DNA of 64,000 nucleotides from a bacterium (GTDB lineage: Bacteria; Zhuqueibacterota; Zhuqueibacteria; Residuimicrobiales; Krinioviventaceae). A model generated the notes under the pieces. That model was not told the DNA's origin. It ran no database searches and worked only from the letters and a program-made list of their open reading frames with translations. Position 1 is the stretch's first letter. Each line of letters opens with the position of its first letter. This document shows positions 1 through 64,000 of the stretch, piece by piece. The stretch covers positions 62,001 to 126,000 of the forward strand of contig JAKQIY010000044.1 of assembly GCA_029561455.1 (NCBI GenBank), given 5' to 3'. The position numbers and the translations under genes are program-made.

Positions 1-1
1 T

Positions 2-2578
2 TGGGCCCGGGCGAATGATCACGGTTTGAATAAAATTAATACCATAGCAAATCGTATAACCGGTTATAACAAACCGGGCTGGTGCGATGAAACCGCGCGC
101 GAAAACCGGCATACCAATAACTGTGGTATTCACCGGCGCAAGCAATACTGGACCTGGAATTTAGCCGGGGCTTACTGGGCCTATCATTCCGAGGATGGCT
201 GCGAAGGAATATTAGACCTCAGTTATAATGGGCCCGGTAGCGAGTATTTGCAATATATTCGCCCGTTTTGGGAAAAGACTGAATTTTGGAAGATGCGGCC
301 CAATAATGCCCTTATCACCAATAATCCGTCGTCCTTGTATGAACGCTGCATTGCTTCGGATAAAGAAATTGTTATTTATATGTGCAACGGGCCGGACAAT
401 ACTCAGTCTCTGTCCGTTATTCCGGATGCGATTACCAATTCGGCCACAATCAAAGTGCAGCTTGGCGCCGGCACGTTTACGGCTGAATTTTATAATCCCT
501 CGAACGGAACCTATTATACGGCATATAAACAAACCGGCATCGAGGGAGGTAAAGCGGTTACGCTGACGTTCCCCACTTTTAATCAGGACCTGGTGTTGTA
601 TATCAAACGCGACCAGGTTATCGTCTCGCCGGTCGCCAATTTTTCCGCAACGCCGACCTTCGGTTACGCGCCGTTGGCGGTGCAGTTTACCAATCTTTCC
701 ACCGACGCCGCTACTTACGACTGGGATTTTGGCGACGGGTCGGTGCACAGCGCCCAAACGAATCCGCAGCATAGCTATAATACACCCGGCAGTTACCAGG
801 TTACGCTTACCGCCACCGGTGAAGGCGGAACCGATACCGAGATCAAGAGCGGCTATATAGTAGTGAATTATCAACCTCCGGCGGCGGATTTTTCGGCAAC
901 GCCGCTGACCGGCAAAGCGCCGTTGACGGTGCAGTTTACCAATCTTTCCACCAACGCAACGACTTTTGACTGGAATTTTGGCGATGGCTCGGCACATGTT
1001 GCCACAGTTAATCCCCAGCATGTTTATAATGCCCCGGGCAGTTACCAGGTAACCCTGGTTGCCACCGGAGCCGGGGGAACGGATACGGAAGTCAAGAACA
1101 GTTATATTTATATCGATGGCTATAGCGAATTGACCGCCCCAACCGCATTGACGGCAGCGAAAGCGGGCGTCAATAATCTGACTTTGACATGGACGGCGGT
1201 CACCGGGGCCACCGGGTATAATATTTATCGCTCCTTGGCGGCAGATTTTATTGCGGATAAGGTGTCCGGCAGTAACCGTGCAGCGCAAAACATTCAGGAC
1301 GGCAATTCAACACAGACCGGTATACAATGGACGGATACAGGGAATGTAACGGGTAATATTGCAGCCAATTATTTTTACCGGGTAACGGCGCTGCGCGGGA
1401 CTGAGGAGAGCGCCGTTTCAGCAGTCATAGGCGAGTTTGAATATGAATTGAAAACCACGACAAAAACCGACTATAATGATATAGCCCTTCCGGTGATGCC
1501 GGCCGGTATTGCTACCGCCGCCGATTTAATGGCGCTGGCGCCGAACTGCAATTCCATTGCGCGCTGGTCTACCGATGTGCAGAATTATGAACAATATGTG
1601 CCGGGAGTAAGTATCAGCAACTTTGCCCTGCAACCCGGCTATCCCTATTATGTGAATGTTACGGCGAACGGCATTATAACGTTAATCGGCGAACCGGTTT
1701 ACCCGCAATTTCAGTTACACACCACAACTCTGACCGATTTTAATGAAATTATGCTGCCCTTTGATAAAGCTGTTGTCAATAAAGCCTCGGCGCTGGTTAC
1801 CGATATTGCAAATTGCAACAGCGTGGCGCGCTGGAATACGGATACGCAGGGTTATGAGCAGTATGTGCCGGAATTGCCTTTTACGGACTTTGATGTCCGT
1901 GCCGGGTACCCGTATTATGTCAATGTTACCGGCAACTCGACCTGGCCGGAACGCGGCAGTTTAAAAAATGTTTTGACGATTGTAACTCAACCGGCGATCA
2001 TGGCTTGCCGGGCACCGCACCTGGTTTATGGCGAGATTGGCGGCATGAAGGTGAGTAGTTTTAGCGCCGCCATTGCTGCGCGGCCCGATGATATTTTAAG
2101 GCATGATTCGCCGGGCTGCCGCCTGGATGAGAATTACCTGCTGGTGCAAACGGCGGGATTCAGATCGAACTGGACGCCGGGAGAAACGCTTATCATCACC
2201 CTGTATGGGCAGAATGGCGAAGCGCTGGCGGTAGTTGAACAGCGGCTTTCCGGCGCTGCTTTTGATAACGCCGGAACGATACAGGCGCAAAAACAGCCGG
2301 AGCGCTTTGACCTGGCGCAGAATTACCCGAACCCGTTCAACCCGGAAACGACTATAAAATTTTCCATACCGGAACGGGCGCAGATCAGCATTAAAGTGTA
2401 TAACACCAGCGGGCAATTAATACGAACGCTGAGCGATGACATAAAAGAGGCCGGCGAATACCGGGTGGTGTGGAATGGCCGGGATGATCCCGGAACCCCG
2501 GTTGCCAGCGGCGCTTATATTGTGGCCATGCAGTCCGCCGGATTCAAGAAAGCAATCAAGGCGGTTTTATTGAAATAA
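2..2578 (+). CDS. Secreted DUF4038/collagen-binding-like protein with PKD domains, 5'-truncated
   Basis: The frame is open to the left edge, so the gene is partial and the TTG at 26 is not a real start. The first ~195 residues resemble the C-terminal part of DUF4038 (apiosidase-like) glycosidases followed by the putative collagen-binding domain; YLQYIRPFWEKTEFW and the later FYNPSNGTYY are the informative stretches. Two PKD domains follow (each with a WDFGDGS- or WNFGDGS-type core, ~203-368), then an FN3 domain (~372-470), two copies of a ~75-residue GYPYYVNV module (~474-645), a PH-x-VYG module (~662-760) and the FlgD-like sorting domain (YPNPFNPETTIKF, ~765-850). Inferred role: a secreted, surface-retained carbohydrate-acting protein. 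The catalytic part lies outside the window, so the enzyme class is uncertain. Confidence 0.8.
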   Translation, partial: WARANDHGLNKINTIANRITGYNKPGWCDETARENRHTNNCGIHRRKQYWTWNLAGAYWAYHSEDGCEGILDLSYNGPGSEYLQYIRPFWEKTEFWKMRPNNALITNNPSSLYERCIASDKEIVIYMCNGPDNTQSLSVIPDAITNSATIKVQLGAGTFTAEFYNPSNGTYYTAYKQTGIEGGKAVTLTFPTFNQDLVLYIKRDQVIVSPVANFSATPTFGYAPLAVQFTNLSTDAATYDWDFGDGSVHSAQTNPQHSYNTPGSYQVTLTATGEGGTDTEIKSGYIVVNYQPPAADFSATPLTGKAPLTVQFTNLSTNATTFDWNFGDGSAHVATVNPQHVYNAPGSYQVTLVATGAGGTDTEVKNSYIYIDGYSELTAPTALTAAKAGVNNLTLTWTAVTGATGYNIYRSLAADFIADKVSGSNRAAQNIQDGNSTQTGIQWTDTGNVTGNIAANYFYRVTALRGTEESAVSAVIGEFEYELKTTTKTDYNDIALPVMPAGIATAADLMALAPNCNSIARWSTDVQNYEQYVPGVSISNFALQPGYPYYVNVTANGIITLIGEPVYPQFQLHTTTLTDFNEIMLPFDKAVVNKASALVTDIANCNSVARWNTDTQGYEQYVPELPFTDFDVRAGYPYYVNVTGNSTWPERGSLKNVLTIVTQPAIMACRAPHLVYGEIGGMKVSSFSAAIAARPDDILRHDSPGCRLDENYLLVQTAGFRSNWTPGETLIITLYGQNGEALAVVEQRLSGAAFDNAGTIQAQKQPERFDLAQNYPNPFNPETTIKFSIPERAQISIKVYNTSGQLIRTLSDDIKEAGEYRVVWNGRDDPGTPVASGAYIVAMQSAGFKKAIKAVLLK

Positions 2579-3159
2579 GCGGCCGGTTCGGCCGTCAGTA
2601 ATAAACCGGCTAACTGCTTGTATAAGCAAGAAGCGAGAATGAAATATATAAAAGTTAAAAAAATATTTAATAACTATATGCAAATTACCATGATTGCTGT
2701 ATTATATACGGAATTACTCATAAACAATAACGCGGTATTAATGGAGATATTGTATCAAATATGTTAAAGGAACGGAGCATGTTTTTGAGCGCAGGGATCA
2801 AGTTCGGAGCAAAAGAATGCTTAAAATGCGGCATGGTACTACAACAAGTCAGGTTCTTATTGTTCTATAATCATTTTTTGTGTAAATTAACAGATTTGCA
2901 TGATTTTTTTAAATTAAGTAATAAGCATGAATTGAGCATACAAGATATAAAGTAATGTACAGGATGTCAGGTATCTCACTTAATTTTAAGCCTGAAAGGG
3001 TATGGCAATACAATAAAGCGGATAATGTGTAATATGCAGCAATAGAATTAAAAGTTCAATTTTTTTATTTTTTCTCGTTTTTTTTTTCGCAAATTAACCG
3101 GTTTGCCATATTATAAACAGGCCAAGAAATGAACAGGAATTGACAACACAGGAATTGGA
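2579..3159. other. AT-rich intergenic region
   Basis: This 581-base AT-rich stretch has no convincing gene. A 64-codon frame at 2761-2955 has a purine-rich stretch before an internal ATG, but it has no recognisable domain and is probably chance. A GC-rich inverted repeat (GGCCGGTTCGGCCG) lies directly after the stop codon of the preceding gene, without a T run. The next gene's promoter presumably lies near 3050-3150, but no clear consensus was seen. Confidence 0.5.
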
Positions 3160-6100
3160 ATGAGATTAAATATTATGAAGTATGTAGCAACATTTATTTT
3201 AATATTTCTGTTGGCGATGAACGCCATCGGCGCAACTCCACCGACGCATACCAATGTGTTGTATTCGGATGACCTGTATGATAACAGCGGCTCCGGGGTT
3301 GGCACCATGGTGAACAGCGGCGGGACTTTTCTGGCGGGCCAGGGCTGGCGGGCAACGACTTCAAGCAGCCAGTTAAAGATCACCCTGCCGGCGAATTTAC
3401 CGGCCGAGGGCACGTTAAAGGTGGATGTTACCAATTTCAACCCGGCCACGCAAAATGTTGCCGATAAACAAAACATTGTCAATCTGTATTCTCGTGCGAT
3501 TGGCTCAGTTGATGGCGCCAATCCGGCGGGTACCACAGCCAACCTGCGCACCGGTACAAGTTATTCCGACGGTGCAGGTATGGCGGGATTCAAGCTGTTG
3601 GCCGCTGCTGAGTGGGTGGTTAACGGCCGCCAGGAAGAGCGGACCATGCAAAACGCTACCTGGAGTACCAGCGCCACGTATGAATTTAAAATTGTCTGGA
3701 CCCAGTCCAACATCTTTTTCCTGTTCAACGGGGTAAAAAAGGTTGAACTGATTTTTACAAACCCAGAAGAACCTTTCCGTTACATTTTTCTGGGTCGTGA
3801 TAACCAGTATTCCACCGGCCAGCCGGGGCCGATCTATTCCAACCTGACGATTTTAACCACCGGCGGCACTCCACCCCCGCCAACCGAAGGCCTGAGCTTT
3901 ACCAATATTACTTATGCGGCCGGCGTGGAAGGATTAAAAGCCGTGGAAAAGACCACGGATGATCCTGCCGATATAAAAACCTTTGGGCACGGCGTCAGCT
4001 TTGGCGATTTCGACCGGAATGGCTTTTATGATTTTATCTATACCAACGCCGGGGCGCTGGCCATGACGGATATTTTATATTTGAACCAGGGCGATAATAC
4101 TTTTATCAATTCGTCGGCGGCCTGCGGTGTTAATGATATTGGTCATACGCACTGTATCCTGAATGCGGACTGGAATAATGACGGTTACCTGGATCTGTTC
4201 TATTCCAACCAGCCGGTCTATATCGGCGAGGCTTCGGGGCGGAACCGGATGTACCGTAATAACGGCAGCGGTGTGTTTACTGAAATAACGACCACCTGCG
4301 GTTTGTCTGCTGAAAAGAGTTACAGCCGCGGCTCGGTGGCGGTTGATATGAATAATGACGGCTGGCTGGACTTGTTTGTATTGAACTGGGGTTCTACCGC
4401 CGATACTTATAATACAATAAATGAAGTATACCTGAATGACGGCGACGGCACCTTTACGCGGGTGCACAACGGCTGCGACGGCCCCACCAATGACCCGGTC
4501 ACCTATGGCCGGCAGGGCGCTACCGCGGCGGATATCGATAACGACGGCGACCAGGATATATATATGTGCCGGCGCGGCAAGCCCAACTGGCTGTTCATTA
4601 ATGACGGCAGCGGCAATTATACGGAAGGAGCGGCGGCGCGCGGCATCGCCTGCACTGACGGAGTGCGGCACCATGGCGCTACTTTTGTGGATATAGATAC
4701 CGACGGCGACCTGGACCTGTTCGTGATGCCCTACGGCACGCCGGGCGTGGCGCTGCCTTTGATGAGAGCTTTTATTAATAACGGCAACGGTTATTTTACC
4801 GACCGGACAACCACTTATAATATCCCAATCAGTGGATATTCAATTTTATTTGGCGATGTGGATAACGACGCCGACCTGGACCTGTTCATGCAGCGCAACA
4901 GCGAGCAGGATCCCGGCACGACCACAAAATTGTATTTGAATGACGGCGATGGCAACCTGACCTATAGCAGTCAACCGGCGCTGGAAGTGGACGCCGGGGA
5001 TGTGCGCGGCGGCGCCATGGGCGATATCGATAATGACGGCGACCTGGATATCTATATGGCCTGTTCGCGCGGTGATAATAATTTTCTGTTCCGCAATGAT
5101 CTGAATTCCGATAATCATTACGTGCGGGTGTTGTGTGTGGGCCCGGGCGGCGATTACGGTGGTTTCGGTTCCAAAGTATCGATATATCAGCCGGGTCACC
5201 TGGGAGATAATAATTATCTGCTCGGCTATCAGGAATCGGTTTCCAACTATTCGTACCTGTGTCAGAACCAGACCGCGCTGCATTTTGGGCTCGGCGCATA
5301 TACCACGTGCGATATTCGCGTTGTGCTGACCGACGGTTCGGCGCATGATTATACCAATGTACAAGCCGACACCGAACTGAACATGGGCGGCTCCGCCAAT
5401 GTAGGCGCGCCTGAGATCAGTGGCGCAACTATAAATGCACAAAACCGGCTGACTTTGACCTGGGGCGCTGTGGATGGCGCGACCGGCTATAATGTGTACC
5501 GGGGTACCACAGCGAATTTTGAAGCGGATGTGAACGGCGGCAGCAACCGGGTTGCTTCGGCAGTTAGCGATGGCGACGCCGGGACCGACGGCGTACAATG
5601 GACCGATACGGGGGTGACGGTGGGCAATCCTGCGGTTAATTACTTTTATCGTGTAACCGCAATTAAAAATACCGGGCAAGGCCCGCTTTCGGAGTGCTTT
5701 GGCAAGTTTGATTACAACCTGGTGACGACGACAACTACGGACTTTAATGAAATAGCTTTATCCCTGCATAACAGCGCAATTGCCACCGCTGCCGATATGA
5801 TGAACACGATCCCGTATTGCAACTCGGTGGCGAAATGGAATGCCGCCACCCAGGGATATGACCAGTATGTGCCCGGGTTGGATTTCACCAATTTTAACGT
5901 GGTCGACGGCTATCCCTATTATGTGAATGTGACCGCCGGCAGTGTGTTTACCCTCACCGGCGTGGTTACCGATCCTTCCTTTACCCTGGTCACTACAGCA
6001 ACGACCGATTTTAACGAAGTAATGTTGCCTTTGGATAAAACAACTTTGACCACTGCGGTCGACCTGTTGAACGATATTGCTTATTGTAATTCCGTGGCCA

Positions 6101-6864
6101 AATGGAATGCGACATCTCAGGGTTACACCCAGTATGTACCCGGCCTGGATTTTACCAATTTTGCGATTGCGACCGGGTATCCCTATTATGTGAATGTGAC
6201 GCAGGGCAGTGTGTGGCCGGGAACGGCGCTGGCGAAAAGAACCGGTCCGGGCGAACCGGCAACAATTGTTACTCTTCCGAACCGGGTTCCGCACCTGGTG
6301 TACGGCAAAATCAACACTACGGGAGATATTAGCGATGTACGCTTTACAGTTAAAAACGAGTCCGGCGCTGCCATGCTGGTCTCCGGAGAAACACCGGGTT
6401 GTGATATAAAGGATAATTACTGGTATGCACAACTGGGCAATAGTGAAAGCGGCTGGCAGGCCGGCGACGAAGTTACGATCGAGTTTTATGATGAAGCAGG
6501 AAACGACCTGGGAAGGACAAGTTTAACCCTGTCATTCAATCCGGCCGATTGCGCCGACATGAATGTTTCAGATGTAAAACGAGCGAAACGATTTGAATTA
6601 TATAATAATTATCCCAATCCATTCAACCCGGAAACGACTATAAAATTTTCATTGCCCGAAGCGGGGCATGTGCAAGCGGAAATTGTTGATATTTCCGGGC
6701 GGAGCGTTAAATCGCTGGTGAACGGCAATAAAAGTCCTGGAATGCACGCAGTCGTATGGGATGGCCGCGATAATGCGGGCGCACCCGTTGCAACCGGCGT
6801 CTATTTTTACGTGATGCAGTATAAAGAGAAAATATTAAAGAACAAGCTGTTATTGATAAAATAG
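3160..6864 (+). CDS. Secreted FG-GAP/UnbV repeat protein with sorting domain
   Basis: The protein has 1234 residues, or 1229 if translation starts at the in-frame ATG at 3175. An N-terminal hydrophobic signal peptide is followed by a LamG/concanavalin-like region (~40-240). FG-GAP/VCBS repeats with calcium-loop motifs such as DIDNDGDQDIY and DIDTDGDLDLF come next (~260-640), then an ASPIC/UnbV domain (~645-735, ending in an HFGLG motif). An FN3 domain (~749-850), two GYPYYVNV modules (~852-1020), a PH-x-VYG module (~1040-1138) and a FlgD-like sorting domain (~1145-1234) complete it. The FG-GAP part should form a calcium-binding beta-propeller at the cell surface; the ligand is unknown. It starts a run of four closely spaced plus-strand genes. 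Confidence 0.9.
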   Translation: MRLNIMKYVATFILIFLLAMNAIGATPPTHTNVLYSDDLYDNSGSGVGTMVNSGGTFLAGQGWRATTSSSQLKITLPANLPAEGTLKVDVTNFNPATQNVADKQNIVNLYSRAIGSVDGANPAGTTANLRTGTSYSDGAGMAGFKLLAAAEWVVNGRQEERTMQNATWSTSATYEFKIVWTQSNIFFLFNGVKKVELIFTNPEEPFRYIFLGRDNQYSTGQPGPIYSNLTILTTGGTPPPPTEGLSFTNITYAAGVEGLKAVEKTTDDPADIKTFGHGVSFGDFDRNGFYDFIYTNAGALAMTDILYLNQGDNTFINSSAACGVNDIGHTHCILNADWNNDGYLDLFYSNQPVYIGEASGRNRMYRNNGSGVFTEITTTCGLSAEKSYSRGSVAVDMNNDGWLDLFVLNWGSTADTYNTINEVYLNDGDGTFTRVHNGCDGPTNDPVTYGRQGATAADIDNDGDQDIYMCRRGKPNWLFINDGSGNYTEGAAARGIACTDGVRHHGATFVDIDTDGDLDLFVMPYGTPGVALPLMRAFINNGNGYFTDRTTTYNIPISGYSILFGDVDNDADLDLFMQRNSEQDPGTTTKLYLNDGDGNLTYSSQPALEVDAGDVRGGAMGDIDNDGDLDIYMACSRGDNNFLFRNDLNSDNHYVRVLCVGPGGDYGGFGSKVSIYQPGHLGDNNYLLGYQESVSNYSYLCQNQTALHFGLGAYTTCDIRVVLTDGSAHDYTNVQADTELNMGGSANVGAPEISGATINAQNRLTLTWGAVDGATGYNVYRGTTANFEADVNGGSNRVASAVSDGDAGTDGVQWTDTGVTVGNPAVNYFYRVTAIKNTGQGPLSECFGKFDYNLVTTTTTDFNEIALSLHNSAIATAADMMNTIPYCNSVAKWNAATQGYDQYVPGLDFTNFNVVDGYPYYVNVTAGSVFTLTGVVTDPSFTLVTTATTDFNEVMLPLDKTTLTTAVDLLNDIAYCNSVAKWNATSQGYTQYVPGLDFTNFAIATGYPYYVNVTQGSVWPGTALAKRTGPGEPATIVTLPNRVPHLVYGKINTTGDISDVRFTVKNESGAAMLVSGETPGCDIKDNYWYAQLGNSESGWQAGDEVTIEFYDEAGNDLGRTSLTLSFNPADCADMNVSDVKRAKRFELYNNYPNPFNPETTIKFSLPEAGHVQAEIVDISGRSVKSLVNGNKSPGMHAVVWDGRDNAGAPVATGVYFYVMQYKEKILKNKLLLIK

Positions 6865-6922
6865 AGTATTAACGTAGTAAAATTGTGGTATCTTATCCCA
6901 TTTTAGAGGAGAGAGTAAAAAA

Positions 6923-9646
6923 ATGCGTTTAATTTTATCAGGTAAAACAATGCACAAAGCATACAGGCAAGTAATGTTATTGCTGTTGTCTGTCGCTTTA
7001 TTCTTTTTAGCGCAACCGGGCAGAGCGGTAACTGCCGATGACATAGAGTTCATTGCCACCTATACCCTGGATAGTTCGGTAGAAGCGTACAGTCCGTGGG
7101 CAGCGGTTAACCCGGTGGACAAGTCCCTGCACGTATTCTGGTGCCGGGGCGGGAACATATACCACAAATACCGCACTTTTGCCGGGGTGTGGTCGTCGAC
7201 CGAACAGATACCGGACGGTGGTTATAATGTATACAGCCTGGATGACGAGCCGAACGAGACCAATCCCAAACCGCACCGTAACATATCGGCGGAATTTGAC
7301 GCCGACGGCAACATCCATTTCGCCTTTGCGGAGATCAATTACGGGTTGTATTATATGAAGCGCACCGGCACGACGTGGAGCACGCCGACGCTTGCCTATT
7401 TAAACACCCAGCACATGTGTAATATAAGTATTACCAAATTGAACAACCGTATTTTTATTGCTTATGAAAAAGGCCCGGTAGACCGTTCCTATTGTGTCGA
7501 GGGCAACGGCACCGGTACCTCATGGGGTACCCCGATATTAATGGGCGACGCCGGCGAGTTTTGTTATGTTACTCACAGCCCGGCCGGGTATGCATATTTT
7601 TGGTCGCGCGGTTACGGCCTGGCCGATAATACCGCCAGGAATGTTACTTTTGCCTATTTATCGGGCACGGCGGCCTGGACTATTGTAACCGGCGTCTCCA
7701 ATATTGTTGCGCCTTACCAGGGCGGCGCCGGGCCCCACATGACGGTGGCTAACGGCCGGATCTTTATGGCCTGGCCATTATTAACAGAATTTGAAGATAA
7801 AGAAAGAAAAGCCTGCCTTCTTTGCGCTTCTGCCCTTGAACCAGGAACAAGCTGGACGCCCATTTACCCAACAAATCCCGACACTTTGTTTTTTGCCAAC
7901 ACCGGCGATCCGTTCCCGCGCATGGCAACCTACAGCGACGGCACCCCCATACTGATAACTTCGCGCCGTTCCACAGATGTGAATACAACCGGCGCCCGGT
8001 TTGTATTGTGGACCGGCACTGAATGGACCGACGAACATGATGTGCCGTGGGAAAATACCTATTCCGATATAGCCTGCGACGGCGAAACAGCCTGGATGAT
8101 CCACCTGGAACTGAGCACCGCCCGTCCCTGGTGGAAAGGCCCGATCAAAATAACCGGATTAAAAAATACGGCTTTGAATCAGACACCGCCCGATGCGCCG
8201 GTTCTGGAATCGGCAACTGTAGTAAGCACAACCCAGATTAAGTTGAGTTTCCCGGCGGTGGCCAACGCCACTTCCTATAATGTTTATCGCGGCACGACCG
8301 CCAATTTCACGCCGGATAAAACCACCGGCACCAACCGTATCGCCACCCACATTACCGATCAGGATGCCGGTACGGCCGGAGTACAATGGACCGATACCGC
8401 CAGCGGGGCGGGTAATGCGTCAACCAACCATTTTTACGCCGTTACGGCAGTAGGCTCGAGTGAGAGCAATGCTTCCAATATTCTGGGCGAGTTTGATTAC
8501 AGCCTGATCACAACGGCAACTACGGATTTTAATGAAATAGCCATTCCTCTTGTTAACTCTGGTATCGTGAAAGCAAGTGATCTGCAAAATACAATACCTT
8601 ATTGTAATTCAGTGGCCAAATGGACCGCTTCCATGCAGGGTTATGAGCAATATGTGCCGGGTTTGGCATTTACGGATTTTAATGTACAGACCGGTTACCC
8701 TTATTATGTTAATGTGACTGCCGCATCCGTGTTTACCTTTACCGGGGCAGCGTCGAATCCGCAATTTACCCTGATTACTACGGCAACGACATCTTTCAAT
8801 GATCTGATGTTACCGTTGCAAAAAACCGCAATTACCACCGCGGCGGGATTAATGGCGGATATATCCCATTGCAACAGCGTGGCAAAATGGAGCGCCGGTA
8901 TACAGGGGTATGAACAGTATATACCGGGATTAGAGTTTACCAATTTTGCAACCCAGGCAGGGTATCCCTATTATGTAAATGTTACCTCCGGCAGCACCTG
9001 GCCGGCTTCAGCTTTACTGAAAAACACTGTTTTAGCTGAAAAAAGCCCGGCAGCGGCGCCAACCCGCGGCGTTCCGCATGTGGTTTATGGCAATATCCCC
9101 GTTAACAGTCAGGTTACCGGTTTCCGCGCCGTCTTATCCGGACGGAGCGGTGAGCAGTTGACCGAAACATCGACGGGCTGCCAAATCCATGGTTCCGTGT
9201 TTGTAGTACAGGCCGGTAATTTCAACCAGGGCTGGGCAGTTGGCGATAATATGACGATAGAATTTATCGACAGAACCGGCGCAGTTATCGGCACAACGCA
9301 AGCCGTATTGACTGCTAACGCTTTCGATCAGGTCGCCGCAGTGAATCTGACCGCTGCCACTATTCCCCAGGAATTTGCCCTGCAGCAGAATTATCCCAAT
9401 CCCTTTAACCCGGAAACAATGATCCAATACAGCATTCCCAAACAAGCCCGCGTACGGTTGGATGTGTTCAACCCGACCGGCCAGCATATCCGCACCCTGG
9501 TCGATGAAGACAAAGCGGCCGGCGCATACCAGATGGTATGGAACGGGCGCAATGACGCAGGATTGAACGTCTCATCCGGCACGTATTTTTATGTATTAAA
9601 GTGCGGCGATATGGAAAAGCGCATGAAAGCCGTGCTGGTACGTTAA
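6923..9646 (+). CDS. Secreted beta-propeller-like protein with FN3 and sorting domain
   Basis: The start at 6923 follows a GGAGAGAG ribosome-binding site; the signal peptide lies within the first ~38 residues. Residues ~40-410 carry repeated short beta-rich units with W and G spacing resembling BNR/sialidase-type propeller blades (for example DGNIHFAFAEINYGLYYM). No Asp-box set or catalytic residues could be confirmed, so enzyme activity is not claimed. C-terminal order: FN3 (~422-525), two GYPYYVNV modules (~526-695), PH-x-VYG module (~712-812), sorting domain (NYPNPFNPETMIQY, ~820-907). It lies 58 bases after the preceding gene and 25 bases before the next, consistent with an operon. Confidence 0.85.
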   Translation: MRLILSGKTMHKAYRQVMLLLLSVALFFLAQPGRAVTADDIEFIATYTLDSSVEAYSPWAAVNPVDKSLHVFWCRGGNIYHKYRTFAGVWSSTEQIPDGGYNVYSLDDEPNETNPKPHRNISAEFDADGNIHFAFAEINYGLYYMKRTGTTWSTPTLAYLNTQHMCNISITKLNNRIFIAYEKGPVDRSYCVEGNGTGTSWGTPILMGDAGEFCYVTHSPAGYAYFWSRGYGLADNTARNVTFAYLSGTAAWTIVTGVSNIVAPYQGGAGPHMTVANGRIFMAWPLLTEFEDKERKACLLCASALEPGTSWTPIYPTNPDTLFFANTGDPFPRMATYSDGTPILITSRRSTDVNTTGARFVLWTGTEWTDEHDVPWENTYSDIACDGETAWMIHLELSTARPWWKGPIKITGLKNTALNQTPPDAPVLESATVVSTTQIKLSFPAVANATSYNVYRGTTANFTPDKTTGTNRIATHITDQDAGTAGVQWTDTASGAGNASTNHFYAVTAVGSSESNASNILGEFDYSLITTATTDFNEIAIPLVNSGIVKASDLQNTIPYCNSVAKWTASMQGYEQYVPGLAFTDFNVQTGYPYYVNVTAASVFTFTGAASNPQFTLITTATTSFNDLMLPLQKTAITTAAGLMADISHCNSVAKWSAGIQGYEQYIPGLEFTNFATQAGYPYYVNVTSGSTWPASALLKNTVLAEKSPAAAPTRGVPHVVYGNIPVNSQVTGFRAVLSGRSGEQLTETSTGCQIHGSVFVVQAGNFNQGWAVGDNMTIEFIDRTGAVIGTTQAVLTANAFDQVAAVNLTAATIPQEFALQQNYPNPFNPETMIQYSIPKQARVRLDVFNPTGQHIRTLVDEDKAAGAYQMVWNGRNDAGLNVSSGTYFYVLKCGDMEKRMKAVLVR

Positions 9647-9671
9647 TAAGGAATGATCAACAGGTAATACT

Positions 9672-10361
9672 ATGAAAAAGCAATTAATATATTTGATAAT
9701 AACGGCGGCGATTTGCGCCGTATTTGCCGGTAACGCCACTGTAAACGCTGGAATACCCCATGCCGTGTACGGTACAGTGCAGTACCCGGACTCGACCAAA
9801 CCGTCGATAATTACGTGGAATGCTTATATAACCGGCAACCCGGGCGAGGTGTTAACTTACACCAGTCCGTCATTGTACGACAGCCTGTCCGGCAGCTTTT
9901 TATTGCAATGCGCCGGATTTGCAGCCTGGACCGCCGGCGATACCGTGCATATTGATTTTACCGATACTCAGAATGCCTCCGGCTCGGTGGATGTGATACT
10001 GACTTTTAATCCCGCCGATTATGCCGGGGTTATCGATCTGCAGGAAGCGACCGGCATTCGTTTTGATGAAGAAGAATTACCGGCGGAGATCGAGTTATAC
10101 CAGAATTATCCCAACCCGTTCAATCCGCAGACCATTATTTCCTTCCGCATTGAAAAACCGCAATATGTAACCCTGCGGGTGTACAATGCGGCGGGACAGC
10201 TGGTCAAGACGCTGGTGAATGAAATGACCTGGTACGGACGGCATAATATTGTCTGGAACGGCAAGGATGAGAATGAACGGCAAGTTTCGACCGGTATGTA
10301 TTTGTATGTATTGCAGGGCGAAGAATTCAAACTGCAACAGAAAGCGATCTTAAAACGATAA
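9672..10361 (+). CDS. Small secreted protein: PH-x-VYG module plus sorting domain
   Basis: The protein has 229 residues: signal peptide (~1-26), one PH-x-VYG module (~28-130, beginning IPHAVYG) and a FlgD-like sorting domain (NYPNPFNPQTIISF, ~145-229). It is the minimal member of this gene family and so defines the module boundaries well. The module is beta-rich, with a conserved W-x-AGD-x-(L/V)-x-x-(D/E)F core, and could be an Ig-like fold; this is inference. It lies in the same tight plus-strand array as its neighbours. Confidence 0.88.
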   Translation: MKKQLIYLIITAAICAVFAGNATVNAGIPHAVYGTVQYPDSTKPSIITWNAYITGNPGEVLTYTSPSLYDSLSGSFLLQCAGFAAWTAGDTVHIDFTDTQNASGSVDVILTFNPADYAGVIDLQEATGIRFDEEELPAEIELYQNYPNPFNPQTIISFRIEKPQYVTLRVYNAAGQLVKTLVNEMTWYGRHNIVWNGKDENERQVSTGMYLYVLQGEEFKLQQKAILKR

Positions 10362-10403
10362 CTGAAATGAATGTGGATTGACTCTAAATTCAAGAGGCTA
10401 AAC

Positions 10404-13400
10404 GTGAAAAACATAAAACTATTTTTAATAACACTTGTCCTGACCGTAGTGTATTTGATTTCGCCGGGGATTACGTTGGCCGGCACGCCGCATACGGTTG
10501 GAGGAGTTTTGCAATATTCCGATACCACCCATCCGACCACGGCGACCTGGACGGCCTATATCACCGCGCGTCCCGGCGAGGTGCTGACTCAGAGTTCGCC
10601 CGGTTCGCTGTATTATGGCAGCAGCAGCGGCGGATTTCAGATCCAGTGCGCGGCATTTACCACGCAATGGGCGGCGGGCGAAACTCTGCACGCCGAATTC
10701 AGCGATGGCGCCGGTGCTACGGCAACAATAAATGTAACATTGACTAATAATCCAGGTGAAAATGCCGGTACTGTTACTCTGACCAGCACTCCACGGCAGA
10801 TCACCATAGCTACCAGTCCTACCGGGCTGCAATTTACTGCGGACGGCAGCACTTATACTGCCCCGCAGACCTTTACCTGGGAACAGGGTTCCTCGCATAC
10901 AATAAATGTAACCTCACCGCAGAGCGGCGCTACCGGCACCCGCTATGCCTATAGTTCCTGGAGCGACGGCGGCGCGCAGAGTCACAGCTATACCGTGCCG
11001 GGTTCCAATGCCACAGTAACGGCAAGTTTTACGACCCAGTATTATTTGGACCTGGTTTCCGATTATGGTAATCCCCAGGGCGAGGGCTGGTACAATAGCG
11101 GCGCCAATGCACAGTTCTCTGTAACCACCCCGTCAGCAGGCGGCACGGGAACTCAATATGTGTTTGTGGACTGGACCGGCAGCGGCACAGGTTCGTATTC
11201 CGGCTCGCAAGTGACCAATACGGTGACCATGAACAATCCGATCACCGAAACAGCCGACTGGAAGACGCAATATTATTTGACCACGGCCGTCAACCCAACC
11301 GCGGGCGGGTCGATTACGCCCACCCCCACCGGGCCCTGGCATGATTCCGGTACTTCCGTATCGATCAACGCCAATGCCAACAGCGGTTATGAGTGGGCCG
11401 GCTGGAGCGGCGATTTAAGCGGCACGACCAGGCCTTCTTCGGTAACCATGAACGCCCCCAAGAGCGTTACCGCCAATTTCGGGCACCAGGTGGATATTAC
11501 CGTTACCACCAGTCCTGCCGGGCGTTCGTTTACAGTAGACGGCACGTCTTATACATCGCAGCAAACTTTTACCTGGGTGGAAAACAGTCAGCATACTATA
11601 GCAACAACGGCAACCCAGTCCGGCGGCGCGGGCACGCAGTATGTATTTACCTCGTGGTCACCAAGCGGCAGCACCAATGCCAGCATGACCTATACGGTAC
11701 CGTCTTCAAACCAGACGGTGACCGGTAATTTTAAAACCCAGTACCAGCTTACGGTAACCTCGACCAAAGGCTCGCCAACCGGCGCAGGCTGGTATGATGC
11801 CGGTGTTACGGCGCAATTCAGCGTAACCACCCCGGTTTCGGGCGGCACCGGCATTCAGGATGTGTTCACCGGCTGGACCGGCAGCGGCACAGGCTCGTAT
11901 ACCGGCACGCAGGTGACCAATAATGTTACCATGAATAATCCGATCACCGAAACCGCCGCCTGGAAGACCCAGTATTATCTGACGGTTACTTCGGCGCACG
12001 GTTCGCCGCAGGGACAAGGCTGGTACGATGCCGGAACCAATGCGACCTTTTCAGTAACTTCGCCGGATGTACAGGGTACTACCCGATATACTTTGCAAAA
12101 TTGGAGCGGCGATTATACCGGCAGCGCCACCAGTTACACCCTGGCTATGGGCGGGCCGCGCACAGTCACGGCAGCCTGGACCACCCAATATTATCTGACC
12201 ACCGCCGAGAATCCGAATGCCGGCGGCGATATGACCCCGGCGCCTCCCGGCGGCTGGTACAACGCCAACGCGGTGGTTTCCCTGAATACAACGGTCAATG
12301 CCGGTTACCAGTGGAAGAACTGGAGCGGCGATATGACCGGCACGACCAAGCCTGTCGATATTACCATGACCGGGCCGAAAAGTGTGACCGCCAATTATGA
12401 ACAAATTTCTCAGATCACGATCAATACCAATATGGCGGGATTTTCGTTCTCGGTCGACGGCACCACCTATACCAGCGAACAGACTTTTACCTGGGTGGTG
12501 GGCAGCACGCATAGTTTAACCACAACCACACCGCAGACCAGCGGCGTTTTAACCTATGTCTTTACATCGTGGAGCGACGGCGGCGCGCGCACCCATACTT
12601 ATACCACCCCGGCCAGCAACCAGACCGTGACTGCTACATTTACCGAACGGCGCGAAGCGACTTTAACCATGGCGCAAAATGTGACGACGTGGGGAACCGT
12701 AACTCCGTCGCTCGGCAATCATGTATATACCATTGGCGATGTTGTGTCGATAACCGCCACCCCGGCGACCGGTTTCCGGTTCAAATACTGGAGTGGCGAT
12801 GTCGCCAGCCCGACCAATCCCAATACGACAGTGACCATTGACGGCGATAAAACTGTAACTGCCGTATTTGGCAAATTAGAGTTTACCCTGACCATGGTAG
12901 CCGATCCCCCGGCCGGCGGAGTGCTGGATCCGATAGTTGGCGACCATACCTATAATACCAATTCGCAGGTGCAATTAAGCGCCACTCCCAATAGCGGTTA
13001 TCGGTTCAAATCATGGTCCGGCAATGTGAATGATTCCACCAGCGCCGCCTCTTTTATAACAATTGTAAAAGATGAAACGGTAACGGCAAAATTCGAACTT
13101 GAGCAAAGTACCCTCACCATCAGTGTCAATCCGGTGGGTACGGGTTCAACCACGCCGATGATCGGCGTACACAGTTATAACACCGGCACAACGGTAAACC
13201 TGACCGCCACCCCGATCAGCGGCTACCGGTTTGTGAATTGGACCGGCGATGTGGCGAATCCCAACAGCGCCAGCACCAGCATTGTGATGAACAGCAACAA
13301 AGCCATCACCGCCAATTTTGAGGCGGATAGCTACACCCTGACCATGGCCGTCAATCCGGCTAACAGCGGTACGACCACCCCGGCAGTGGGCGCACATAGT

Positions 13401-15833
13401 TACCCGGCCGGACAGGCAGTATCGGTCACGGCAACTCCCCAGGCCGGTTACCAGTTTGCCGGTTGGGTGGGCAATGTTGCGCAGCCAAACCAGGCATCCA
13501 CCACGGTAACCATGAACCAGAACCAGAATGTTACGGCCAATTTTATCAGCCTGGGTACGGTGCGGATCACCACCAACCCGGAAGGACTGCGCCTAGTTGT
13601 TGATGGCACTGCATACCAGTCCCCCAAAGATTTTAGCTGGACCAGCGGGACAACGCATACAATCGGCATCGATTCGACGACCCAGTATCATGGCGCCGGC
13701 AGCCGGTTTATTTACCAGAACTGGAGCGACGGCGGGGCGACCAGCCACCAGATCACAGTAAATGGAGTTTCCGTATACACTGCAACTTTTAATACGCAAT
13801 ATTATTTAACTACTGCTAATAACCCCGCCGATGGCGGCGCTATAACCCCGGCAGCGCCCGGTAACTGGTATGATAAAAACGCCACAGTCGCGGTGAGCGC
13901 TGTTGCCAATACGGCAGCGGGCTACCGGTTCACCGGCTGGAGCGGGAATTTGAGCGGAACAACCAATCCCACCAGCATTATTATGGATGCGGCCAAAACG
14001 GTGACCGCGCAATACGGCCGGCTGTTGGCAATTGTTGTCAATACCCAGCCGGAGGGATTATCGTTAACGGTGGACGGGGTAAAATATACATCCCCGGCCA
14101 GTTTTAACTGGGAACACAATTCCATACACTCTATAGCTGCGGATACACTGAAAAGCGGCGGCACCCATACCCGTTATTTCTTTGCCAACTGGAGCGATAA
14201 TAAAACGCGCCAGCATAATGTTACAGTAGTGACGGACAGTACTTTTACCGCGCACTATACAACCCAGTATTACCTGACCACTTCGGTCAATCCTGAAGAT
14301 GGCGGCGAGATCGTTCCGGCGGCTCCGGGCGCATGGTTCAACCAGAACAGCAATGTCGCGGTGCAGGCCATAGCCAACAGCGGCGGCGGGTATGTGTTCG
14401 CTAACTGGATTGGCGCGCTGACCGGCAATACCAACCCGGCGTCGCTGTTGATGGATGCGCCGAAATCGATCATGGCGAACTTTACCTCCAGCGACCTGGC
14501 CATGCCCTACCTGTTTTATGTTTATCCGGGCGACAGCCTCGATTTTGTGCCGCGTGATTCTGAAATCCAGTTCAAGATCAGGGATGACGGCGCCGGCATT
14601 AACCTGGCCACGCTGTATTTCAGCGTTAACGCTACTGTTGTCATACGCAACGGCATCGATCAAACCGGTGGACTGGCAACGATCAATCATACCGGCAATA
14701 CCTGCACGGTAATTTATGATCCGGCGGAGAATTTCCCGGCAAGCAGCAATGTCATTATGAATATACGGTGCGACGATCTGTCGCCGCTGGTCAATAAAAT
14801 GGACGAGTTGGTGACCTTCCGCACCGCCGCGGCCGCAGCTCAATATACAAAGAGCGATACTCTGGGTGTAGAAGGCGGCGCCATGTATGACGATTCCACC
14901 GGCATAGCATTGTATATACCGGAAAATGCCTTGACCGATCCGACAATTCTGACAATAAGTATTATCGATACATATCCTGAATTACCGGCGGATAAAAAAG
15001 GCCTGCCACTGGCCGTACATTTTGGACCGGCCGGGCTGCAATTTGCCGATTCAGTAACCATAACTATACCCTATAACCAGGCGATCCTGGACAGCGCCGG
15101 TGTAACCGACCCGATGCTGTTAAAGGTGTATTATTATTCCATGACCGACGGTGAGTGGATCACTTTGAAAGTGGTTGGCGCCGATGACAATAATATTTAC
15201 GTCAAGGTTAAAGAATTCTGTTACATGGTGTACGGAAAGAAGTTTGTAACATTATCCAAACCAATGCGCCCGGCGGGACCGACGCAACTGGCGATCAATA
15301 CCTTGTACGGGTATGAAACTTCCAAGGTCACCTCTACACTTGGTCATGCGGTGGAATACCGTTTTGACTGGGGCGACGGCAAAAAGTCATCCTGGTCCAG
15401 CGATTTTACCGGCGCGCATAAATGGACTGAAGCTGGTGATTATGATATCGTCGCATACGCCAGATCGAAAGTGGATACATTAAATTATATTACTTCCGAT
15501 CCTCTGACAGTTTCCGTTTCCGCGACCGGCATTGAAGACGGCAAGGCTCTGCCCACAGAATTCAAAGTGGCGCAGAACTATCCAAACCCGTTCAACCCGG
15601 AAACCACCATCAAATACCAGGTACCGAAGAGCGTTCATGTCAGCATGAATATCTATAACATCAACGGCCAGAAGATTCGCACCCTGGTGAATGAAGAAAA
15701 ACAGGCCGGTTACTACTCGGTAATTTGGAACGGTAAAAACGATAGCGGCGTGGCTGTGGCCAGCGGCATCTATATTATGCAGATCCAAGCTGGCGATTAT
15801 ATGAAAGTTATAAGGATGTCGTTTTTAAAATAA
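10404..15833 (+). CDS. Giant secreted protein with 16 InlB-type repeats
   Basis: I prefer the GTG at 10404 (1809 residues) over an upstream in-frame ATG at 10371, because AAGAGG lies six bases before it and the product then begins directly with a signal peptide. Order: PH-x-VYG module; about 16 divergent InlB B-type bacterial repeats (GW-x-G-x-(L/V)...TANF pattern, often joined by TTQYYLT); an Ig-like region (~1370-1470); a ZU5-like region with FGPAGLQFADSVTITIPY; a PKD-like domain with FDWGDG; and the FlgD-like sorting domain. Inferred role: a long fibrous adhesin or surface-layer component. A strong terminator-like hairpin lies 68 bases downstream. The whole segment after the repeats is shared with the gene at 19962. 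Confidence 0.9.
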   Translation: MKNIKLFLITLVLTVVYLISPGITLAGTPHTVGGVLQYSDTTHPTTATWTAYITARPGEVLTQSSPGSLYYGSSSGGFQIQCAAFTTQWAAGETLHAEFSDGAGATATINVTLTNNPGENAGTVTLTSTPRQITIATSPTGLQFTADGSTYTAPQTFTWEQGSSHTINVTSPQSGATGTRYAYSSWSDGGAQSHSYTVPGSNATVTASFTTQYYLDLVSDYGNPQGEGWYNSGANAQFSVTTPSAGGTGTQYVFVDWTGSGTGSYSGSQVTNTVTMNNPITETADWKTQYYLTTAVNPTAGGSITPTPTGPWHDSGTSVSINANANSGYEWAGWSGDLSGTTRPSSVTMNAPKSVTANFGHQVDITVTTSPAGRSFTVDGTSYTSQQTFTWVENSQHTIATTATQSGGAGTQYVFTSWSPSGSTNASMTYTVPSSNQTVTGNFKTQYQLTVTSTKGSPTGAGWYDAGVTAQFSVTTPVSGGTGIQDVFTGWTGSGTGSYTGTQVTNNVTMNNPITETAAWKTQYYLTVTSAHGSPQGQGWYDAGTNATFSVTSPDVQGTTRYTLQNWSGDYTGSATSYTLAMGGPRTVTAAWTTQYYLTTAENPNAGGDMTPAPPGGWYNANAVVSLNTTVNAGYQWKNWSGDMTGTTKPVDITMTGPKSVTANYEQISQITINTNMAGFSFSVDGTTYTSEQTFTWVVGSTHSLTTTTPQTSGVLTYVFTSWSDGGARTHTYTTPASNQTVTATFTERREATLTMAQNVTTWGTVTPSLGNHVYTIGDVVSITATPATGFRFKYWSGDVASPTNPNTTVTIDGDKTVTAVFGKLEFTLTMVADPPAGGVLDPIVGDHTYNTNSQVQLSATPNSGYRFKSWSGNVNDSTSAASFITIVKDETVTAKFELEQSTLTISVNPVGTGSTTPMIGVHSYNTGTTVNLTATPISGYRFVNWTGDVANPNSASTSIVMNSNKAITANFEADSYTLTMAVNPANSGTTTPAVGAHSYPAGQAVSVTATPQAGYQFAGWVGNVAQPNQASTTVTMNQNQNVTANFISLGTVRITTNPEGLRLVVDGTAYQSPKDFSWTSGTTHTIGIDSTTQYHGAGSRFIYQNWSDGGATSHQITVNGVSVYTATFNTQYYLTTANNPADGGAITPAAPGNWYDKNATVAVSAVANTAAGYRFTGWSGNLSGTTNPTSIIMDAAKTVTAQYGRLLAIVVNTQPEGLSLTVDGVKYTSPASFNWEHNSIHSIAADTLKSGGTHTRYFFANWSDNKTRQHNVTVVTDSTFTAHYTTQYYLTTSVNPEDGGEIVPAAPGAWFNQNSNVAVQAIANSGGGYVFANWIGALTGNTNPASLLMDAPKSIMANFTSSDLAMPYLFYVYPGDSLDFVPRDSEIQFKIRDDGAGINLATLYFSVNATVVIRNGIDQTGGLATINHTGNTCTVIYDPAENFPASSNVIMNIRCDDLSPLVNKMDELVTFRTAAAAAQYTKSDTLGVEGGAMYDDSTGIALYIPENALTDPTILTISIIDTYPELPADKKGLPLAVHFGPAGLQFADSVTITIPYNQAILDSAGVTDPMLLKVYYYSMTDGEWITLKVVGADDNNIYVKVKEFCYMVYGKKFVTLSKPMRPAGPTQLAINTLYGYETSKVTSTLGHAVEYRFDWGDGKKSSWSSDFTGAHKWTEAGDYDIVAYARSKVDTLNYITSDPLTVSVSATGIEDGKALPTEFKVAQNYPNPFNPETTIKYQVPKSVHVSMNIYNINGQKIRTLVNEEKQAGYYSVIWNGKNDSGVAVASGIYIMQIQAGDYMKVIRMSFLK

Positions 15834-15863
15834 CGGCATAGTATAAAGTAATATATAATGAGT

Positions 15864-15880
15864 CCGGGGTAATACCCCGG
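15864..15880 (+). terminator. Perfect hairpin following the giant repeat gene
   Basis: CCGGGGT and ACCCCGG arms (7 bp) flank a three-base loop. There is no long T run, so it may stabilise the mRNA end or assist the next hairpin rather than terminate alone. Confidence 0.45.
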
Positions 15881-15901
15881 ATTTCAGCATACAGATAAAG
15901 G

Positions 15902-15928
15902 GCCCCTGTTTAACCAGCAGGGGCTTTT
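15902..15928 (+). terminator. Rho-independent terminator
   Basis: A GCCCCTG / CAGGGGC stem with a nine-base loop is followed directly by TTTT. It lies 68 bases after the stop codon of the giant InlB-repeat gene and is a good intrinsic terminator for the 3160-15833 gene run. Confidence 0.75.
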
Positions 15929-16167
15929 CTGGAATGAAAAGCCGGATTATATAAACCGCAACCGTTTCAATTTGCTAACGGTGCAATACGACAGGCGCCG
16001 GCAAAAACTATTACGGTAATAATGAGGCCAGAGAAGGCTATAAATGTATAAACAATTAAAAAAATTTACTGATTATACATAGACAACCCTGTATACCCGC
16101 ACTTTTTTAGTTCCTTAATCCCTGAATATTCAGGAATCGACTTTTTTTCGTTCTGGTGGAGAAAATT

Positions 16168-19100
16168 ATGAAAATCCCGAGAATGTTATATATACGAATA
16201 TTTATAGCGTTGTGTATACTTGCTGCATTTTCAGATAGTAACAGTCAAGTTATAAAAATCATGCCGGTAGGCGATTCAATAACCCGTGGTGAATATGATG
16301 GAGCTTCGGCCGGCTTACGAAAACAACTCTATCAGCGGTTGACAGCCGCAGGTTTTAGCTTTGATTTTGTCGGCGACTATGGAACCGCGCCTTATGAGGG
16401 GCATTTCCTGGATCAGCGCAAGATCGATGATTTTTACCCGGAAAATCTGTTGGTTTGGCATAATTGCGATATGGATATTACCGGACCTATGAATACGTAC
16501 AAACCGAATATTGCACTGGTTTTTTTAGGTACCAATAATATCAACCGCCAACCCAGCTTGAAAGCCACACCTTATGCAATAAATAATGTCATTCAGAATA
16601 CCAAATCCGGCGAAATGGCAACGCTGGTGAATTATTTATTAAAATGGCATAACGGCGATTATGGCACACATTTGAATTATATTATTGTCAGCCTGATATC
16701 GCCAACAGAAGACAGTACGGATCACAAGACCAAGGGCGAGTTGATTGAATTGATTATGGAATACAATCGCCTGATCGATGATTTTCGCAATGGAACGGTG
16801 ACCGGCCATGCCGAACCGGTTTATCTTTGCGATCAATTTTCGTTTTTACAGGCCGATCCTTACCTCTTTTCCACGAGCAGTTCATCATTAGACCCCATGT
16901 ATGATAATCAGCATCCCAAAAAAGCGGCATTGTATAAAATGGGTGATAATTATTTTGATCTGCTTAATTTTCTTATCAACAATCAAAAAAGATGGTTCAC
17001 CGATATAACCTGGGACGCTAATACAGCCGGTTACCCGGATCGTTATTTTGCCTACAAGGGCGTTTCGATAGCGGATATATCGGGCGACGGTCGGGATGAT
17101 ATTTATATAAGCAGGTCATCTTCCATCGCGCCGGGAGCACGGGATTATTTATTTAAAAATAGTGCCGCTTTGCCGTTTACGGAAAGCGCAGCAACATTTC
17201 ACATCAGCGATACCAACCCCAGTTGGGGAATGGTGTTTGCAGATATTGATAATGACGGCGATTATGATCTGTTTAACGGCAATTACGGGGCGCGCAACCG
17301 GTTGTACAAAAATCTGAATAATAGCGATTTTGAGGATATAACTACAACCGCCGGTATTGCCAACTTGAACCGGTCAACAACGTCCGTACTCGCTTTTGAT
17401 TGCGAAAATGACGGCGATATGGATCTATTTGCTTTAAACTCTGAAACGGTCAACGAGTTTTATCTGAATAACGGCAGCGGAGTTTTTACCCAAACAACGC
17501 GCGGTTTGGAGGATGTGACTGAAGCGGGTAAATATAGCATGTCCGCCTCGGCCGCCGACTATGACAACGATGGTGATGTTGATGTGTTGGCGGTAAAAAG
17601 AAAAACAAATAATAAATTATGGAAAAATAATGGGTCCGGGAGTTTTACGGATGGCGCTGTTGCAGCAGGTGTTACCCTGGATTATACCAAGTACGACGCC
17701 AACGGCGCCAACTGGGCTGATTTTGATAATGACGGCGACCTGGACCTGATCATTAGCGCCATGAAGGCCGGCAGCCTGGCCAGTCCCTTGTTGCAAATTT
17801 TTAAAAATAACGGCAGCGGGGTATTGCAAAATGTATCCGCGCAGGTCAATATCGGCATGAGCGGGTATACTGTTCTGGTGGGCGATTTTGACAATGACGG
17901 GCTGCAGGATATTATAACTACCAATGACCTCACTTACGCCGAGTTGTATTTGAACAAAGGCAACTGGGTATTCCAGAAGCAAACCGATAGCGGGGCGGAG
18001 ATCTATGCCGGAGACATCCGCGGCGGCGCGGTGTTTGATTATGATAATGACGGCGATTTGGATTTTGTCGTCGCCCGGGCCGATGCTTTTAATGTTTTTA
18101 TGTGTAATAATCTGTATAACAGTAATCATTATTTACGCGTAAAGGCTTTTGGGCCTAATAATAATATTGGCGGATTCGGCACCAAAATATGGGTCTATCA
18201 ACCCGGACATAATGGCGATAATAATTATTTGTTAGGTTACCGGGAAGTCATATCCGGCTCCGGTCACATATCACAATATTCACCGATCCAGCATTTCGGT
18301 TTGGGATCACATAGCACCTGTGATGTACGCGCCCGGTTTACCGATGGCACTGAAAATACCTATTACAGTGTTGCTGTTGATCGTCTGTTGATTGTTAACA
18401 ACATATCTGCTCTGAATGCTCCTGAAATTACCGGAGCAAGTATAAACGGTCAAAAGCATTTGACCCTGACCTGGGATGCAGTTCCCGGGGCAACCGGATA
18501 CAACGTGTACCGCGGCGCAACTGCGATATTTGTGCCGGATTTAGCCGGGGGCAGCAACCGGGTTGCAACGGCTATTACTGATAATGATCCCGGCGCAACA
18601 GGCGTTCAATGGGTAGACAACGGTGTTGTTACAGGCAATGCAAACGATAATCACTTTTACCAGGTTGCTTCGGTAAACAATGCCGGCGAAGGACAGCTTT
18701 CACAGGTTTTTGGTGAATTTAATTATGATCTGGTCACTACCGAAACTACAGATTTTAATGAAATAGCGCTGGCGCTGCACCATAACAATATAAATACTGC
18801 CAATGATTTGATGAACATTGTACCCAACTGTAACTCGGTGGCGCAATGGGATGCGGCGATGCAGGGGTATGAGCAATATATCCCCGGACTCGAGTTTACC
18901 AATTTTAGTGTATTGGACGGTTATCCCTATTATATCAATGTAACAACCGGCAGTGTATTTACCCTGTGCGGTACGGTAACCAATCCGATTTTTAATTTTA
19001 TTACTACTGTGACGACTGATTTTAATGAAGTTATGCTGCCTTTGAATAAAATCAACATTACCTCAGCGCATGATTTGATGAGTGATATATCAAGTTGTAA

Positions 19101-19872
19101 TGGCGTTGCCAAATGGAAAGTTGATATGCAGGGATACCTGCAATATGTTCCGGGTTTGGAATTTACTAATTTTTCCACAATCCCCGGTTATCCATATTAT
19201 GTGAATGTCACTGAAAGCACTACCTGGCCGACCAGTGGATTGTTAAAAAGTATTAATGAACGGGCAGCAACAGCGAAAGTAAATTTACCAACTGGCGCTC
19301 CCCATGCGGTTTATGGTAATATCGCGACGAATGCCGGAATTACCGGTTTTTCCGCACGGATCATTGGTAAAGAAATCGATGTATTAAATCAAACCTCTCC
19401 GGGCTGCCGGTTGCAAAATTCGATCTTTGTTATACAAACCGGTAGCTTTAAAAAAGGCTGGAAGCCCGGCGACAAGCTGGCGGTGGAATTCCTGGGCTCC
19501 GATGGCAAGGTAATTGGCACAACCCAGGTGGTATTATCGGCTGATGCCTTTGACCGGTCGACTGATATATCTGTAAATGCCAGCCCGGTTCCGGCCGAAT
19601 TCCGGTTATTGCAAAATTACCCGAACCCGTTCAACCCGGAAACCACCATTGCATTTGAATTGCCTACTGATGCCGATGTAACGCTGCAGGTGTTCAATAC
19701 TTCAGGTCAGCATATACGCACTTTGATGGATGGAAAAAAGACCGCAGGTGTGCATAAGGTGAGATGGGACGGCAGAAATGACGCCGGGTTCACTGTAACT
19801 TCCGGCGCGTACTTTATGATACTGCGTAACGGCTCTGAAGAGAAAAAGATCAAGACTCTGTTACTCCGATAA
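16168..19872 (+). CDS. Secreted SGNH hydrolase fused to FG-GAP/UnbV repeats
   Basis: The ATG at 16168 is preferred over the GTG at 16156, which lies inside the GGTGGAG ribosome-binding site. After a signal peptide, residues ~25-275 form an SGNH/GDSL hydrolase: block I has GDSIT with the catalytic Ser, block III has GTNN, and DNQH near its end supplies the Asp and His. This predicts esterase or lipase activity, perhaps polysaccharide deacetylation. FG-GAP repeats (~280-640), UnbV domain (~650-735), FN3 (~749-850), two GYPYYVNV modules (~851-1021), PH-x-VYG module (~1041-1140) and sorting domain (~1145-1234) follow. The back half is closely similar to the 3160 gene, so it looks like domain shuffling onto a common chassis. 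Confidence 0.9.
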   Translation: MKIPRMLYIRIFIALCILAAFSDSNSQVIKIMPVGDSITRGEYDGASAGLRKQLYQRLTAAGFSFDFVGDYGTAPYEGHFLDQRKIDDFYPENLLVWHNCDMDITGPMNTYKPNIALVFLGTNNINRQPSLKATPYAINNVIQNTKSGEMATLVNYLLKWHNGDYGTHLNYIIVSLISPTEDSTDHKTKGELIELIMEYNRLIDDFRNGTVTGHAEPVYLCDQFSFLQADPYLFSTSSSSLDPMYDNQHPKKAALYKMGDNYFDLLNFLINNQKRWFTDITWDANTAGYPDRYFAYKGVSIADISGDGRDDIYISRSSSIAPGARDYLFKNSAALPFTESAATFHISDTNPSWGMVFADIDNDGDYDLFNGNYGARNRLYKNLNNSDFEDITTTAGIANLNRSTTSVLAFDCENDGDMDLFALNSETVNEFYLNNGSGVFTQTTRGLEDVTEAGKYSMSASAADYDNDGDVDVLAVKRKTNNKLWKNNGSGSFTDGAVAAGVTLDYTKYDANGANWADFDNDGDLDLIISAMKAGSLASPLLQIFKNNGSGVLQNVSAQVNIGMSGYTVLVGDFDNDGLQDIITTNDLTYAELYLNKGNWVFQKQTDSGAEIYAGDIRGGAVFDYDNDGDLDFVVARADAFNVFMCNNLYNSNHYLRVKAFGPNNNIGGFGTKIWVYQPGHNGDNNYLLGYREVISGSGHISQYSPIQHFGLGSHSTCDVRARFTDGTENTYYSVAVDRLLIVNNISALNAPEITGASINGQKHLTLTWDAVPGATGYNVYRGATAIFVPDLAGGSNRVATAITDNDPGATGVQWVDNGVVTGNANDNHFYQVASVNNAGEGQLSQVFGEFNYDLVTTETTDFNEIALALHHNNINTANDLMNIVPNCNSVAQWDAAMQGYEQYIPGLEFTNFSVLDGYPYYINVTTGSVFTLCGTVTNPIFNFITTVTTDFNEVMLPLNKINITSAHDLMSDISSCNGVAKWKVDMQGYLQYVPGLEFTNFSTIPGYPYYVNVTESTTWPTSGLLKSINERAATAKVNLPTGAPHAVYGNIATNAGITGFSARIIGKEIDVLNQTSPGCRLQNSIFVIQTGSFKKGWKPGDKLAVEFLGSDGKVIGTTQVVLSADAFDRSTDISVNASPVPAEFRLLQNYPNPFNPETTIAFELPTDADVTLQVFNTSGQHIRTLMDGKKTAGVHKVRWDGRNDAGFTVTSGAYFMILRNGSEEKKIKTLLLR

Positions 19873-19961
19873 AGTCAAATAATGGAATAATAAGATTTAA
19901 ACGAATGTATAAACAATATTAAATAAAAAATAAAGAAACTGATAAAAACGCGAGGGTAATT

Positions 19962-22900
19962 GTGAAATCGAGTATATTAAAGAAATATATCATTTGTATT
20001 TTTTTAGCGGGCTTGATCAATCTTTCAAGCGGGGTGTATGCTGGTGTGACCCATGTGGTTTATGGTGAATTGCAATATTCCGGCGGCGGGCATCCGGCCA
20101 GCGCGACCTGGAATGCCTTTATAACTACCCGCCCGGGAGAAGTGTTGCATGAGAATTCCACCAGTTCTTTATATAATGCCCCGACTGGGAATTTTATCAT
20201 CGATTGCTGGGCGTTCCCGACCAATTGGCAAGCCGGGGATATATTGCATGTCGATTTTAATGACGGCAGCGGTTCAACCGGTACTGTCGAGATTACATTG
20301 ACAAATGACCCCCAACAGTATGCTGGGGTGGTGTCCCTGGGTGGAGTGACCCGTCAGATTACCCTTACCACAAATCCGGCTGGATTGCAGTTCACAGCCG
20401 ACGGCGCTGTGTTTACTGGACCCCACACTTTTACCTGGGGGCAGGGTTCCGTGCATACTGTGGATGTGACGACGCCGCAATCTACCGGCATATCAGGTTT
20501 GATCTATGATTTTACATCCTGGAGCGACGCCGGCGCCAAATCCCATAATTACACCGTGCCGGGCAGCAATCAAACCCTGACGGCAAACTTTAACAGCCAG
20601 GCTGCATATCCCAGCACACCGCATATTGTAGGTGGATTTCTGGCTTATAGCAACGGTACGCATCCGGTCAACCCAACCTGGACTGCCTATATAACAGCCC
20701 GGCCCGGCGAAATAATTACCCAGGATTTTCCCGGTTCAAATTATGATGGCGCTACCACCGGCGGTTTTCTGATCCAGTGCGCGGCATTCAGCCAATGGGC
20801 CGAAGGTGAAATTTTACACGCTGACTTTAGCGACGGACTGGGATACACAGCATTTATTGATATTCCCTTAACGACCAATCCCGGTGATATGGCCGGCACC
20901 GTGGTGTTGACACAGGTCGTAAACCCACAGATCACAATTACCACCACTCCGGCGGGTTTACAATTTGTTGCCGACGGTACTGTTTATACAGCACCGTATA
21001 CATTCACCTGGGAAGCAGGGTCCACGCATAGTGTGGATGTGACCTCGCCCCAGGCATCTGTACAGCCGGGCACGCAATATGTGTTTGCTTCGTGGAGTGA
21101 TAGCGGGGCAAAAGCGCATAATTATGTAACGCCCGGCAGCGATCAAGTCTTAACGATTACATTTGCAACGCAATATTATCTGACAATAAGTTCGGTGTAT
21201 GGCAATCCCCAGGGCGGGGGATGGTATAACAGCGGCGTTAGCGCGCAGTTTGGGGTAACGTCGCCGGTCAATGGTGCGGCAGGTACACAATATGTTTTTA
21301 CCGGCTGGATTGGCAGCGGCGCCGGCTCATATAGCGGCGTTCAAATTGTCAATTCGATCATTATGAATAATCCGGTCACTGAAACTGCCGGCTGGAAGAC
21401 CCAATACCAGTTGACTACCACCGTCAACCCTGCAGGAAGCGGGACAGTTACTCCCAACCTGGCCGGGCCCTGGTACGACGCCGGAGTGGTCGTGTCGCTT
21501 ACCGCTACACCTGGCAGCGGCTATGTGTGGGCCGGGTGGAGCGGCGGCTTGTCCGGCAATGTCAACCCGGCAAACCTGTTGATGGATGCCGCCAAGGCTG
21601 TTACGGCGAATTTTACTGTCAGCAGTTCTGCCGGACCTGAACTGGTTTATTTTTACCCGGGAGATAGCACTTATTCTGTGCCCCGGAATACGGAATTTCA
21701 GTTCAAGGTAGAGGATGAAACAGAAGGTGTAAATATTGCCACTCTGAACTTTACTGTTAACGGCGTCAAGATCATAGAAAATGGCGCGGCAGTATCCGGT
21801 ATGGATGCTACCCTGACGCCATCCGATAAAGCATGTACGGTATATTTCAAGCCGGCAAGCGATTTTGATGCGAACACCTGGATAGCCTGCACTATGCAGT
21901 GCCGTGATTTGGCTACACCTGCCAATGCAATGAATACAACGGTGCAGTTTTATACCGGTCCCGGCAGCATGATCTATGCTTATTCCGATACGCTCGATAC
22001 AAGTGGTGGAATTATGTTAGATGATTCCACACAATTTGCATTGTACCTGCCCTGGTATGCGTTGAACGAGGCGACGATTCTGACTATGGCTGTTGTTAAT
22101 GATTATCCTGATTTGCCGGCGGACAAACAAGGGCAGAAACCCGGCATGTATTTTGGCCCGGCGGGATTGCAGTTTGCCGATTCCGTGACGATCACCATTC
22201 CCTTTACCCCGGGAATACTGGAGAAAGCCGGTGTAACACAAGGCGAGGATTTACCAATATATTATTATTCCATGACCACCGGAAAATGGTCGACCCTGCG
22301 GTTGTTCGATCCGAATCATTGGATTGTGTATGCCAATGTTGCCGAGTTTGGTTACCTGGTATACGGGCAAAAGGTTGAAACGCTGTCCAGGCCGGGGCGT
22401 CCGGAGGGGCAAACCGATCTGAGAGTGAATACCCTGTATGGTTTTGAAACGACTGCGGCGCACTCTTCTCTGGGACATGCTCTGGAATACCGGTTTGGCT
22501 GGGGCGATGGCTCTTTTACCGACTGGTCGTCCGGACTTGTAGCTGCGCATAAATGGACGGAAAAAGGGAATTTCGGGATTGTCGCTTTTGCGCGTTCTAA
22601 AGCAGATACATTCACAGTTACCAGTTCGGATACGCTGCATGTTATCGTGCGTGATCCGGATGCAGTGGCGGAAGAGACGGAATTGCCGGCCGAGTTCCGG
22701 GTGGAGCAGAATTATCCAAATCCGTTCAACCCTAAAACTATGATCCGCTATCAGCTACCCGCAGGAGCGCATGTGACAATGGAAATATATAATATCAGCG
22801 GCCAAAAGATTCGTACCCTGGTCGATGAAGAGCAGGCTGCCGGGTATCATGCGGCGATTTGGGACGGCCACAATGACGCCGGGATGGCGGTTGCGGCAGG

Positions 22901-22967
22901 GTTGTATTTCATGCAGATACGGGCGGGAGGTAATATGAATACGATCAGGATGGCGTTGTTGAAATAA
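19962..22967 (+). CDS. Secreted InlB-repeat protein, shorter paralogue of the giant gene
   Basis: It starts at GTG after a GAGGG site and begins with a signal peptide; 1001 residues. Order: PH-x-VYG module, one InlB-type repeat, a second PH-x-VYG module, three more InlB-type repeats, an Ig-like region (from YFYPGDSTYSVPRNTEFQF), a ZU5-like region with FGPAGLQFADSVTITIPF, a PKD-like domain with FGWGDGS and the sorting domain (NYPNPFNPKTMIRY). The part after the repeats aligns with the end of the 10404 gene over its full length; the two differ mainly in repeat number (4 versus 16). It lies 89 bases after the SGNH gene and is closed by a terminator. Confidence 0.9.
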   Translation: MKSSILKKYIICIFLAGLINLSSGVYAGVTHVVYGELQYSGGGHPASATWNAFITTRPGEVLHENSTSSLYNAPTGNFIIDCWAFPTNWQAGDILHVDFNDGSGSTGTVEITLTNDPQQYAGVVSLGGVTRQITLTTNPAGLQFTADGAVFTGPHTFTWGQGSVHTVDVTTPQSTGISGLIYDFTSWSDAGAKSHNYTVPGSNQTLTANFNSQAAYPSTPHIVGGFLAYSNGTHPVNPTWTAYITARPGEIITQDFPGSNYDGATTGGFLIQCAAFSQWAEGEILHADFSDGLGYTAFIDIPLTTNPGDMAGTVVLTQVVNPQITITTTPAGLQFVADGTVYTAPYTFTWEAGSTHSVDVTSPQASVQPGTQYVFASWSDSGAKAHNYVTPGSDQVLTITFATQYYLTISSVYGNPQGGGWYNSGVSAQFGVTSPVNGAAGTQYVFTGWIGSGAGSYSGVQIVNSIIMNNPVTETAGWKTQYQLTTTVNPAGSGTVTPNLAGPWYDAGVVVSLTATPGSGYVWAGWSGGLSGNVNPANLLMDAAKAVTANFTVSSSAGPELVYFYPGDSTYSVPRNTEFQFKVEDETEGVNIATLNFTVNGVKIIENGAAVSGMDATLTPSDKACTVYFKPASDFDANTWIACTMQCRDLATPANAMNTTVQFYTGPGSMIYAYSDTLDTSGGIMLDDSTQFALYLPWYALNEATILTMAVVNDYPDLPADKQGQKPGMYFGPAGLQFADSVTITIPFTPGILEKAGVTQGEDLPIYYYSMTTGKWSTLRLFDPNHWIVYANVAEFGYLVYGQKVETLSRPGRPEGQTDLRVNTLYGFETTAAHSSLGHALEYRFGWGDGSFTDWSSGLVAAHKWTEKGNFGIVAFARSKADTFTVTSSDTLHVIVRDPDAVAEETELPAEFRVEQNYPNPFNPKTMIRYQLPAGAHVTMEIYNISGQKIRTLVDEEQAAGYHAAIWDGHNDAGMAVAAGLYFMQIRAGGNMNTIRMALLK

Positions 22968-22992
22968 GGATATTTTAAGAGTAATATAAAAT

Positions 22993-23026
22993 AAAAGCCC
23001 CGGTTGTTAAAGCCGGGGCTTTTTTA
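22993..23026 (+). terminator. Rho-independent terminator
   Basis: An AGCCCCGG / CCGGGGCT stem with a nine-base loop is followed by a run of T. It lies 26 bases after the stop codon of the 1001-residue gene. Confidence 0.85.
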
Positions 23027-23041
23027 ATTTATAAAGGTTGG

Positions 23042-23065
23042 AACAAGGGGCTTTTGCCCCTTGTT
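23042..23065. repeat. Perfect 10-bp palindrome with TTTT loop
   Basis: AACAAGGGGC and GCCCCTTGTT arms flank TTTT. It lies just behind the terminator and may be a second terminator or one of the short palindromic elements scattered through this genome. Confidence 0.6.
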
Positions 23066-23210
23066 ATGCTAGTGTTAACGTAGCTAGCAAAGGCAGTGGA
23101 CAGCATGGTCTGGTTGGACAAAGTTTTATGCTATTTTTAAGGATATTATTATAGAAAAAAATGCCGGGCCCCAAGCCCGACCTGCAAACGACATTCTGCA
23201 TCCCACTAGT

Positions 23211-23969
23211 TTACACTTGCCCCAGCGTCCATTTTACGATAATCGCAATAAATATTCCATAGCCAAAGCTCATCAGCGTGCCGATGATGATATATTCGGC
23301 GGTCATCTTGTCCATGCGGTTGCGCACCTCGTTATAGCGCAGAATGGATTTGGCGGCCATTAAAAAGCCGATGCCGCCAGCTTCGCCGGTCATATAGAAC
23401 AGCAGAATTAACGCCCTTTCGAGTTGACCGATGAGCATGGCGCCGTTTTTCAATCCTGCGAAAACCGGGGGAGATTCGGGAAGCGGCTGCATGGCGGCGC
23501 CGAGTTCTTTTTCCATCGGTTCCAGTAAAAAGCCGATGAGAAAGCCGCCGACGCGGGTGATAAAGATGACGCCGGAGAGCAGGATCAGGGCCTTTACGTA
23601 AGCGGAACCGAACATAATGATCCAGTAACCCGGGGTTGGAAAAGAGACGGCGATAATGAGCCGCGCCAGTATAATGATAATGACAAAATGAGCGATTTGA
23701 TCGAGGACAAAAGGGACAACGCCGTTTTTCTTTAGCCTGGATTTGATGAGATCGATCAGGGTATGGCTGATAAATATTATAACGGGAATGAGCCAGGCTT
23801 TCCACAGACCGCATAATAACCAGCTTAACAGGGCAATGAGCCCGGTATGGCGGAAGAGTATCCAGATATTATGTTTGTTCTCTACCTCTTTTTTAGTCTG
23901 GATGATAAAATCACCCAGCAGATGCGCGGCGAGCAGCGCAATACATAAATCCCGGAAGAACAAGTTCAT
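23211..23969 (-). CDS. DUF3307 family membrane protein
   Basis: This 252-residue protein has several hydrophobic segments and the DUF3307 hallmarks: HLLGDFIIQT near residue 16, HTLIDLIKSR near 69 and FVLDQIAHF near 86. The function is unknown; family members are integral inner-membrane proteins. The His and Asp residues within membrane segments are characteristic. A GGAGAGAG site precedes the ATG. It stands alone in the minus direction between two repeat-rich intergenic regions. Confidence 0.85.
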   Translation of the reverse strand: MNLFFRDLCIALLAAHLLGDFIIQTKKEVENKHNIWILFRHTGLIALLSWLLCGLWKAWLIPVIIFISHTLIDLIKSRLKKNGVVPFVLDQIAHFVIIIILARLIIAVSFPTPGYWIIMFGSAYVKALILLSGVIFITRVGGFLIGFLLEPMEKELGAAMQPLPESPPVFAGLKNGAMLIGQLERALILLFYMTGEAGGIGFLMAAKSILRYNEVRNRMDKMTAEYIIIGTLMSFGYGIFIAIIVKWTLGQV

Positions 23970-24164
23970 CTCTCTCCTTTCACAGGATCGGGGCGCAGCC
24001 GGCAGGAGAGGAACGATGAAAATGGACAGGGGCCGGTTGACCCGTCGGGTTTGAAAAACAATTATTTATTTGCCCGAAATATAATACCAAAATTACTATA
24101 ATTCAAACATTTTTTTCCTGTGTTGGTGATAATTGTTGTTTTTACACCGGGGCGTTAAATAAAA

Positions 24165-24294
24165 AAAAGAAATGTTGACTAGATGGACAAGTGTGGACGG
24201 GCTTTATGATTAGACTGCAGGTCGGGCCTGCGGCCCGGCAGGACAACATGTCCTGCATTATTTTGCGCCCTGGGGAGCATCCCCAGGGCGAGCG
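24165..24294. repeat. 130-bp repeat, copy 1
   Basis: Nearly the same as 24672-24801. It contains three nested palindromes: a GTCGGGCC-type pair, GCAGGACA arms (24238-24256) and GCCCTGGGGA arms (24267-24289), the latter two perfect with three-base loops. Confidence 0.9.
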
Positions 24295-24481
24295 AAAACA
24301 GGGAACATCTCCGGTCCGAGATGAGACCGGTTTAGGATAAATCCCATTATTGCCACGACCTTCAGGTCGTGGAAAAAATAAAGAAAAAACAGGGCTTTAG
24401 CCTAAATTTATATTTGATTAAAGTCAATTCTGAATAGTTTTATTAATCCACGTCATAAATGACGTGGCAATGCGCAAAAAA

Positions 24482-24512
24482 GATTCCTTCTCGCTGTGCT
24501 CGTCGGAATGAC
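24482..24512. repeat. Partial copy of the GTCATTCCGAG-type element
   Basis: It matches one end of the imperfect inverted-repeat elements at 35383-35466 and 63170-63252 (GTCATTCCGA end in inverse orientation). It is only half an element. Confidence 0.6.
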
Positions 24513-24671
24513 AAAAGCGAAATGGTCATCGGGTAGTCCCGCTCTCATCCTGAATTTGATCACACCGGGGCTTGGCTCTGGTGCGATTAAATGGGCTGTG
24601 CCCATCCACCACAAAAGGGCACAGCCCTTTATTATTGTGCGACCCAGGGCTCAACCCTGGGTCGATCATAT

Positions 24672-24801
24672 AAAAGAAATGTTGACTAGATGGACAAGTG
24701 TGGATGGGCTTGATGTTTAGACTGTAGGTCGGGCCTGTGGCCCGGCAGGACAACATGTCCTGCTTTATTTTACGCCCTGGGGAGCATCCCCAGGGCGAGC
24801 G
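24672..24801. repeat. 130-bp repeat, copy 2
   Basis: Direct repeat of 24165-24294 with a few substitutions, same length and same internal palindromes. It lies downstream of the minus-strand GH13 gene and could supply its transcript end. Confidence 0.9.
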
Positions 24802-24946
24802 GATAATTCTATAAATAATAACTATTTGCGAAACATAGTTTCGCATCCAGATTACGCTCCAAACAGGAGTTTGGAACGGAGAAATATGGGTTCCCGGACG
24901 GCCTGGGATTCCCAAGGCGAGCAGAGGTTTGGCGTGATATGAATCT

Positions 24947-27739
24947 TTACCTCACCAGCGCCATTTTACCGACGGCAACAAAAGGCCCGGCCTGCAAGCG
25001 ATACAGGTACACACCCGCGGCTGCCGGATGGCCTGCTGCATCCAAGCCGTTCCACGAGGCCTGGTATACGCCCGCTTGCTGCTGTTCCTGCACCAGGCGG
25101 GTTACTCTTTGTCCCATAATATTATACACTTCCAGTGTAACCTGGGCGGCGGCTGGCAGCGTGTACCCGATGACAGTGGTTGGATTGAAGGGATTGGGAT
25201 AGTTCTGCGCCAGGTTAAAGGCTACAGGCTGCTGCGCTGGCGGCGTATTGCGTATATCCGTTATCACCGGTTTGGCGAGGCGCACATCGGTGTAGATATG
25301 GTATTCGCCGGCTGCCAGGCTGATGTTGGCCGCCGTGTCGGTTACCTCAAGCGAATCACCGGAGAAATAGTCGTACCAACGACCGGTGTGGTAAAAGTTG
25401 GGCATAACTGTGCCTTCGCTGACGCCAAAATTACCAAAGATTACTACATCCATAGATTCGTGTTCGATCTTGATCTTTTTGACCGATCCGGCCACGGATA
25501 AAACATAGGAACTGCTGTTGAACGCCTCGTGCTGCGTTTTCAGATTAATGAGCGCGGCAAACACATCATACAGGGCGCGGCGCTCGGTAATATTGAAATA
25601 ATCCCAGCGGATGGGCTTTTCGCCGGTGCGGTCGTTATAATCAATAGAGTAATCATAACCCAGTTCGCCAAACTGCCACAGCATTTTGGGACCGGGTATA
25701 GTAAAGAAAAACGCTGCTGCCATCGCCACCCGATCCAGGGCGGTTGGTAACTCCTGAATATCATAATTACCGCTGCCGTTGCCATATTGCAGGTTTTTAT
25801 ACATCAGGCGCTCTTCATCGTGACTTTCCATATAGGAAACGAGGTGCGGCACGCTCCAGCCGCGTTGCTTGTACGAAGCGCCGGAAAGATCGGATTTGCC
25901 GTCTTCATGATAGCCCATCGCGGCTTCACTGTATTTCGAATTCATATTGCCCCACAGCAGAAAACCGTATTCTGCCAGTTCTTTTTCTTCGGTGTTGTTG
26001 GTGAGGTGTTCGAGGATGAGATAGGTCGCCGGATTGGTTTCCCAGGCGCGGTCGGCAAGGCGTTTGAGAATGGCAATACGCGCCGCGTCATAATACCAGC
26101 CGTTGCCGGGCGTGTTGGTAAAGCCTTTGGTAAAATCGAGCCTGTAGCCGTCCACTTTATATTCGCTGACCCAGTAATGCAGCACGCTATCGACAAAGGC
26201 TTGCGTAGCCGGGCTCTCGTGGTCAAAGTCGTAGCCCCAGTAATAATCCGGGTTGGGAGAAACTTCATTGAACCAGGGGCTGGCCGACAGGTCATCGGCG
26301 TACAGCCGCACCAATGAACATTGCCCGTAAGCATGGTTCAGCACAATATCCTGAATAACCGCCATGTCGCGCTGATGGGCGGCGTCGATAAAGCGTTTCA
26401 GGTCATCTTTGGGGCCATAATACTTGTCCGGCGCAAAATAATATGAAGGATTGTAACCCCAGCTTGAATTGCCCTCGAATTCATTAACCGGCATCAGTTC
26501 GATGGCGTTGACGCCGAGGTTTTGCAAGTAATTCAGGGTGTCGATAAGGGCGGCGTAGCTGTGTTCGGCAATAAAATCACGCACGAGTAGTTCATAGATG
26601 ACCAGTTGCTGTAGCGGCGGTTTTTGGAAATCAGTCACCTCCCATGGATAAGGGGTCTGCGCGGTTTGCAATACAGCGGCAATTTCGGTGGTTTTATCCG
26701 CAGGATATGGCATGAGATCGGGATAGATATCCGCGGTAATGCCACCATCATTCCAGGGATCGAGCGTTTTATCGGTATAAGGATCGGCAATGCGCAGTAC
26801 GCCGTCGACAAGATACTGAAAGGCGTATTCTTTGCCTGGCTGGAGATTATTGATGATCAGCCACCAGCGTTCATTATCCGGAGTGCGGCGCATAAAATAA
26901 CTGGTATCCGCTTCCCAATCGTTGAAATCACCTATGACATAGATAAAATCTTTGAGCGGGGCATGCAACTGCAAAATGACCTGGGTGTTACCAGTGTAAT
27001 TGATGCCGTCGCGCGTTCCCGCCGGGGCCTCTGAGTTAATGATCTGCGGATTAACCAGAAAATAAGTGGAAATCGACTTGGTGGCACCGGTGGCGTCTTT
27101 AGCAGTTATTACCAGCCGCTTTTTGCCGTAATCATCGGCATGAATGGTATAGCGCAATGTATCGTCGGCTACGCCCAGTATCCGCTCGCCGTTTATGTGC
27201 AGAATGAGACTATCCGTATTGGAACCGACCGCGACCAGAGGTATTTCGTCTTGCAATTCCGCAAAAATCGGCATGGAGGACGGAGAAATCAGCGCGACGT
27301 TCATGCCCTGCTCGTACACCGGCAAATAAATATCGCTGCCGTCCGCTTCACGACCGGTCAAATTGCTGGCGGCGTTGCGGAACACAAAAGCGAGGTTGAA
27401 AATTTTAACGGCTTCCGGCACGCCGTAATAACTACGGATGTGATATTTGATGCGCCACTTGTTGTTGCCGAGCGACTCTAACCGGGTTTCGGGAGTATTG
27501 ACGCCCCAGTTGGTTTTCACATACTGCCAGTCCGTTAAACTGGAGCTTTGGTCGGTAATCACCCCGGTATGGGCATATACTTCGGTCGCGCCGACCAGTC
27601 CGCCGTTGCCCTGGGTGGCGTCGTAGATGATGGTGATGGTATCGTCGGCGGTGGGGAACAGCGGCGACCAGGTGAGGATTTGCGCGGTTAATGGTTGAAT
27701 GAAGAATAGTAATGCAATAATAATATTTTTTATTTTCAT
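24947..27739 (-). CDS. Secreted GH13 alpha-amylase family protein with CBM48-like and sorting domains
   Basis: The protein has 930 residues with a signal peptide. N-terminal beta domains (~20-245) precede a CBM48/E-set-like domain (~250-340, with VIGDFNDW). The GH13 catalytic barrel follows: region I DIVLNH, region II GYRLDF with the nucleophile Asp (~533), region III LILEHL with the acid/base Glu (~577), region IV SHDEE (~640). It acts on alpha-glucans, probably starch- or glycogen-like chains; the exact specificity is not readable. A C-terminal FlgD-like domain (NYPNPFNPTTVIGY, ~845-930) predicts secretion and surface attachment. It stands alone between repeat-rich spacers. Confidence 0.92.
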   Translation of the reverse strand: MKIKNIIIALLFFIQPLTAQILTWSPLFPTADDTITIIYDATQGNGGLVGATEVYAHTGVITDQSSSLTDWQYVKTNWGVNTPETRLESLGNNKWRIKYHIRSYYGVPEAVKIFNLAFVFRNAASNLTGREADGSDIYLPVYEQGMNVALISPSSMPIFAELQDEIPLVAVGSNTDSLILHINGERILGVADDTLRYTIHADDYGKKRLVITAKDATGATKSISTYFLVNPQIINSEAPAGTRDGINYTGNTQVILQLHAPLKDFIYVIGDFNDWEADTSYFMRRTPDNERWWLIINNLQPGKEYAFQYLVDGVLRIADPYTDKTLDPWNDGGITADIYPDLMPYPADKTTEIAAVLQTAQTPYPWEVTDFQKPPLQQLVIYELLVRDFIAEHSYAALIDTLNYLQNLGVNAIELMPVNEFEGNSSWGYNPSYYFAPDKYYGPKDDLKRFIDAAHQRDMAVIQDIVLNHAYGQCSLVRLYADDLSASPWFNEVSPNPDYYWGYDFDHESPATQAFVDSVLHYWVSEYKVDGYRLDFTKGFTNTPGNGWYYDAARIAILKRLADRAWETNPATYLILEHLTNNTEEKELAEYGFLLWGNMNSKYSEAAMGYHEDGKSDLSGASYKQRGWSVPHLVSYMESHDEERLMYKNLQYGNGSGNYDIQELPTALDRVAMAAAFFFTIPGPKMLWQFGELGYDYSIDYNDRTGEKPIRWDYFNITERRALYDVFAALINLKTQHEAFNSSSYVLSVAGSVKKIKIEHESMDVVIFGNFGVSEGTVMPNFYHTGRWYDYFSGDSLEVTDTAANISLAAGEYHIYTDVRLAKPVITDIRNTPPAQQPVAFNLAQNYPNPFNPTTVIGYTLPAAAQVTLEVYNIMGQRVTRLVQEQQQAGVYQASWNGLDAAGHPAAAGVYLYRLQAGPFVAVGKMALVR

Positions 27740-28042
27740 AATAAGGCACCCTGAAAGTTAGTATTGTATGATATTATAATCAATTCCGTCAATATAACAA
27801 ACAAATATTTTGGAAAAAGAATTGCGGGGGGAGATTTGATATAGCAGTTCAAGTAAATAAAGAAAAATTATCCACGGATAAATGCAGAAGAGAATTTTGG
27901 TAGGGGCGTCCCGGTGGGACGCCCTTTGCAGTAGCGAAACGAAAGACTGAAAAAATAATGCGATCAGATAGGACAAAACAGTGATTTGATGCAAGCGGAT
28001 TCTCTATCAGGAGATTGTGAACCGGAAGAAAGAAAATTACAT
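27740..28042. other. Intergenic region with palindromes
   Basis: It holds a perfect GGGCGTCCC / GGGACGCCC palindrome with a three-base loop at 27904-27924 and a copy of a dispersed ~49-nt repeat at 27985-28033. A short minus-strand frame at 27758-27994 looks like chance. Confidence 0.6.
27985..28033. repeat. Dispersed 49-nt repeat, copy 1
   Basis: It shares a TTTGAT-x-CAAGCGG start, an ATCAGGAGATTG core and a CCxGAAG tail with copies at 29654-29702 and 31168-31216. This copy is the most diverged. All three lie in intergenic spacers. Confidence 0.65.
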
Positions 28043-28903
28043 TTAAAACATAATTGTCAATCCCCCGGAATACTGGTCTCCTTTATTAAAATTAGGCGCA
28101 CCACTACCCCTTTGATAAAGACAATCAATAGATAGTTTACTTGGTTTAATCACTATACGGAACTTTGCCTCCATATGGTAATAAAATTCTTGATTAACGA
28201 TGTCAAACCAACCAGTTCCCTTTGGTACTATTTCAAAAAAATTCATAAAAGAAAATCCATAAACTAATTCTGCCTTTACACGAGCAGTTAGCATATCTGG
28301 TTTTTCTTTTGTTTTATAATTTTCTTCAATTTCGTGTATAGTACTATCAGAATTATTTTTATTGTCAAATTTGTATCCACCTTGAAGGAAAAGCCCCATA
28401 TTTCTATTTAATGATAAACCAAACCGTGACTGTGATTTTAAATCAATTTTTTTTCGAGGGCCAATAGGCGTCCATCCAATTTCTAACAGGGATATTGGAT
28501 TCTTAAACTCTAAATCTGTTTCTATACCAGCAGAAAATGGAAATATATTTATCCAATGTCTTATATAATCTGGTTCCCCATCCTCGTCAATAGGGGGTGT
28601 GAGCATCCAAAAACCGGAAGCTTTAGCTAAAAGACTTTCAAAAGCATCATCACTTCCCTTTTGAATTTCAAAATACGGGCCTAAATACCCTACACCCTTT
28701 TTATTAATAAAATAGCGTTCCATGTTTAAAGTAGGAATGATTTCTGCTATCATTCCTACTGCTTTTTCCTCTGATTCGGTAAGTATTGAATTAAATGTAA
28801 TTTTCCCATCAATATTTTTAGAATTATTTTCTTTTGCCCATATATTACTTGGAGCAATAATTATCAAGATGGAAAAAAGCAATAAAACAAGTAACAATTT
28901 CAT
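28043..28903 (-). CDS. Predicted exported protein, possibly outer-membrane barrel
   Basis: This 286-residue protein was not recognised. It has a signal peptide (~1-24). The C-terminal two thirds contain alternating amphipathic strands (for example FGLSLNRNMGLFLQGGYKF and YYHMEAKFRIVIK) and it ends in GGLTIMF, an aromatic C-terminus typical of outer-membrane beta-barrels. GGAGG precedes the start. Its ATG overlaps the TGA of the 118-residue gene, so the pair is probably translationally coupled. It is AT-rich compared with flanking genes. Confidence 0.75.
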   Translation of the reverse strand: MKLLLVLLLFSILIIIAPSNIWAKENNSKNIDGKITFNSILTESEEKAVGMIAEIIPTLNMERYFINKKGVGYLGPYFEIQKGSDDAFESLLAKASGFWMLTPPIDEDGEPDYIRHWINIFPFSAGIETDLEFKNPISLLEIGWTPIGPRKKIDLKSQSRFGLSLNRNMGLFLQGGYKFDNKNNSDSTIHEIEENYKTKEKPDMLTARVKAELVYGFSFMNFFEIVPKGTGWFDIVNQEFYYHMEAKFRIVIKPSKLSIDCLYQRGSGAPNFNKGDQYSGGLTIMF

Positions 28904-29256
28904 ACAAATACCTCCAGCGATAATTTGATAATTGTTAAATGCGATAAATTAACGGGCCAGTTACCTACGTTTAGTTTAATTCCCAATTTATAACATGTGT
29001 TATATACAGATGCTTGGAACAACCTATCAGCTTGAATATTTGTAATTGTGAATCCTAAAAGTGCTTTTCCCAGATCAATATTATTAACAATAACTACAAC
29101 ATCAGGATACCGCGCTGCCTGACTGGAATGGATGATTTGATTAACAGCTTGAATTTCCATTGGGTTAAGATTGGCAGGATTGCACCATGCTGCAAGTTGT
29201 TTCCGCATAACACGTCGCACTTCTTCGAGTTGAAAATTTGCTTTCAGTGCTGGCAT
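28900..29256 (-). CDS. Hypothetical protein coupled to the exported protein
   Basis: This 118-residue protein was not recognised. It has no signal peptide and a mixed alpha/beta composition, with LEEVRRVMRKQLAAWC near the N-terminus and a YPDVVVIVNNIDLGKALLGF segment. AAGGAG precedes the ATG. The stop overlaps the start of the next gene by four bases (ATGA), indicating co-translation. Its role is probably linked to the exported partner; nothing more can be said. Confidence 0.7.
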   Translation of the reverse strand: MPALKANFQLEEVRRVMRKQLAAWCNPANLNPMEIQAVNQIIHSSQAARYPDVVVIVNNIDLGKALLGFTITNIQADRLFQASVYNTCYKLGIKLNVGNWPVNLSHLTIIKLSLEVFV

Positions 29257-29737
29257 AATTTTCTCCTTTTAAAATCAGTCAATTTTACTTGTTTAAAAAC
29301 AAGATTATTTATTAAAATTAAATTCGAATTGTAATAATTTTATTGGAGAACAAACAAAATACCATTAAATAGAAAATAAGTTTTAATTGAAATTCAATCC
29401 GCCGAGTAATATCTATCCTATCCTTAGAATATTAAAAATTAATACATTTCTACAATAAATGCAATAAAAATTATATGAAATTGTAGTTATTGCCATTCAT
29501 TTTTTTTATAGGTGCAAATTTTAACTAATTAATGAAATAACTAATTATCTTTTCTCTCATACTCAGGAGACTGTGAAAACGCTTTAAAAATTAATGTTAA
29601 ATTTGCAAATACTTTCAAAAAACATATACCAGATTGAAAGAACTAATCTAAGATTTGATTCAAGTGGTTTCGTAATCAGGAGATTGGGTGCCAGAAGAAA
29701 TTTAAAAGGATGATTGGTAAATTCCCGGCTGGATTGT
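29257..29737. other. AT-rich intergenic region
   Basis: No gene was seen. It contains the second copy of the dispersed 49-nt repeat at 29654-29702 and a weaker relative of its core (CTCAGGAGACTGTGAA) near 29562. Confidence 0.6.
29654..29702. repeat. Dispersed 49-nt repeat, copy 2
   Basis: It matches 31168-31216 and 27985-28033, with the AATCAGGAGATTGGGT core and CCAGAAG tail. Confidence 0.7.
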
Positions 29738-30988
29738 TCAGACCGTCACGGGTTCGGCAAATAAATCCAGCAACTTCATGAGCGAGGCGGAGCGGCTGCC
29801 GATGTTCTTGCGGCGGTTTTCGAGAAATGAAAAGCGGTACGGCGACCGGCTTTCAAGCATATCTCGGTAAGCAGGAGTGGTATAGCGCAAGGCGCGACCG
29901 GCGGCATCTACCGTTAACGCCACTGCGGTATTGCTGAGGATCTTCTTCATCGGTTCGGTTTTGCCGTTGGCGCCGAAACAATCGATAAATTCCATTACCC
30001 TGATGCCAAAATGCAGGGTTTTGTTGATCAGTTCATCCAGTGGAGTATGACCGTTTTCTTGTGTAAAAATGGTTAACAGTCCTGCCTGCTTATCGTCATT
30101 CACATCCTGCAAATCATCGACAAACTGCAAAAAGGCGCCATAGCCGAACATGAATTCCTGCTGTTCGCGGGTGAGATTGCCGGCGATAAGGTAGCCGTCC
30201 GCCACTACCGACGTACCGCCTTTTTCGAGGCTAATGCCGGTAACATCCACATTTTGCGCCGTGCCGTTATGATGCAACAGGGCGAGGCTCTTTATTTGCG
30301 CCAGGTGAATGGCGATGAGACTTTCGTACACCTGCGGGTATTTGCGGCGATCCCATTGTTGTTCGATCATTCCGATGAGAGCAAATATTTTCTGTTCATA
30401 ATTATTGGCGGCGTGCACTCGTTCGCCGTTAATGCGGCGGCCAAACCGTTCGTTGAATTTGCTTTTTACAATAACGGAAACGGCAGGGTCGTCCAGGTAA
30501 TTATCCGTATAGGGATAAAGCAAGCTATAGGCGAGAATGGAAGGCGTCAGTTTTACTTCCAGTCCCATAAAATATTGCAGGCCGTTCATGGCCCACACAT
30601 TGCGGGCGGCCTGGTAAATGTCTTTTGGGTCGATAGCAGGATCGAATTTTCTGGCCTGGGCGACAAAATCCGCTGCGGATTGGGTGGCGGCGGGGGAAAA
30701 GATTATGTCGAGTTGCTGGCGGTCGAAACCCAGCAAGGAACCGGCCATTTCGCGCAGGTTGGCAAAAAAACGCTGCCGGGCCATCCGGCTTTCGGCGCCG
30801 GTTGTTGCCGGAAGTTGGTTAACCTCGTCGATTTTGGTGATGAACTGTTCGAGTCCCGCTTCGCGCTGCTGTTGTTCGGCGGGAGTGAATGAGCGGGTCC
30901 AAACCGGCGGGTGCGAAGGGCACACCCGCCAGATCATGGAGTAGAGGTCAAGGAGTTCTTGTGTTCTGCTATACATTGGGTCTTTCAA
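29738..30988 (-). CDS. Class I isoprenoid-synthase-like protein
   Basis: This 416-residue, all-helical protein was not matched to a named family. It has two Asp-rich motifs spaced as in the class I terpenoid/polyprenyl synthase fold: TDNYLDD (161-167) and DDLQDVNDD (291-299). A KGGTS motif (256-260) lies 35 residues before the second, as in prenyl synthases and terpene cyclases. This predicts Mg-dependent ionisation of a prenyl diphosphate, but the first motif is not a canonical DDxxD and the substrate is unknown. There is no signal peptide. It stands alone, with no isoprenoid genes nearby; copies of a 49-nt repeat lie on both sides. Confidence 0.65.
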   Translation of the reverse strand: MKDPMYSRTQELLDLYSMIWRVCPSHPPVWTRSFTPAEQQQREAGLEQFITKIDEVNQLPATTGAESRMARQRFFANLREMAGSLLGFDRQQLDIIFSPAATQSAADFVAQARKFDPAIDPKDIYQAARNVWAMNGLQYFMGLEVKLTPSILAYSLLYPYTDNYLDDPAVSVIVKSKFNERFGRRINGERVHAANNYEQKIFALIGMIEQQWDRRKYPQVYESLIAIHLAQIKSLALLHHNGTAQNVDVTGISLEKGGTSVVADGYLIAGNLTREQQEFMFGYGAFLQFVDDLQDVNDDKQAGLLTIFTQENGHTPLDELINKTLHFGIRVMEFIDCFGANGKTEPMKKILSNTAVALTVDAAGRALRYTTPAYRDMLESRSPYRFSFLENRRKNIGSRSASLMKLLDLFAEPVTV

Positions 30989-31463
30989 TTGGGTTTTTCT
31001 GGATATACGGGCAGGCAGGGGATTTGTTACAAAGAAAAATGTAGCGCTGAAAAAAAATGAGGAATAGTGATTTGTAACTAAAACCGGGTTAGGAGCGGAG
31101 GGTAATCACCGCTTAGTTTCAAGCAGTAGTTTTATTTTAAAATGATCTTTGCATTACAAAGCAGAAATTTTATACAAGCAGGTACCCAATCAGGAGATTG
31201 GGTACCAGAAGCAAATAAGAACAAAAGTTGGGGTAAGGCCCCTACCTACGAGTCTACAATAATCAGTAAATCAACCACAAACAGTATTAATCCTGAAATT
31301 TGAAAACCTGTTTGATATTTATTATTTTTTGAATATCTTTATTATCACAGGTTTATAATTAGAATACAGGATCGATTGAAAAACTTTGCAGGTACTTTTT
31401 TCAATTGAAGAGGAAGGTATTTCGATTAACTGAACCATTGATAAAGAGGGAGAAAATACTTTA
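30989..31463. other. Intergenic region between divergent genes
   Basis: It contains the third copy of the dispersed repeat (31168-31216) and otherwise AT-rich sequence that must hold promoters for the genes on both sides. No clear promoter consensus was identified. Confidence 0.5.
31168..31216. repeat. Dispersed 49-nt repeat, copy 3
   Basis: Here the core extends to a perfect palindrome: GGTACCCAATC and GATTGGGTACC arms around AGGA-like central bases (31181-31206). Confidence 0.7.
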
Positions 31464-32558
31464 ATGGCGCGAGTGATCATTGGTATTCATGGACTGGGGA
31501 ACAACCCGCCGCAAGACTATGTATACAAATGGTGGTTAGAGTCTATTTATGAAGGATTCCGGGTCGCAGGTTATCGCCTGCCGTGGTTTAAATTCAAGCT
31601 GGTATTCTGGACCGATGTGCTGCACAGAGAATTGCTGGATCCGAATGAAAAGAATACCAAGAGTCCCCGTTACCTGGAAGAACCTTATATACCCGGCACG
31701 GTCTTTAAACCGGCCAAGCCGGGCTGGTTCCGGCAAAAAGCCCTGGATGTACTGGAAAGCCGAATGGATAAAATCTTTTTAAAAAAAGACATGACCATGA
31801 AGTTCACTTCCTTTACCGATAAAATACTGCGGGATTTTTTTCAGGACCTTGACGCCTATTACAAGGCCAAAGATGTGTCGGTAAACGACAGCGAGGTTAG
31901 AAGCGCCCAGGAGGTGATACGGCAAAGGTTGTTGAAAGAGTTAAAAAAGCACCGGCGGCACAGAATTTTGTTGATCGGTCATTCTATGGGCTCGATCATT
32001 GCGTATGACGTGTTAACGCGCGGCGAACGCGGTATAAAGGTGCATACGCTGTTGACCATCGGCTCGCCGCTGGGATTGCCGGTAGTGAGGGGCAACATTG
32101 CCAGGGAGCAAAAACTGAATAATAATTATGTGACCGCCCTGAAAACTCCCCCGGCAGTTAAAAAGCACTGGTTCAACCTTGCGGATCTAAAGGACAAGGT
32201 GGCGATCAATTATAACCTGGCCAATAATTATGGTGAAAATGAACATCATGTGCATGTGGTGGACAAGATCATCGAAAATAATTACAGTTACCAGGGCAAG
32301 GCCAATCCGCATAAATCTTATGGTTACCTGCGCGCGCCGGAGACCTCGGCGTTATTATATGAATTTCTAACGCGCGACCGCAGCCAACTGGCGTTGTGGT
32401 TAAATCACCAGCGGTATGTGCTACACAAAAAACTGCAAGACCGGTTCGCAAAAACACCGCCGGTTGTAAATGTAACACCGGAACCTGCGCCGGCGGCGCC
32501 GCCGCCGCCACCGCCTGTCAAAACGATGAAAAATCAAAAACGGAACGAGTTTTTATAA
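31464..32558 (+). CDS. Alpha/beta-hydrolase, lipase/esterase-like
   Basis: The protein has 364 residues without a signal peptide. An N-terminal strand with IIGIHGLGNNPP forms the oxyanion region; GHSMGS (172-177) carries the nucleophile Ser174; a His in NPHKSYGYL near residue 294 is the likely catalytic base. The family includes cytosolic serine hydrolases of unknown substrate. The C-terminus is a proline-rich tail (eight consecutive P or A residues near 345) that may be a flexible linker. It lies three bases before the lnt-like gene and probably shares its transcript, which suggests a lipid-related role (inference). Confidence 0.85.
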   Translation: MARVIIGIHGLGNNPPQDYVYKWWLESIYEGFRVAGYRLPWFKFKLVFWTDVLHRELLDPNEKNTKSPRYLEEPYIPGTVFKPAKPGWFRQKALDVLESRMDKIFLKKDMTMKFTSFTDKILRDFFQDLDAYYKAKDVSVNDSEVRSAQEVIRQRLLKELKKHRRHRILLIGHSMGSIIAYDVLTRGERGIKVHTLLTIGSPLGLPVVRGNIAREQKLNNNYVTALKTPPAVKKHWFNLADLKDKVAINYNLANNYGENEHHVHVVDKIIENNYSYQGKANPHKSYGYLRAPETSALLYEFLTRDRSQLALWLNHQRYVLHKKLQDRFAKTPPVVNVTPEPAPAAPPPPPPVKTMKNQKRNEFL

Positions 32559-32561
32559 ATA

Positions 32562-34115
32562 ATGTTCAAATCATTACAATCACATATTCGTTATATGTTA
32601 GCCGGGTTATCCGGCGTTATGACCGGCCTGGCCTTTTATGGCTCGCCGTTTAGCTGGCTGGAATGGCTGGCGCTGGTTCCCCTGTTTTTTGCCATTAATA
32701 ATACCAAACCCGGCAAAGCCCTGGCGACGGGATTATTAACCGGGTTGAGTACCGGATTGGTTTTTTTCCTGTGGGTTTTTCCGGTTGCCAGCCGGTTTAT
32801 GGGACGAGCTTCCATTTTGAGTTTTATTTTTTACCTGACATTATCTCTTTTTTATGCCGCACTACCGGCCTGTTTTTCATTTTTATTCACCTGGTATAAA
32901 AAGGTCTTATCCGATAACTTTATTATCCTGCAGCATATATTTGTTGCCGGCGGACTATGGATTGGGTTGGAATGGCTGCATTGCCTGGTATTTACAGGAA
33001 TTCCCTGTACCTTATTATACCCGGTGTATAGTCAATGTCCCATTCCGGCGCTGCTACAACCGGCGGCAGTAACCGGCGGCGCCGGGATCAGTTTTATTAT
33101 TGTGGCATTTAATTATTTGATTTTTATTGCTTTATTGCGCAAGAAGGCATGGTATGTAGTTACCGGGGGCATCATTTTTGCATTATTAACCGGTTACGGC
33201 GTTATTTGTATGAAAATGTGGCATGATCGTCCCGCCGGAACACCGGTTAAGGTATGTATTCTGCAGGAGAATATTGTCGCAGAAGCGCGCTGGAATGATG
33301 CTACGGCCGATTCACTGGCAAATATATTTATTTCGCTGAACCGGCAGGCAGCGGCGATGAAACCGGATTTGATCTTGTGGTCGGAAACGGCAATTCCATG
33401 GACGTTTCGGCCGGATGACGATCTGTTAAATGCAGCGTTGCAGATTTCGGCGCCCGGCGGCGCCCGGCATGTACTCGGCATGTTAACGGCGGCGACGGAT
33501 AATGCGGAAAATGTGTATAATTCGGCCTATTATATTGAACCGGACGGACGGGTTACCGGGATAACCCACAAAGTGCAAATGCTATCGTTCGTTGAAAAGC
33601 CCTTGCTGGACTGGAGTATTTTAAGTAAACTGCGTATGCCGGTATATCGCATGGGTTTGCAAAAGAACCTGCTGGCCGGCAAACGCCGCAGTCTGCTGCG
33701 CACGGCATTCGGGCAGGCCGGGGTGATCATCTGTAATGAAACTCTGACCGGCGAACCGGCGCGGGATGTGTGCGGCCAAGGCGCCACCTTTTTGCTTGCT
33801 ATGAGCAATGACGCCTGGTTTTTGGATCGCAATATACCGCGTTTTCATTTCGACTATACCGTATTGCGCGCCATAGAAAACCGGCGTGATATTGCTGTGA
33901 GCAGCAATGGTGGTTTTGCGGGATTTATTGATGCTTCAGGTAAAGTAGTGCACAGGCGGCAATCCCGCGAACCGCAATGTATTTACGGCACGATCCAGCC
34001 GCGTTATAAACTCACCTTCTACACCCGATATGGCGATGTATTGGTGTATATGTGTCTGACAGCTTTATTTGGATATTATATTTATTGTGGAATCCTGAAA
34101 AGGAGGCAAGTATGA
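32562..34115 (+). CDS. lnt: Apolipoprotein N-acyltransferase
   Basis: The protein has 517 residues: a multi-helix N-terminal membrane region (~1-220) followed by a nitrilase-fold periplasmic domain. The catalytic triad is visible: Glu275 in WSETAIP, Lys337 in THKVQML and Cys391 in IICNETL (most family members have ICYE, so the Tyr-to-Asn change is unusual). It transfers a third acyl chain from a phospholipid to the N-terminal Cys of outer-membrane lipoproteins, the last step after Lgt and LspA. The length fits the family. The stop overlaps the next start (ATGA), so the following secreted protein is translationally coupled. Confidence 0.93.
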   Translation: MFKSLQSHIRYMLAGLSGVMTGLAFYGSPFSWLEWLALVPLFFAINNTKPGKALATGLLTGLSTGLVFFLWVFPVASRFMGRASILSFIFYLTLSLFYAALPACFSFLFTWYKKVLSDNFIILQHIFVAGGLWIGLEWLHCLVFTGIPCTLLYPVYSQCPIPALLQPAAVTGGAGISFIIVAFNYLIFIALLRKKAWYVVTGGIIFALLTGYGVICMKMWHDRPAGTPVKVCILQENIVAEARWNDATADSLANIFISLNRQAAAMKPDLILWSETAIPWTFRPDDDLLNAALQISAPGGARHVLGMLTAATDNAENVYNSAYYIEPDGRVTGITHKVQMLSFVEKPLLDWSILSKLRMPVYRMGLQKNLLAGKRRSLLRTAFGQAGVIICNETLTGEPARDVCGQGATFLLAMSNDAWFLDRNIPRFHFDYTVLRAIENRRDIAVSSNGGFAGFIDASGKVVHRRQSREPQCIYGTIQPRYKLTFYTRYGDVLVYMCLTALFGYYIYCGILKRRQV

Positions 34116-35299
34116 AAAATCTATTATTTATCACACTTATTGTGGGTGTCCTGGCCGGCCAGGTTTTTAGTTATACTTACCAGGGGCATTACCGCTGGCG
34201 CAATGATGATGGCAGCGAGGCGACCGCAACCTGGAAGGCTAATGAAAATACGACTACAACCGCCATAAAAAACACGAATATACGATTAAGAATGGAATTA
34301 ATCAGGGATTCAGAAGCCGGTAATCAGACCCTGTCCTTGTTTTATGGAACGGAAACCGATTCGATAAATGAGACCTGGAAAAAAATAACCACCGACGGCG
34401 CAACCAATCATTTTATACTTTGCAGTACCGATAACTATGCCCAGCATGATGTGGCGCAGAACCGGTTAACCGATACTCCCGGCTACCCCCACAATTGGGG
34501 CTTTTGTAATGAATTAAATGATCAGAATGTTTATGCAATTACCGCCAGTACAGGAATGGAAGTAGAGTTCTGCCTGCAACCGACCAACAATGCACAATTG
34601 GATACGGTTTATTTTTTTAGCATACGTTATAATACCGGGCTAAATCTTGATGGTTATCAACATGTTCCCAAACTTACCGTCCTCGATAATCCCCTGCCTG
34701 TGGAACTGAGCGCCTTTACGGCAACGGCGCTGGGCAGCCAGGTAAAACTGGACTGGATCACAGAAACGGAAACGGATAACCTGGGTTTCCTTTTGCAACG
34801 TAAATTGAGCGGACAGGATACCTGGCAGGAAATTGCCAATTATAATACCGACAAGCGCTTGCAGGGCCAGGGAACTGTTGCTGTGCAAACCCGTTATTCC
34901 TATTTGGATGATCCAGGCGTGCAGGGCGAGTTGTACTACCGGCTGGCTAATGTGCATAAAGACGGCACAGTGGAATGGCATCAGGCGGTTGCTGTGTCTC
35001 TAGAGGCAAGTTTACCGGCGGCATTTACCCTTGAACCGGCGTATCCTAATCCCTTCAATCCCGGCACGACTATAAAATACCTGCTGGCAAAGGATTCCGA
35101 AGTTGATTTGGCAGTCTTTGATTTGCTGGGCCGACAGGTGCGGACGCTGGTCAATGACATTCAGCAGCCGGCTGGGACCTACCAGGCGGCCTGGGATGGT
35201 TATAGTGATAACGGAGAACGCCTGGCGAGCGGCATCTATTTTGTACAGTTCAAGGCAGGCGGTCAGCGCTTTATGCAACGGGTGACGCTGGTGAGATAA
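34112..35299 (+). CDS. Secreted protein with sorting domain, coupled to lnt
   Basis: The ATG at 34112 is chosen because AGGAGG lies five bases before it; the product has 395 residues and begins with a signal peptide. Residues ~20-190 form a beta-rich domain not recognised. A segment with LPVELSAFTAT and WITETETDNLGFLLQRK (~190-300) is typical of sorting-domain proteins in Bacteroidota/Ignavibacteria and resembles FN3. The FlgD-like sorting domain follows (AYPNPFNPGTTIKY, ~310-395). Four-base overlap with lnt. Confidence 0.87.
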   Translation: MKNLLFITLIVGVLAGQVFSYTYQGHYRWRNDDGSEATATWKANENTTTTAIKNTNIRLRMELIRDSEAGNQTLSLFYGTETDSINETWKKITTDGATNHFILCSTDNYAQHDVAQNRLTDTPGYPHNWGFCNELNDQNVYAITASTGMEVEFCLQPTNNAQLDTVYFFSIRYNTGLNLDGYQHVPKLTVLDNPLPVELSAFTATALGSQVKLDWITETETDNLGFLLQRKLSGQDTWQEIANYNTDKRLQGQGTVAVQTRYSYLDDPGVQGELYYRLANVHKDGTVEWHQAVAVSLEASLPAAFTLEPAYPNPFNPGTTIKYLLAKDSEVDLAVFDLLGRQVRTLVNDIQQPAGTYQAAWDGYSDNGERLASGIYFVQFKAGGQRFMQRVTLVR

Positions 35300-35615
35300 A
35301 ATTTAGAAGTCTGTGCTGTTTCAAAAGATATAGAATGGGCAAGTGACCCAGGTTACAAGTTTGAGTAATAAATACCATTCATGTCATTCCGAGGAGCGAA
35401 GCGACGAGGAATCTTTCATGCTTAACATATTGTAAAAACAAGATTTCTCGCTTCGCTCGAAATGACAAGTATGGTTTGAGCGCTTGGCAAATTAAATGAC
35501 TTTTCTCAAATTGGAGTTTTGATACAGCCCCGTTTTTGCGTTTTAGACTTGACTAATTGAGAATTTTACGGTATAATTAAAAAAATGTAATTATCACATT
35601 ACCGGAAACTCAATT
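35300..35615. other. Intergenic region with an inverted-repeat element
   Basis: It contains one full GTCATTCCGAG-type element at 35383-35466; the rest is AT-rich and should hold the promoter of the ferredoxin gene. Confidence 0.6.
35383..35466. repeat. Imperfect inverted-repeat element (GTCATTCCGAG type)
   Basis: An 84-bp element with complementary ends: GTCATTCCGAGGAGCGAAGC at the left and CTTCGCTCGAAATGAC at the right. Related copies occur at 63170-63252 and, in part, at 24482-24512. Repeats of this general sequence are known from many bacterial genomes; none encodes protein. Confidence 0.8.
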
Positions 35616-36896
35616 ATGGCGCATCATACCCTAAAGAACGGTTATTCCCAACTGGTAACCCGGTTGAACCGCTTTCCGCAAGGCGCTCCGCCTTCCGAAC
35701 TTTTATGTAAAATTTTAAAAATTTTGGTTAGTGAAAAAGAAGCGGGATTGGTGGCTTTGCTGCCGATCAAGCCTTTTACCGCGGCCAAAGCTGCGCAGGT
35801 TTGGAAAATTTCTTTAACGGAGGCACAAAAGAACCTCGATGAACTGGCCGGGCGCGCTGTTTTACTGGATACGGAACAGAATGGCGAATTGATATATGTG
35901 TTGCCGCCGCCGATGGCCGGATTCTTTGAATTTTCGATGATGCGGCTGCGCAATGATGTCGATCAAAAGGCGCTGGCAGAATTGTACTATCAATACCTCA
36001 ATGTGGAAGAAGACTTTATCCGCGATCTGTTTGCCAATGGTGAAACCCAACTGGGCCGCGCCTTTGTGCATGAACCAGCGCTTACCGATGAAAATGCGCT
36101 GCACGTGCTGGATTATGAACGCGCATCGGAGGTGATCAAAACCGCCACGCATATCGGTATCGGTATGTGCTATTGCCGGCATAAAATGTCGCATGTTGGC
36201 GAGGCTTGCGATGCGCCGATGGATATATGTATGACTTTTAACGGTTCTGCGTCTTCGCTGGTCAAACATGGCTATGCCCGACAGGTAGATGTTGCCGAGG
36301 GATTGGATTTATTGCAACAGGCTTATGACCATAACCTGGTGCAGTTTGGTGAAAATGTGCGCCAGAGCGTGAATTTTATCTGCAACTGCTGCGGTTGCTG
36401 CTGCGAGGCCATGATCGCGGCGCGGCGTTTTGCGGTGATGAATCCGATCCACACCACCAATTTTTTGCCGGAAATTGATGCGGAGAAATGCAACGGCTGC
36501 GGCAAGTGCGTGAGCGCTTGCCCGGTGGAGGCCATGACGCTGGTTTCGGCGAATTATGCGCGACAGCCGAACCGGAAAACCGCGCGGCTGAATGAGGAAA
36601 TTTGTCTTGGATGCGGCGTGTGCGTGAGGGTATGTAGTAAGAAAGCATTGCATTTACAGTCCCGCCCCAAACGGGTGATAACCCCGTTGAACGGTGCCCA
36701 CAAGGCAGTGATGATGGCCATTGAACGCGGCAAGCTGCAAAATTTGATCTTTGACAACCAGGCGTTATTCAGTCATCGGGCTATGGCTGCCATACTGGGG
36801 GTGATATTGAAATTACCGCCGCTCAAACAGGCAATGGCGAGCGAGCAGATGAAATCGCGTTATATGGAGGCGTTGATTCGCAGGATGAAGAATTGA
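35616..36896 (+). CDS. 4Fe-4S ferredoxin-type protein with four Cys clusters
   Basis: The protein has 426 residues and no signal peptide. The N-terminal ~110 residues resemble a winged-helix region (KAAQVWKISLTEAQKNLDEL). Two unusual Cys groups follow: CYCRHKMSHVGEACDAPMDIC (near 186) and CNCCGCCC (near 257). Two ferredoxin cores come next: CNGCGKCVSACP (~293-304) and CLGCGVCVRVC (~328-338), the second with Ser in place of the usual Pro. This predicts at least two 4Fe-4S clusters in electron transfer or sensing. It stands alone, so the partner is unknown. Confidence 0.87.
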   Translation: MAHHTLKNGYSQLVTRLNRFPQGAPPSELLCKILKILVSEKEAGLVALLPIKPFTAAKAAQVWKISLTEAQKNLDELAGRAVLLDTEQNGELIYVLPPPMAGFFEFSMMRLRNDVDQKALAELYYQYLNVEEDFIRDLFANGETQLGRAFVHEPALTDENALHVLDYERASEVIKTATHIGIGMCYCRHKMSHVGEACDAPMDICMTFNGSASSLVKHGYARQVDVAEGLDLLQQAYDHNLVQFGENVRQSVNFICNCCGCCCEAMIAARRFAVMNPIHTTNFLPEIDAEKCNGCGKCVSACPVEAMTLVSANYARQPNRKTARLNEEICLGCGVCVRVCSKKALHLQSRPKRVITPLNGAHKAVMMAIERGKLQNLIFDNQALFSHRAMAAILGVILKLPPLKQAMASEQMKSRYMEALIRRMKN

Positions 36897-37182
36897 GTTG
36901 GGAGTTATCAGTTATCAGCTTTCAGTTATTAACATGTGGTTATTGATATAAATTACGGCCTGGTTAATGAGAATAAAGTTATAATTTGTTGTGGTCGGCT
37001 TGGACAAGATGGACCAGGTTACCCGGCTATACATTTCCAACCCGACACGCTTTCCTGTGTTGAGTCCATGAAATAAAAAATGACAAATTGTATTATTATT
37101 CAGGAATATTTTGCATAAAATTCCGTTATTATTTTAAATTAACTTGGGTATTTATCGTGACAATTGCTGGTGAGAATTAAAT

Positions 37183-38001
37183 ATGATCGAATGGTTTACA
37201 AGTTTACAACCTATTATGCAAGCCCTGTTGGCAACCCTGTTCACCTGGTTCATGACAGCAGCGGGATCGGGAGTTGTGTTCTTTTTCAAAAGCATCAATC
37301 GCCGGGTGCTGGACGGGATGCTGGGTTTTGCGGCCGGTGTAATGATCGCCGCCAGTTTTTGGTCCCTGCTGGCGCCGGCAATAGAAATGGCGGAAGCAGA
37401 GTACGGCGGGGCGCCGGCCTGGGTTCCGGCGGTGATTGGCTTTTTGCTGGGTGGCGCTTTTCTGTGGGGCATCGACAAGACCTTACCGCATTTGCATTTA
37501 GGTCTGCAAACCAAAGATGCCGAAGGTATAAAAACACACTGGCAGCGCAGCATATTACTGGTGCTGGCGATAACCCTGCACAACTTTCCGGAGGGCCTGG
37601 CGGTGGGCGTAGCATTCGGCGCGGTGAGCGCGGGGCTGCCGGAAGCATCGTTGGCCGGAGCGGCGGCGCTGGCGATCGGCATAGGGATTCAGAATTTCCC
37701 GGAAGGCGCGGCTGTGTCTGTGCCGCTGCGCCGTGAAGGCTTGTCGCGTTTCAAGAGTTTCTGGTATGGACAGATGTCCGGCATTGTGGAACCGATTGCC
37801 GGGGTGATTGGCGCCGGGGCGGTGATTTTAATGCGGCCGATTTTGCCGTATGCATTGTCCTTTGCCGCCGGCGCTATGATCTATGTAGTGGTTGAAGAAC
37901 TGATCCCGGAATCCCAGCAGGACAAGGAAACGGATATTTCCACCATCGGCGCAATGCTCGGTTTTGCGGTAATGATGATGCTGGACGTGGCGTTGGGTTA
38001 A
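37183..38001 (+). CDS. ZIP family metal transporter
   Basis: The protein has 272 residues with about eight membrane segments. The metal-binding motifs HNFPEG (helix 4, ~130) and QNFPEG (helix 5, ~170) are both present and define the ZIP family, GufA-like subgroup; both groups contribute zinc or iron ligands. A His-containing loop (LPHLHLGL) lies between helices 3 and 4. It should import divalent metals such as Zn or Fe across the inner membrane. It is a monocistronic gene, with a ~290-base AT-rich spacer before it that holds nothing recognisable. Confidence 0.93.
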
Positions 38002-38044
38002 TAATGGAAAGGGTGGTTAATTTATTGAATGGTGAGGGAAAAGA

Positions 38045-38371
38045 ATGAGAATTTTAGATAACAGTATTTCCATCGGCCTGAAACAGCTTTTAAACAGCCA
38101 GATCGAGCGGTTTGGCAAGGTGGAAAAACTGGATTTTAATTCCGGTAAACGGCAGTTGGAACTGATCCTGGATTTGCGCGGCGAAAAAGACCCGGTGGAA
38201 GTGGTGATAACGGATTTTAAACTGATCAAGGAAGCGGAAAAAACCTTCATTCAGATCAACAAGCTCCATACTTCCAAAGTATGGGTCAATATTTTGTGGA
38301 CGGACTGGATCAGGCAGTACCGGTTTGAGGTGCCGCAGCAGTATGCGGCAGTGGTGAAATTTTTGTTGTGA
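38045..38371 (+). CDS. Small hypothetical protein
   Basis: This 108-residue protein was not recognised. GAGGG lies ten bases before the start. It looks like a compact alpha/beta domain: two short helices, a beta-hairpin (KLDFNSGKRQLELILDLRG) and a C-terminal IRQYRFEVPQQYAAVVKFLL segment. There is no signal peptide or membrane span. It lies 43 bases after the ZIP gene and may be co-transcribed with it. Confidence 0.7.
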   Translation: MRILDNSISIGLKQLLNSQIERFGKVEKLDFNSGKRQLELILDLRGEKDPVEVVITDFKLIKEAEKTFIQINKLHTSKVWVNILWTDWIRQYRFEVPQQYAAVVKFLL

Positions 38372-38552
38372 GGGGGGATACATTTTTGAGAGCGCTGGAA
38401 TTCGTGAGCCAGGGTAGAAATTCGGTAAAAGGGGTCAAGTGGACGGCATGGACCAGGTGGACGTGTTTTTTGTTATTTTTGGCATTCAAATGTCATTTTC
38501 CAACTCATAATAAAGGCTGGGAGAGAGGGCTTTCCGGCGGAGCCGGGTTAAG

Positions 38553-38575
38553 TTGTTCCAAGCCAGAGGCTTGGA
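38553..38575. repeat. Perfect 10-bp palindrome
   Basis: GTTCCAAGCC and GGCTTGGAAC arms with an AGA loop, in the 245-base spacer between the small protein and the convergent rmuC. The same CCAA-type palindrome family recurs near 24858, 42697, 43711 and 43803. Confidence 0.7.
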
Positions 38576-38616
38576 ACCAGGTAGCCAGGTATAGGAACCT
38601 GTTTTGCAAATTCCAA

Positions 38617-39951
38617 TCAGGAAAGCAATTCCTCATCTTCCTCATCATCAACAACTATTTGCTCAGTTAATTGCAGCAAACTACTTGATTCCGCTTCCGG
38701 GAGTTTTTCGACATCAGACAATTTCTTTTCCATAGCGCGGGTTCTTTTGCCGGTTTCGTCAACAGTGCGTGAGGCGGTAGCCAGTTGGCTTTTTAATTTT
38801 TCCAGAACCAGGCCATACTTGCCGAATTCGGTTTTAACCGCGCCGAGGATTTTCCATACCTCGCTCGATCTTTTCTCGATGGCCAGGGTTTTGAATCCCA
38901 TCCGCAAACTGCTGAGAATGGCCGCCAGGGTAGTGGGCCCGGCGACAACCACATGGTATACCCGCAATAATTCGTCTACGAGTCCCGGACTTTTCAGAAC
39001 TTCGGCATACAGTCCTTCCGTAGGCAGGAACATAATGCCGAAATCGGTGGTGTGCGGGGGATTGAGATACTTTTCCTGTATATCGTTGGCGCCGGTTTTG
39101 ACATTGCGCACCAGCGCGGTTTGAAAGAGTTTGATTTCGTCGATATTGCCCGCATCCAGTGCATCGACAAGCCGTTGATAGTTTTCCTGGGGGAATTTGG
39201 CGTCGATGGGCAGGTACACACATTCATCCTTGTCCAGCGAAGGGCCGGGCAGCTTGACCGCATATTCCACCACTTCGCGTGAGCCCTCTTTGGTCTTGAC
39301 GTTCTGTGCATATTGATCGGGCGACAGGATTTCTTCCAGGATAGCGCCCAACTGGATTTCGCCAAAGGTGCCGCGGGTTTTGACGTTGGTCAGCACTTTT
39401 TTCAAATCACCGACTCCGGAAGCCAGGTTGCGCATTTCACCGAGGCCGCTTTGCACCGCCTCAAGCTGCTGACTGACCAGTTTAAAGCTTTCGCCGAGGC
39501 GTTTTTCCAGGGTGGTGTGTAATTTTTCATCCACGGTTTTGCGCATTTCTTCCAGTCTGGCTTCGTTGCTGTCCTGCAATTGTTTGAGTTTGGCGTCCAT
39601 GGTTTCACGAAGCTTGTCCAGCCTGGCTTCATTAGTCGCCGTAAGATGTTTGGTTTCCTGGGCAATGGAATCCAGCGAGGATTTCTGGCTTATACCGATC
39701 TGGGTGACGGTGCTTACCAGGGTTTTGGTGACCTGGTTTTGCGAGTTCATGAACTCTTCCCGCAAACGGTGGGCGCCTTTGTTGGTCTCTTCACGGGACT
39801 GGTATAATTCCTCACGCAGGGCTTTTAAGGTGTTTTGCTCCGTTGTTTCAATAGCGCGGGATAATTGGGAAATTTTGATTACCACAAACGCAATGACGCC
39901 GATGACGGCTATTTGTAGTAACAAGGATATGATTTGCATGAGAGCGGGCAT
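38617..39951 (-). CDS. rmuC: DNA recombination protein RmuC
   Basis: The protein has 444 residues: an N-terminal membrane segment (~5-28), a long coiled coil (~30-185) and the RmuC nuclease-like domain (~190-400) with the RGTFGEIQLGAILEEIL and LPIDAKFP segments typical of the family. The C-terminal tail is acidic (DDEEDEELL). RmuC limits recombination between short inverted repeats in E. coli, which is notable in a genome segment so rich in palindromes. AGAGGAAA precedes the start. Monocistronic. Confidence 0.93.
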   Translation of the reverse strand: MPALMQIISLLLQIAVIGVIAFVVIKISQLSRAIETTEQNTLKALREELYQSREETNKGAHRLREEFMNSQNQVTKTLVSTVTQIGISQKSSLDSIAQETKHLTATNEARLDKLRETMDAKLKQLQDSNEARLEEMRKTVDEKLHTTLEKRLGESFKLVSQQLEAVQSGLGEMRNLASGVGDLKKVLTNVKTRGTFGEIQLGAILEEILSPDQYAQNVKTKEGSREVVEYAVKLPGPSLDKDECVYLPIDAKFPQENYQRLVDALDAGNIDEIKLFQTALVRNVKTGANDIQEKYLNPPHTTDFGIMFLPTEGLYAEVLKSPGLVDELLRVYHVVVAGPTTLAAILSSLRMGFKTLAIEKRSSEVWKILGAVKTEFGKYGLVLEKLKSQLATASRTVDETGKRTRAMEKKLSDVEKLPEAESSSLLQLTEQIVVDDEEDEELLS

Positions 39952-40055
39952 GGTTTCCTCTGGTTAGTAATATTTTATTTTAATCCTTCTACAATCCAAT
40001 CCGGAGTTGTAGAATTTGGGAGCTAACCTCTATGGGAGGCGGGTGAATTGCAACA

Positions 40056-40074
40056 ACGGGATAGAATCCCGTTT
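40056..40074. repeat. Perfect 8-bp palindrome
   Basis: AACGGGAT / ATCCCGTT around AGA, between rmuC and the next gene. The GGGAT-AGA-ATCCC core recurs at 43841-43857. Confidence 0.65.
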
Positions 40075-40083
40075 CTAATTTTG

Positions 40084-40109
40084 GGCCCTGGATTATGAAA
40101 TCCAGGGCC
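40084..40109. repeat. Perfect 11-bp palindrome
   Basis: GGCCCTGGATT / AATCCAGGGCC with a four-base loop. It lies between the 3' end of the exported carboxypeptidase-regulatory-like gene and the start of rmuC, both on the minus strand, so it could end the former's transcript. Confidence 0.65.
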
Positions 40110-40155
40110 ATCTTAAGTCCTCTTTTTTTACCGGTTTACCGGCCTAACCTGACTA

Positions 40156-41097
40156 TTAAAATTGGGGAGGTTCTGAATGCTCTTTTTCATTCAGTTTTGT
40201 TTTCATTTCTTGTTTTTTCTTCCATTTAAGAAAAGCATTGACCCGCTTGGTATTGTTAAAAGTAACCGAGTTGGTTGACCAGTATTCACCTCTCAATAAA
40301 AAACTCAGAACTTTTTTACTTTCGTTTAAATTTTCTCTTGAAACTTGACCTGGATACAACAGATACAGGTATTCAAGACGTTCATTATAATATTTAACTT
40401 TTATTGTATAAGTATCTTTAGGATAATCCGTAAACTCGTAAGGGAATGTTGCGATTTTAGGGTATTTAACAATTGAATAAGGAGGGATGATAATCAGGGT
40501 AGAGCTATCTGGATATGGTTGGTTAAAAGAGCTATCATTACCTGAAATACAATAATGACAATACATATTTTCTCCTTTGCTGTTATAAACAACAACAAAG
40601 AAATTGAACCAAAGTTCTACTGATTCGGAAATATACAAGGGTAAACTGGTTTTGTTTTTTAATTCAAGTTGTAAAAGTAAAGCATTTCTTTTTATTTTCT
40701 TTTTTATTTTAATTTCAAAAATATCCTGATATTTGGCAATTTCCTGCAGTTGCTGATGGTACTGTTCGCATTCCGGGAACTCTTCGAGATCGACTCCGTA
40801 CTCTCTTATAATATAATCCTTATTAAAGATCGTGGTATCGGATTTGATTTTTATTGTATCGCAAAGGACGTTGTAACCTATCATTCTTATTGTAATAATA
40901 TGTATTCCTGTCGGTAGATTATTGATTGAGAAATAACCCTCTATATTCGATGATGTTATATAACGTACTGAATCCAGATCTATTCCCACACCTATAAGTG
41001 GTTCTAATGAATCATACTCTAATACTCGGCCGATTATTTCGGCAGCGGGGGATTGGGAAACCGTGCAGAACAAAATCAAAAAGAGTAACTTTTTCAT
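40156..41097 (-). CDS. Exported protein with carboxypeptidase-regulatory-like domain
   Basis: The protein has 313 residues with a signal peptide (~1-19). Residues ~20-95 form a carboxypeptidase-regulatory-like/CNA-B-like beta sandwich (IIGRVLEYDSLEPLIGVGI ... GYFSINNLPTGIHIITI ... IGY), the fold found at the N-terminus of TonB-dependent receptors. The remaining ~200 residues look like a second beta domain (a possible COG1470/DUF-type Ig fold) and were not recognised. It ends in a charged, lysine-rich tail. AT-rich compared with rmuC. Confidence 0.75.
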   Translation of the reverse strand: MKKLLFLILFCTVSQSPAAEIIGRVLEYDSLEPLIGVGIDLDSVRYITSSNIEGYFSINNLPTGIHIITIRMIGYNVLCDTIKIKSDTTIFNKDYIIREYGVDLEEFPECEQYHQQLQEIAKYQDIFEIKIKKKIKRNALLLQLELKNKTSLPLYISESVELWFNFFVVVYNSKGENMYCHYCISGNDSSFNQPYPDSSTLIIIPPYSIVKYPKIATFPYEFTDYPKDTYTIKVKYYNERLEYLYLLYPGQVSRENLNESKKVLSFLLRGEYWSTNSVTFNNTKRVNAFLKWKKKQEMKTKLNEKEHSEPPQF

Positions 41098-41183
41098 GTG
41101 ATTGCTCCTTTAAATAACCGACCCTACAAAAAGATCGGCTCCAATGAAGAACAATGATTAAGGAGAATTCCAATTTTATCTAG

Positions 41184-42326
41184 CTAATCTTTAATCGGTA
41201 AAAATCCCTGCTTATCGAGCATAGCCATAATACCCCTTAAAAGATAATTATTGGTAAATTGCAACATGTACAGACGCGGACTTTTTGCATCTGCCATTAT
41301 TAATTTTTGTTCCTTCAACTTTTTGATAGTCCGGGAAATAATTGAGGGATGTTTTTCCGGAATAATTTGCTCAATATCTGCCGCTTTAAATATTTGTTTT
41401 GTCACCGCCATTTTCAGAATTTTGGCTTCAATCGGTGTTATTTGTTTTCGTTCAAGGCTAAAGTTTATTGCCGGAACAAGTATTTCTTCTGATAAAAAAG
41501 AGTAATCCAGCAGTTTATCAATTTTTATAATTTCATTTTTAATGCCTTCCAACACATATTCACACCAGGCCAACAGATCTTTTGCGGCCCCGGTATCAGC
41601 CTTGGATAGCAAGTAATAATATTTATTACGATCAGAACAAAAAACAGCAGTTGGATTAATGATTCGAGCCTGGTTAACACGGAATCCCTGTTTAACCATC
41701 ATGGCATAAGTAAGCAAGCGAACAGTCCGGCCATTGCCGTTGTCAAAGGGATGTATCCAGGCAAAACGGTGATGGGCAAGGGCTGTTTTTAATAAATCAT
41801 ATTTTGGGCTGTCATCGGCATTTATGAATCGAAATAATTCATCCATATAAGGTGCAACAATATCCGGCGGGATATGGGACGCTCCGGTTATACGAACAGG
41901 AGTAATACGATAATCGCCCGGAGTGGTGCTGCCTTCCTGTTTAAGATTGTTAACAACCAGTTTATGCAATTCACTTACAAGCAAACGATTGATTGAGGTG
42001 CTTTCAATATTTTCGTCAATGAAGGCAAGCGCATGTTCCATGTTGACAATTTCAGCGATCTGCTCGTGTTTCCCGGCAGGGATATTGTTTTCTATTTTCG
42101 ATTCCACTAATTCAGCGATAGTCGTGCGATTACCTTCGATACGCGCCGAACCGATACTCTCCAGCATGTGGAACAGGCTTTTAATTTGAAAAAAAGTATG
42201 CGGTGGCGTAGAGCCAGACAGTGTTTTTTTACGGAGATGATCCAACTCTATGATTAAATCTGTCAGATGGGAATTGAATTCCGGTTGGACCAGAGTCAAG
42301 TCATAATGAGAAAAATTTTTTTGCAT
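41184..42326 (-). CDS. Fic family protein
   Basis: The protein has 380 residues. The Fic core HPFDNGNGR (192-200) holds the catalytic His and the phosphate-binding loop used for AMP transfer to hydroxyl groups of target proteins. The N-terminal helix has SARIEGN (60-66), the inhibitory (S/T)xxxE(G/N) motif of class II Fic enzymes, so activity is self-restrained by Glu64. The C-terminal ~90 residues form a winged-helix DNA-binding region (IEAKILKMAVTKQIFKAADI ... ISRTIKKL). There is no good ribosome-binding site, and a repeated TGTCAAATAAT motif overlaps the start codon; self-regulation is plausible. No antitoxin-like gene is adjacent. Confidence 0.92.
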   Translation of the reverse strand: MQKNFSHYDLTLVQPEFNSHLTDLIIELDHLRKKTLSGSTPPHTFFQIKSLFHMLESIGSARIEGNRTTIAELVESKIENNIPAGKHEQIAEIVNMEHALAFIDENIESTSINRLLVSELHKLVVNNLKQEGSTTPGDYRITPVRITGASHIPPDIVAPYMDELFRFINADDSPKYDLLKTALAHHRFAWIHPFDNGNGRTVRLLTYAMMVKQGFRVNQARIINPTAVFCSDRNKYYYLLSKADTGAAKDLLAWCEYVLEGIKNEIIKIDKLLDYSFLSEEILVPAINFSLERKQITPIEAKILKMAVTKQIFKAADIEQIIPEKHPSIISRTIKKLKEQKLIMADAKSPRLYMLQFTNNYLLRGIMAMLDKQGFLPIKD

Positions 42327-42422
42327 TATTTGACAAACACTTTTTAATTATTTGACATTGTATTAATTTAAATCCATTAAAAATAAATATTTAAAAAATT
42401 TATACTTGAAAATTATTTGACA
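42325..42422 (-). promoter_or_regulatory. Three direct repeats upstream of fic, possible operators
   Basis: ATTATTTGACA occurs at 42325-42335, 42347-42357 and 42412-42422 (spacing 22 and 65 bases). The first overlaps the fic start codon. The surrounding region is extremely AT-rich. The arrangement resembles operator half-sites placed near whole helical turns. Confidence 0.5.
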
Positions 42423-42511
42423 TATAATAATACATGATTTGAAAGTAAATGTCAACTGTTTTTTGCATTATCGGCATTGATTTTCAATCGAATGTTAAAT
42501 ATTAAATTCCA

Positions 42512-42541
42512 TATTATACTTTAAAGCTCTAAAGTATAATA
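42512..42541. repeat. Perfect 12-bp inverted repeat
   Basis: TATTATACTTTA and TAAAGTATAATA arms with a six-base loop. It could be an AT-rich operator or a hairpin ending the transcript of the unknown gene at 42763. Confidence 0.75.
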
Positions 42542-42549
42542 TAGAGTTT

Positions 42550-42583
42550 TATAATGTAATTTGTCGCTGTAAATTACATTATA
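42550..42583. repeat. Perfect 13-bp inverted repeat
   Basis: TATAATGTAATTT and AAATTACATTATA arms with an eight-base loop, only eight bases from the preceding inverted repeat but of different sequence. Confidence 0.75.
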
Positions 42584-42762
42584 ATGTATTGTATTGCAAT
42601 CCGGGATGCGAATATTAACTGAGTAACAGGGCATTTTGTAATAATTTATCCTTTGGTTAGGTGAATTCATTTTCTGCTCTCAATTATATTGAAACAAAGT
42701 TAAGCCCAATGTTCCTCCAAACCGGAGTTTGGGAGGGAGGAATATCCTGCCCGATCTGAGTA

Positions 42763-43608
42763 CTAGAAAATTTTAAGGATTTTGTTTCTTTTTTTAATTT
42801 TATAATCTCGGTTATAGAAATTAGCCCTGTCGTTGATTGTGTCAATTTTACGAATAGTCTTTTTAATCGAATTCAAATCAGGTTTTAACTTTCCGAACCT
42901 GTCATACACTATACCCGATTTTATGGACAGTGTGGAATAGACAACTTCTACGAATATAAATTTATTATCGAGCACATCATCGCCTGGATAAGTATGAGCT
43001 TCTGATTCTAAATACTTTTTAACATCAGGATCTGAACTGTGTAAAAGCTCCTTTATATTTTCTAACGGTTTTCTTGTCAGAAAGAAAATATATTTTTCCC
43101 CAATCACAAAATGTACAGTTTCAAGACTGCTGCCTACATTAAACCCACCTTCTCTTTTTAGTAACACTTGCTCAGGTTGATTTGGATACAAATCATTCCC
43201 AAGCAAAACTTCATTTACTTGAATTGTAAATGTTGTTTTGAAAAAAGCTGGAAAAGTTTTTTTTTGCCAATCAAATTTTGTTGTATCATATTCAACTTTA
43301 ATCACACTTCCAACAATAACCAAATCGGAAAATAGTGAATTTTCCTGAAAATTGAATGCTCCAGCTAATTGATAAGATAATCCATATAAATCAACCCCGA
43401 TCTTTTTAAATTGTTTATAAGCATTTATGTTTACCTTGTAACGATAAAGTCTATCCAAAGAATTTTCATTTAAACCAATCATCTTTTCTTTTTCATAATA
43501 GTCGTTTTTGAGTGTTTTGTAGGTGGTATCATTATTAACCTGACAGAACAGGAATGTCTGTCCGGCAACTAGGCAGAGCAGAAAAAGTAAGATTACTTTA
43601 GATTTCAT
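42763..43608 (-). CDS. Hypothetical exported protein
   Basis: This 281-residue protein was not recognised. It has a signal peptide (~1-22) and an AGGAGGG ribosome-binding site. The central segment (~93-190: SDLVIVGSVIKVEYD ... FTIQVNEVLLGN ... GEKYIFFL) has the pattern of a small beta-barrel domain seen in uncharacterised secreted proteins that control or report 'flow' of a substrate; no function can be assigned. The C-terminus is lysine-rich and basic. AT-rich. Confidence 0.7.
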   Translation of the reverse strand: MKSKVILLFLLCLVAGQTFLFCQVNNDTTYKTLKNDYYEKEKMIGLNENSLDRLYRYKVNINAYKQFKKIGVDLYGLSYQLAGAFNFQENSLFSDLVIVGSVIKVEYDTTKFDWQKKTFPAFFKTTFTIQVNEVLLGNDLYPNQPEQVLLKREGGFNVGSSLETVHFVIGEKYIFFLTRKPLENIKELLHSSDPDVKKYLESEAHTYPGDDVLDNKFIFVEVVYSTLSIKSGIVYDRFGKLKPDLNSIKKTIRKIDTINDRANFYNRDYKIKKRNKILKIF

Positions 43609-43946
43609 GTTGCACCCTCCTGATTTGAATAGTTTTAGTTTTGCAGCGCCTACCTTTTTAAATATAATTGAAGGTTTTCAATTTTATTGAAACAGAGTTT
43701 CTATCACAATGTCCCTCCCAAACTGGAGTTGGGGAGGGAGGGGGGCTCTGCTGGATTTTGGGATGGAGGGGTTCCAGCAACCCGGTGAAGCTGGGCTAAG
43801 GGGTTCCAAGTCTGAGACTTGAAAAAAAATGCAAAAATGGTGGGATAGAATCCCACTCTATCTTTCGGAACTTTTTTGTCGGGCCACAGGCCCGACCTAC
43901 AAAGATATGGGCGTCCCACCGGGACGCCTCTACGAGATTATTTTGC
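43609..43946. other. Intergenic region with four palindromes
   Basis: No gene. Palindromes: CCTCCCAAAC-type (43711-43735), GTGGGAT / ATCCCAC around AGA (43841-43857), GTCGGGCC / GGCCCGAC around ACA (43879-43897) and GGCGTCCC / GGGACGCC around ACC (43910-43928). These mark the outer edge of the phage-derived island. Confidence 0.7.
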
Positions 43947-44639
43947 TTATACCGCAAACGTATTCAAATGGCTACTGTGAATGACCTGGCCGATGATGCG
44001 AACCTCTTCGGCGCTTTTGATAATGGGGCGGTACTTGGGCGAGGCGGAAAACAACATGACCTTGTCGCCTTCGCGCTGAAAGATTTTCACCAGGATATCG
44101 CCGTTATCATCGGTGGCAATTACAATGGCACCGTTCTTGAGCGTGTGGGCATCGGAGACCGGCGCGACGAACAGCAGATCGCCATCGTTAATGCCGGCAA
44201 GCTGCATACTATCACCGCGGGCGCGCACCGTAAACCGCACCGAAGGATGCACTCCCGGAAAGATTTTCGTATAACTGACAATATTCTCGGAATATGATGC
44301 CTGCCCCAAACCTGCCCCCGCTTTCACCTCGTAATGCGGCACCTCGCGGATATAATTCTCGCTCGGCATTCTGGTGGTTTTATAACCATCGAGAGGCGGC
44401 ACGTTATCGGTAGATGGTAACTCGCGGGAAAAAATGATGTTTTCGCCCTCGATACGCACACTGCGGCCTGTGCCCTCGGCAATTTTACGGAGCGTGGAAC
44501 GTTGCACATTCGTCGATTGGCCGGAGAGAATTTTCTTCAGCCCCGGCGTAGTGAGACCGGTTTTAGCGGCCAGTTCCTCGATGCTGAGCAGATCTTCATC
44601 GAGGATCTTTTGGATTTCAATAGCTATGGTAGTTTTCAT
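43947..44639 (-). CDS. S24/LexA-type phage repressor
   Basis: The ATG at 44639 (230 residues) is preferred over an upstream TTG at 44654. Residues ~1-65 form a helix-turn-helix (IEELAAKTGLTTPGLKKILSG) and ~95-230 an S24 peptidase domain. The catalytic Ser lies in RGDSMQLAGI and the Lys in ILVKIFQ. Proteins of this kind repress phage promoters and cleave themselves when RecA is activated, so the island is probably induced by DNA damage. It is divergent from the exonuclease operon; the region between them carries a promoter with an overlapping inverted repeat. Confidence 0.92.
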   Translation of the reverse strand: MKTTIAIEIQKILDEDLLSIEELAAKTGLTTPGLKKILSGQSTNVQRSTLRKIAEGTGRSVRIEGENIIFSRELPSTDNVPPLDGYKTTRMPSENYIREVPHYEVKAGAGLGQASYSENIVSYTKIFPGVHPSVRFTVRARGDSMQLAGINDGDLLFVAPVSDAHTLKNGAIVIATDDNGDILVKIFQREGDKVMLFSASPKYRPIIKSAEEVRIIGQVIHSSHLNTFAV

Positions 44640-44707
44640 AATCCTAATATACAAAAATAAACATATAAAAACAACTATTAATTTTTATCAACAAATAAAA
44701 ATTCTTC

Positions 44708-44750
44708 TTGACTTTGTCAGAAATTAGTTTATATTTGTTTTATAACAAAT
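44708..44750 (+). promoter_or_regulatory. Rightward promoter with candidate repressor operator
   Basis: TTGACT (44708-44713) and TATATT (44730-44735) are spaced by 16 bases. An inverted repeat with ATTTGTT / AACAAAT arms (44733-44750) overlaps the -10 box, where a bound repressor would block transcription. A further AACAAAT copy lies at 44754-44760, as expected for cooperative binding. Confidence 0.5.
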
Positions 44751-44908
44751 CAAAACAAATAACAACTATAATTAACTATGATGAATAAAATCCCACAACC
44801 CTAACCCTTGCATTAATAACGTGAGTAATCGCTAACCGGAACACCGAAGGCAACGAAAATCACCACACTGCAAGATATAAAAATTCTCCACACCAGTCAA
44901 CATAAATC

Positions 44909-44937
44909 TTGACAACGGGGAAACGGGGATAATAATC
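44909..44937 (+). promoter_or_regulatory. Possible second promoter before the exonuclease gene
   Basis: TTGACA (44909-44914) with an ATAATC box 17 bases on (44932-44937), 20 bases before the start codon. The short distance makes it weak as a leadered promoter. Confidence 0.3.
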
Positions 44938-44957
44938 ATCATAAGAGAGGGGTATTT

Positions 44958-45920
44958 ATGAATTACATCAACACACACAACCTGGGCAGGGAACAATGGC
45001 TCGCCCTGCGGCGCGGCGGACTGGGCGGCTCGGATGTCGCCGCCGTATTGGGATTATCGCCATATCGTACCGCGCTGGATGTTTACCTGGAAAAAACCGG
45101 GGAAAAGCAGCCTGCTGCGGATAACCGGCGTATGCAGGCGGGACGACTGTTGGAAGACACCGTCGCCAACTGGTGGGCGCTGCACCATGGCGCCCGCATC
45201 CGTCGTGATCACAAAATCCGCTTTCATCCCCGTTACAAATGCCTGTTCGGCAACATCGACCGGCTCATCGTTGCCAATGACAAGCGAGGGCCCGGCGTGC
45301 TGGAAGTCAAAACCACCTCCGGGTACGTTTATAAACAATGGCAGGAAAGCGGATTGCCGCCGGACACCCATTGCCAGATCATGCACTATCTCAACGTTAC
45401 CGGGCATCGCTGGGGACGAGTCGCCATACTCGTGGACGGCTATGATCTGCACGACATTGCCGTCGAATACAACACCGCATTTATCCGGCAAATGACCGAA
45501 AGGCTGCTGGACTTTTGGCACAACAACATCGGCAAACATCAGCCGCCGCAGCCGGTCAACGAAAACGATTTAAAACAACTGTGGCCCAAAGCAGACGCCG
45601 ACAAAATCATCCAGGCAGACGCAACAGCCCTGCAAACCATCGACAAACTGGTCGATGTCACCGCCCGGCTTGCCGACCTATCCGATACCAAAAAAGAACT
45701 GGAACTGCAAATCAAACTGCTGCTCAAAGACGCAACAGTCCTGGCCGCCGGGGACACAACATTGGCAACCTGGAAACAGAACCGGGATGGAATGAAATTC
45801 GACATCAACAAATTCAGAACTGAACATCCGGCGTTATACCAGAACTATACGGAAATGAGTCCCGGCAGCAGGCGCTTTTTGCTAAAATGCGGGCAGGAAC
45901 AGAGCATAGAAAATAACTAA
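44958..45920 (+). CDS. YqaJ-type phage recombination exonuclease
   Basis: This 320-residue protein has the YqaJ/lambda-exonuclease-like fold: GGLGGSDVAAVLGLSPY near the N-terminus, Glu in GRLLEDTVANWW, Asp in FGNIDRLI and the E-x-K pair in VLEVKTTSGY form the metal site. These enzymes degrade one strand of linear duplex DNA to allow single-strand annealing. A C-terminal coiled coil (~215-250) follows. No Bet/RecT annealing partner is adjacent. It opens the rightward operon; AGAGAGGGG precedes the start. Confidence 0.9.
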   Translation: MNYINTHNLGREQWLALRRGGLGGSDVAAVLGLSPYRTALDVYLEKTGEKQPAADNRRMQAGRLLEDTVANWWALHHGARIRRDHKIRFHPRYKCLFGNIDRLIVANDKRGPGVLEVKTTSGYVYKQWQESGLPPDTHCQIMHYLNVTGHRWGRVAILVDGYDLHDIAVEYNTAFIRQMTERLLDFWHNNIGKHQPPQPVNENDLKQLWPKADADKIIQADATALQTIDKLVDVTARLADLSDTKKELELQIKLLLKDATVLAAGDTTLATWKQNRDGMKFDINKFRTEHPALYQNYTEMSPGSRRFLLKCGQEQSIENN

Positions 45921-45954
45921 CGTGAAACATAATAATATAAATATGGGGAAGACC

Positions 45955-46239
45955 ATGAAAATCATCAGACAAAATAACGGCGGATTATATTTCCGCCTCG
46001 AAAGAATGGATCGGCGCGTTTGCACCTATCGCACCTTTATACAAATCATCAAAGACCAGCCGCAATGCGTCTATCGTCCGGCGGAAATGGACGAGCGGCC
46101 GGGAGAAAGCGACAACCGCTGGTGCTGGGTACCGCCGCTGACCGTGCCCCTGTTCGAGCGGGCCAAAAAGCGATTTATCGACGATTACTTGGAAAGCGAC
46201 CGGATCGTGCGGGAAATTGCCTGTGGAATAGAGGCTTAA
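45955..46239 (+). CDS. Small hypothetical phage protein
   Basis: The ATG at 45955 (94 residues) follows GGGGAAG; an in-frame GTG at 45922 is less likely. Not recognised; rich in Arg, Trp and aromatic residues (RWCWVPPLTVPLFERAKKRF), no membrane segment. It lies between exonuclease and terminase small subunit with tight spacing, so it is part of the operon; possibly a DNA-handling accessory factor (guess). Confidence 0.7.
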   Translation: MKIIRQNNGGLYFRLERMDRRVCTYRTFIQIIKDQPQCVYRPAEMDERPGESDNRWCWVPPLTVPLFERAKKRFIDDYLESDRIVREIACGIEA

Positions 46240-46262
46240 ACAGGAAGGAAAGGGAAGAACCA

Positions 46263-46754
46263 ATGACACCGGATAAACAAACTCTCAACAAAGCCCGGCT
46301 GCTCAAGCGCATCGCCGAACTGTACCTGTACGAAAACCGCACCCAGACGGACATGGCCGCCACCCTCGGCGTCAGTCGCACGACTATCGGCAGGTACCTG
46401 GGTGAACTGCGCGACGCCTGGCAGAAATCCGCATTAATGGATTTTGACGAAGCCAGGAAGCGGGAACTGGCAAAAATTGAACAACTGGAGACGGAATACT
46501 GGGCCTCGTGGAAACAATCGCTAGGCGGGGAAGAACGAGAAGCGAATACGTCGTTGGCGGATAGCGAGGATTGTGAACAACGCAGAGAGCGGCAGGCCGC
46601 CGGGAATCCCCGTTATTTACAGGGCGTGCAGTGGTGCATCGACAAGCGTTGTGAAATACTGGGAATCAACGCCGCTAAAAAAGTAGAAAGCGGAGTACAA
46701 GTCACATTTTCCGAACTGGTGAAGGGAGTTTATGCAGATCACAGAGCAGGATAA
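46263..46754 (+). CDS. Terminase small subunit-like HTH protein
   Basis: The ATG at 46263 follows a purine-rich AAGGGAAG site; 163 residues. The N-terminal ~55 residues form a helix-turn-helix (TQTDMAATLGVSRTTIGRYL) like those of small terminases and resolvase/sigma-like proteins. A charged coiled coil (~60-85) and a C-terminal helix follow. The last 23 bases overlap the large terminase gene, the position expected for a small subunit that recognises the packaging site. The call rests on context and fold, not on a strong family signature. Confidence 0.7.
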   Translation: MTPDKQTLNKARLLKRIAELYLYENRTQTDMAATLGVSRTTIGRYLGELRDAWQKSALMDFDEARKRELAKIEQLETEYWASWKQSLGGEEREANTSLADSEDCEQRRERQAAGNPRYLQGVQWCIDKRCEILGINAAKKVESGVQVTFSELVKGVYADHRAG

Positions 46755-48207
46755 GGAACTGTTTGCCTCTTACAGCAGTGACTGGAACCGGTTTATCCGC
46801 GACATTTTGGGAATACGGCTGGACCGGCAGCAGCGCCGTATCATCCGCGCGGTGCAGGAAAACCGGCGGGTTTCGGTGCGTTCCGGGCACGCCAGGGGCA
46901 AGGATTTCACCGCGGCGGTGGCGTCGTTGTGCTTTTTGTACCTCCACTATCCCGCCAAAGTCATCAATACCGCGCCGACGCGGCGGCAGGTGCTGTCCAT
47001 TATGATGACAGAAATCGCCCGGCTGCACAAAAACGCGCGGCTGCCGCTGGGTGGACAGCTTACCTCTACACGCATCAAATTCCCCGGCGAGCCGGACTGG
47101 TTCCTGGAAGGCTTCAAGGCCGGGGATAAAGCGGTGGAAGCGTGGACCGGCTATCACAGTCCCAACATTATGGTGGTGGTTACCGAGGCCAGCGGCCTGG
47201 CGCAGGAGACTTTTGAGGCAATAGAGGGACTGCTCACCGGCAACTCGCGGCTGCTGTTGATATTCAACCCGGTGCGCACCGCCGGGGAAGCGTTCCAGAG
47301 CGCTAAAAGTCCCGCGTATACCAGGTTTCGGCTCAGCAGTCTGGATGCGGTGAATGTGCGGGCCAAACGTACGCTGATCCCCGGTCAGGTGGATTACACC
47401 TGGGTGGCGGAAAAAGTGGACAAGTGGTGCCGCATCATCAAAGCGCCGGATTGCGACCCGGGTTTATGTGATTTTTGCTTTGATGGATTATGGCGCCGGC
47501 CCAACGACCTGTTTCGCGTCAAAGTATTGGGCGAGTTTCCGCGTGAGGCCGAAGGCCAACTCATTCCGCTGGCCTGGGTGGAAGCGGCGCAGCAGCGCTG
47601 GGAGGCCTGGCGCACCCATAAAAAGCGTATCGGCTTTCTAAAACTGGGGGTGGACGTCGCCGGGATGGGCAGGGACAGTTCCTGCCTGGTGTGGCGGTAC
47701 GGACAAATCATCGAGCGGCTGGAAACATACAGCAAGGCGGGTCACATGCAGTTAGCCGGAATGATCCGCAACGAACTGCGCGTGGAAGAGGACTGCGCGT
47801 TTATCGACACCATCGGCGAGGGCGCGGGCATCTATGCGCGGCTGGTGGAACAAGAGTTGAACGTGGCCGGTGTGAAAGGCTCGGAAAGCGCGGAAGGATT
47901 GAGCGATGTAACCGGGGAACGCAGCTTTGCTAACATGCGCGCCTGGCTGCACTGGGCTCTGCGGGACGCCCTGGACCCTTCCCTGCATGGCGACCTGGCC
48001 CTGCCGCCGGATGATACTTTGACGCAGGAACTGACCGAGCCGCAGTATACCGTCCAGTCCAGCGGTAAGATCATCATCGAGGCAAAGGAGAATATCATAG
48101 CCAGGTTGGGGCGGTCGCCGGATCGGTTGGACGCGCTGTTGAATACCTTTTCGCCGCGTTCCGGGCGAGAATGGCTGAACACATCATGGATTGGGGAAGG
48201 GAGGTAG
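46732..48207 (+). CDS. terL: Phage terminase large subunit
   Basis: The protein has 491 residues. The ATPase domain has a Walker A variant GHARGKDF (~52-59) and an acidic Walker B-like strand NIMVVVTEASG. The C-terminal RNase H-like nuclease has Asp in GVDVAGMGRD (~307), FIDTIGEGAG (~361) and a final Asp in SPDRLDALL (~470). It powers and cuts DNA during capsid filling. An AGGGAG site lies before the ATG; it overlaps the small subunit gene. In an ordinary phage a portal gene would follow, but none does here. Confidence 0.93.
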   Translation: MQITEQDKELFASYSSDWNRFIRDILGIRLDRQQRRIIRAVQENRRVSVRSGHARGKDFTAAVASLCFLYLHYPAKVINTAPTRRQVLSIMMTEIARLHKNARLPLGGQLTSTRIKFPGEPDWFLEGFKAGDKAVEAWTGYHSPNIMVVVTEASGLAQETFEAIEGLLTGNSRLLLIFNPVRTAGEAFQSAKSPAYTRFRLSSLDAVNVRAKRTLIPGQVDYTWVAEKVDKWCRIIKAPDCDPGLCDFCFDGLWRRPNDLFRVKVLGEFPREAEGQLIPLAWVEAAQQRWEAWRTHKKRIGFLKLGVDVAGMGRDSSCLVWRYGQIIERLETYSKAGHMQLAGMIRNELRVEEDCAFIDTIGEGAGIYARLVEQELNVAGVKGSESAEGLSDVTGERSFANMRAWLHWALRDALDPSLHGDLALPPDDTLTQELTEPQYTVQSSGKIIIEAKENIIARLGRSPDRLDALLNTFSPRSGREWLNTSWIGEGR

Positions 48208-48209
48208 AA

Positions 48210-48392
48210 ATGCCGAAACGGGAAAGCACCAACAAACGTCACGAAACGCTGCGGCGCACGATATATGACCGGGCGAAGAAATTGTGGAATGCGGGGATTC
48301 GCGATTATGTCAAGCAGGCCTGCCTGGATATGTCGAAACAAACCGGCTATGCTGCGACGACGCTGGAAGATATCTATTACGGTCGGCACTAA
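48210..48392 (+). CDS. Small basic hypothetical protein
   Basis: The ATG at 48210 follows GGGAGG; 60 residues. Very basic N-terminal half (KRESTNKRHETLRRTIYDRAKK) and helical, suggesting nucleic-acid binding (possible small DNA-binding or transcription factor). It starts two bases after the large terminase stop and is closed by a terminator-like hairpin. Confidence 0.65.
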   Translation: MPKRESTNKRHETLRRTIYDRAKKLWNAGIRDYVKQACLDMSKQTGYAATTLEDIYYGRH

Positions 48393-48395
48393 AAG

Positions 48396-48436
48396 AAAAG
48401 ACCGCCTGAACAACCTTCAATTCGGGCGGCCTTTCC
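48396..48436 (+). terminator. Terminator-like hairpin closing the island's main operon
   Basis: CCGCCTGAA pairs with TTCGGGCGG (one G-T pair) around a ten-base loop, then CCTTT. It separates the terminase operon from the lysozyme. Confidence 0.55.
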
Positions 48437-48524
48437 GGAGGAGGGCATAAATGTAACTCTATTAAATTGAACGAGGGGATTTGTACGGGGTTCCATTTTT
48501 TTTAATTGCTTTTGGAGAAAAATT

Positions 48525-48938
48525 ATGAATTATGATAGGCTGTTTTGTTCTATAAAAAAGCACGAGGGCAAGAATAACCGCATGTACCGCGATGGTGAGG
48601 GGATATTGACTATTGGCTATGGGCATAATCTGGAAACCGGCGAGCTGCGCGATGAGGCGATAGAGCTGATCTTGCAGCATGATGTGGAAGCAGCGGAGCA
48701 GGCGGTGCGCAGCGAATTGCCGTATTTTGACGAGCTATCCGACCTGCGCCGGGAGACGCTGGTGGAGATGGTGTTCAACCTGGGACTACCCCGGTTTTTG
48801 GGATTTAAGAAAATGCTGGCGGCGCTGGAGGTGCGGGATTATGCCGCAGCCGCCCGGGAGATGCTGGACAGCAAATGGGCGCGGCAGGTGGGTAAACGTG
48901 CTAAAACGCTGGCCAGGCAGATGCGGAGGGGGGTGTAG
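48525..48938 (+). CDS. Phage lysozyme, GH24 type
   Basis: The protein has 137 residues. The T4-type catalytic set is visible: Glu in IKKHEG (~14), then YRDGEG and TIGYGHNLETG with the Thr. It cleaves the beta-1,4 MurNAc-GlcNAc bond of peptidoglycan, and has no signal peptide, so a holin or other export route would be required; none is nearby. GGAGAAA precedes the start. The TAG stop codon is formed by the first bases of a REP element (48935). Confidence 0.9.
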   Translation: MNYDRLFCSIKKHEGKNNRMYRDGEGILTIGYGHNLETGELRDEAIELILQHDVEAAEQAVRSELPYFDELSDLRRETLVEMVFNLGLPRFLGFKKMLAALEVRDYAAAAREMLDSKWARQVGKRAKTLARQMRRGV

Positions 48939-49005
48939 AGACAGGTCCATCAATCGTAGAGACAGGTCTATCAATCGTAGAGACAGGTCTGAGACCTGTC
49001 TCTAC
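48935..49005. repeat. REP block R1
   Basis: Two 21-nt units beginning GTAGAGACAGGTC followed by a 29-bp palindrome with GTAGAGACAGGTCT arms and a single central base. It lies exactly between the convergent lysozyme and transposase genes, supplying the lysozyme stop codon, and could end both transcripts. Confidence 0.92.
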
Positions 49006-49007
49006 AC

Positions 49008-49640
49008 CTATCCTGTTTCATTCAAATCATCTTTATGCCAATTAACAGGATTGTTTTTGATATATTCCCGGATTCTGCACAATTCATCATGATTGCGAAT
49101 AATATGATCATGAAATCGTGTTTGCCAGATTGAATTGGCGCACCCCGGATCCAATTTATTTATGCGCCGCGCCGAAAATGATTTTAATGCCCGAATAAAT
49201 TCAGATAATCCGTGGGTTGTGTTTTTTTTGTTTGTATTTGTTGTAGAGACAGGTCTATCTGTAGAGACAGGTCCATCAATCGTAGAGACAGGTCCATCAA
49301 TCGTAGAGACAGGTCTGAGACCTGTCTCTACAAATTTATCCCCAACCCCAATATTATTGGGATGGTCATTATCAATAATACAGATTATGCCATGAATATG
49401 ATTTGGCATAACGATAAATTCATCCAATACCAGATTGGGATAATGGTTTGGCAGATCGTACCAGCAATCCCACACAATTTTACCGGCAGCATTGATTGAT
49501 AATTGGTTGTTTATTATTTCCCCAAATATATTGATCCTGTTTTTGGAGCATACGGTAAAAAAATAATATCCCGGGGAGGAATAATCCCAATTTTTCAACC
49601 TAGTTGATTCAATACGGTATTTGTTGCGGTATAATGTCAT
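49008..49640 (-). CDS. REP-associated tyrosine transposase (RAYT)
   Basis: This 210-residue HUH-type (Y1, IS200-like TnpA-REP family) protein has MPNHIHG with the metal-binding His pair (81, 83) and a C-terminal YIKNNPVNW with catalytic Tyr193. Such enzymes cut and join single-stranded DNA at REP hairpins. Residues ~104-135 are encoded by a REP block in the reading frame (VETGLRPVST and STIDGPV repeats) placed in the variable linker between the HUH core and the helical LSEFIRALKSF segment, so the core motifs are intact. Four more copies of the same element lie within 6 kb. No second transposase gene or IS ends were seen. Confidence 0.92.
   Translation of the reverse strand: MTLYRNKYRIESTRLKNWDYSSPGYYFFTVCSKNRINIFGEIINNQLSINAAGKIVWDCWYDLPNHYPNLVLDEFIVMPNHIHGIICIIDNDHPNNIGVGDKFVETGLRPVSTIDGPVSTIDGPVSTDRPVSTTNTNKKNTTHGLSEFIRALKSFSARRINKLDPGCANSIWQTRFHDHIIRNHDELCRIREYIKNNPVNWHKDDLNETG
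49243..49331. repeat. REP block R2, inside the transposase gene
   Basis: One 18-nt unit, two 21-nt units and the palindrome, total 89 bp. It is fully translated as part of the transposase. Confidence 0.92.
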
Positions 49641-50207
49641 TGGATTAATTCCCCATTTTGGGTAAACATTTTTTTTTTTTTGTGTTGTTTTGTTTTGTAG
49701 AGACAGGTCTGTTTTGGTAGAGACAGGTCTGAGACCTGTCTCTACGCGAATAATATTAATTTCATATAATACAACCCAGCCCGGGAAAACCCCATATCAG
49801 ATTTTGATTAATGATATAATTAAAATAATTTCACAGCAATATACAAGAAAAAAATGTGCTATTAATAAAATATTCAAGAATCCGCCTTCCCAATTTAACA
49901 GATTGTGATTGTAATATATTTAGCAATAAGGTGCGCGCCCTGCTGCACGAGCGGCGTATACCTACAATACAAGTCCAAATTTTTTGATTTAATCCCGGAT
50001 TGTTTATATGGGCCGTGTTCGGGTTTTTAATTTTATTTCCAATTAAATGAAATGTTAGTATTACCTGTTTTTGTTTTAGAGATACAAAATATTGGGCGTT
50101 ATAATTGACAGCTACCTGGGTAATTGCATCGACTCTGAATTGCATTACGCCTGATCCAGTTTCAAAAATGTGTGGTAAAAAACAGTAAAATATTAAATGG
50201 AGGGCGT
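49641..50207. other. Intergenic region with REP block R3 and a relic
   Basis: AT-rich. REP block at 49697-49745. At 49928-49956 a 29-base relic of a sorting-domain gene (encoding KVRALLHERR) remains, nearly the same as 51494-51522; the rest is decayed. Confidence 0.7.
49697..49745. repeat. REP block R3
   Basis: One 20-nt unit plus the 29-bp palindrome, 57 bases before the transposase start codon on its upstream side. Confidence 0.92.
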
Positions 50208-51658
50208 ATGAAGAGCCAATTTATATGTGCGGGATGTTTATTCGTTATCATGTTTTTATTGATTCCTGTGTATGGGCAACAGCAATGGCCAATGGTCAAT
50301 GCCTGCCGTGAACGGACTTCGTGGGCTGCGGAGGAAGATGTACTTTTTCCGCCCCTTAGTAAAGATTTAGAGTATGTCGGTAGAAAATATAGTCACACGA
50401 ATTCCCTACGTGGTACGATCATAACCTGGTTGTTAGTATTAATTATGATCATGCTATTATTATCTCCTGGAATACAGAGACCACGGATACATTATGGGCA
50501 GAAAATTTTACAGATATATCGGGAAATATTGATTTTTCCCCGGCGCAAAACGATTCAATGGTATTTGTCGGGGGGCAAAACGGCCTGGCGTTGTATGCCC
50601 TGAGCCGGACGACCGGGCAACTTTTATGGTCAAAACCTTGTGGTAGCTTATTAGGACGCAATCCCATTCCCGATGGAGACCGATTATATATAGTCAAGGA
50701 CAGTTTGCTCTGCCTGAATGGCCATAATGGTGCCACGATCTGGAGTTATCCTTTTACAGGTACAGCAACTCCGGCAGTGGATGATAGTTATTGCTATTTA
50801 TGTGGTAAAAACAGAATCAGAGCTTTTCATAAAATGACCGGTGCATTACTATGGGAACGCTATAATAATATTGGTAGTTATGCAACATTAATGGTCGATG
50901 AGACTAGAGTTTATTCAGTCTCGCAAGATTCCCTGGTGGCGAGGAACAAACAAACCGGCGCAATCGAATGGGGATACCAGGTGGCCGGAGCCGAGTTTCC
51001 AGACCTGGTAGTTGGTGGCGCTGCAGTTTGCGATAGTTTTGTTTGTTTTATAATATGGGAAAACATTGATGGATTTGGGCAGCTATATACGCTCAATAAA
51101 GCGGATGGTTCTTTACGCTGGAATCATACATTCCCGCAATCGGGGTTATATGCACCGACTATCGCCAACAATGTAGTCTATATCACAACATGGAGGGAGA
51201 TGGAATTATGGGGATTTGATCTGAAAAACGGAGATAGCCTTTTTTATGATAATTCGCAGTCTTATAATGGACAAATCATTGTCGCCAATCATACTCTTTA
51301 TGCGGGTACACAACGTGGAGTAATAACTTTTGTCAGTGCTGAAAACAAAGTAGATAATAAAAAAACAGCCATGGCGCACTCTTTTGTACAATGGCAAAAC
51401 TATCCCAATCCCTTTAATCCTGCGACAACTATAACTTTTGAATTGCCGGATCGGGCCAATGTGGAAGTTGTTATTTTTGATGTAACCGGTCGAAAGGTGC
51501 GAACCCTGCTGCACGAGCGGCGCGGCAGCGGCGAGCACATAATAAACTGGGACGGCCGCGATGATGCCGGTGTGCCGGTCAGCAGCGGCGTGTACCTGTG
51601 CAAATTGAGCACAGATAAAGGCTATAGCGAAACAAAAAAGATGACGCTGGTAAAATAA
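50208..51658 (+). pseudogene. Frameshifted PQQ-type beta-propeller protein with sorting domain
   Basis: Two overlapping frames together align end to end with the intact gene at 61261-62712. The start (ATG 50208 after GGAGGG) gives a signal peptide and QQQWPMVNACRERTSWAAEE; near 50408-50412 the frame must change by one base to continue into WYDHNLVV and then blades with GGQNGLALYAL, LLWSK, TIWSY, LLWER, IEWGY and LRWNH. A single missing base explains it, either a real mutation or a sequencing error. The sorting domain (YPNPFNPATTITF) ends at 51658. If functional, it would be a secreted eight-bladed PQQ-like propeller of unknown ligand. Confidence 0.85.
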
Positions 51659-51693
51659 TTAAACCGGAAAAACATCCGGCGCGATCGATAGCA

Positions 51694-51758
51694 GTAGAGA
51701 CAGGTCTATCTGTAGAGACAGGTCTGGTTGTAGAGACAGGTCTGAGACCTGTCTCTAC
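51694..51758. repeat. REP block R4
   Basis: Two 18-nt units and the palindrome, 35 bases after the stop codon of the pseudogene; likely to shape its transcript end. Confidence 0.92.
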
Positions 51759-51901
51759 CAGATTGCCCTTTATTTGGAAACAAAGAAATACACAAATTTT
51801 GTTAAAATAATGTTGCATAATCGGGATAAATTATTATATTTCTATAATGATGGGATTAAATCCTGAGTATAATATCATAATCATTCTTTTGGGGAGGATT
51901 T

Positions 51902-54900
51902 ATGAACAAGTCCTTGATATTTATTGCATTCATTAGCAGTCTGCTTTTAATTCATTTAAATTTAATTGCCCAGACAGAGCGGCTTGTAGACGATGACAGC
52001 CGTTACGGCGCTATTGCCAGGGATTATTTACAAAAACCCGGCAAATATGATGGGCAGAACTCGATACAGGGTTTGGGGGAGGGAACCTGGGATTTAAAGT
52101 TTACCGAGAGGAATATTTCCGGGGATACTAGCTTTGGACGTAGTGTGGCTTGTGTTGGGGACGTAAATGGCGACGGATATAATGATGTACTTGTTGGAGC
52201 ATGTAGTTACAATGATTATTTCGGCAGAGCCTATTTATATTATGGTGGTGCAGTCATGGATACTGTTGCTGATCTCGTTATGACTGGTGAAATACCTGAA
52301 GGACAATTTGGTATTAGTGTCGCTGGAGCAGGGGATGTGAATAAGGATGGTTTTGCTGATATGGTAATAACGACTGATATAGCATTAACGACTGATTGGG
52401 CTAGATTTGTTTATATTTATTATGGTGGGCCGAGCCTGGATAACATTGCTGATTTGGTATTAACTCAAGAAGAAGAACCATATTTTGGTACTCAGGTCGC
52501 TGGAGCTGGGGATGTAAATGGTGATGGATTTGATGATGTGATGGTTGCGGCTATGGAGTATGATAATGAAACAGGGCATGTTTTTTTCTATTTTGGTAGC
52601 GTTACAATGGACAGTTCGGTAGACTTGGTTCTCTCCGGGGATACTACCCAAGATGGTTACGCTACAATTATTAATGGAGTTGGTGATGTGAATAATGATG
52701 GGTATGCTGATGTAATGGTTGGAGCTTATTTGATGAATAATAGTACAGGGCGTGCATATTTATATTATGGCGGACCTGATATGGATGCTTCTGCAGATGT
52801 GATATTCAATGGAAAACATGAAAAAGATTCTTACGGTGGGAGTGTTACCGGAATTGGTGATATAAATGAGGATGGGTATGATGATATACTGGTTGGCGCT
52901 TGTGGATATAATATGAATAATGGACAAGTTTATTTATATTATGGGGGGACATCCATGGATACAACGGCTGATATTATCCTTTCTGGAGAAACGGGGCATT
53001 ATAATTTTGGCGCTAATGTCGCTGGCGCAGGAGATGTGAACAATGATGGTTTTGCTGATATATTAGTCGGATATCGTTTTAAAGACGAAATTAATCTTTA
53101 TTTGGGTGGGAATTTCATTGATAACGTACCCAACGCCGTTTTTTATGGAATTACAATCGGTAGGGGTTTTGGAAGATGTACTGAAAACAGTCATGATTTG
53201 AACAATGACGGTTTTGCAGATGTTTTGACCGGTTCTTTTTCATATTATAGTAGGGGTCATGTTGATATATTTTATGGTAGTTTAGTAATTGATACTCAAG
53301 TAGACTGTATTCTCAAGGGTGAAGCTGTAAAAAATGAATTCGGTTATTGTGTCACAGGCGCCGGAGATGTTAATGGTGACGGGTATAAAGATGTGCTGAT
53401 AGGAGCTTGGGCATATAACGGTAATGCCGGCCGGGCATACTTGTATTATGGTGGACAAAGTATGGATACTGTTGCTGATGTTATTATAACAGGTGACAAA
53501 AGTGGTAATAAATTTGGTTTTAGTGTGTCGGGAGCAGGTGACGTAAATGGAGATGGATTTGATGATATATTGGTTGGAGCGCCTCTCTGGAGTGAGGAGT
53601 ATGATCAAACCGGACGTGTGTACTTGTATTACGGGGGTGCACAAATGGATTCTAGTGCAGATATTATTATGACAGGTGATAAATGTGAATATAGTGAATG
53701 TGAACGTTATCAGGATGGTTTTGGTTACACTCTTGCAGGAGCAGGAGATGTTAATGGTGATGGATATGCAGATTTTCTTGTAGGTAACAGTATTTTTAGT
53801 GATTTTGGAACCAAGGTTGTTCTGTTTTATGGTGGGCCAGATAAGGATAATATTGCTGATTTTATTTTAACAGGTGAAAGAAAAGACAGCGAGTATGGAT
53901 ATGAGAGTATTGCCGGAGTAGGAGATGTGAATGGAGATGGATTTGATGATATTTTAATTGGGGCAAAAGAATATGGGTATGTTGATAATATAAAAGGTTA
54001 TGGTGAGTTTGTCATGTATGGTCGGGCATATCTTTATTATGGAAGTGGAACATTTGATTCGGTTGCGGATGTTATTTTTACCGGGCAAACACCATGGGAG
54101 CAATTTGGCAGTCGGGTTGCCGGGGCAGGTGATGTGAATAATGATGGTTATGCGGATTTACTGGTAAGATCTGCCAGATTACCTGCGGTTTTTTTATTTT
54201 TAGGCGGTACCGAAATGGATAATATAGCTGATGTGACCTTGCCCGGTGAACAATATGGAGGAAATTCACACTTTGGATTCAGTATGACAGGTGTTGGGGA
54301 TGTGAATTATGATTGCTATGATGATGTTCTGGTAAGCGCCTATGGTACTGAAACTTCATCAGGTCAGTTATTGCTTTATTATGGCAACGTAGTTATGGAT
54401 AGTATTCCGGATGAAATAATTTATGGAGAAAAGGATAATAAATTAGGGTATAGTGTTGCAAGGACAGGTGATGTTAATGGAGATGGTAGTAGTGATTTTA
54501 TTGTAGGCGCCCCGATGATTGGCAGGTATTATTATAGAGAGCAAAATAATGATTTTGGAAAAGTTACGGAAATAGGTGATTATTACAACGGTGCGGCTTA
54601 TCTCTATTTCGGCAGCAGGTCTACCGGAATAGCCGAACCTGGCACGACCCCGGTGGGTTTTCCAAAAACAGTACAATTGCAGAACAACTATCCCAATCCT
54701 TTCAATCCCGCAACAACTATAACTTTTGAACTAACTGAATGGGCCAATGTGGAAATTGCTATTTTTGATATTACCGGCAGGACTGTGAAAACCCTGCTGC
54801 ACGAGCGGCGCGGCAACGGCGAGCATAATATTAGCTGGGACGGCCGCGATGACGCCGGTCTACCGGTGAGCAGCGGTGTGTACCTGTGCAAATTAAGCAC

Positions 54901-54946
54901 GGATAGAGGCTATACCGAGACGAAAAAGATGACGTTGGTGAAATAG
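51902..54946 (+). CDS. Secreted FG-GAP protein with 14 repeats and sorting domain
   Basis: The protein has 1014 residues: signal peptide (~1-24), then 14 FG-GAP repeats, each with a GDVN-x-DG-(Y/F)-x-D-(V/I)-LVG calcium-loop signature spaced by ~60 residues (~70-900). It ends with a FlgD-like sorting domain (NYPNPFNPATTITF, ~930-1014). Fourteen is twice the seven blades of an integrin-type propeller, so two tandem propellers are likely. The repeats are AT-rich, while the last ~170 bases are GC-rich and almost the same as in the 51658 gene, suggesting the sorting-domain end was acquired by recombination. Confidence 0.9.
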   Translation: MNKSLIFIAFISSLLLIHLNLIAQTERLVDDDSRYGAIARDYLQKPGKYDGQNSIQGLGEGTWDLKFTERNISGDTSFGRSVACVGDVNGDGYNDVLVGACSYNDYFGRAYLYYGGAVMDTVADLVMTGEIPEGQFGISVAGAGDVNKDGFADMVITTDIALTTDWARFVYIYYGGPSLDNIADLVLTQEEEPYFGTQVAGAGDVNGDGFDDVMVAAMEYDNETGHVFFYFGSVTMDSSVDLVLSGDTTQDGYATIINGVGDVNNDGYADVMVGAYLMNNSTGRAYLYYGGPDMDASADVIFNGKHEKDSYGGSVTGIGDINEDGYDDILVGACGYNMNNGQVYLYYGGTSMDTTADIILSGETGHYNFGANVAGAGDVNNDGFADILVGYRFKDEINLYLGGNFIDNVPNAVFYGITIGRGFGRCTENSHDLNNDGFADVLTGSFSYYSRGHVDIFYGSLVIDTQVDCILKGEAVKNEFGYCVTGAGDVNGDGYKDVLIGAWAYNGNAGRAYLYYGGQSMDTVADVIITGDKSGNKFGFSVSGAGDVNGDGFDDILVGAPLWSEEYDQTGRVYLYYGGAQMDSSADIIMTGDKCEYSECERYQDGFGYTLAGAGDVNGDGYADFLVGNSIFSDFGTKVVLFYGGPDKDNIADFILTGERKDSEYGYESIAGVGDVNGDGFDDILIGAKEYGYVDNIKGYGEFVMYGRAYLYYGSGTFDSVADVIFTGQTPWEQFGSRVAGAGDVNNDGYADLLVRSARLPAVFLFLGGTEMDNIADVTLPGEQYGGNSHFGFSMTGVGDVNYDCYDDVLVSAYGTETSSGQLLLYYGNVVMDSIPDEIIYGEKDNKLGYSVARTGDVNGDGSSDFIVGAPMIGRYYYREQNNDFGKVTEIGDYYNGAAYLYFGSRSTGIAEPGTTPVGFPKTVQLQNNYPNPFNPATTITFELTEWANVEIAIFDITGRTVKTLLHERRGNGEHNISWDGRDDAGLPVSSGVYLCKLSTDRGYTETKKMTLVK

Positions 54947-55351
54947 AATTGCCGGACACATGTACGGTTTTATCGGGCGCACGGGTAAATATCCGGTGCG
55001 ATCAGATTCCGGCCGAATGGCGCGAACCCTGTTGCACAGGCGTGATTAAGGTGAACGCATTTTTTTTATTTTTTGACGTCGAGACAGGTCTATTTTTAGA
55101 AACAGGTTCATCTGTAGAGACAGGTCTGAGACCTGTCTCTACAGATAGACCTTTCTCTACTTTAATAATTACCTGAAACAACCTGTCCAAATAAAAAAAG
55201 CTGTTTTATTGAAAAAAAATTTGTATAATAAGGTTGATTTACTTAATCGTTTGAGTAGATTGTAATATATTTTCAGTATTAACAATATCTTAGATATTTT
55301 TTAGTGAGCGTAAATAATTCATTTACTATTCATTTGTTAACAGGAGTTCCC
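54947..55351. other. Intergenic region with REP block R5 and a relic
   Basis: Holds the REP block at 55078-55160 and, at 55017-55045, a short relic matching the sorting-domain gene ends (codes ARTLLHRR). The remainder is AT-rich and should contain the esterase promoter. Confidence 0.65.
55078..55160. repeat. REP block R5 with units on both sides
   Basis: Two degenerate 18-nt units, the intact 29-bp palindrome at 55114-55142, then an inverted degenerate unit to 55160. It is the only block with satellite units on both sides. Confidence 0.85.
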
Positions 55352-56470
55352 ATGAAAAGCAAAACCTTTCTATTAAGTCTGTGTTTGTTGCTGCTGGCAG
55401 CAGCCGGGCAAACCTTTGCCCAGTTACTGGCTGCGCCGCAAGTCGATGCAGAGCGGCGGGTAACCTTTAAAATTCAAGCGCCGGATGCAAAGGATGTGCG
55501 CGTCATTAATTTGAGCGATTCCGCAGCGATGGGCGCTAAAGAATATGTGCTGGTCAAAGGCGCTGATGGCGTGTGGAGCGGCGTTACCAATCCCTGCCGC
55601 CCTGGTTTTCATTACTATGAGTTGAGTATCGACGGCTTTCGTTGCTCCGATCCCGCCAGTCAGGCTTATTTTGGCTGGGGCAAATGGTGCAGCGGCCTGG
55701 AAGTGCCAGGTGAGGGACTGGATTTTTACCGGGCGCAGAATACGCCACGCGGGGAGGTGCGTTTTCACTGGTACTTTTCAAAAACTACGGGCGCGCTACG
55801 TAAATGCCTGATCTATACACCGCCTGATTATGACAAGAATTTAACAACCCGCTACCCGGTATTATACCTGCAACATGGCGCCGGTGAAAGCGAACTGGGT
55901 TGGACCATGCAGGGCAAGGTGAATGTCATCCTGGATAATCTCATTGCCGCCGGTAAAGCCAAGCCTATGCTGATCGTTATGGATAACGGCTATGCCGCAA
56001 AAGCGGGAGCGGAGAATCCGCACCGGCCGCGGGGTGAAGATAATGCTTTTGCCGATCTGGTCGTTAAAGAGTTGGTGCCGATGATCGATGCAAATTATCG
56101 CACATTGAATGACCGGAACAACCGGGCTATTGCCGGCTTGTCGATGGGCGCAGGACAGGCGTTGAATATCGGCCTCAGTAATCCGGATTTGTTCGCATCA
56201 GTCGGGGCATTCAGCGGCGGGTTGTGGCGGTTCGATATCAACACCTCGTTTAATGGTCTATTCAAGGATGCAGCCAAATTCAATGAAACCTACCGCCTGT
56301 TCTGGTTCGGCTGCGGCGACCTGGACGGCGGTTTTGCCGGCATGCAGACTTTTCATAATGCCCTGGAAAAGCAAGGCATAAAACACATCTGGTTCCCGGG
56401 GCCCGGTTCGCATGAATGGCAGGTGTGGCGGCAGCATATATATGAATTTGCCCAGGTTTTATTCAGGTAA
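55352..56470 (+). CDS. Secreted esterase, CE1/feruloyl-esterase-like
   Basis: The ATG at 55352 follows CAGGAG; 372 residues. Signal peptide (~1-23), N-terminal E-set/CBM48-like domain (~25-115) and an esterase D/CE1-type alpha/beta-hydrolase domain. The nucleophile is Ser264 in GLSMGAGQA, with HGAGES (~175) near the oxyanion hole, Asp323 or Asp325 in CGDLD and His354 in GSHEWQVW. Family members release feruloyl or acetyl groups from plant xylans. It has no sorting domain, so it is probably periplasmic or freely secreted. A terminator follows. Confidence 0.9.
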   Translation: MKSKTFLLSLCLLLLAAAGQTFAQLLAAPQVDAERRVTFKIQAPDAKDVRVINLSDSAAMGAKEYVLVKGADGVWSGVTNPCRPGFHYYELSIDGFRCSDPASQAYFGWGKWCSGLEVPGEGLDFYRAQNTPRGEVRFHWYFSKTTGALRKCLIYTPPDYDKNLTTRYPVLYLQHGAGESELGWTMQGKVNVILDNLIAAGKAKPMLIVMDNGYAAKAGAENPHRPRGEDNAFADLVVKELVPMIDANYRTLNDRNNRAIAGLSMGAGQALNIGLSNPDLFASVGAFSGGLWRFDINTSFNGLFKDAAKFNETYRLFWFGCGDLDGGFAGMQTFHNALEKQGIKHIWFPGPGSHEWQVWRQHIYEFAQVLFR

Positions 56471-56853
56471 TATATTGACACTAGAATAATTTACCGCAAA
56501 AAAATTATCGGACCAATACTGCGATTTAAAATTTTTGATGTAGAAACCGGTATGGATATAAAATTCGTACCGGTTTTTTATTTCATTTAAAATTGGAATA
56601 TATGCGAAAATCGTGAAAATCTTTTACTTGAGAGACTTAACTGGATTAAAATATGAATAAGTAATTGTTATAACTTTTGTATGCAATAAGAATATGTTTA
56701 TAAACCGCCGAAGCATGGAAAAAATGTTGAGCCTGGTTATTGTAATGCCGGCAGGGAGTAAAGATTTTAATAAAAGATGAGTAGTTAACCTTCAGGGCAC
56801 ACTGGCGCTTTCCTGGATGGAATTGAACAGAAGAACACTTCCGGAGTATATTA
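56471..56853. other. Intergenic region between esterase and sensor kinase
   Basis: Contains the esterase terminator (56544-56580) and ~270 AT-rich bases before the kinase gene. No gene or clear promoter seen. Confidence 0.6.
56544..56580 (+). terminator. Rho-independent terminator after the esterase
   Basis: AAACCGGTA / TACCGGTTT stem (9 bp, perfect) with a 15-base loop, followed by further T. It lies 73 bases after the stop codon. Confidence 0.8.
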
Positions 56854-59800
56854 ATGGGTAATGAAAAATTACCGGAAAAAGACCAAGTTGTTGAATTGGA
56901 AACACTACGCAAACGAGTTTTCGAACTCGAAGCAGCGGATAAAGTACATAAAAAGAGGGAGCAAGAACTTGTAACTGAGCGTGATCAGTTGCAAAAATAC
57001 CTTGATATTGCCGGGGTGATCATCATTTTTATAAACCGGGATGGGAATATTGAATTGATCAACCAAATGGGCTGTTCGATTCTGGGATATAGCTATGAAG
57101 AGTTACTCGGAAAAGACTGGTTCAGCAATTTTATTCCACCTCAACAGCAAACAAGTGTATTAGCGGTTTTTCATAAAATAATGAAAGGCGATATTCTACC
57201 TGTTGAGTATTATGAAAATTCTATTGTTAATAAACAGGGTGAGGAAAGAATAATAGCCTGGCATAACACGTTATTAAAAGACAGCGACGGCAATATTATC
57301 GGCACATTGAGCTCCGGTGAAGATATAACCGAAAAGAAATTAGCTGAAGATGCCTGGCGGGAAAGCGAAGCTAAATATCGCCGGCTGCATGAGACTATGG
57401 TAGATGCTTTTGTCAGCATTGACCTGAACGGTTATATCCGGGAATACAATCGTTCCTATCAACTCATGTTGGGTTATTCGGTCGATGAACTCTATAAATT
57501 GACCTATAATGATATAACGCCGGAAAAATGGCATGTTACGGAAAGCCAAATAATAAAAGATGAAATCATGCAGCGAGGGTATTCCAATGTTTATGAAAAG
57601 GAATACCGGCGCAAGGACGGAACGATTTTCCCGGTAGAAATACGTTCATTTCTGATCAGGGATCGAAATAGCAAACCAGCAGGAATTTGGGCAATTGTAC
57701 GGGATATCACTGAAAGAAAACACGCCGAGAATGAACGCAAGGCTTATATCCAGTTCCTGGAAAGCCTGGAAAAAATCGACCGTTCGCTGCATACAACCAC
57801 GAATTTGAACAATTTATTGCAAGATGTCCTTGATGTTGTGCTATCAATATTCAAGTGTGACCGTGCCTGGCTATTATTTCCCTGCGACCCCGCATCGCCA
57901 ACGTGGAGTATACCAATGGAACGATACACTGCAGAATATCCCAGCGTTATAGCAAATGGACAGGAAATGCCCATGCCCCCAGGTTTGGTGGGCCTGATTA
58001 AAATGGCATTAGCTTCCCCGACGCCGATTAAAGTAACTACTGACAGTTGCTCCCCGATTCTGGCAGCAGAAATGGCAAAACATCATATAGTTGCGCAGAT
58101 GGCAATGGTAATTTATCCGGCAGTTGGAAAACCCTGGTTATTTGGCCTCCATCAGTGTTCCGGACCCCGTAACTGGACTCACCAGGATGAACTGTTGTTC
58201 CAGGAGATTGGGAGACGTATCAGCAGTTCACTGACGATTTATCTCACATTCCGCAGTCTGCATGAAAGTGAAACGCGATTCCGCAGCGTTTTTGAATATT
58301 CCGCTGCCGGCATGATATTGCTAGATAAGTATCATTTTATTATGGAAACGAACCTGGCGGCTACACAAATACTTGGTTATACCCGTGAAGAATTAGTATC
58401 AAAGAGTATTCGTGATATAACTTATCCCGAGGATATTCAAAAAACAATGATTAATTTATCACGGTTGTGGTCGGGCGAAGTTAATAATTACACCCTGGTA
58501 AAGCGATACCTGGATAATAAAGGCCAAATTGTCTGGTGTGAGATTGTTGTTTCTTCGATCTATGATGCTGATGGCATAGTAATATATGCTATGGGTCAGC
58601 TCATGGATATTACGGAACGCAAAAAGGCGGAAGAAGAGATCAACCGGCTGGCACGGTTCCCGGGCGAGAATCCTTACCCGGTGATGAGGATCGACAAAAA
58701 CGGGATAATTTTATATGCAAACAATTCAAGCGTGCCCCTGTTAAGACACTGGAATTGTAAAGTTGGCTCCCGCCTGCCCGGCGAATTATGTCGGATTGTA
58801 AAAGAAATTGCCGGAACAAGTATCAGGAAGGATGTGGAGATAGACGCCGAAGGGCGCAAATATTCTTTAACATTTACACCAATTGCCAACGAGGATTATA
58901 CCAACATATATGGTCTCGACGTAACCCAGCGCAACCTGGCAATGGAAGCGCTCAGGGAAAGCGAACATTTGTTACTGCAATCGCAAAAGATAGCGCGCAT
59001 CGGGCATTATACCTTTGATGCAGTAAACGGCACCTGGACCAGTTCTGTTACCCTGGATGAAATTTTTGGCATCGATGAGAATTTTCCAAAAGAAACCGAG
59101 GGATGGGCAAACATATTACACCCGGATTACCGCGATGAGATGATCCACTACCTGGCAAACAAGGTAGTAAAGGAACATCATTATTTTGACCGGGAGTACA
59201 AGATCGTGCGGATCAATGACCGGCAGGAACGCTGGATGCATGGCCTGGGCCGGCTGGAGTTTAATGACAAGGGGGAAACGTTGAAAATGATCGGTACAAT
59301 ACAGGATATTACGGAACGTAAGCTGGCGGAATTGCAGGTGCAAAAAGACTTGCAGGAAAAAAATTTATTACTCAAAGAGATACACCACCGGGTTAAGAAT
59401 AATTTGCAGATAATATGCAGTTTGTTGACATTACAAGCCGCCAATATGAAGAATGAAGAAGCAAAAATAGCCAGCGAGATCAGTAAGAACCGAATTTATT
59501 CAATGGCCCTGGTGCATGAGCAATTATACCAATCCCATGATTTTTCCAGCATCCGCATTAAAAATTTTATTACTAACCTGGTGCGGGAGCTTGGCAATGT
59601 TTACCAGATACATCCCAGGATAAAAATAAACACCACAATTTCAGACATAACATTGGGAATAGACTATGCCATTCCCTGCGGATTGATATTGAATGAACTG
59701 ATCACAAATGCCATAAAACATGCTTTTCCCCGGAATCGCAAAGGATTGATAACCTTACGGTTTACCAGATACCGGAACAAGAATTATATCTTGAAGATCA

Positions 59801-59955
59801 GTGATAATGGAGTGGGTTTGCCGAAATCTTTAAATATGGCGGAAGCAGATTCACTTGGCCTGCGCATGGTCAGTCTTTTGGTTGAACAACTTGAAGGCGT
59901 TATTGAAACCCAGAATAAAGATGGCGTTTCAATTGTTATACGTTTTAAGGAATAA
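56854..59955 (+). CDS. Multi-PAS/GAF sensor histidine kinase
   Basis: The protein has 1033 residues, with no signal peptide or membrane segment, so it is cytosolic. A short coiled coil (~10-48) leads to PAS (~48-165), PAS (~175-290), a GAF-like domain (~305-465), PAS (~470-595), a further PAS-like region (~605-700) and PAS (~705-830); ITERK boundary motifs separate most of them. The phospho-acceptor region is HisKA_2-type (EIHHRVKNNLQII, His ~844) and the ATPase domain (~930-1033) has NELITNAIKHAF and DNGVGLP. It is paired with the response regulator five bases downstream. Input signal unknown. Confidence 0.92.
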   Translation: MGNEKLPEKDQVVELETLRKRVFELEAADKVHKKREQELVTERDQLQKYLDIAGVIIIFINRDGNIELINQMGCSILGYSYEELLGKDWFSNFIPPQQQTSVLAVFHKIMKGDILPVEYYENSIVNKQGEERIIAWHNTLLKDSDGNIIGTLSSGEDITEKKLAEDAWRESEAKYRRLHETMVDAFVSIDLNGYIREYNRSYQLMLGYSVDELYKLTYNDITPEKWHVTESQIIKDEIMQRGYSNVYEKEYRRKDGTIFPVEIRSFLIRDRNSKPAGIWAIVRDITERKHAENERKAYIQFLESLEKIDRSLHTTTNLNNLLQDVLDVVLSIFKCDRAWLLFPCDPASPTWSIPMERYTAEYPSVIANGQEMPMPPGLVGLIKMALASPTPIKVTTDSCSPILAAEMAKHHIVAQMAMVIYPAVGKPWLFGLHQCSGPRNWTHQDELLFQEIGRRISSSLTIYLTFRSLHESETRFRSVFEYSAAGMILLDKYHFIMETNLAATQILGYTREELVSKSIRDITYPEDIQKTMINLSRLWSGEVNNYTLVKRYLDNKGQIVWCEIVVSSIYDADGIVIYAMGQLMDITERKKAEEEINRLARFPGENPYPVMRIDKNGIILYANNSSVPLLRHWNCKVGSRLPGELCRIVKEIAGTSIRKDVEIDAEGRKYSLTFTPIANEDYTNIYGLDVTQRNLAMEALRESEHLLLQSQKIARIGHYTFDAVNGTWTSSVTLDEIFGIDENFPKETEGWANILHPDYRDEMIHYLANKVVKEHHYFDREYKIVRINDRQERWMHGLGRLEFNDKGETLKMIGTIQDITERKLAELQVQKDLQEKNLLLKEIHHRVKNNLQIICSLLTLQAANMKNEEAKIASEISKNRIYSMALVHEQLYQSHDFSSIRIKNFITNLVRELGNVYQIHPRIKINTTISDITLGIDYAIPCGLILNELITNAIKHAFPRNRKGLITLRFTRYRNKNYILKISDNGVGLPKSLNMAEADSLGLRMVSLLVEQLEGVIETQNKDGVSIVIRFKE

Positions 59956-59959
59956 AGAT

Positions 59960-60331
59960 ATGAATCCAATAAAAATATTAATAGTAGAAGATGAGTTTCT
60001 GGTTGCCAGTGAATTGCGTATTATCTTGCAGTCACAGGGGTTCAGGACAATTTATGTAGCTGCGACCGGTGAGAAGGCAATAGACATCGCATTCAGCAGT
60101 CAACCGGATGTTGTATTGATGGATATTATATTAAAAGGGGATATCGACGGGATAGAAACCGCTAACCGGATACGCAGCAAGCTGGATATACCAATTATTT
60201 ATATTTCCGGCAACAGTAACATGAAATGCGATGAGCGCCTGTTGGCCAGTCAGCCGTTTGCATTTCTGGAAAAGCCGGTGCCAGACAGCAGGTTACACAA
60301 AGTGTTGGTGCAGGCCGTAGGGCCGTTGTGA
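59960..60331 (+). CDS. Stand-alone response regulator
   Basis: The ATG at 59960 is chosen because an AAGGA site overlaps the end of the kinase gene; 123 residues. A single receiver domain: acidic pair Glu10-Asp11, phosphoacceptor Asp55 in VVLMDIILKG, switch Ser in YISGN and Lys in FLEKP. There is no output domain, so it signals by protein contact or phosphotransfer. It is translated together with the HisKA_2 kinase. Confidence 0.92.
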   Translation: MNPIKILIVEDEFLVASELRIILQSQGFRTIYVAATGEKAIDIAFSSQPDVVLMDIILKGDIDGIETANRIRSKLDIPIIYISGNSNMKCDERLLASQPFAFLEKPVPDSRLHKVLVQAVGPL

Positions 60332-60675
60332 AGAAATGTGGTAAAATGGTTCCAGACAATATTATTACTGCACAGTAATTCCAGCTTTTTTGACTACCGG
60401 AGAATCCTGCCGTATTTTTGTTTAACTCGTTTCTAACTTGAATAAACCAGTGGCGCGAGAGTATTTTCAATTGAAAGTTATTACTCGTCGTGGTCCACTA
60501 TTATGCTTGTTTGGGTTCATTATTACCATGTTTATTGAGTAGAACAGCTAACCAAGTCATGATTCCGGTTACGTATACCTGTTTTATACCTGCTTTGGCG
60601 CCGGTTGAGATATAGTTACTAGAATAAATACTTTGCTAATCGATAGATAAGGCCGTGTTTATTAACAGGCAGCCC
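60332..60675. other. Intergenic region between convergent genes
   Basis: No gene was seen. No clear terminator hairpin with T run was found for either gene. Confidence 0.5.
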
Positions 60676-60903
60676 CTAGATTTTAACAGCGGCTGCCAGT
60701 ATTTGTTTTGCCCGGTCGACCATATTGGGATACAAATCGGCGGGAACGGCCGGTTTGCCGAGTTTTTTAAAAACCATATGTCTTGCGCACTGGCTGCTAT
60801 CACCCTGGCAATAAGTTCTTTTGTAAATAGCGCCTAGTCCCTGGTTATCTTTCATCTTGTCGTTAAAGAACGGACACCCTGCAAGGCATTCACAATCTGC
60901 CAT
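60676..60903 (-). CDS. Small cysteine-rich protein
   Basis: This 75-residue protein resembles a recurring family of small Cys-rich proteins in anaerobes (CECLAGCPFFNDKM at the N-terminus, then TYCQGDSSQCARHMVF and a conserved LGKPAVPADLYPN tail). Five Cys (4, 6, 10, ~32, ~39) suggest a metal or Fe-S site. A perfect AGGAGGT ribosome-binding site supports translation. The function is unknown; it is convergent with the two-component genes. Confidence 0.8.
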   Translation of the reverse strand: MADCECLAGCPFFNDKMKDNQGLGAIYKRTYCQGDSSQCARHMVFKKLGKPAVPADLYPNMVDRAKQILAAAVKI

Positions 60904-61260
60904 TGGTAACCTCCTTTAGAATACATGTTTTCCAGATAAAAGTTCAAGCCCTATTGAAATATAATAACAATAAATATCCCGGTCCTGATTCCAAATTGGC
61001 AATTTTTTTTACAATTTATAGGAAAAGATTCTACGTCACATTGTTCCCCGGAATGACAAGTAAAAAGGGGGATACTGTGGGGGCATTCGGTCTGGGTATT
61101 GGGTATGATTGTGGACGGTATGGACAATGTGGTCTGTAGTTTGAAATGATTGCCTGATTTGAGGAACGGCAACAGAGTCTTCGTGAGCGGGTTCCATCGC
61201 TAACCGGAGCTTGTGAACGATTAAATTGTGGGGCAACCGCGAGGGTTGCCCCGGTTTTTA
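60904..61260. other. Intergenic region
   Basis: It contains a hairpin (GGGGCAACC arms, 61231-61253) directly downstream of the minus-strand PQQ gene and a fragment with GGAATGACAAGT (61049-61060) related to the GTCATTCCGAG elements. No gene seen. Confidence 0.55.
61231..61253 (-). terminator. GGGGCAACC hairpin downstream of the PQQ gene
   Basis: GGGGCAACC / GGTTGCCCC arms (9 bp) with a five-base loop, eight bases beyond the stop codon of the minus-strand gene. The same hairpin occurs at 62940-62964 and 63307-63329. Likely a transcript end, though no T run follows. Confidence 0.6.
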
Positions 61261-62712
61261 TTATTTTACAAGCGTCATGCGTTTGGTTGCGGAATAGCCT
61301 TTGTCCGTGCTGAATTTGCACAAGTACACGCCGCTGCCAACCGGTGCGCCGCTGTTGTTACGTCCGTCCCAGGTGAGGCGGTGTTGGCCGCCGGGGCGCG
61401 ATTCGTGCAGCAGGGCGCGCACGGTGCGACCGGAAATATCATAGATCACAATATCAACCACGGCCCGTTCCGGCAGTTCGAATTCTATGGTGGTGGCAGG
61501 ATTGAAGGGGTTGGGGTAGGTGGCCCATTGTACGTATAATTGTGGTTGTTGCGGTTCATTTTCTTGAACAGCGGTTTCATCATTGGCAAAAACAATGGTG
61601 CTTGTGGATGTACCGGCAAATAATTTATTATTAGCAACAATCGGCTGCCCAAAAAAATGATAAGAACTATTAAAAAATAGTTCGGCGCCGGTGTGCAGAT
61701 CAAACCCCCATAACTCGGCATCGGAAAATGCCACAACATAGACAACATTGTTGGCAATAACAGGTCCATAGGCCCCTTCCTTGGAGAAGGTATGCTTCCA
61801 TAGCAAAGAGCCATCGGTTATATTAAGAGTATATAATTCGCCTAATCCACCGCTGTTAGCCCAAATAGTAAAACAAACATAATCATTACATACAGCGGCT
61901 CCACCTTCTATAAGAGATGGCAAAAAACCTCCGGCTACCCGGTAACCCCATTCAATATTCCCGGTTGTCTTGTCACGTGCTACCAGGGAATCGTTAGACA
62001 TAGTGTAAACTCTATTTTCAGTGACCATTAAAGTTGTATAGTTCTCTTGAATATTTTCATGTTCCCATTTTTTAATACCGGTCAATTTATTAAAAGCCAC
62101 AACTTTAAAATCACCAGCCAGATAACAACAACTGTCGTCCACCGCCGGAGTAACAAAAGCTTGAGACGGGTAGCTCCAAATTGTTGATCCATCGGCAATA
62201 TTCAGACAATAGAGACTGTCTACAACCAGGTAAAGCCTGTCATCATCAATAATAACATTACGGGCATATAAACTTCCTATGGCTTTGAACCATTTAATGT
62301 TACCGTTCGTGCGATCCAGGGCATACAAACCGGTTCCGCCCTGGCCCCCGGCAAAGACCATCGAGTCATTTTGCGCACCGGCAAAACTGACGCTTCCCAC
62401 TGTCCCGGGAACAGGAAAAGTCCACAGTGTATCGCCAGTTACATCATTCCAGGCAACAAACAGATTGGGTTCATGTTCGATACTAACCATTAATGTGTTA
62501 TTATACCAGGTTGGCAATTCATTATATTCTGCAGCGACTCCGATATATTGAGCCACTTGCTTTAATGGGGGATGTAAAATGTTTTCATCTGCGGCCCATG
62601 AAGTGCGTTCACGACAGGAGTTAAGCATCGGCCATTGCTGCTGGCTGATTAAAGGTGCAAATGAAGCAACGACAAAAATTAAAATGATAATTACTATGAA
62701 TTGGTTTTTCAT
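61261..62712 (-). CDS. Secreted PQQ-type beta-propeller protein with sorting domain
   Basis: The protein has 483 residues: signal peptide (~1-22), about eight PQQ-like propeller blades (~40-390; each ends with a W motif, for example GDTLWTF, GNIKWFK, GSTIWSY, GNIEWGY, GSLLWKH) and a FlgD-like sorting domain (YPNPFNPATTIEF, ~400-483). There is no quinone-enzyme active site, so it is a structural or binding propeller. It is the intact paralogue of the pseudogene at 50208-51658. Upstream GGAGGG is present. Its last ~250 bases plus the hairpin behind the gene match 63307-63590. Confidence 0.9.
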   Translation of the reverse strand: MKNQFIVIIILIFVVASFAPLISQQQWPMLNSCRERTSWAADENILHPPLKQVAQYIGVAAEYNELPTWYNNTLMVSIEHEPNLFVAWNDVTGDTLWTFPVPGTVGSVSFAGAQNDSMVFAGGQGGTGLYALDRTNGNIKWFKAIGSLYARNVIIDDDRLYLVVDSLYCLNIADGSTIWSYPSQAFVTPAVDDSCCYLAGDFKVVAFNKLTGIKKWEHENIQENYTTLMVTENRVYTMSNDSLVARDKTTGNIEWGYRVAGGFLPSLIEGGAAVCNDYVCFTIWANSGGLGELYTLNITDGSLLWKHTFSKEGAYGPVIANNVVYVVAFSDAELWGFDLHTGAELFFNSSYHFFGQPIVANNKLFAGTSTSTIVFANDETAVQENEPQQPQLYVQWATYPNPFNPATTIEFELPERAVVDIVIYDISGRTVRALLHESRPGGQHRLTWDGRNNSGAPVGSGVYLCKFSTDKGYSATKRMTLVK

Positions 62713-62939
62713 ATTCCCTCCGCCAGGTTAGTATGAAATTGTATGATAAATAATTGTAATTTTTTAAATTATTGGGCGTATTTGAAGATTGGCAGAACAG
62801 AATGTATTGCCTGGTTCCCTGATGTACTATTACGCCCGGGATTAATCATTTCTAAAACAAAAAGGTATATTACTACATTTCAAAAAAATGTTACCTGGTA
62901 GTTGATAATAGCATAATTAAAGTTGGGAGGAGGAAAATT

Positions 62940-62964
62940 GGGGGCAACCGCGAGGGTTGCCCCT
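62940..62964. repeat. GGGGCAACC hairpin, free-standing copy
   Basis: The same arms as at 61231 and 63307, but here not next to a stop codon. It suggests a mobile or relic element rather than a simple terminator. Confidence 0.7.
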
Positions 62965-63169
62965 TCCGGTTGGGTATAACCCCGGCGCTATCTTTTGTTT
63001 GTTGTTTCGCCACTAACGTGGCTTGTTTTGAGGTTGATGATTTTCTAGAAACATTTCGACCCTAACGGGGCTTTTTTCTCACTGGATTGTATTTAAATGT
63101 AGGCAGCATGAAATTTAAAATCCATTGAAAAGTTTATTATATTTTAATCTGTATATACAAGCCATAATT

Positions 63170-63252
63170 GTTATGCCGGAGAGTGAAGTGACGAGGAATC
63201 TTGAATAGCTGATATTTTGAAAAATAAGATTTCTCGATTTGCTCGAAATGAC
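63170..63252. repeat. GTCATTCCGAG-type inverted-repeat element
   Basis: A diverged second copy of the element at 35383-35466, with matching ends and similar length. Confidence 0.7.
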
Positions 63253-63306
63253 AAGTTTGTGGTGGGTGTTTTTTGTATAACCCTGGTGCGATCATGTAGA
63301 ATTACA

Positions 63307-63329
63307 GGGCAACCGCGAGGGTTGCCCCG
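63307..63329 (-). terminator. GGGCAACC hairpin at the end of the FG-GAP gene
   Basis: Eight bases beyond the stop codon of the minus-strand partial gene, in the same position as the hairpin at 61231. Confidence 0.55.
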
Positions 63330-63336
63330 GCTGTTA

Positions 63337-64000
63337 TTATTTTACCAGCGTCATGCGTTTGGTTGCGGAATAGCCTTTGTCCGTGCTAAAGCGGCACAGG
63401 TACACGCCGCTGCCGACCGGCGCGCCGCTGTCGTTGCGGCCGTCCCAGGTGAGGCGGTGTTGACCGCCGGGGCGCGATTCGTGCAGCAGGATGCGCACAG
63501 TGCGGCCGGAAATATCATAGATCACAATATCAACCGCGGCCCGTTCTAGCAGTTCGAATTCTATGGTGGTAGCGGGATTGAAGGGATTGGGGTAGTTGTT
63601 TTGCAATTGAGTCCGGTTTGGAAAGGACATAGTGTTGGTTGCCGGTTCGTTTATGTCAAGCTTACGGTTACCAAAGTAGAGATAGGTCGCGCCATTATAC
63701 GTATTACCAGAATTGGGAGCGCCAACAATAAAATCGCTTGTTCCATCGCCATTCACATCGCCGGCAGCGGTAACGCAAATACCATATTCATCTCCGGATG
63801 ATTCACCCCTTAATTTTTTGTCAACTATATCATCCATGCTCGCGCCCCCCAGGTGGATATTTATGTAACTTGAAGGGTCAAAATCAAAAAGGTAGCCAAT
63901 TGCTATATCGGTATAACCATCGTCATTTATATCGCCGACACTACTTATTGAAGAGTTGAAATAATCATCTGTTACAGGTAAATTATTATTTTTATTATTT
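63337..64000 (-). CDS. FG-GAP protein with sorting domain, 5' end outside window
   Basis: The frame stays open to the right edge, so the apparent ATG at 63837 is internal. The visible 221 residues contain two FG-GAP repeats (GDINDDGYTDIAIG, then GDVNGDGTSDFIVG), a linker and the sorting domain (NYPNPFNPATTIEF). It resembles the end of the 51902 protein. The last ~250 bases are nearly the same as those of the PQQ gene at 61261. Confidence 0.85.
   Translation of the reverse strand, partial: NNKNNNLPVTDDYFNSSISSVGDINDDGYTDIAIGYLFDFDPSSYINIHLGGASMDDIVDKKLRGESSGDEYGICVTAAGDVNGDGTSDFIVGAPNSGNTYNGATYLYFGNRKLDINEPATNTMSFPNRTQLQNNYPNPFNPATTIEFELLERAAVDIVIYDISGRTVRILLHESRPGGQHRLTWDGRNDSGAPVGSGVYLCRFSTDKGYSATKRMTLVK

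Follow-up and report, generated by a model that had tools for sequence, protein, structure and literature searches.

Introduction

The TnpAREP proteins of subclass 2.4, to which the RAYT group 4 of Bertels et al. (2017) maps, were defined by Quentin et al. (2018) by the NH[IFV]H, WQ and YIxNNP motifs and described together with their long or double-foot REPs, which carry GT[AG]G at the 5' end and C[TC]AC at the 3' end (PMC6006769). REP insertions of this subclass predominate within the tnpAREP genes, located between the HuH and the Y motifs with the reading frame kept, and they probably have little effect on activity (PMC6006769). REPs inside other genes had already been reported in 2013 (PMC3733652). 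In the TnpAREP of E. coli, the GTAG foot is contacted by the region around strand β1 and β4 (PMC8266576); our literature search found no biochemistry on subclass 2.4 or on the enzyme studied here.

The gene that we describe shares with subclass 2.4 / RAYT group 4 the NH[IFV]H, WQ and YIxNNP motifs, the variable insertion between HUH and Tyr, the double-foot GTAG...CTAC REPs and the presence of in-frame REPs in the gene; it differs from the described members in its tandem array of half-arms, closing in one full palindrome, and in the confinement of its REP family to 6.2 kb. With the E. coli TnpAREP (4ER8, subclass 2.2), it has in common the fold and the association with GTAG-foot REPs, whereas the REPs published for E. 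coli are imperfect, bulged palindromes, in-gene REPs have not been reported for subclass 2.2, and our protein, whose linker is long and variable, is without the C-terminal extension. Palindromic repeats that are in frame in protein genes are also known as the Rickettsia palindromic elements and the intragenic GTAG/CGTC REPs (PMC3733652), but these hit unrelated genes, while the host gene here encodes the enzyme that is presumed to act on the repeat.

The gene itself is ordinary for subclass 2.4, and an in-gene REP is a published habit; an earlier reading of this DNA, made from the sequence only, had held that REPs normally just flank RAYT genes, which is wrong for this subclass, where in-gene insertions predominate (PMC6006769). 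What the present analysis adds to the published main texts is the count across phyla, the excess of REPs in the linker over the flanks, the comparison with empty sites and, tentatively, a coupling between residue 10 of the enzyme and base 5 of the REP foot.

Results

The transposase gene and its family

The gene is located at positions 49008–49640 (minus strand) of the window, i.e. the whole 64,000-nucleotide stretch of DNA that was analysed, and is an intact ORF of 210 residues that encodes a TnpAREP (RAYT) protein, HUH Y1 transposase-like. The HIH motif occupies residues 81–83 (49392–49400, minus strand, as computed from the ORF) and the catalytic tyrosine, Tyr193, is located in the YIKNNP motif (49062–49064, minus strand); HIH and Tyr193 are invariant in alignments of 22 and of 42 sequences. 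The protein matches Y1_Tnp (Pfam, E = 4.3e-07) and aligns with the NCBIfam model of REP-associated tyrosine transposases, NF047646, in two stretches that are split by the linker, with 61.3 bits against a curated cut-off of 80 bits; with the IS200/IS605 transposase TnpA model, NF033573, it reaches 13.3 bits, under the 55-bit cut-off. The best PDB fold match of the modelled protein is 4ER8, a RAYT bound to a REP hairpin. The core of the AlphaFold model is confident, while residues ~90–143, situated between the strand 81–88 and the helix 145–163, have low pLDDT; on the evidence of the model, this linker loop (residues ~90–140) is probably disordered.

All of the motifs of subclass 2.4 are present (NHIH at 80–83, WQ at 172–173, YIKNNP at 193–198), as are its other traits: an insertion that follows the HUH strand, ahead of the next helix, and varies in length and sequence, double-foot REPs GTAGAGACAGGTC...GACCTGTCTCTAC inside the gene and at both of its ends, and a REP within the gene that leaves the frame undisturbed. 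Judged from its sequence, the enzyme matches TnpAREP subclass 2.4, i.e. RAYT group 4, an assignment that is made by motifs and REP type.

Other RAYT-like genes or fragments occur in the same genome at G000:C67:127704-128288 (L004), C51:6910-7964 and C29:148217-148453; a scan of this genome located no copy of GTAGAGACAGGTC near any of the three.

The REP clusters in and around the gene

The in-gene REP block (49243–49331, minus strand, approximately residues 104–133) is 89 bp long and contains four half-sites GTAGAGACAGGTC that are read on the plus strand, at 49243, 49261, 49282 and 49303, spaced by 18, 21 and 21 bp. The last of these pairs with an inverted half-site at 49319–49331, and the two form the 29-bp double-foot palindrome GTAGAGACAGGTCTGAGACCTGTCTCTAC (49303–49331), which closes the block. 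We have rejected the description of the block as several full REPs: it is a tandem array of half-arms plus one full palindrome. The block is translated in frame as VETGLRPVSTIDGPVSTIDGPVSTDRPVST (VETGLRPVST-IDGPVST-IDGPVST-DRPVST), between HIH and Tyr193. The sequence-only reading had proposed a REP that is read through within its own RAYT gene, inserted in the variable stretch that links the HUH motif to the C-terminal helical part, and our analysis bears this out: the ORF is intact, the catalytic residues are kept and the insertion coincides with the low-confidence loop of the model.

The half-site GTAGAGACAGGTC occurs in 18 copies in the 5.85-Mb genome, all of them within 6.2 kb of the window (48935–55142), grouped in five clusters; its reversed control occurs nowhere in the whole genome, and the clustering is therefore far beyond chance. 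All five clusters close with the identical 29-nt palindrome and have uniform polarity. Two bracket the gene closely: the 3' flanking cluster (48935–49005), with three direct half-sites and one inverted, begins 2 nt past the stop codon, and the 5' flanking cluster (49697–49745) is located 57 bp upstream of the start codon. Two more are 2–6 kb distant, namely a cluster at 51694–51758, with the same architecture of three direct half-sites and one inverted, and a palindrome at 55114–55142, with decayed half-sites beside it (~55080–55165). The location inside the gene that had been emphasised earlier is confirmed, with the correction that further clusters lie just outside both gene ends and at the two distal positions. 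The GTAGAGACAGGTC repeats are very probably the cognate double-foot REPs of the enzyme.

The in-gene block and the 3' cluster are identical at 72 of 73 bases (49260–49332 and 48934–49006), which indicates that one of them was probably copied from the other. Such near-identity also makes a misjoin conceivable, but we consider an assembly artefact, or a decayed pseudogene, extremely improbable: frame and catalytic residues are preserved on either side of the block, ordinary reads exceed the 73-bp repeat in length, and the same architecture recurs in independent assemblies from about two dozen phyla.

The 3' cluster adjoins an ORF for a phage-type lysozyme/endolysin (48525–48938; Phage_lysozyme, 2.6e-15), which takes its TAG stop codon from the first GTAG of the cluster. 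This ORF belongs to a prophage-like stretch next to the RAYT gene (43947–48938), along with a CI/UmuD-like repressor, a RecE-like exonuclease and a 491-aa phrog_5902 protein.

The linker in homologous genes

We have collected homologues from the order of the window, from its phylum (searched with a linker-free query) and from a genome-wide contig collection, and have compared 97 distinct full-length genes, counting a palindrome when at least 10 net pairs are formed in the linker between HUH and WQ. A linker palindrome is present in 62 of the 97 (49 of 70 from the genome-wide contigs, 7 of 15 from the own-genome and order searches, 6 of 12 from the linker-free query), in about two dozen phyla; codon-shuffled linkers contain one in 0.3–1.7% of controls (~1%). 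The view of the in-gene REP as exceptional, and of the linker insertion as perhaps unique among aligned homologues, has to be given up: the insertion recurs in many phyla, and such REPs were published in 2018 (PMC6006769).

The peptides encoded by the linkers vary (VETGLRPVST, VGAGFKPAPT, VGTHGRASL, RDAINRVST and others), and the palindromes, which are unlike between lineages but still self-complementary, have the GTAG foot in common. The linker REPs are read in two of the three frames (37 feet in one, 9 in the other), while the remaining one would place TAG in frame; the use of two frames speaks against descent from one inherited insertion. The recurrence of V-x-x-G-x-x-P-x-x-T forms could suggest that the linker peptide is the conserved feature, with the palindromic DNA as a by-product of coding. 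This we find very improbable: the peptides of homologues are wholly different, with only the DNA palindrome and its GTAG foot in common, identical half-sites exist outside genes, and linkers without such a peptide exist in L037 and L071; the use of two frames, together with these empty linkers, already contradicts it.

The near relatives are informative about the history of the insertion. L037, among the nearest relatives and the sister of the window on the tree, has GTAGAGACAGG REPs around its gene only, and its linker is short and plain. L042 has the identical 29-nt palindrome, as the reverse complement of GTAGAGACAGGTCTGAGACCTGTCTCTAC, at 2656–2684, in another loop of the surface, at about residue 45, and a variant of it in the linker, while the linker of L043 contains one full and one decayed copy, with another copy at the 3' end of the ORF. 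Peptide and REP go together in these linkers, absent from L037 and present in L042 and L043; the case that would have spoken against the earlier reading, the same peptide in a homologue that has no REPs, is not seen among them. These patterns favour recurrent, recent insertion over one inherited event; a single ancestral insertion is unlikely, given the two frames, the differing sequences, the empty relatives and the second site in L042. The palindrome in the second loop of L042 is, moreover, a natural test of how far insertions are tolerated.

Palindromes are denser in the linker (3.15 per kb) than in the adjacent 150-bp flanks (1.54 and 1.40 per kb), the distant flanks (0.15–0.22 per kb) or the catalytic core (0.13–0.39 per kb). 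The difference between the linker (65 palindromes in 20.6 kb) and the nearest 150-bp flanks (42 in 28.6 kb) has p ~1e-4. Of the complete genes, 37 have a palindrome in the linker but none in the near flanks, and 8 show the reverse. Local REP density was considered as the whole explanation and is insufficient alone, since the linker exceeds its adjacent flanks. A scan of 89 genes that preceded the 97-gene survey gave its own set of 62 in-gene palindromes; in 21 of these 62, 12-mers recur in the flanks of the same gene, whereas the average sharing with other loci is 2.6%.

Residue 10 of the enzyme and base 5 of the REP foot

The correspondence between enzyme and REP was examined on a tree calculated after removal of the tested columns, with 135 columns ranked. 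Residue 10 and base 5 of the REP foot go together in 54 of 55 rows, with Arg/Lys accompanying G and Ile/Val/Thr accompanying A; residue 10 ranks first of the 135 columns, and seven of eight independent contrasts agree, with none opposed. When supported branches only are used, three of four contrasts agree, too few for significance. The coupling, which was picked after many columns had been viewed, is suggestive and would fit an enzyme that reads these REPs. A second candidate coupling, of base 7 with residues 174–175, was set aside as weaker and non-specific, with several columns performing equally.

Probable tolerated insertion and possible self-recognition

We consider it likely that the locus is a RAYT group 4 gene with locally spread cognate REPs, one cluster of which is tolerated in frame in the disordered linker; across the homologues, in-gene palindromes most likely arose when the enzyme's own REP inserted repeatedly into a disordered loop that tolerates it. 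The enzyme would recognise the GTAGAGACAGGTC REP, and these REPs have spread only locally, into the five clusters of the 6.2-kb region; one cluster would have entered the linker that joins the HUH strand to the DNA-binding helix and tolerates insertions which keep the frame, either by enzyme-made insertion or by recombination with a neighbouring cluster. The extra half-arms probably arose by tandem slippage in units of 18 and 21 bp, both multiples of three, and the protein is expected to be still active. The roughly twofold density of linker palindromes over the adjacent flanks weighs against this explanation, as mere tolerance does not predict it; the NF047646 score below the curated cut-off also counts against it.

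The in-gene REP could have a regulatory role. Selection could keep it as a self-binding site, to which the enzyme would attach either in its own gene, when replication makes this single-stranded, or in the mRNA hairpin, limiting expression or marking the gene; the linker excess, the predicted mRNA hairpin of the block (−39.2 kcal/mol, z −4.5) and the lineage-specific palindromes that remain complementary are in favour of this. The strength of the hairpin follows from the repeat itself, as any such palindrome would give one, and whole-unit replacement would preserve palindromes without selection; in addition, linker palindromes are lacking in about one third of the homologues, the near relative L037 among them, and the position, frame and number of the REPs all vary. 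Selection for self-binding at this gene is an unlikely reading, and we hold it to be similarly doubtful that the in-gene REPs of subclass 2.4 are maintained as cis elements, by which the enzyme would recognise its own gene or transcript and limit expression or tie the gene to its REP family. If true, such a cis element would explain both the linker excess over the flanks and the replacement of REPs in step with enzyme specificity.

In-gene REPs physically couple each enzyme with one copy of the target presumed for it, and homologue surveys can therefore read specificity directly, e.g. from residue 10 and foot base 5. They also supply natural enzyme/target pairs with which one could ask if RAYTs are still able to mobilise REPs and if the enzyme is regulated by its in-gene copies.

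Low-complexity linkers have also been observed, in L012, L050 and L023 (with repeats such as NDNNDNNDN, GGNGGGN and GAHAHAPT), located beside REPs or replacing them; these repeats suggest that the linker may tolerate tandem expansion generally.
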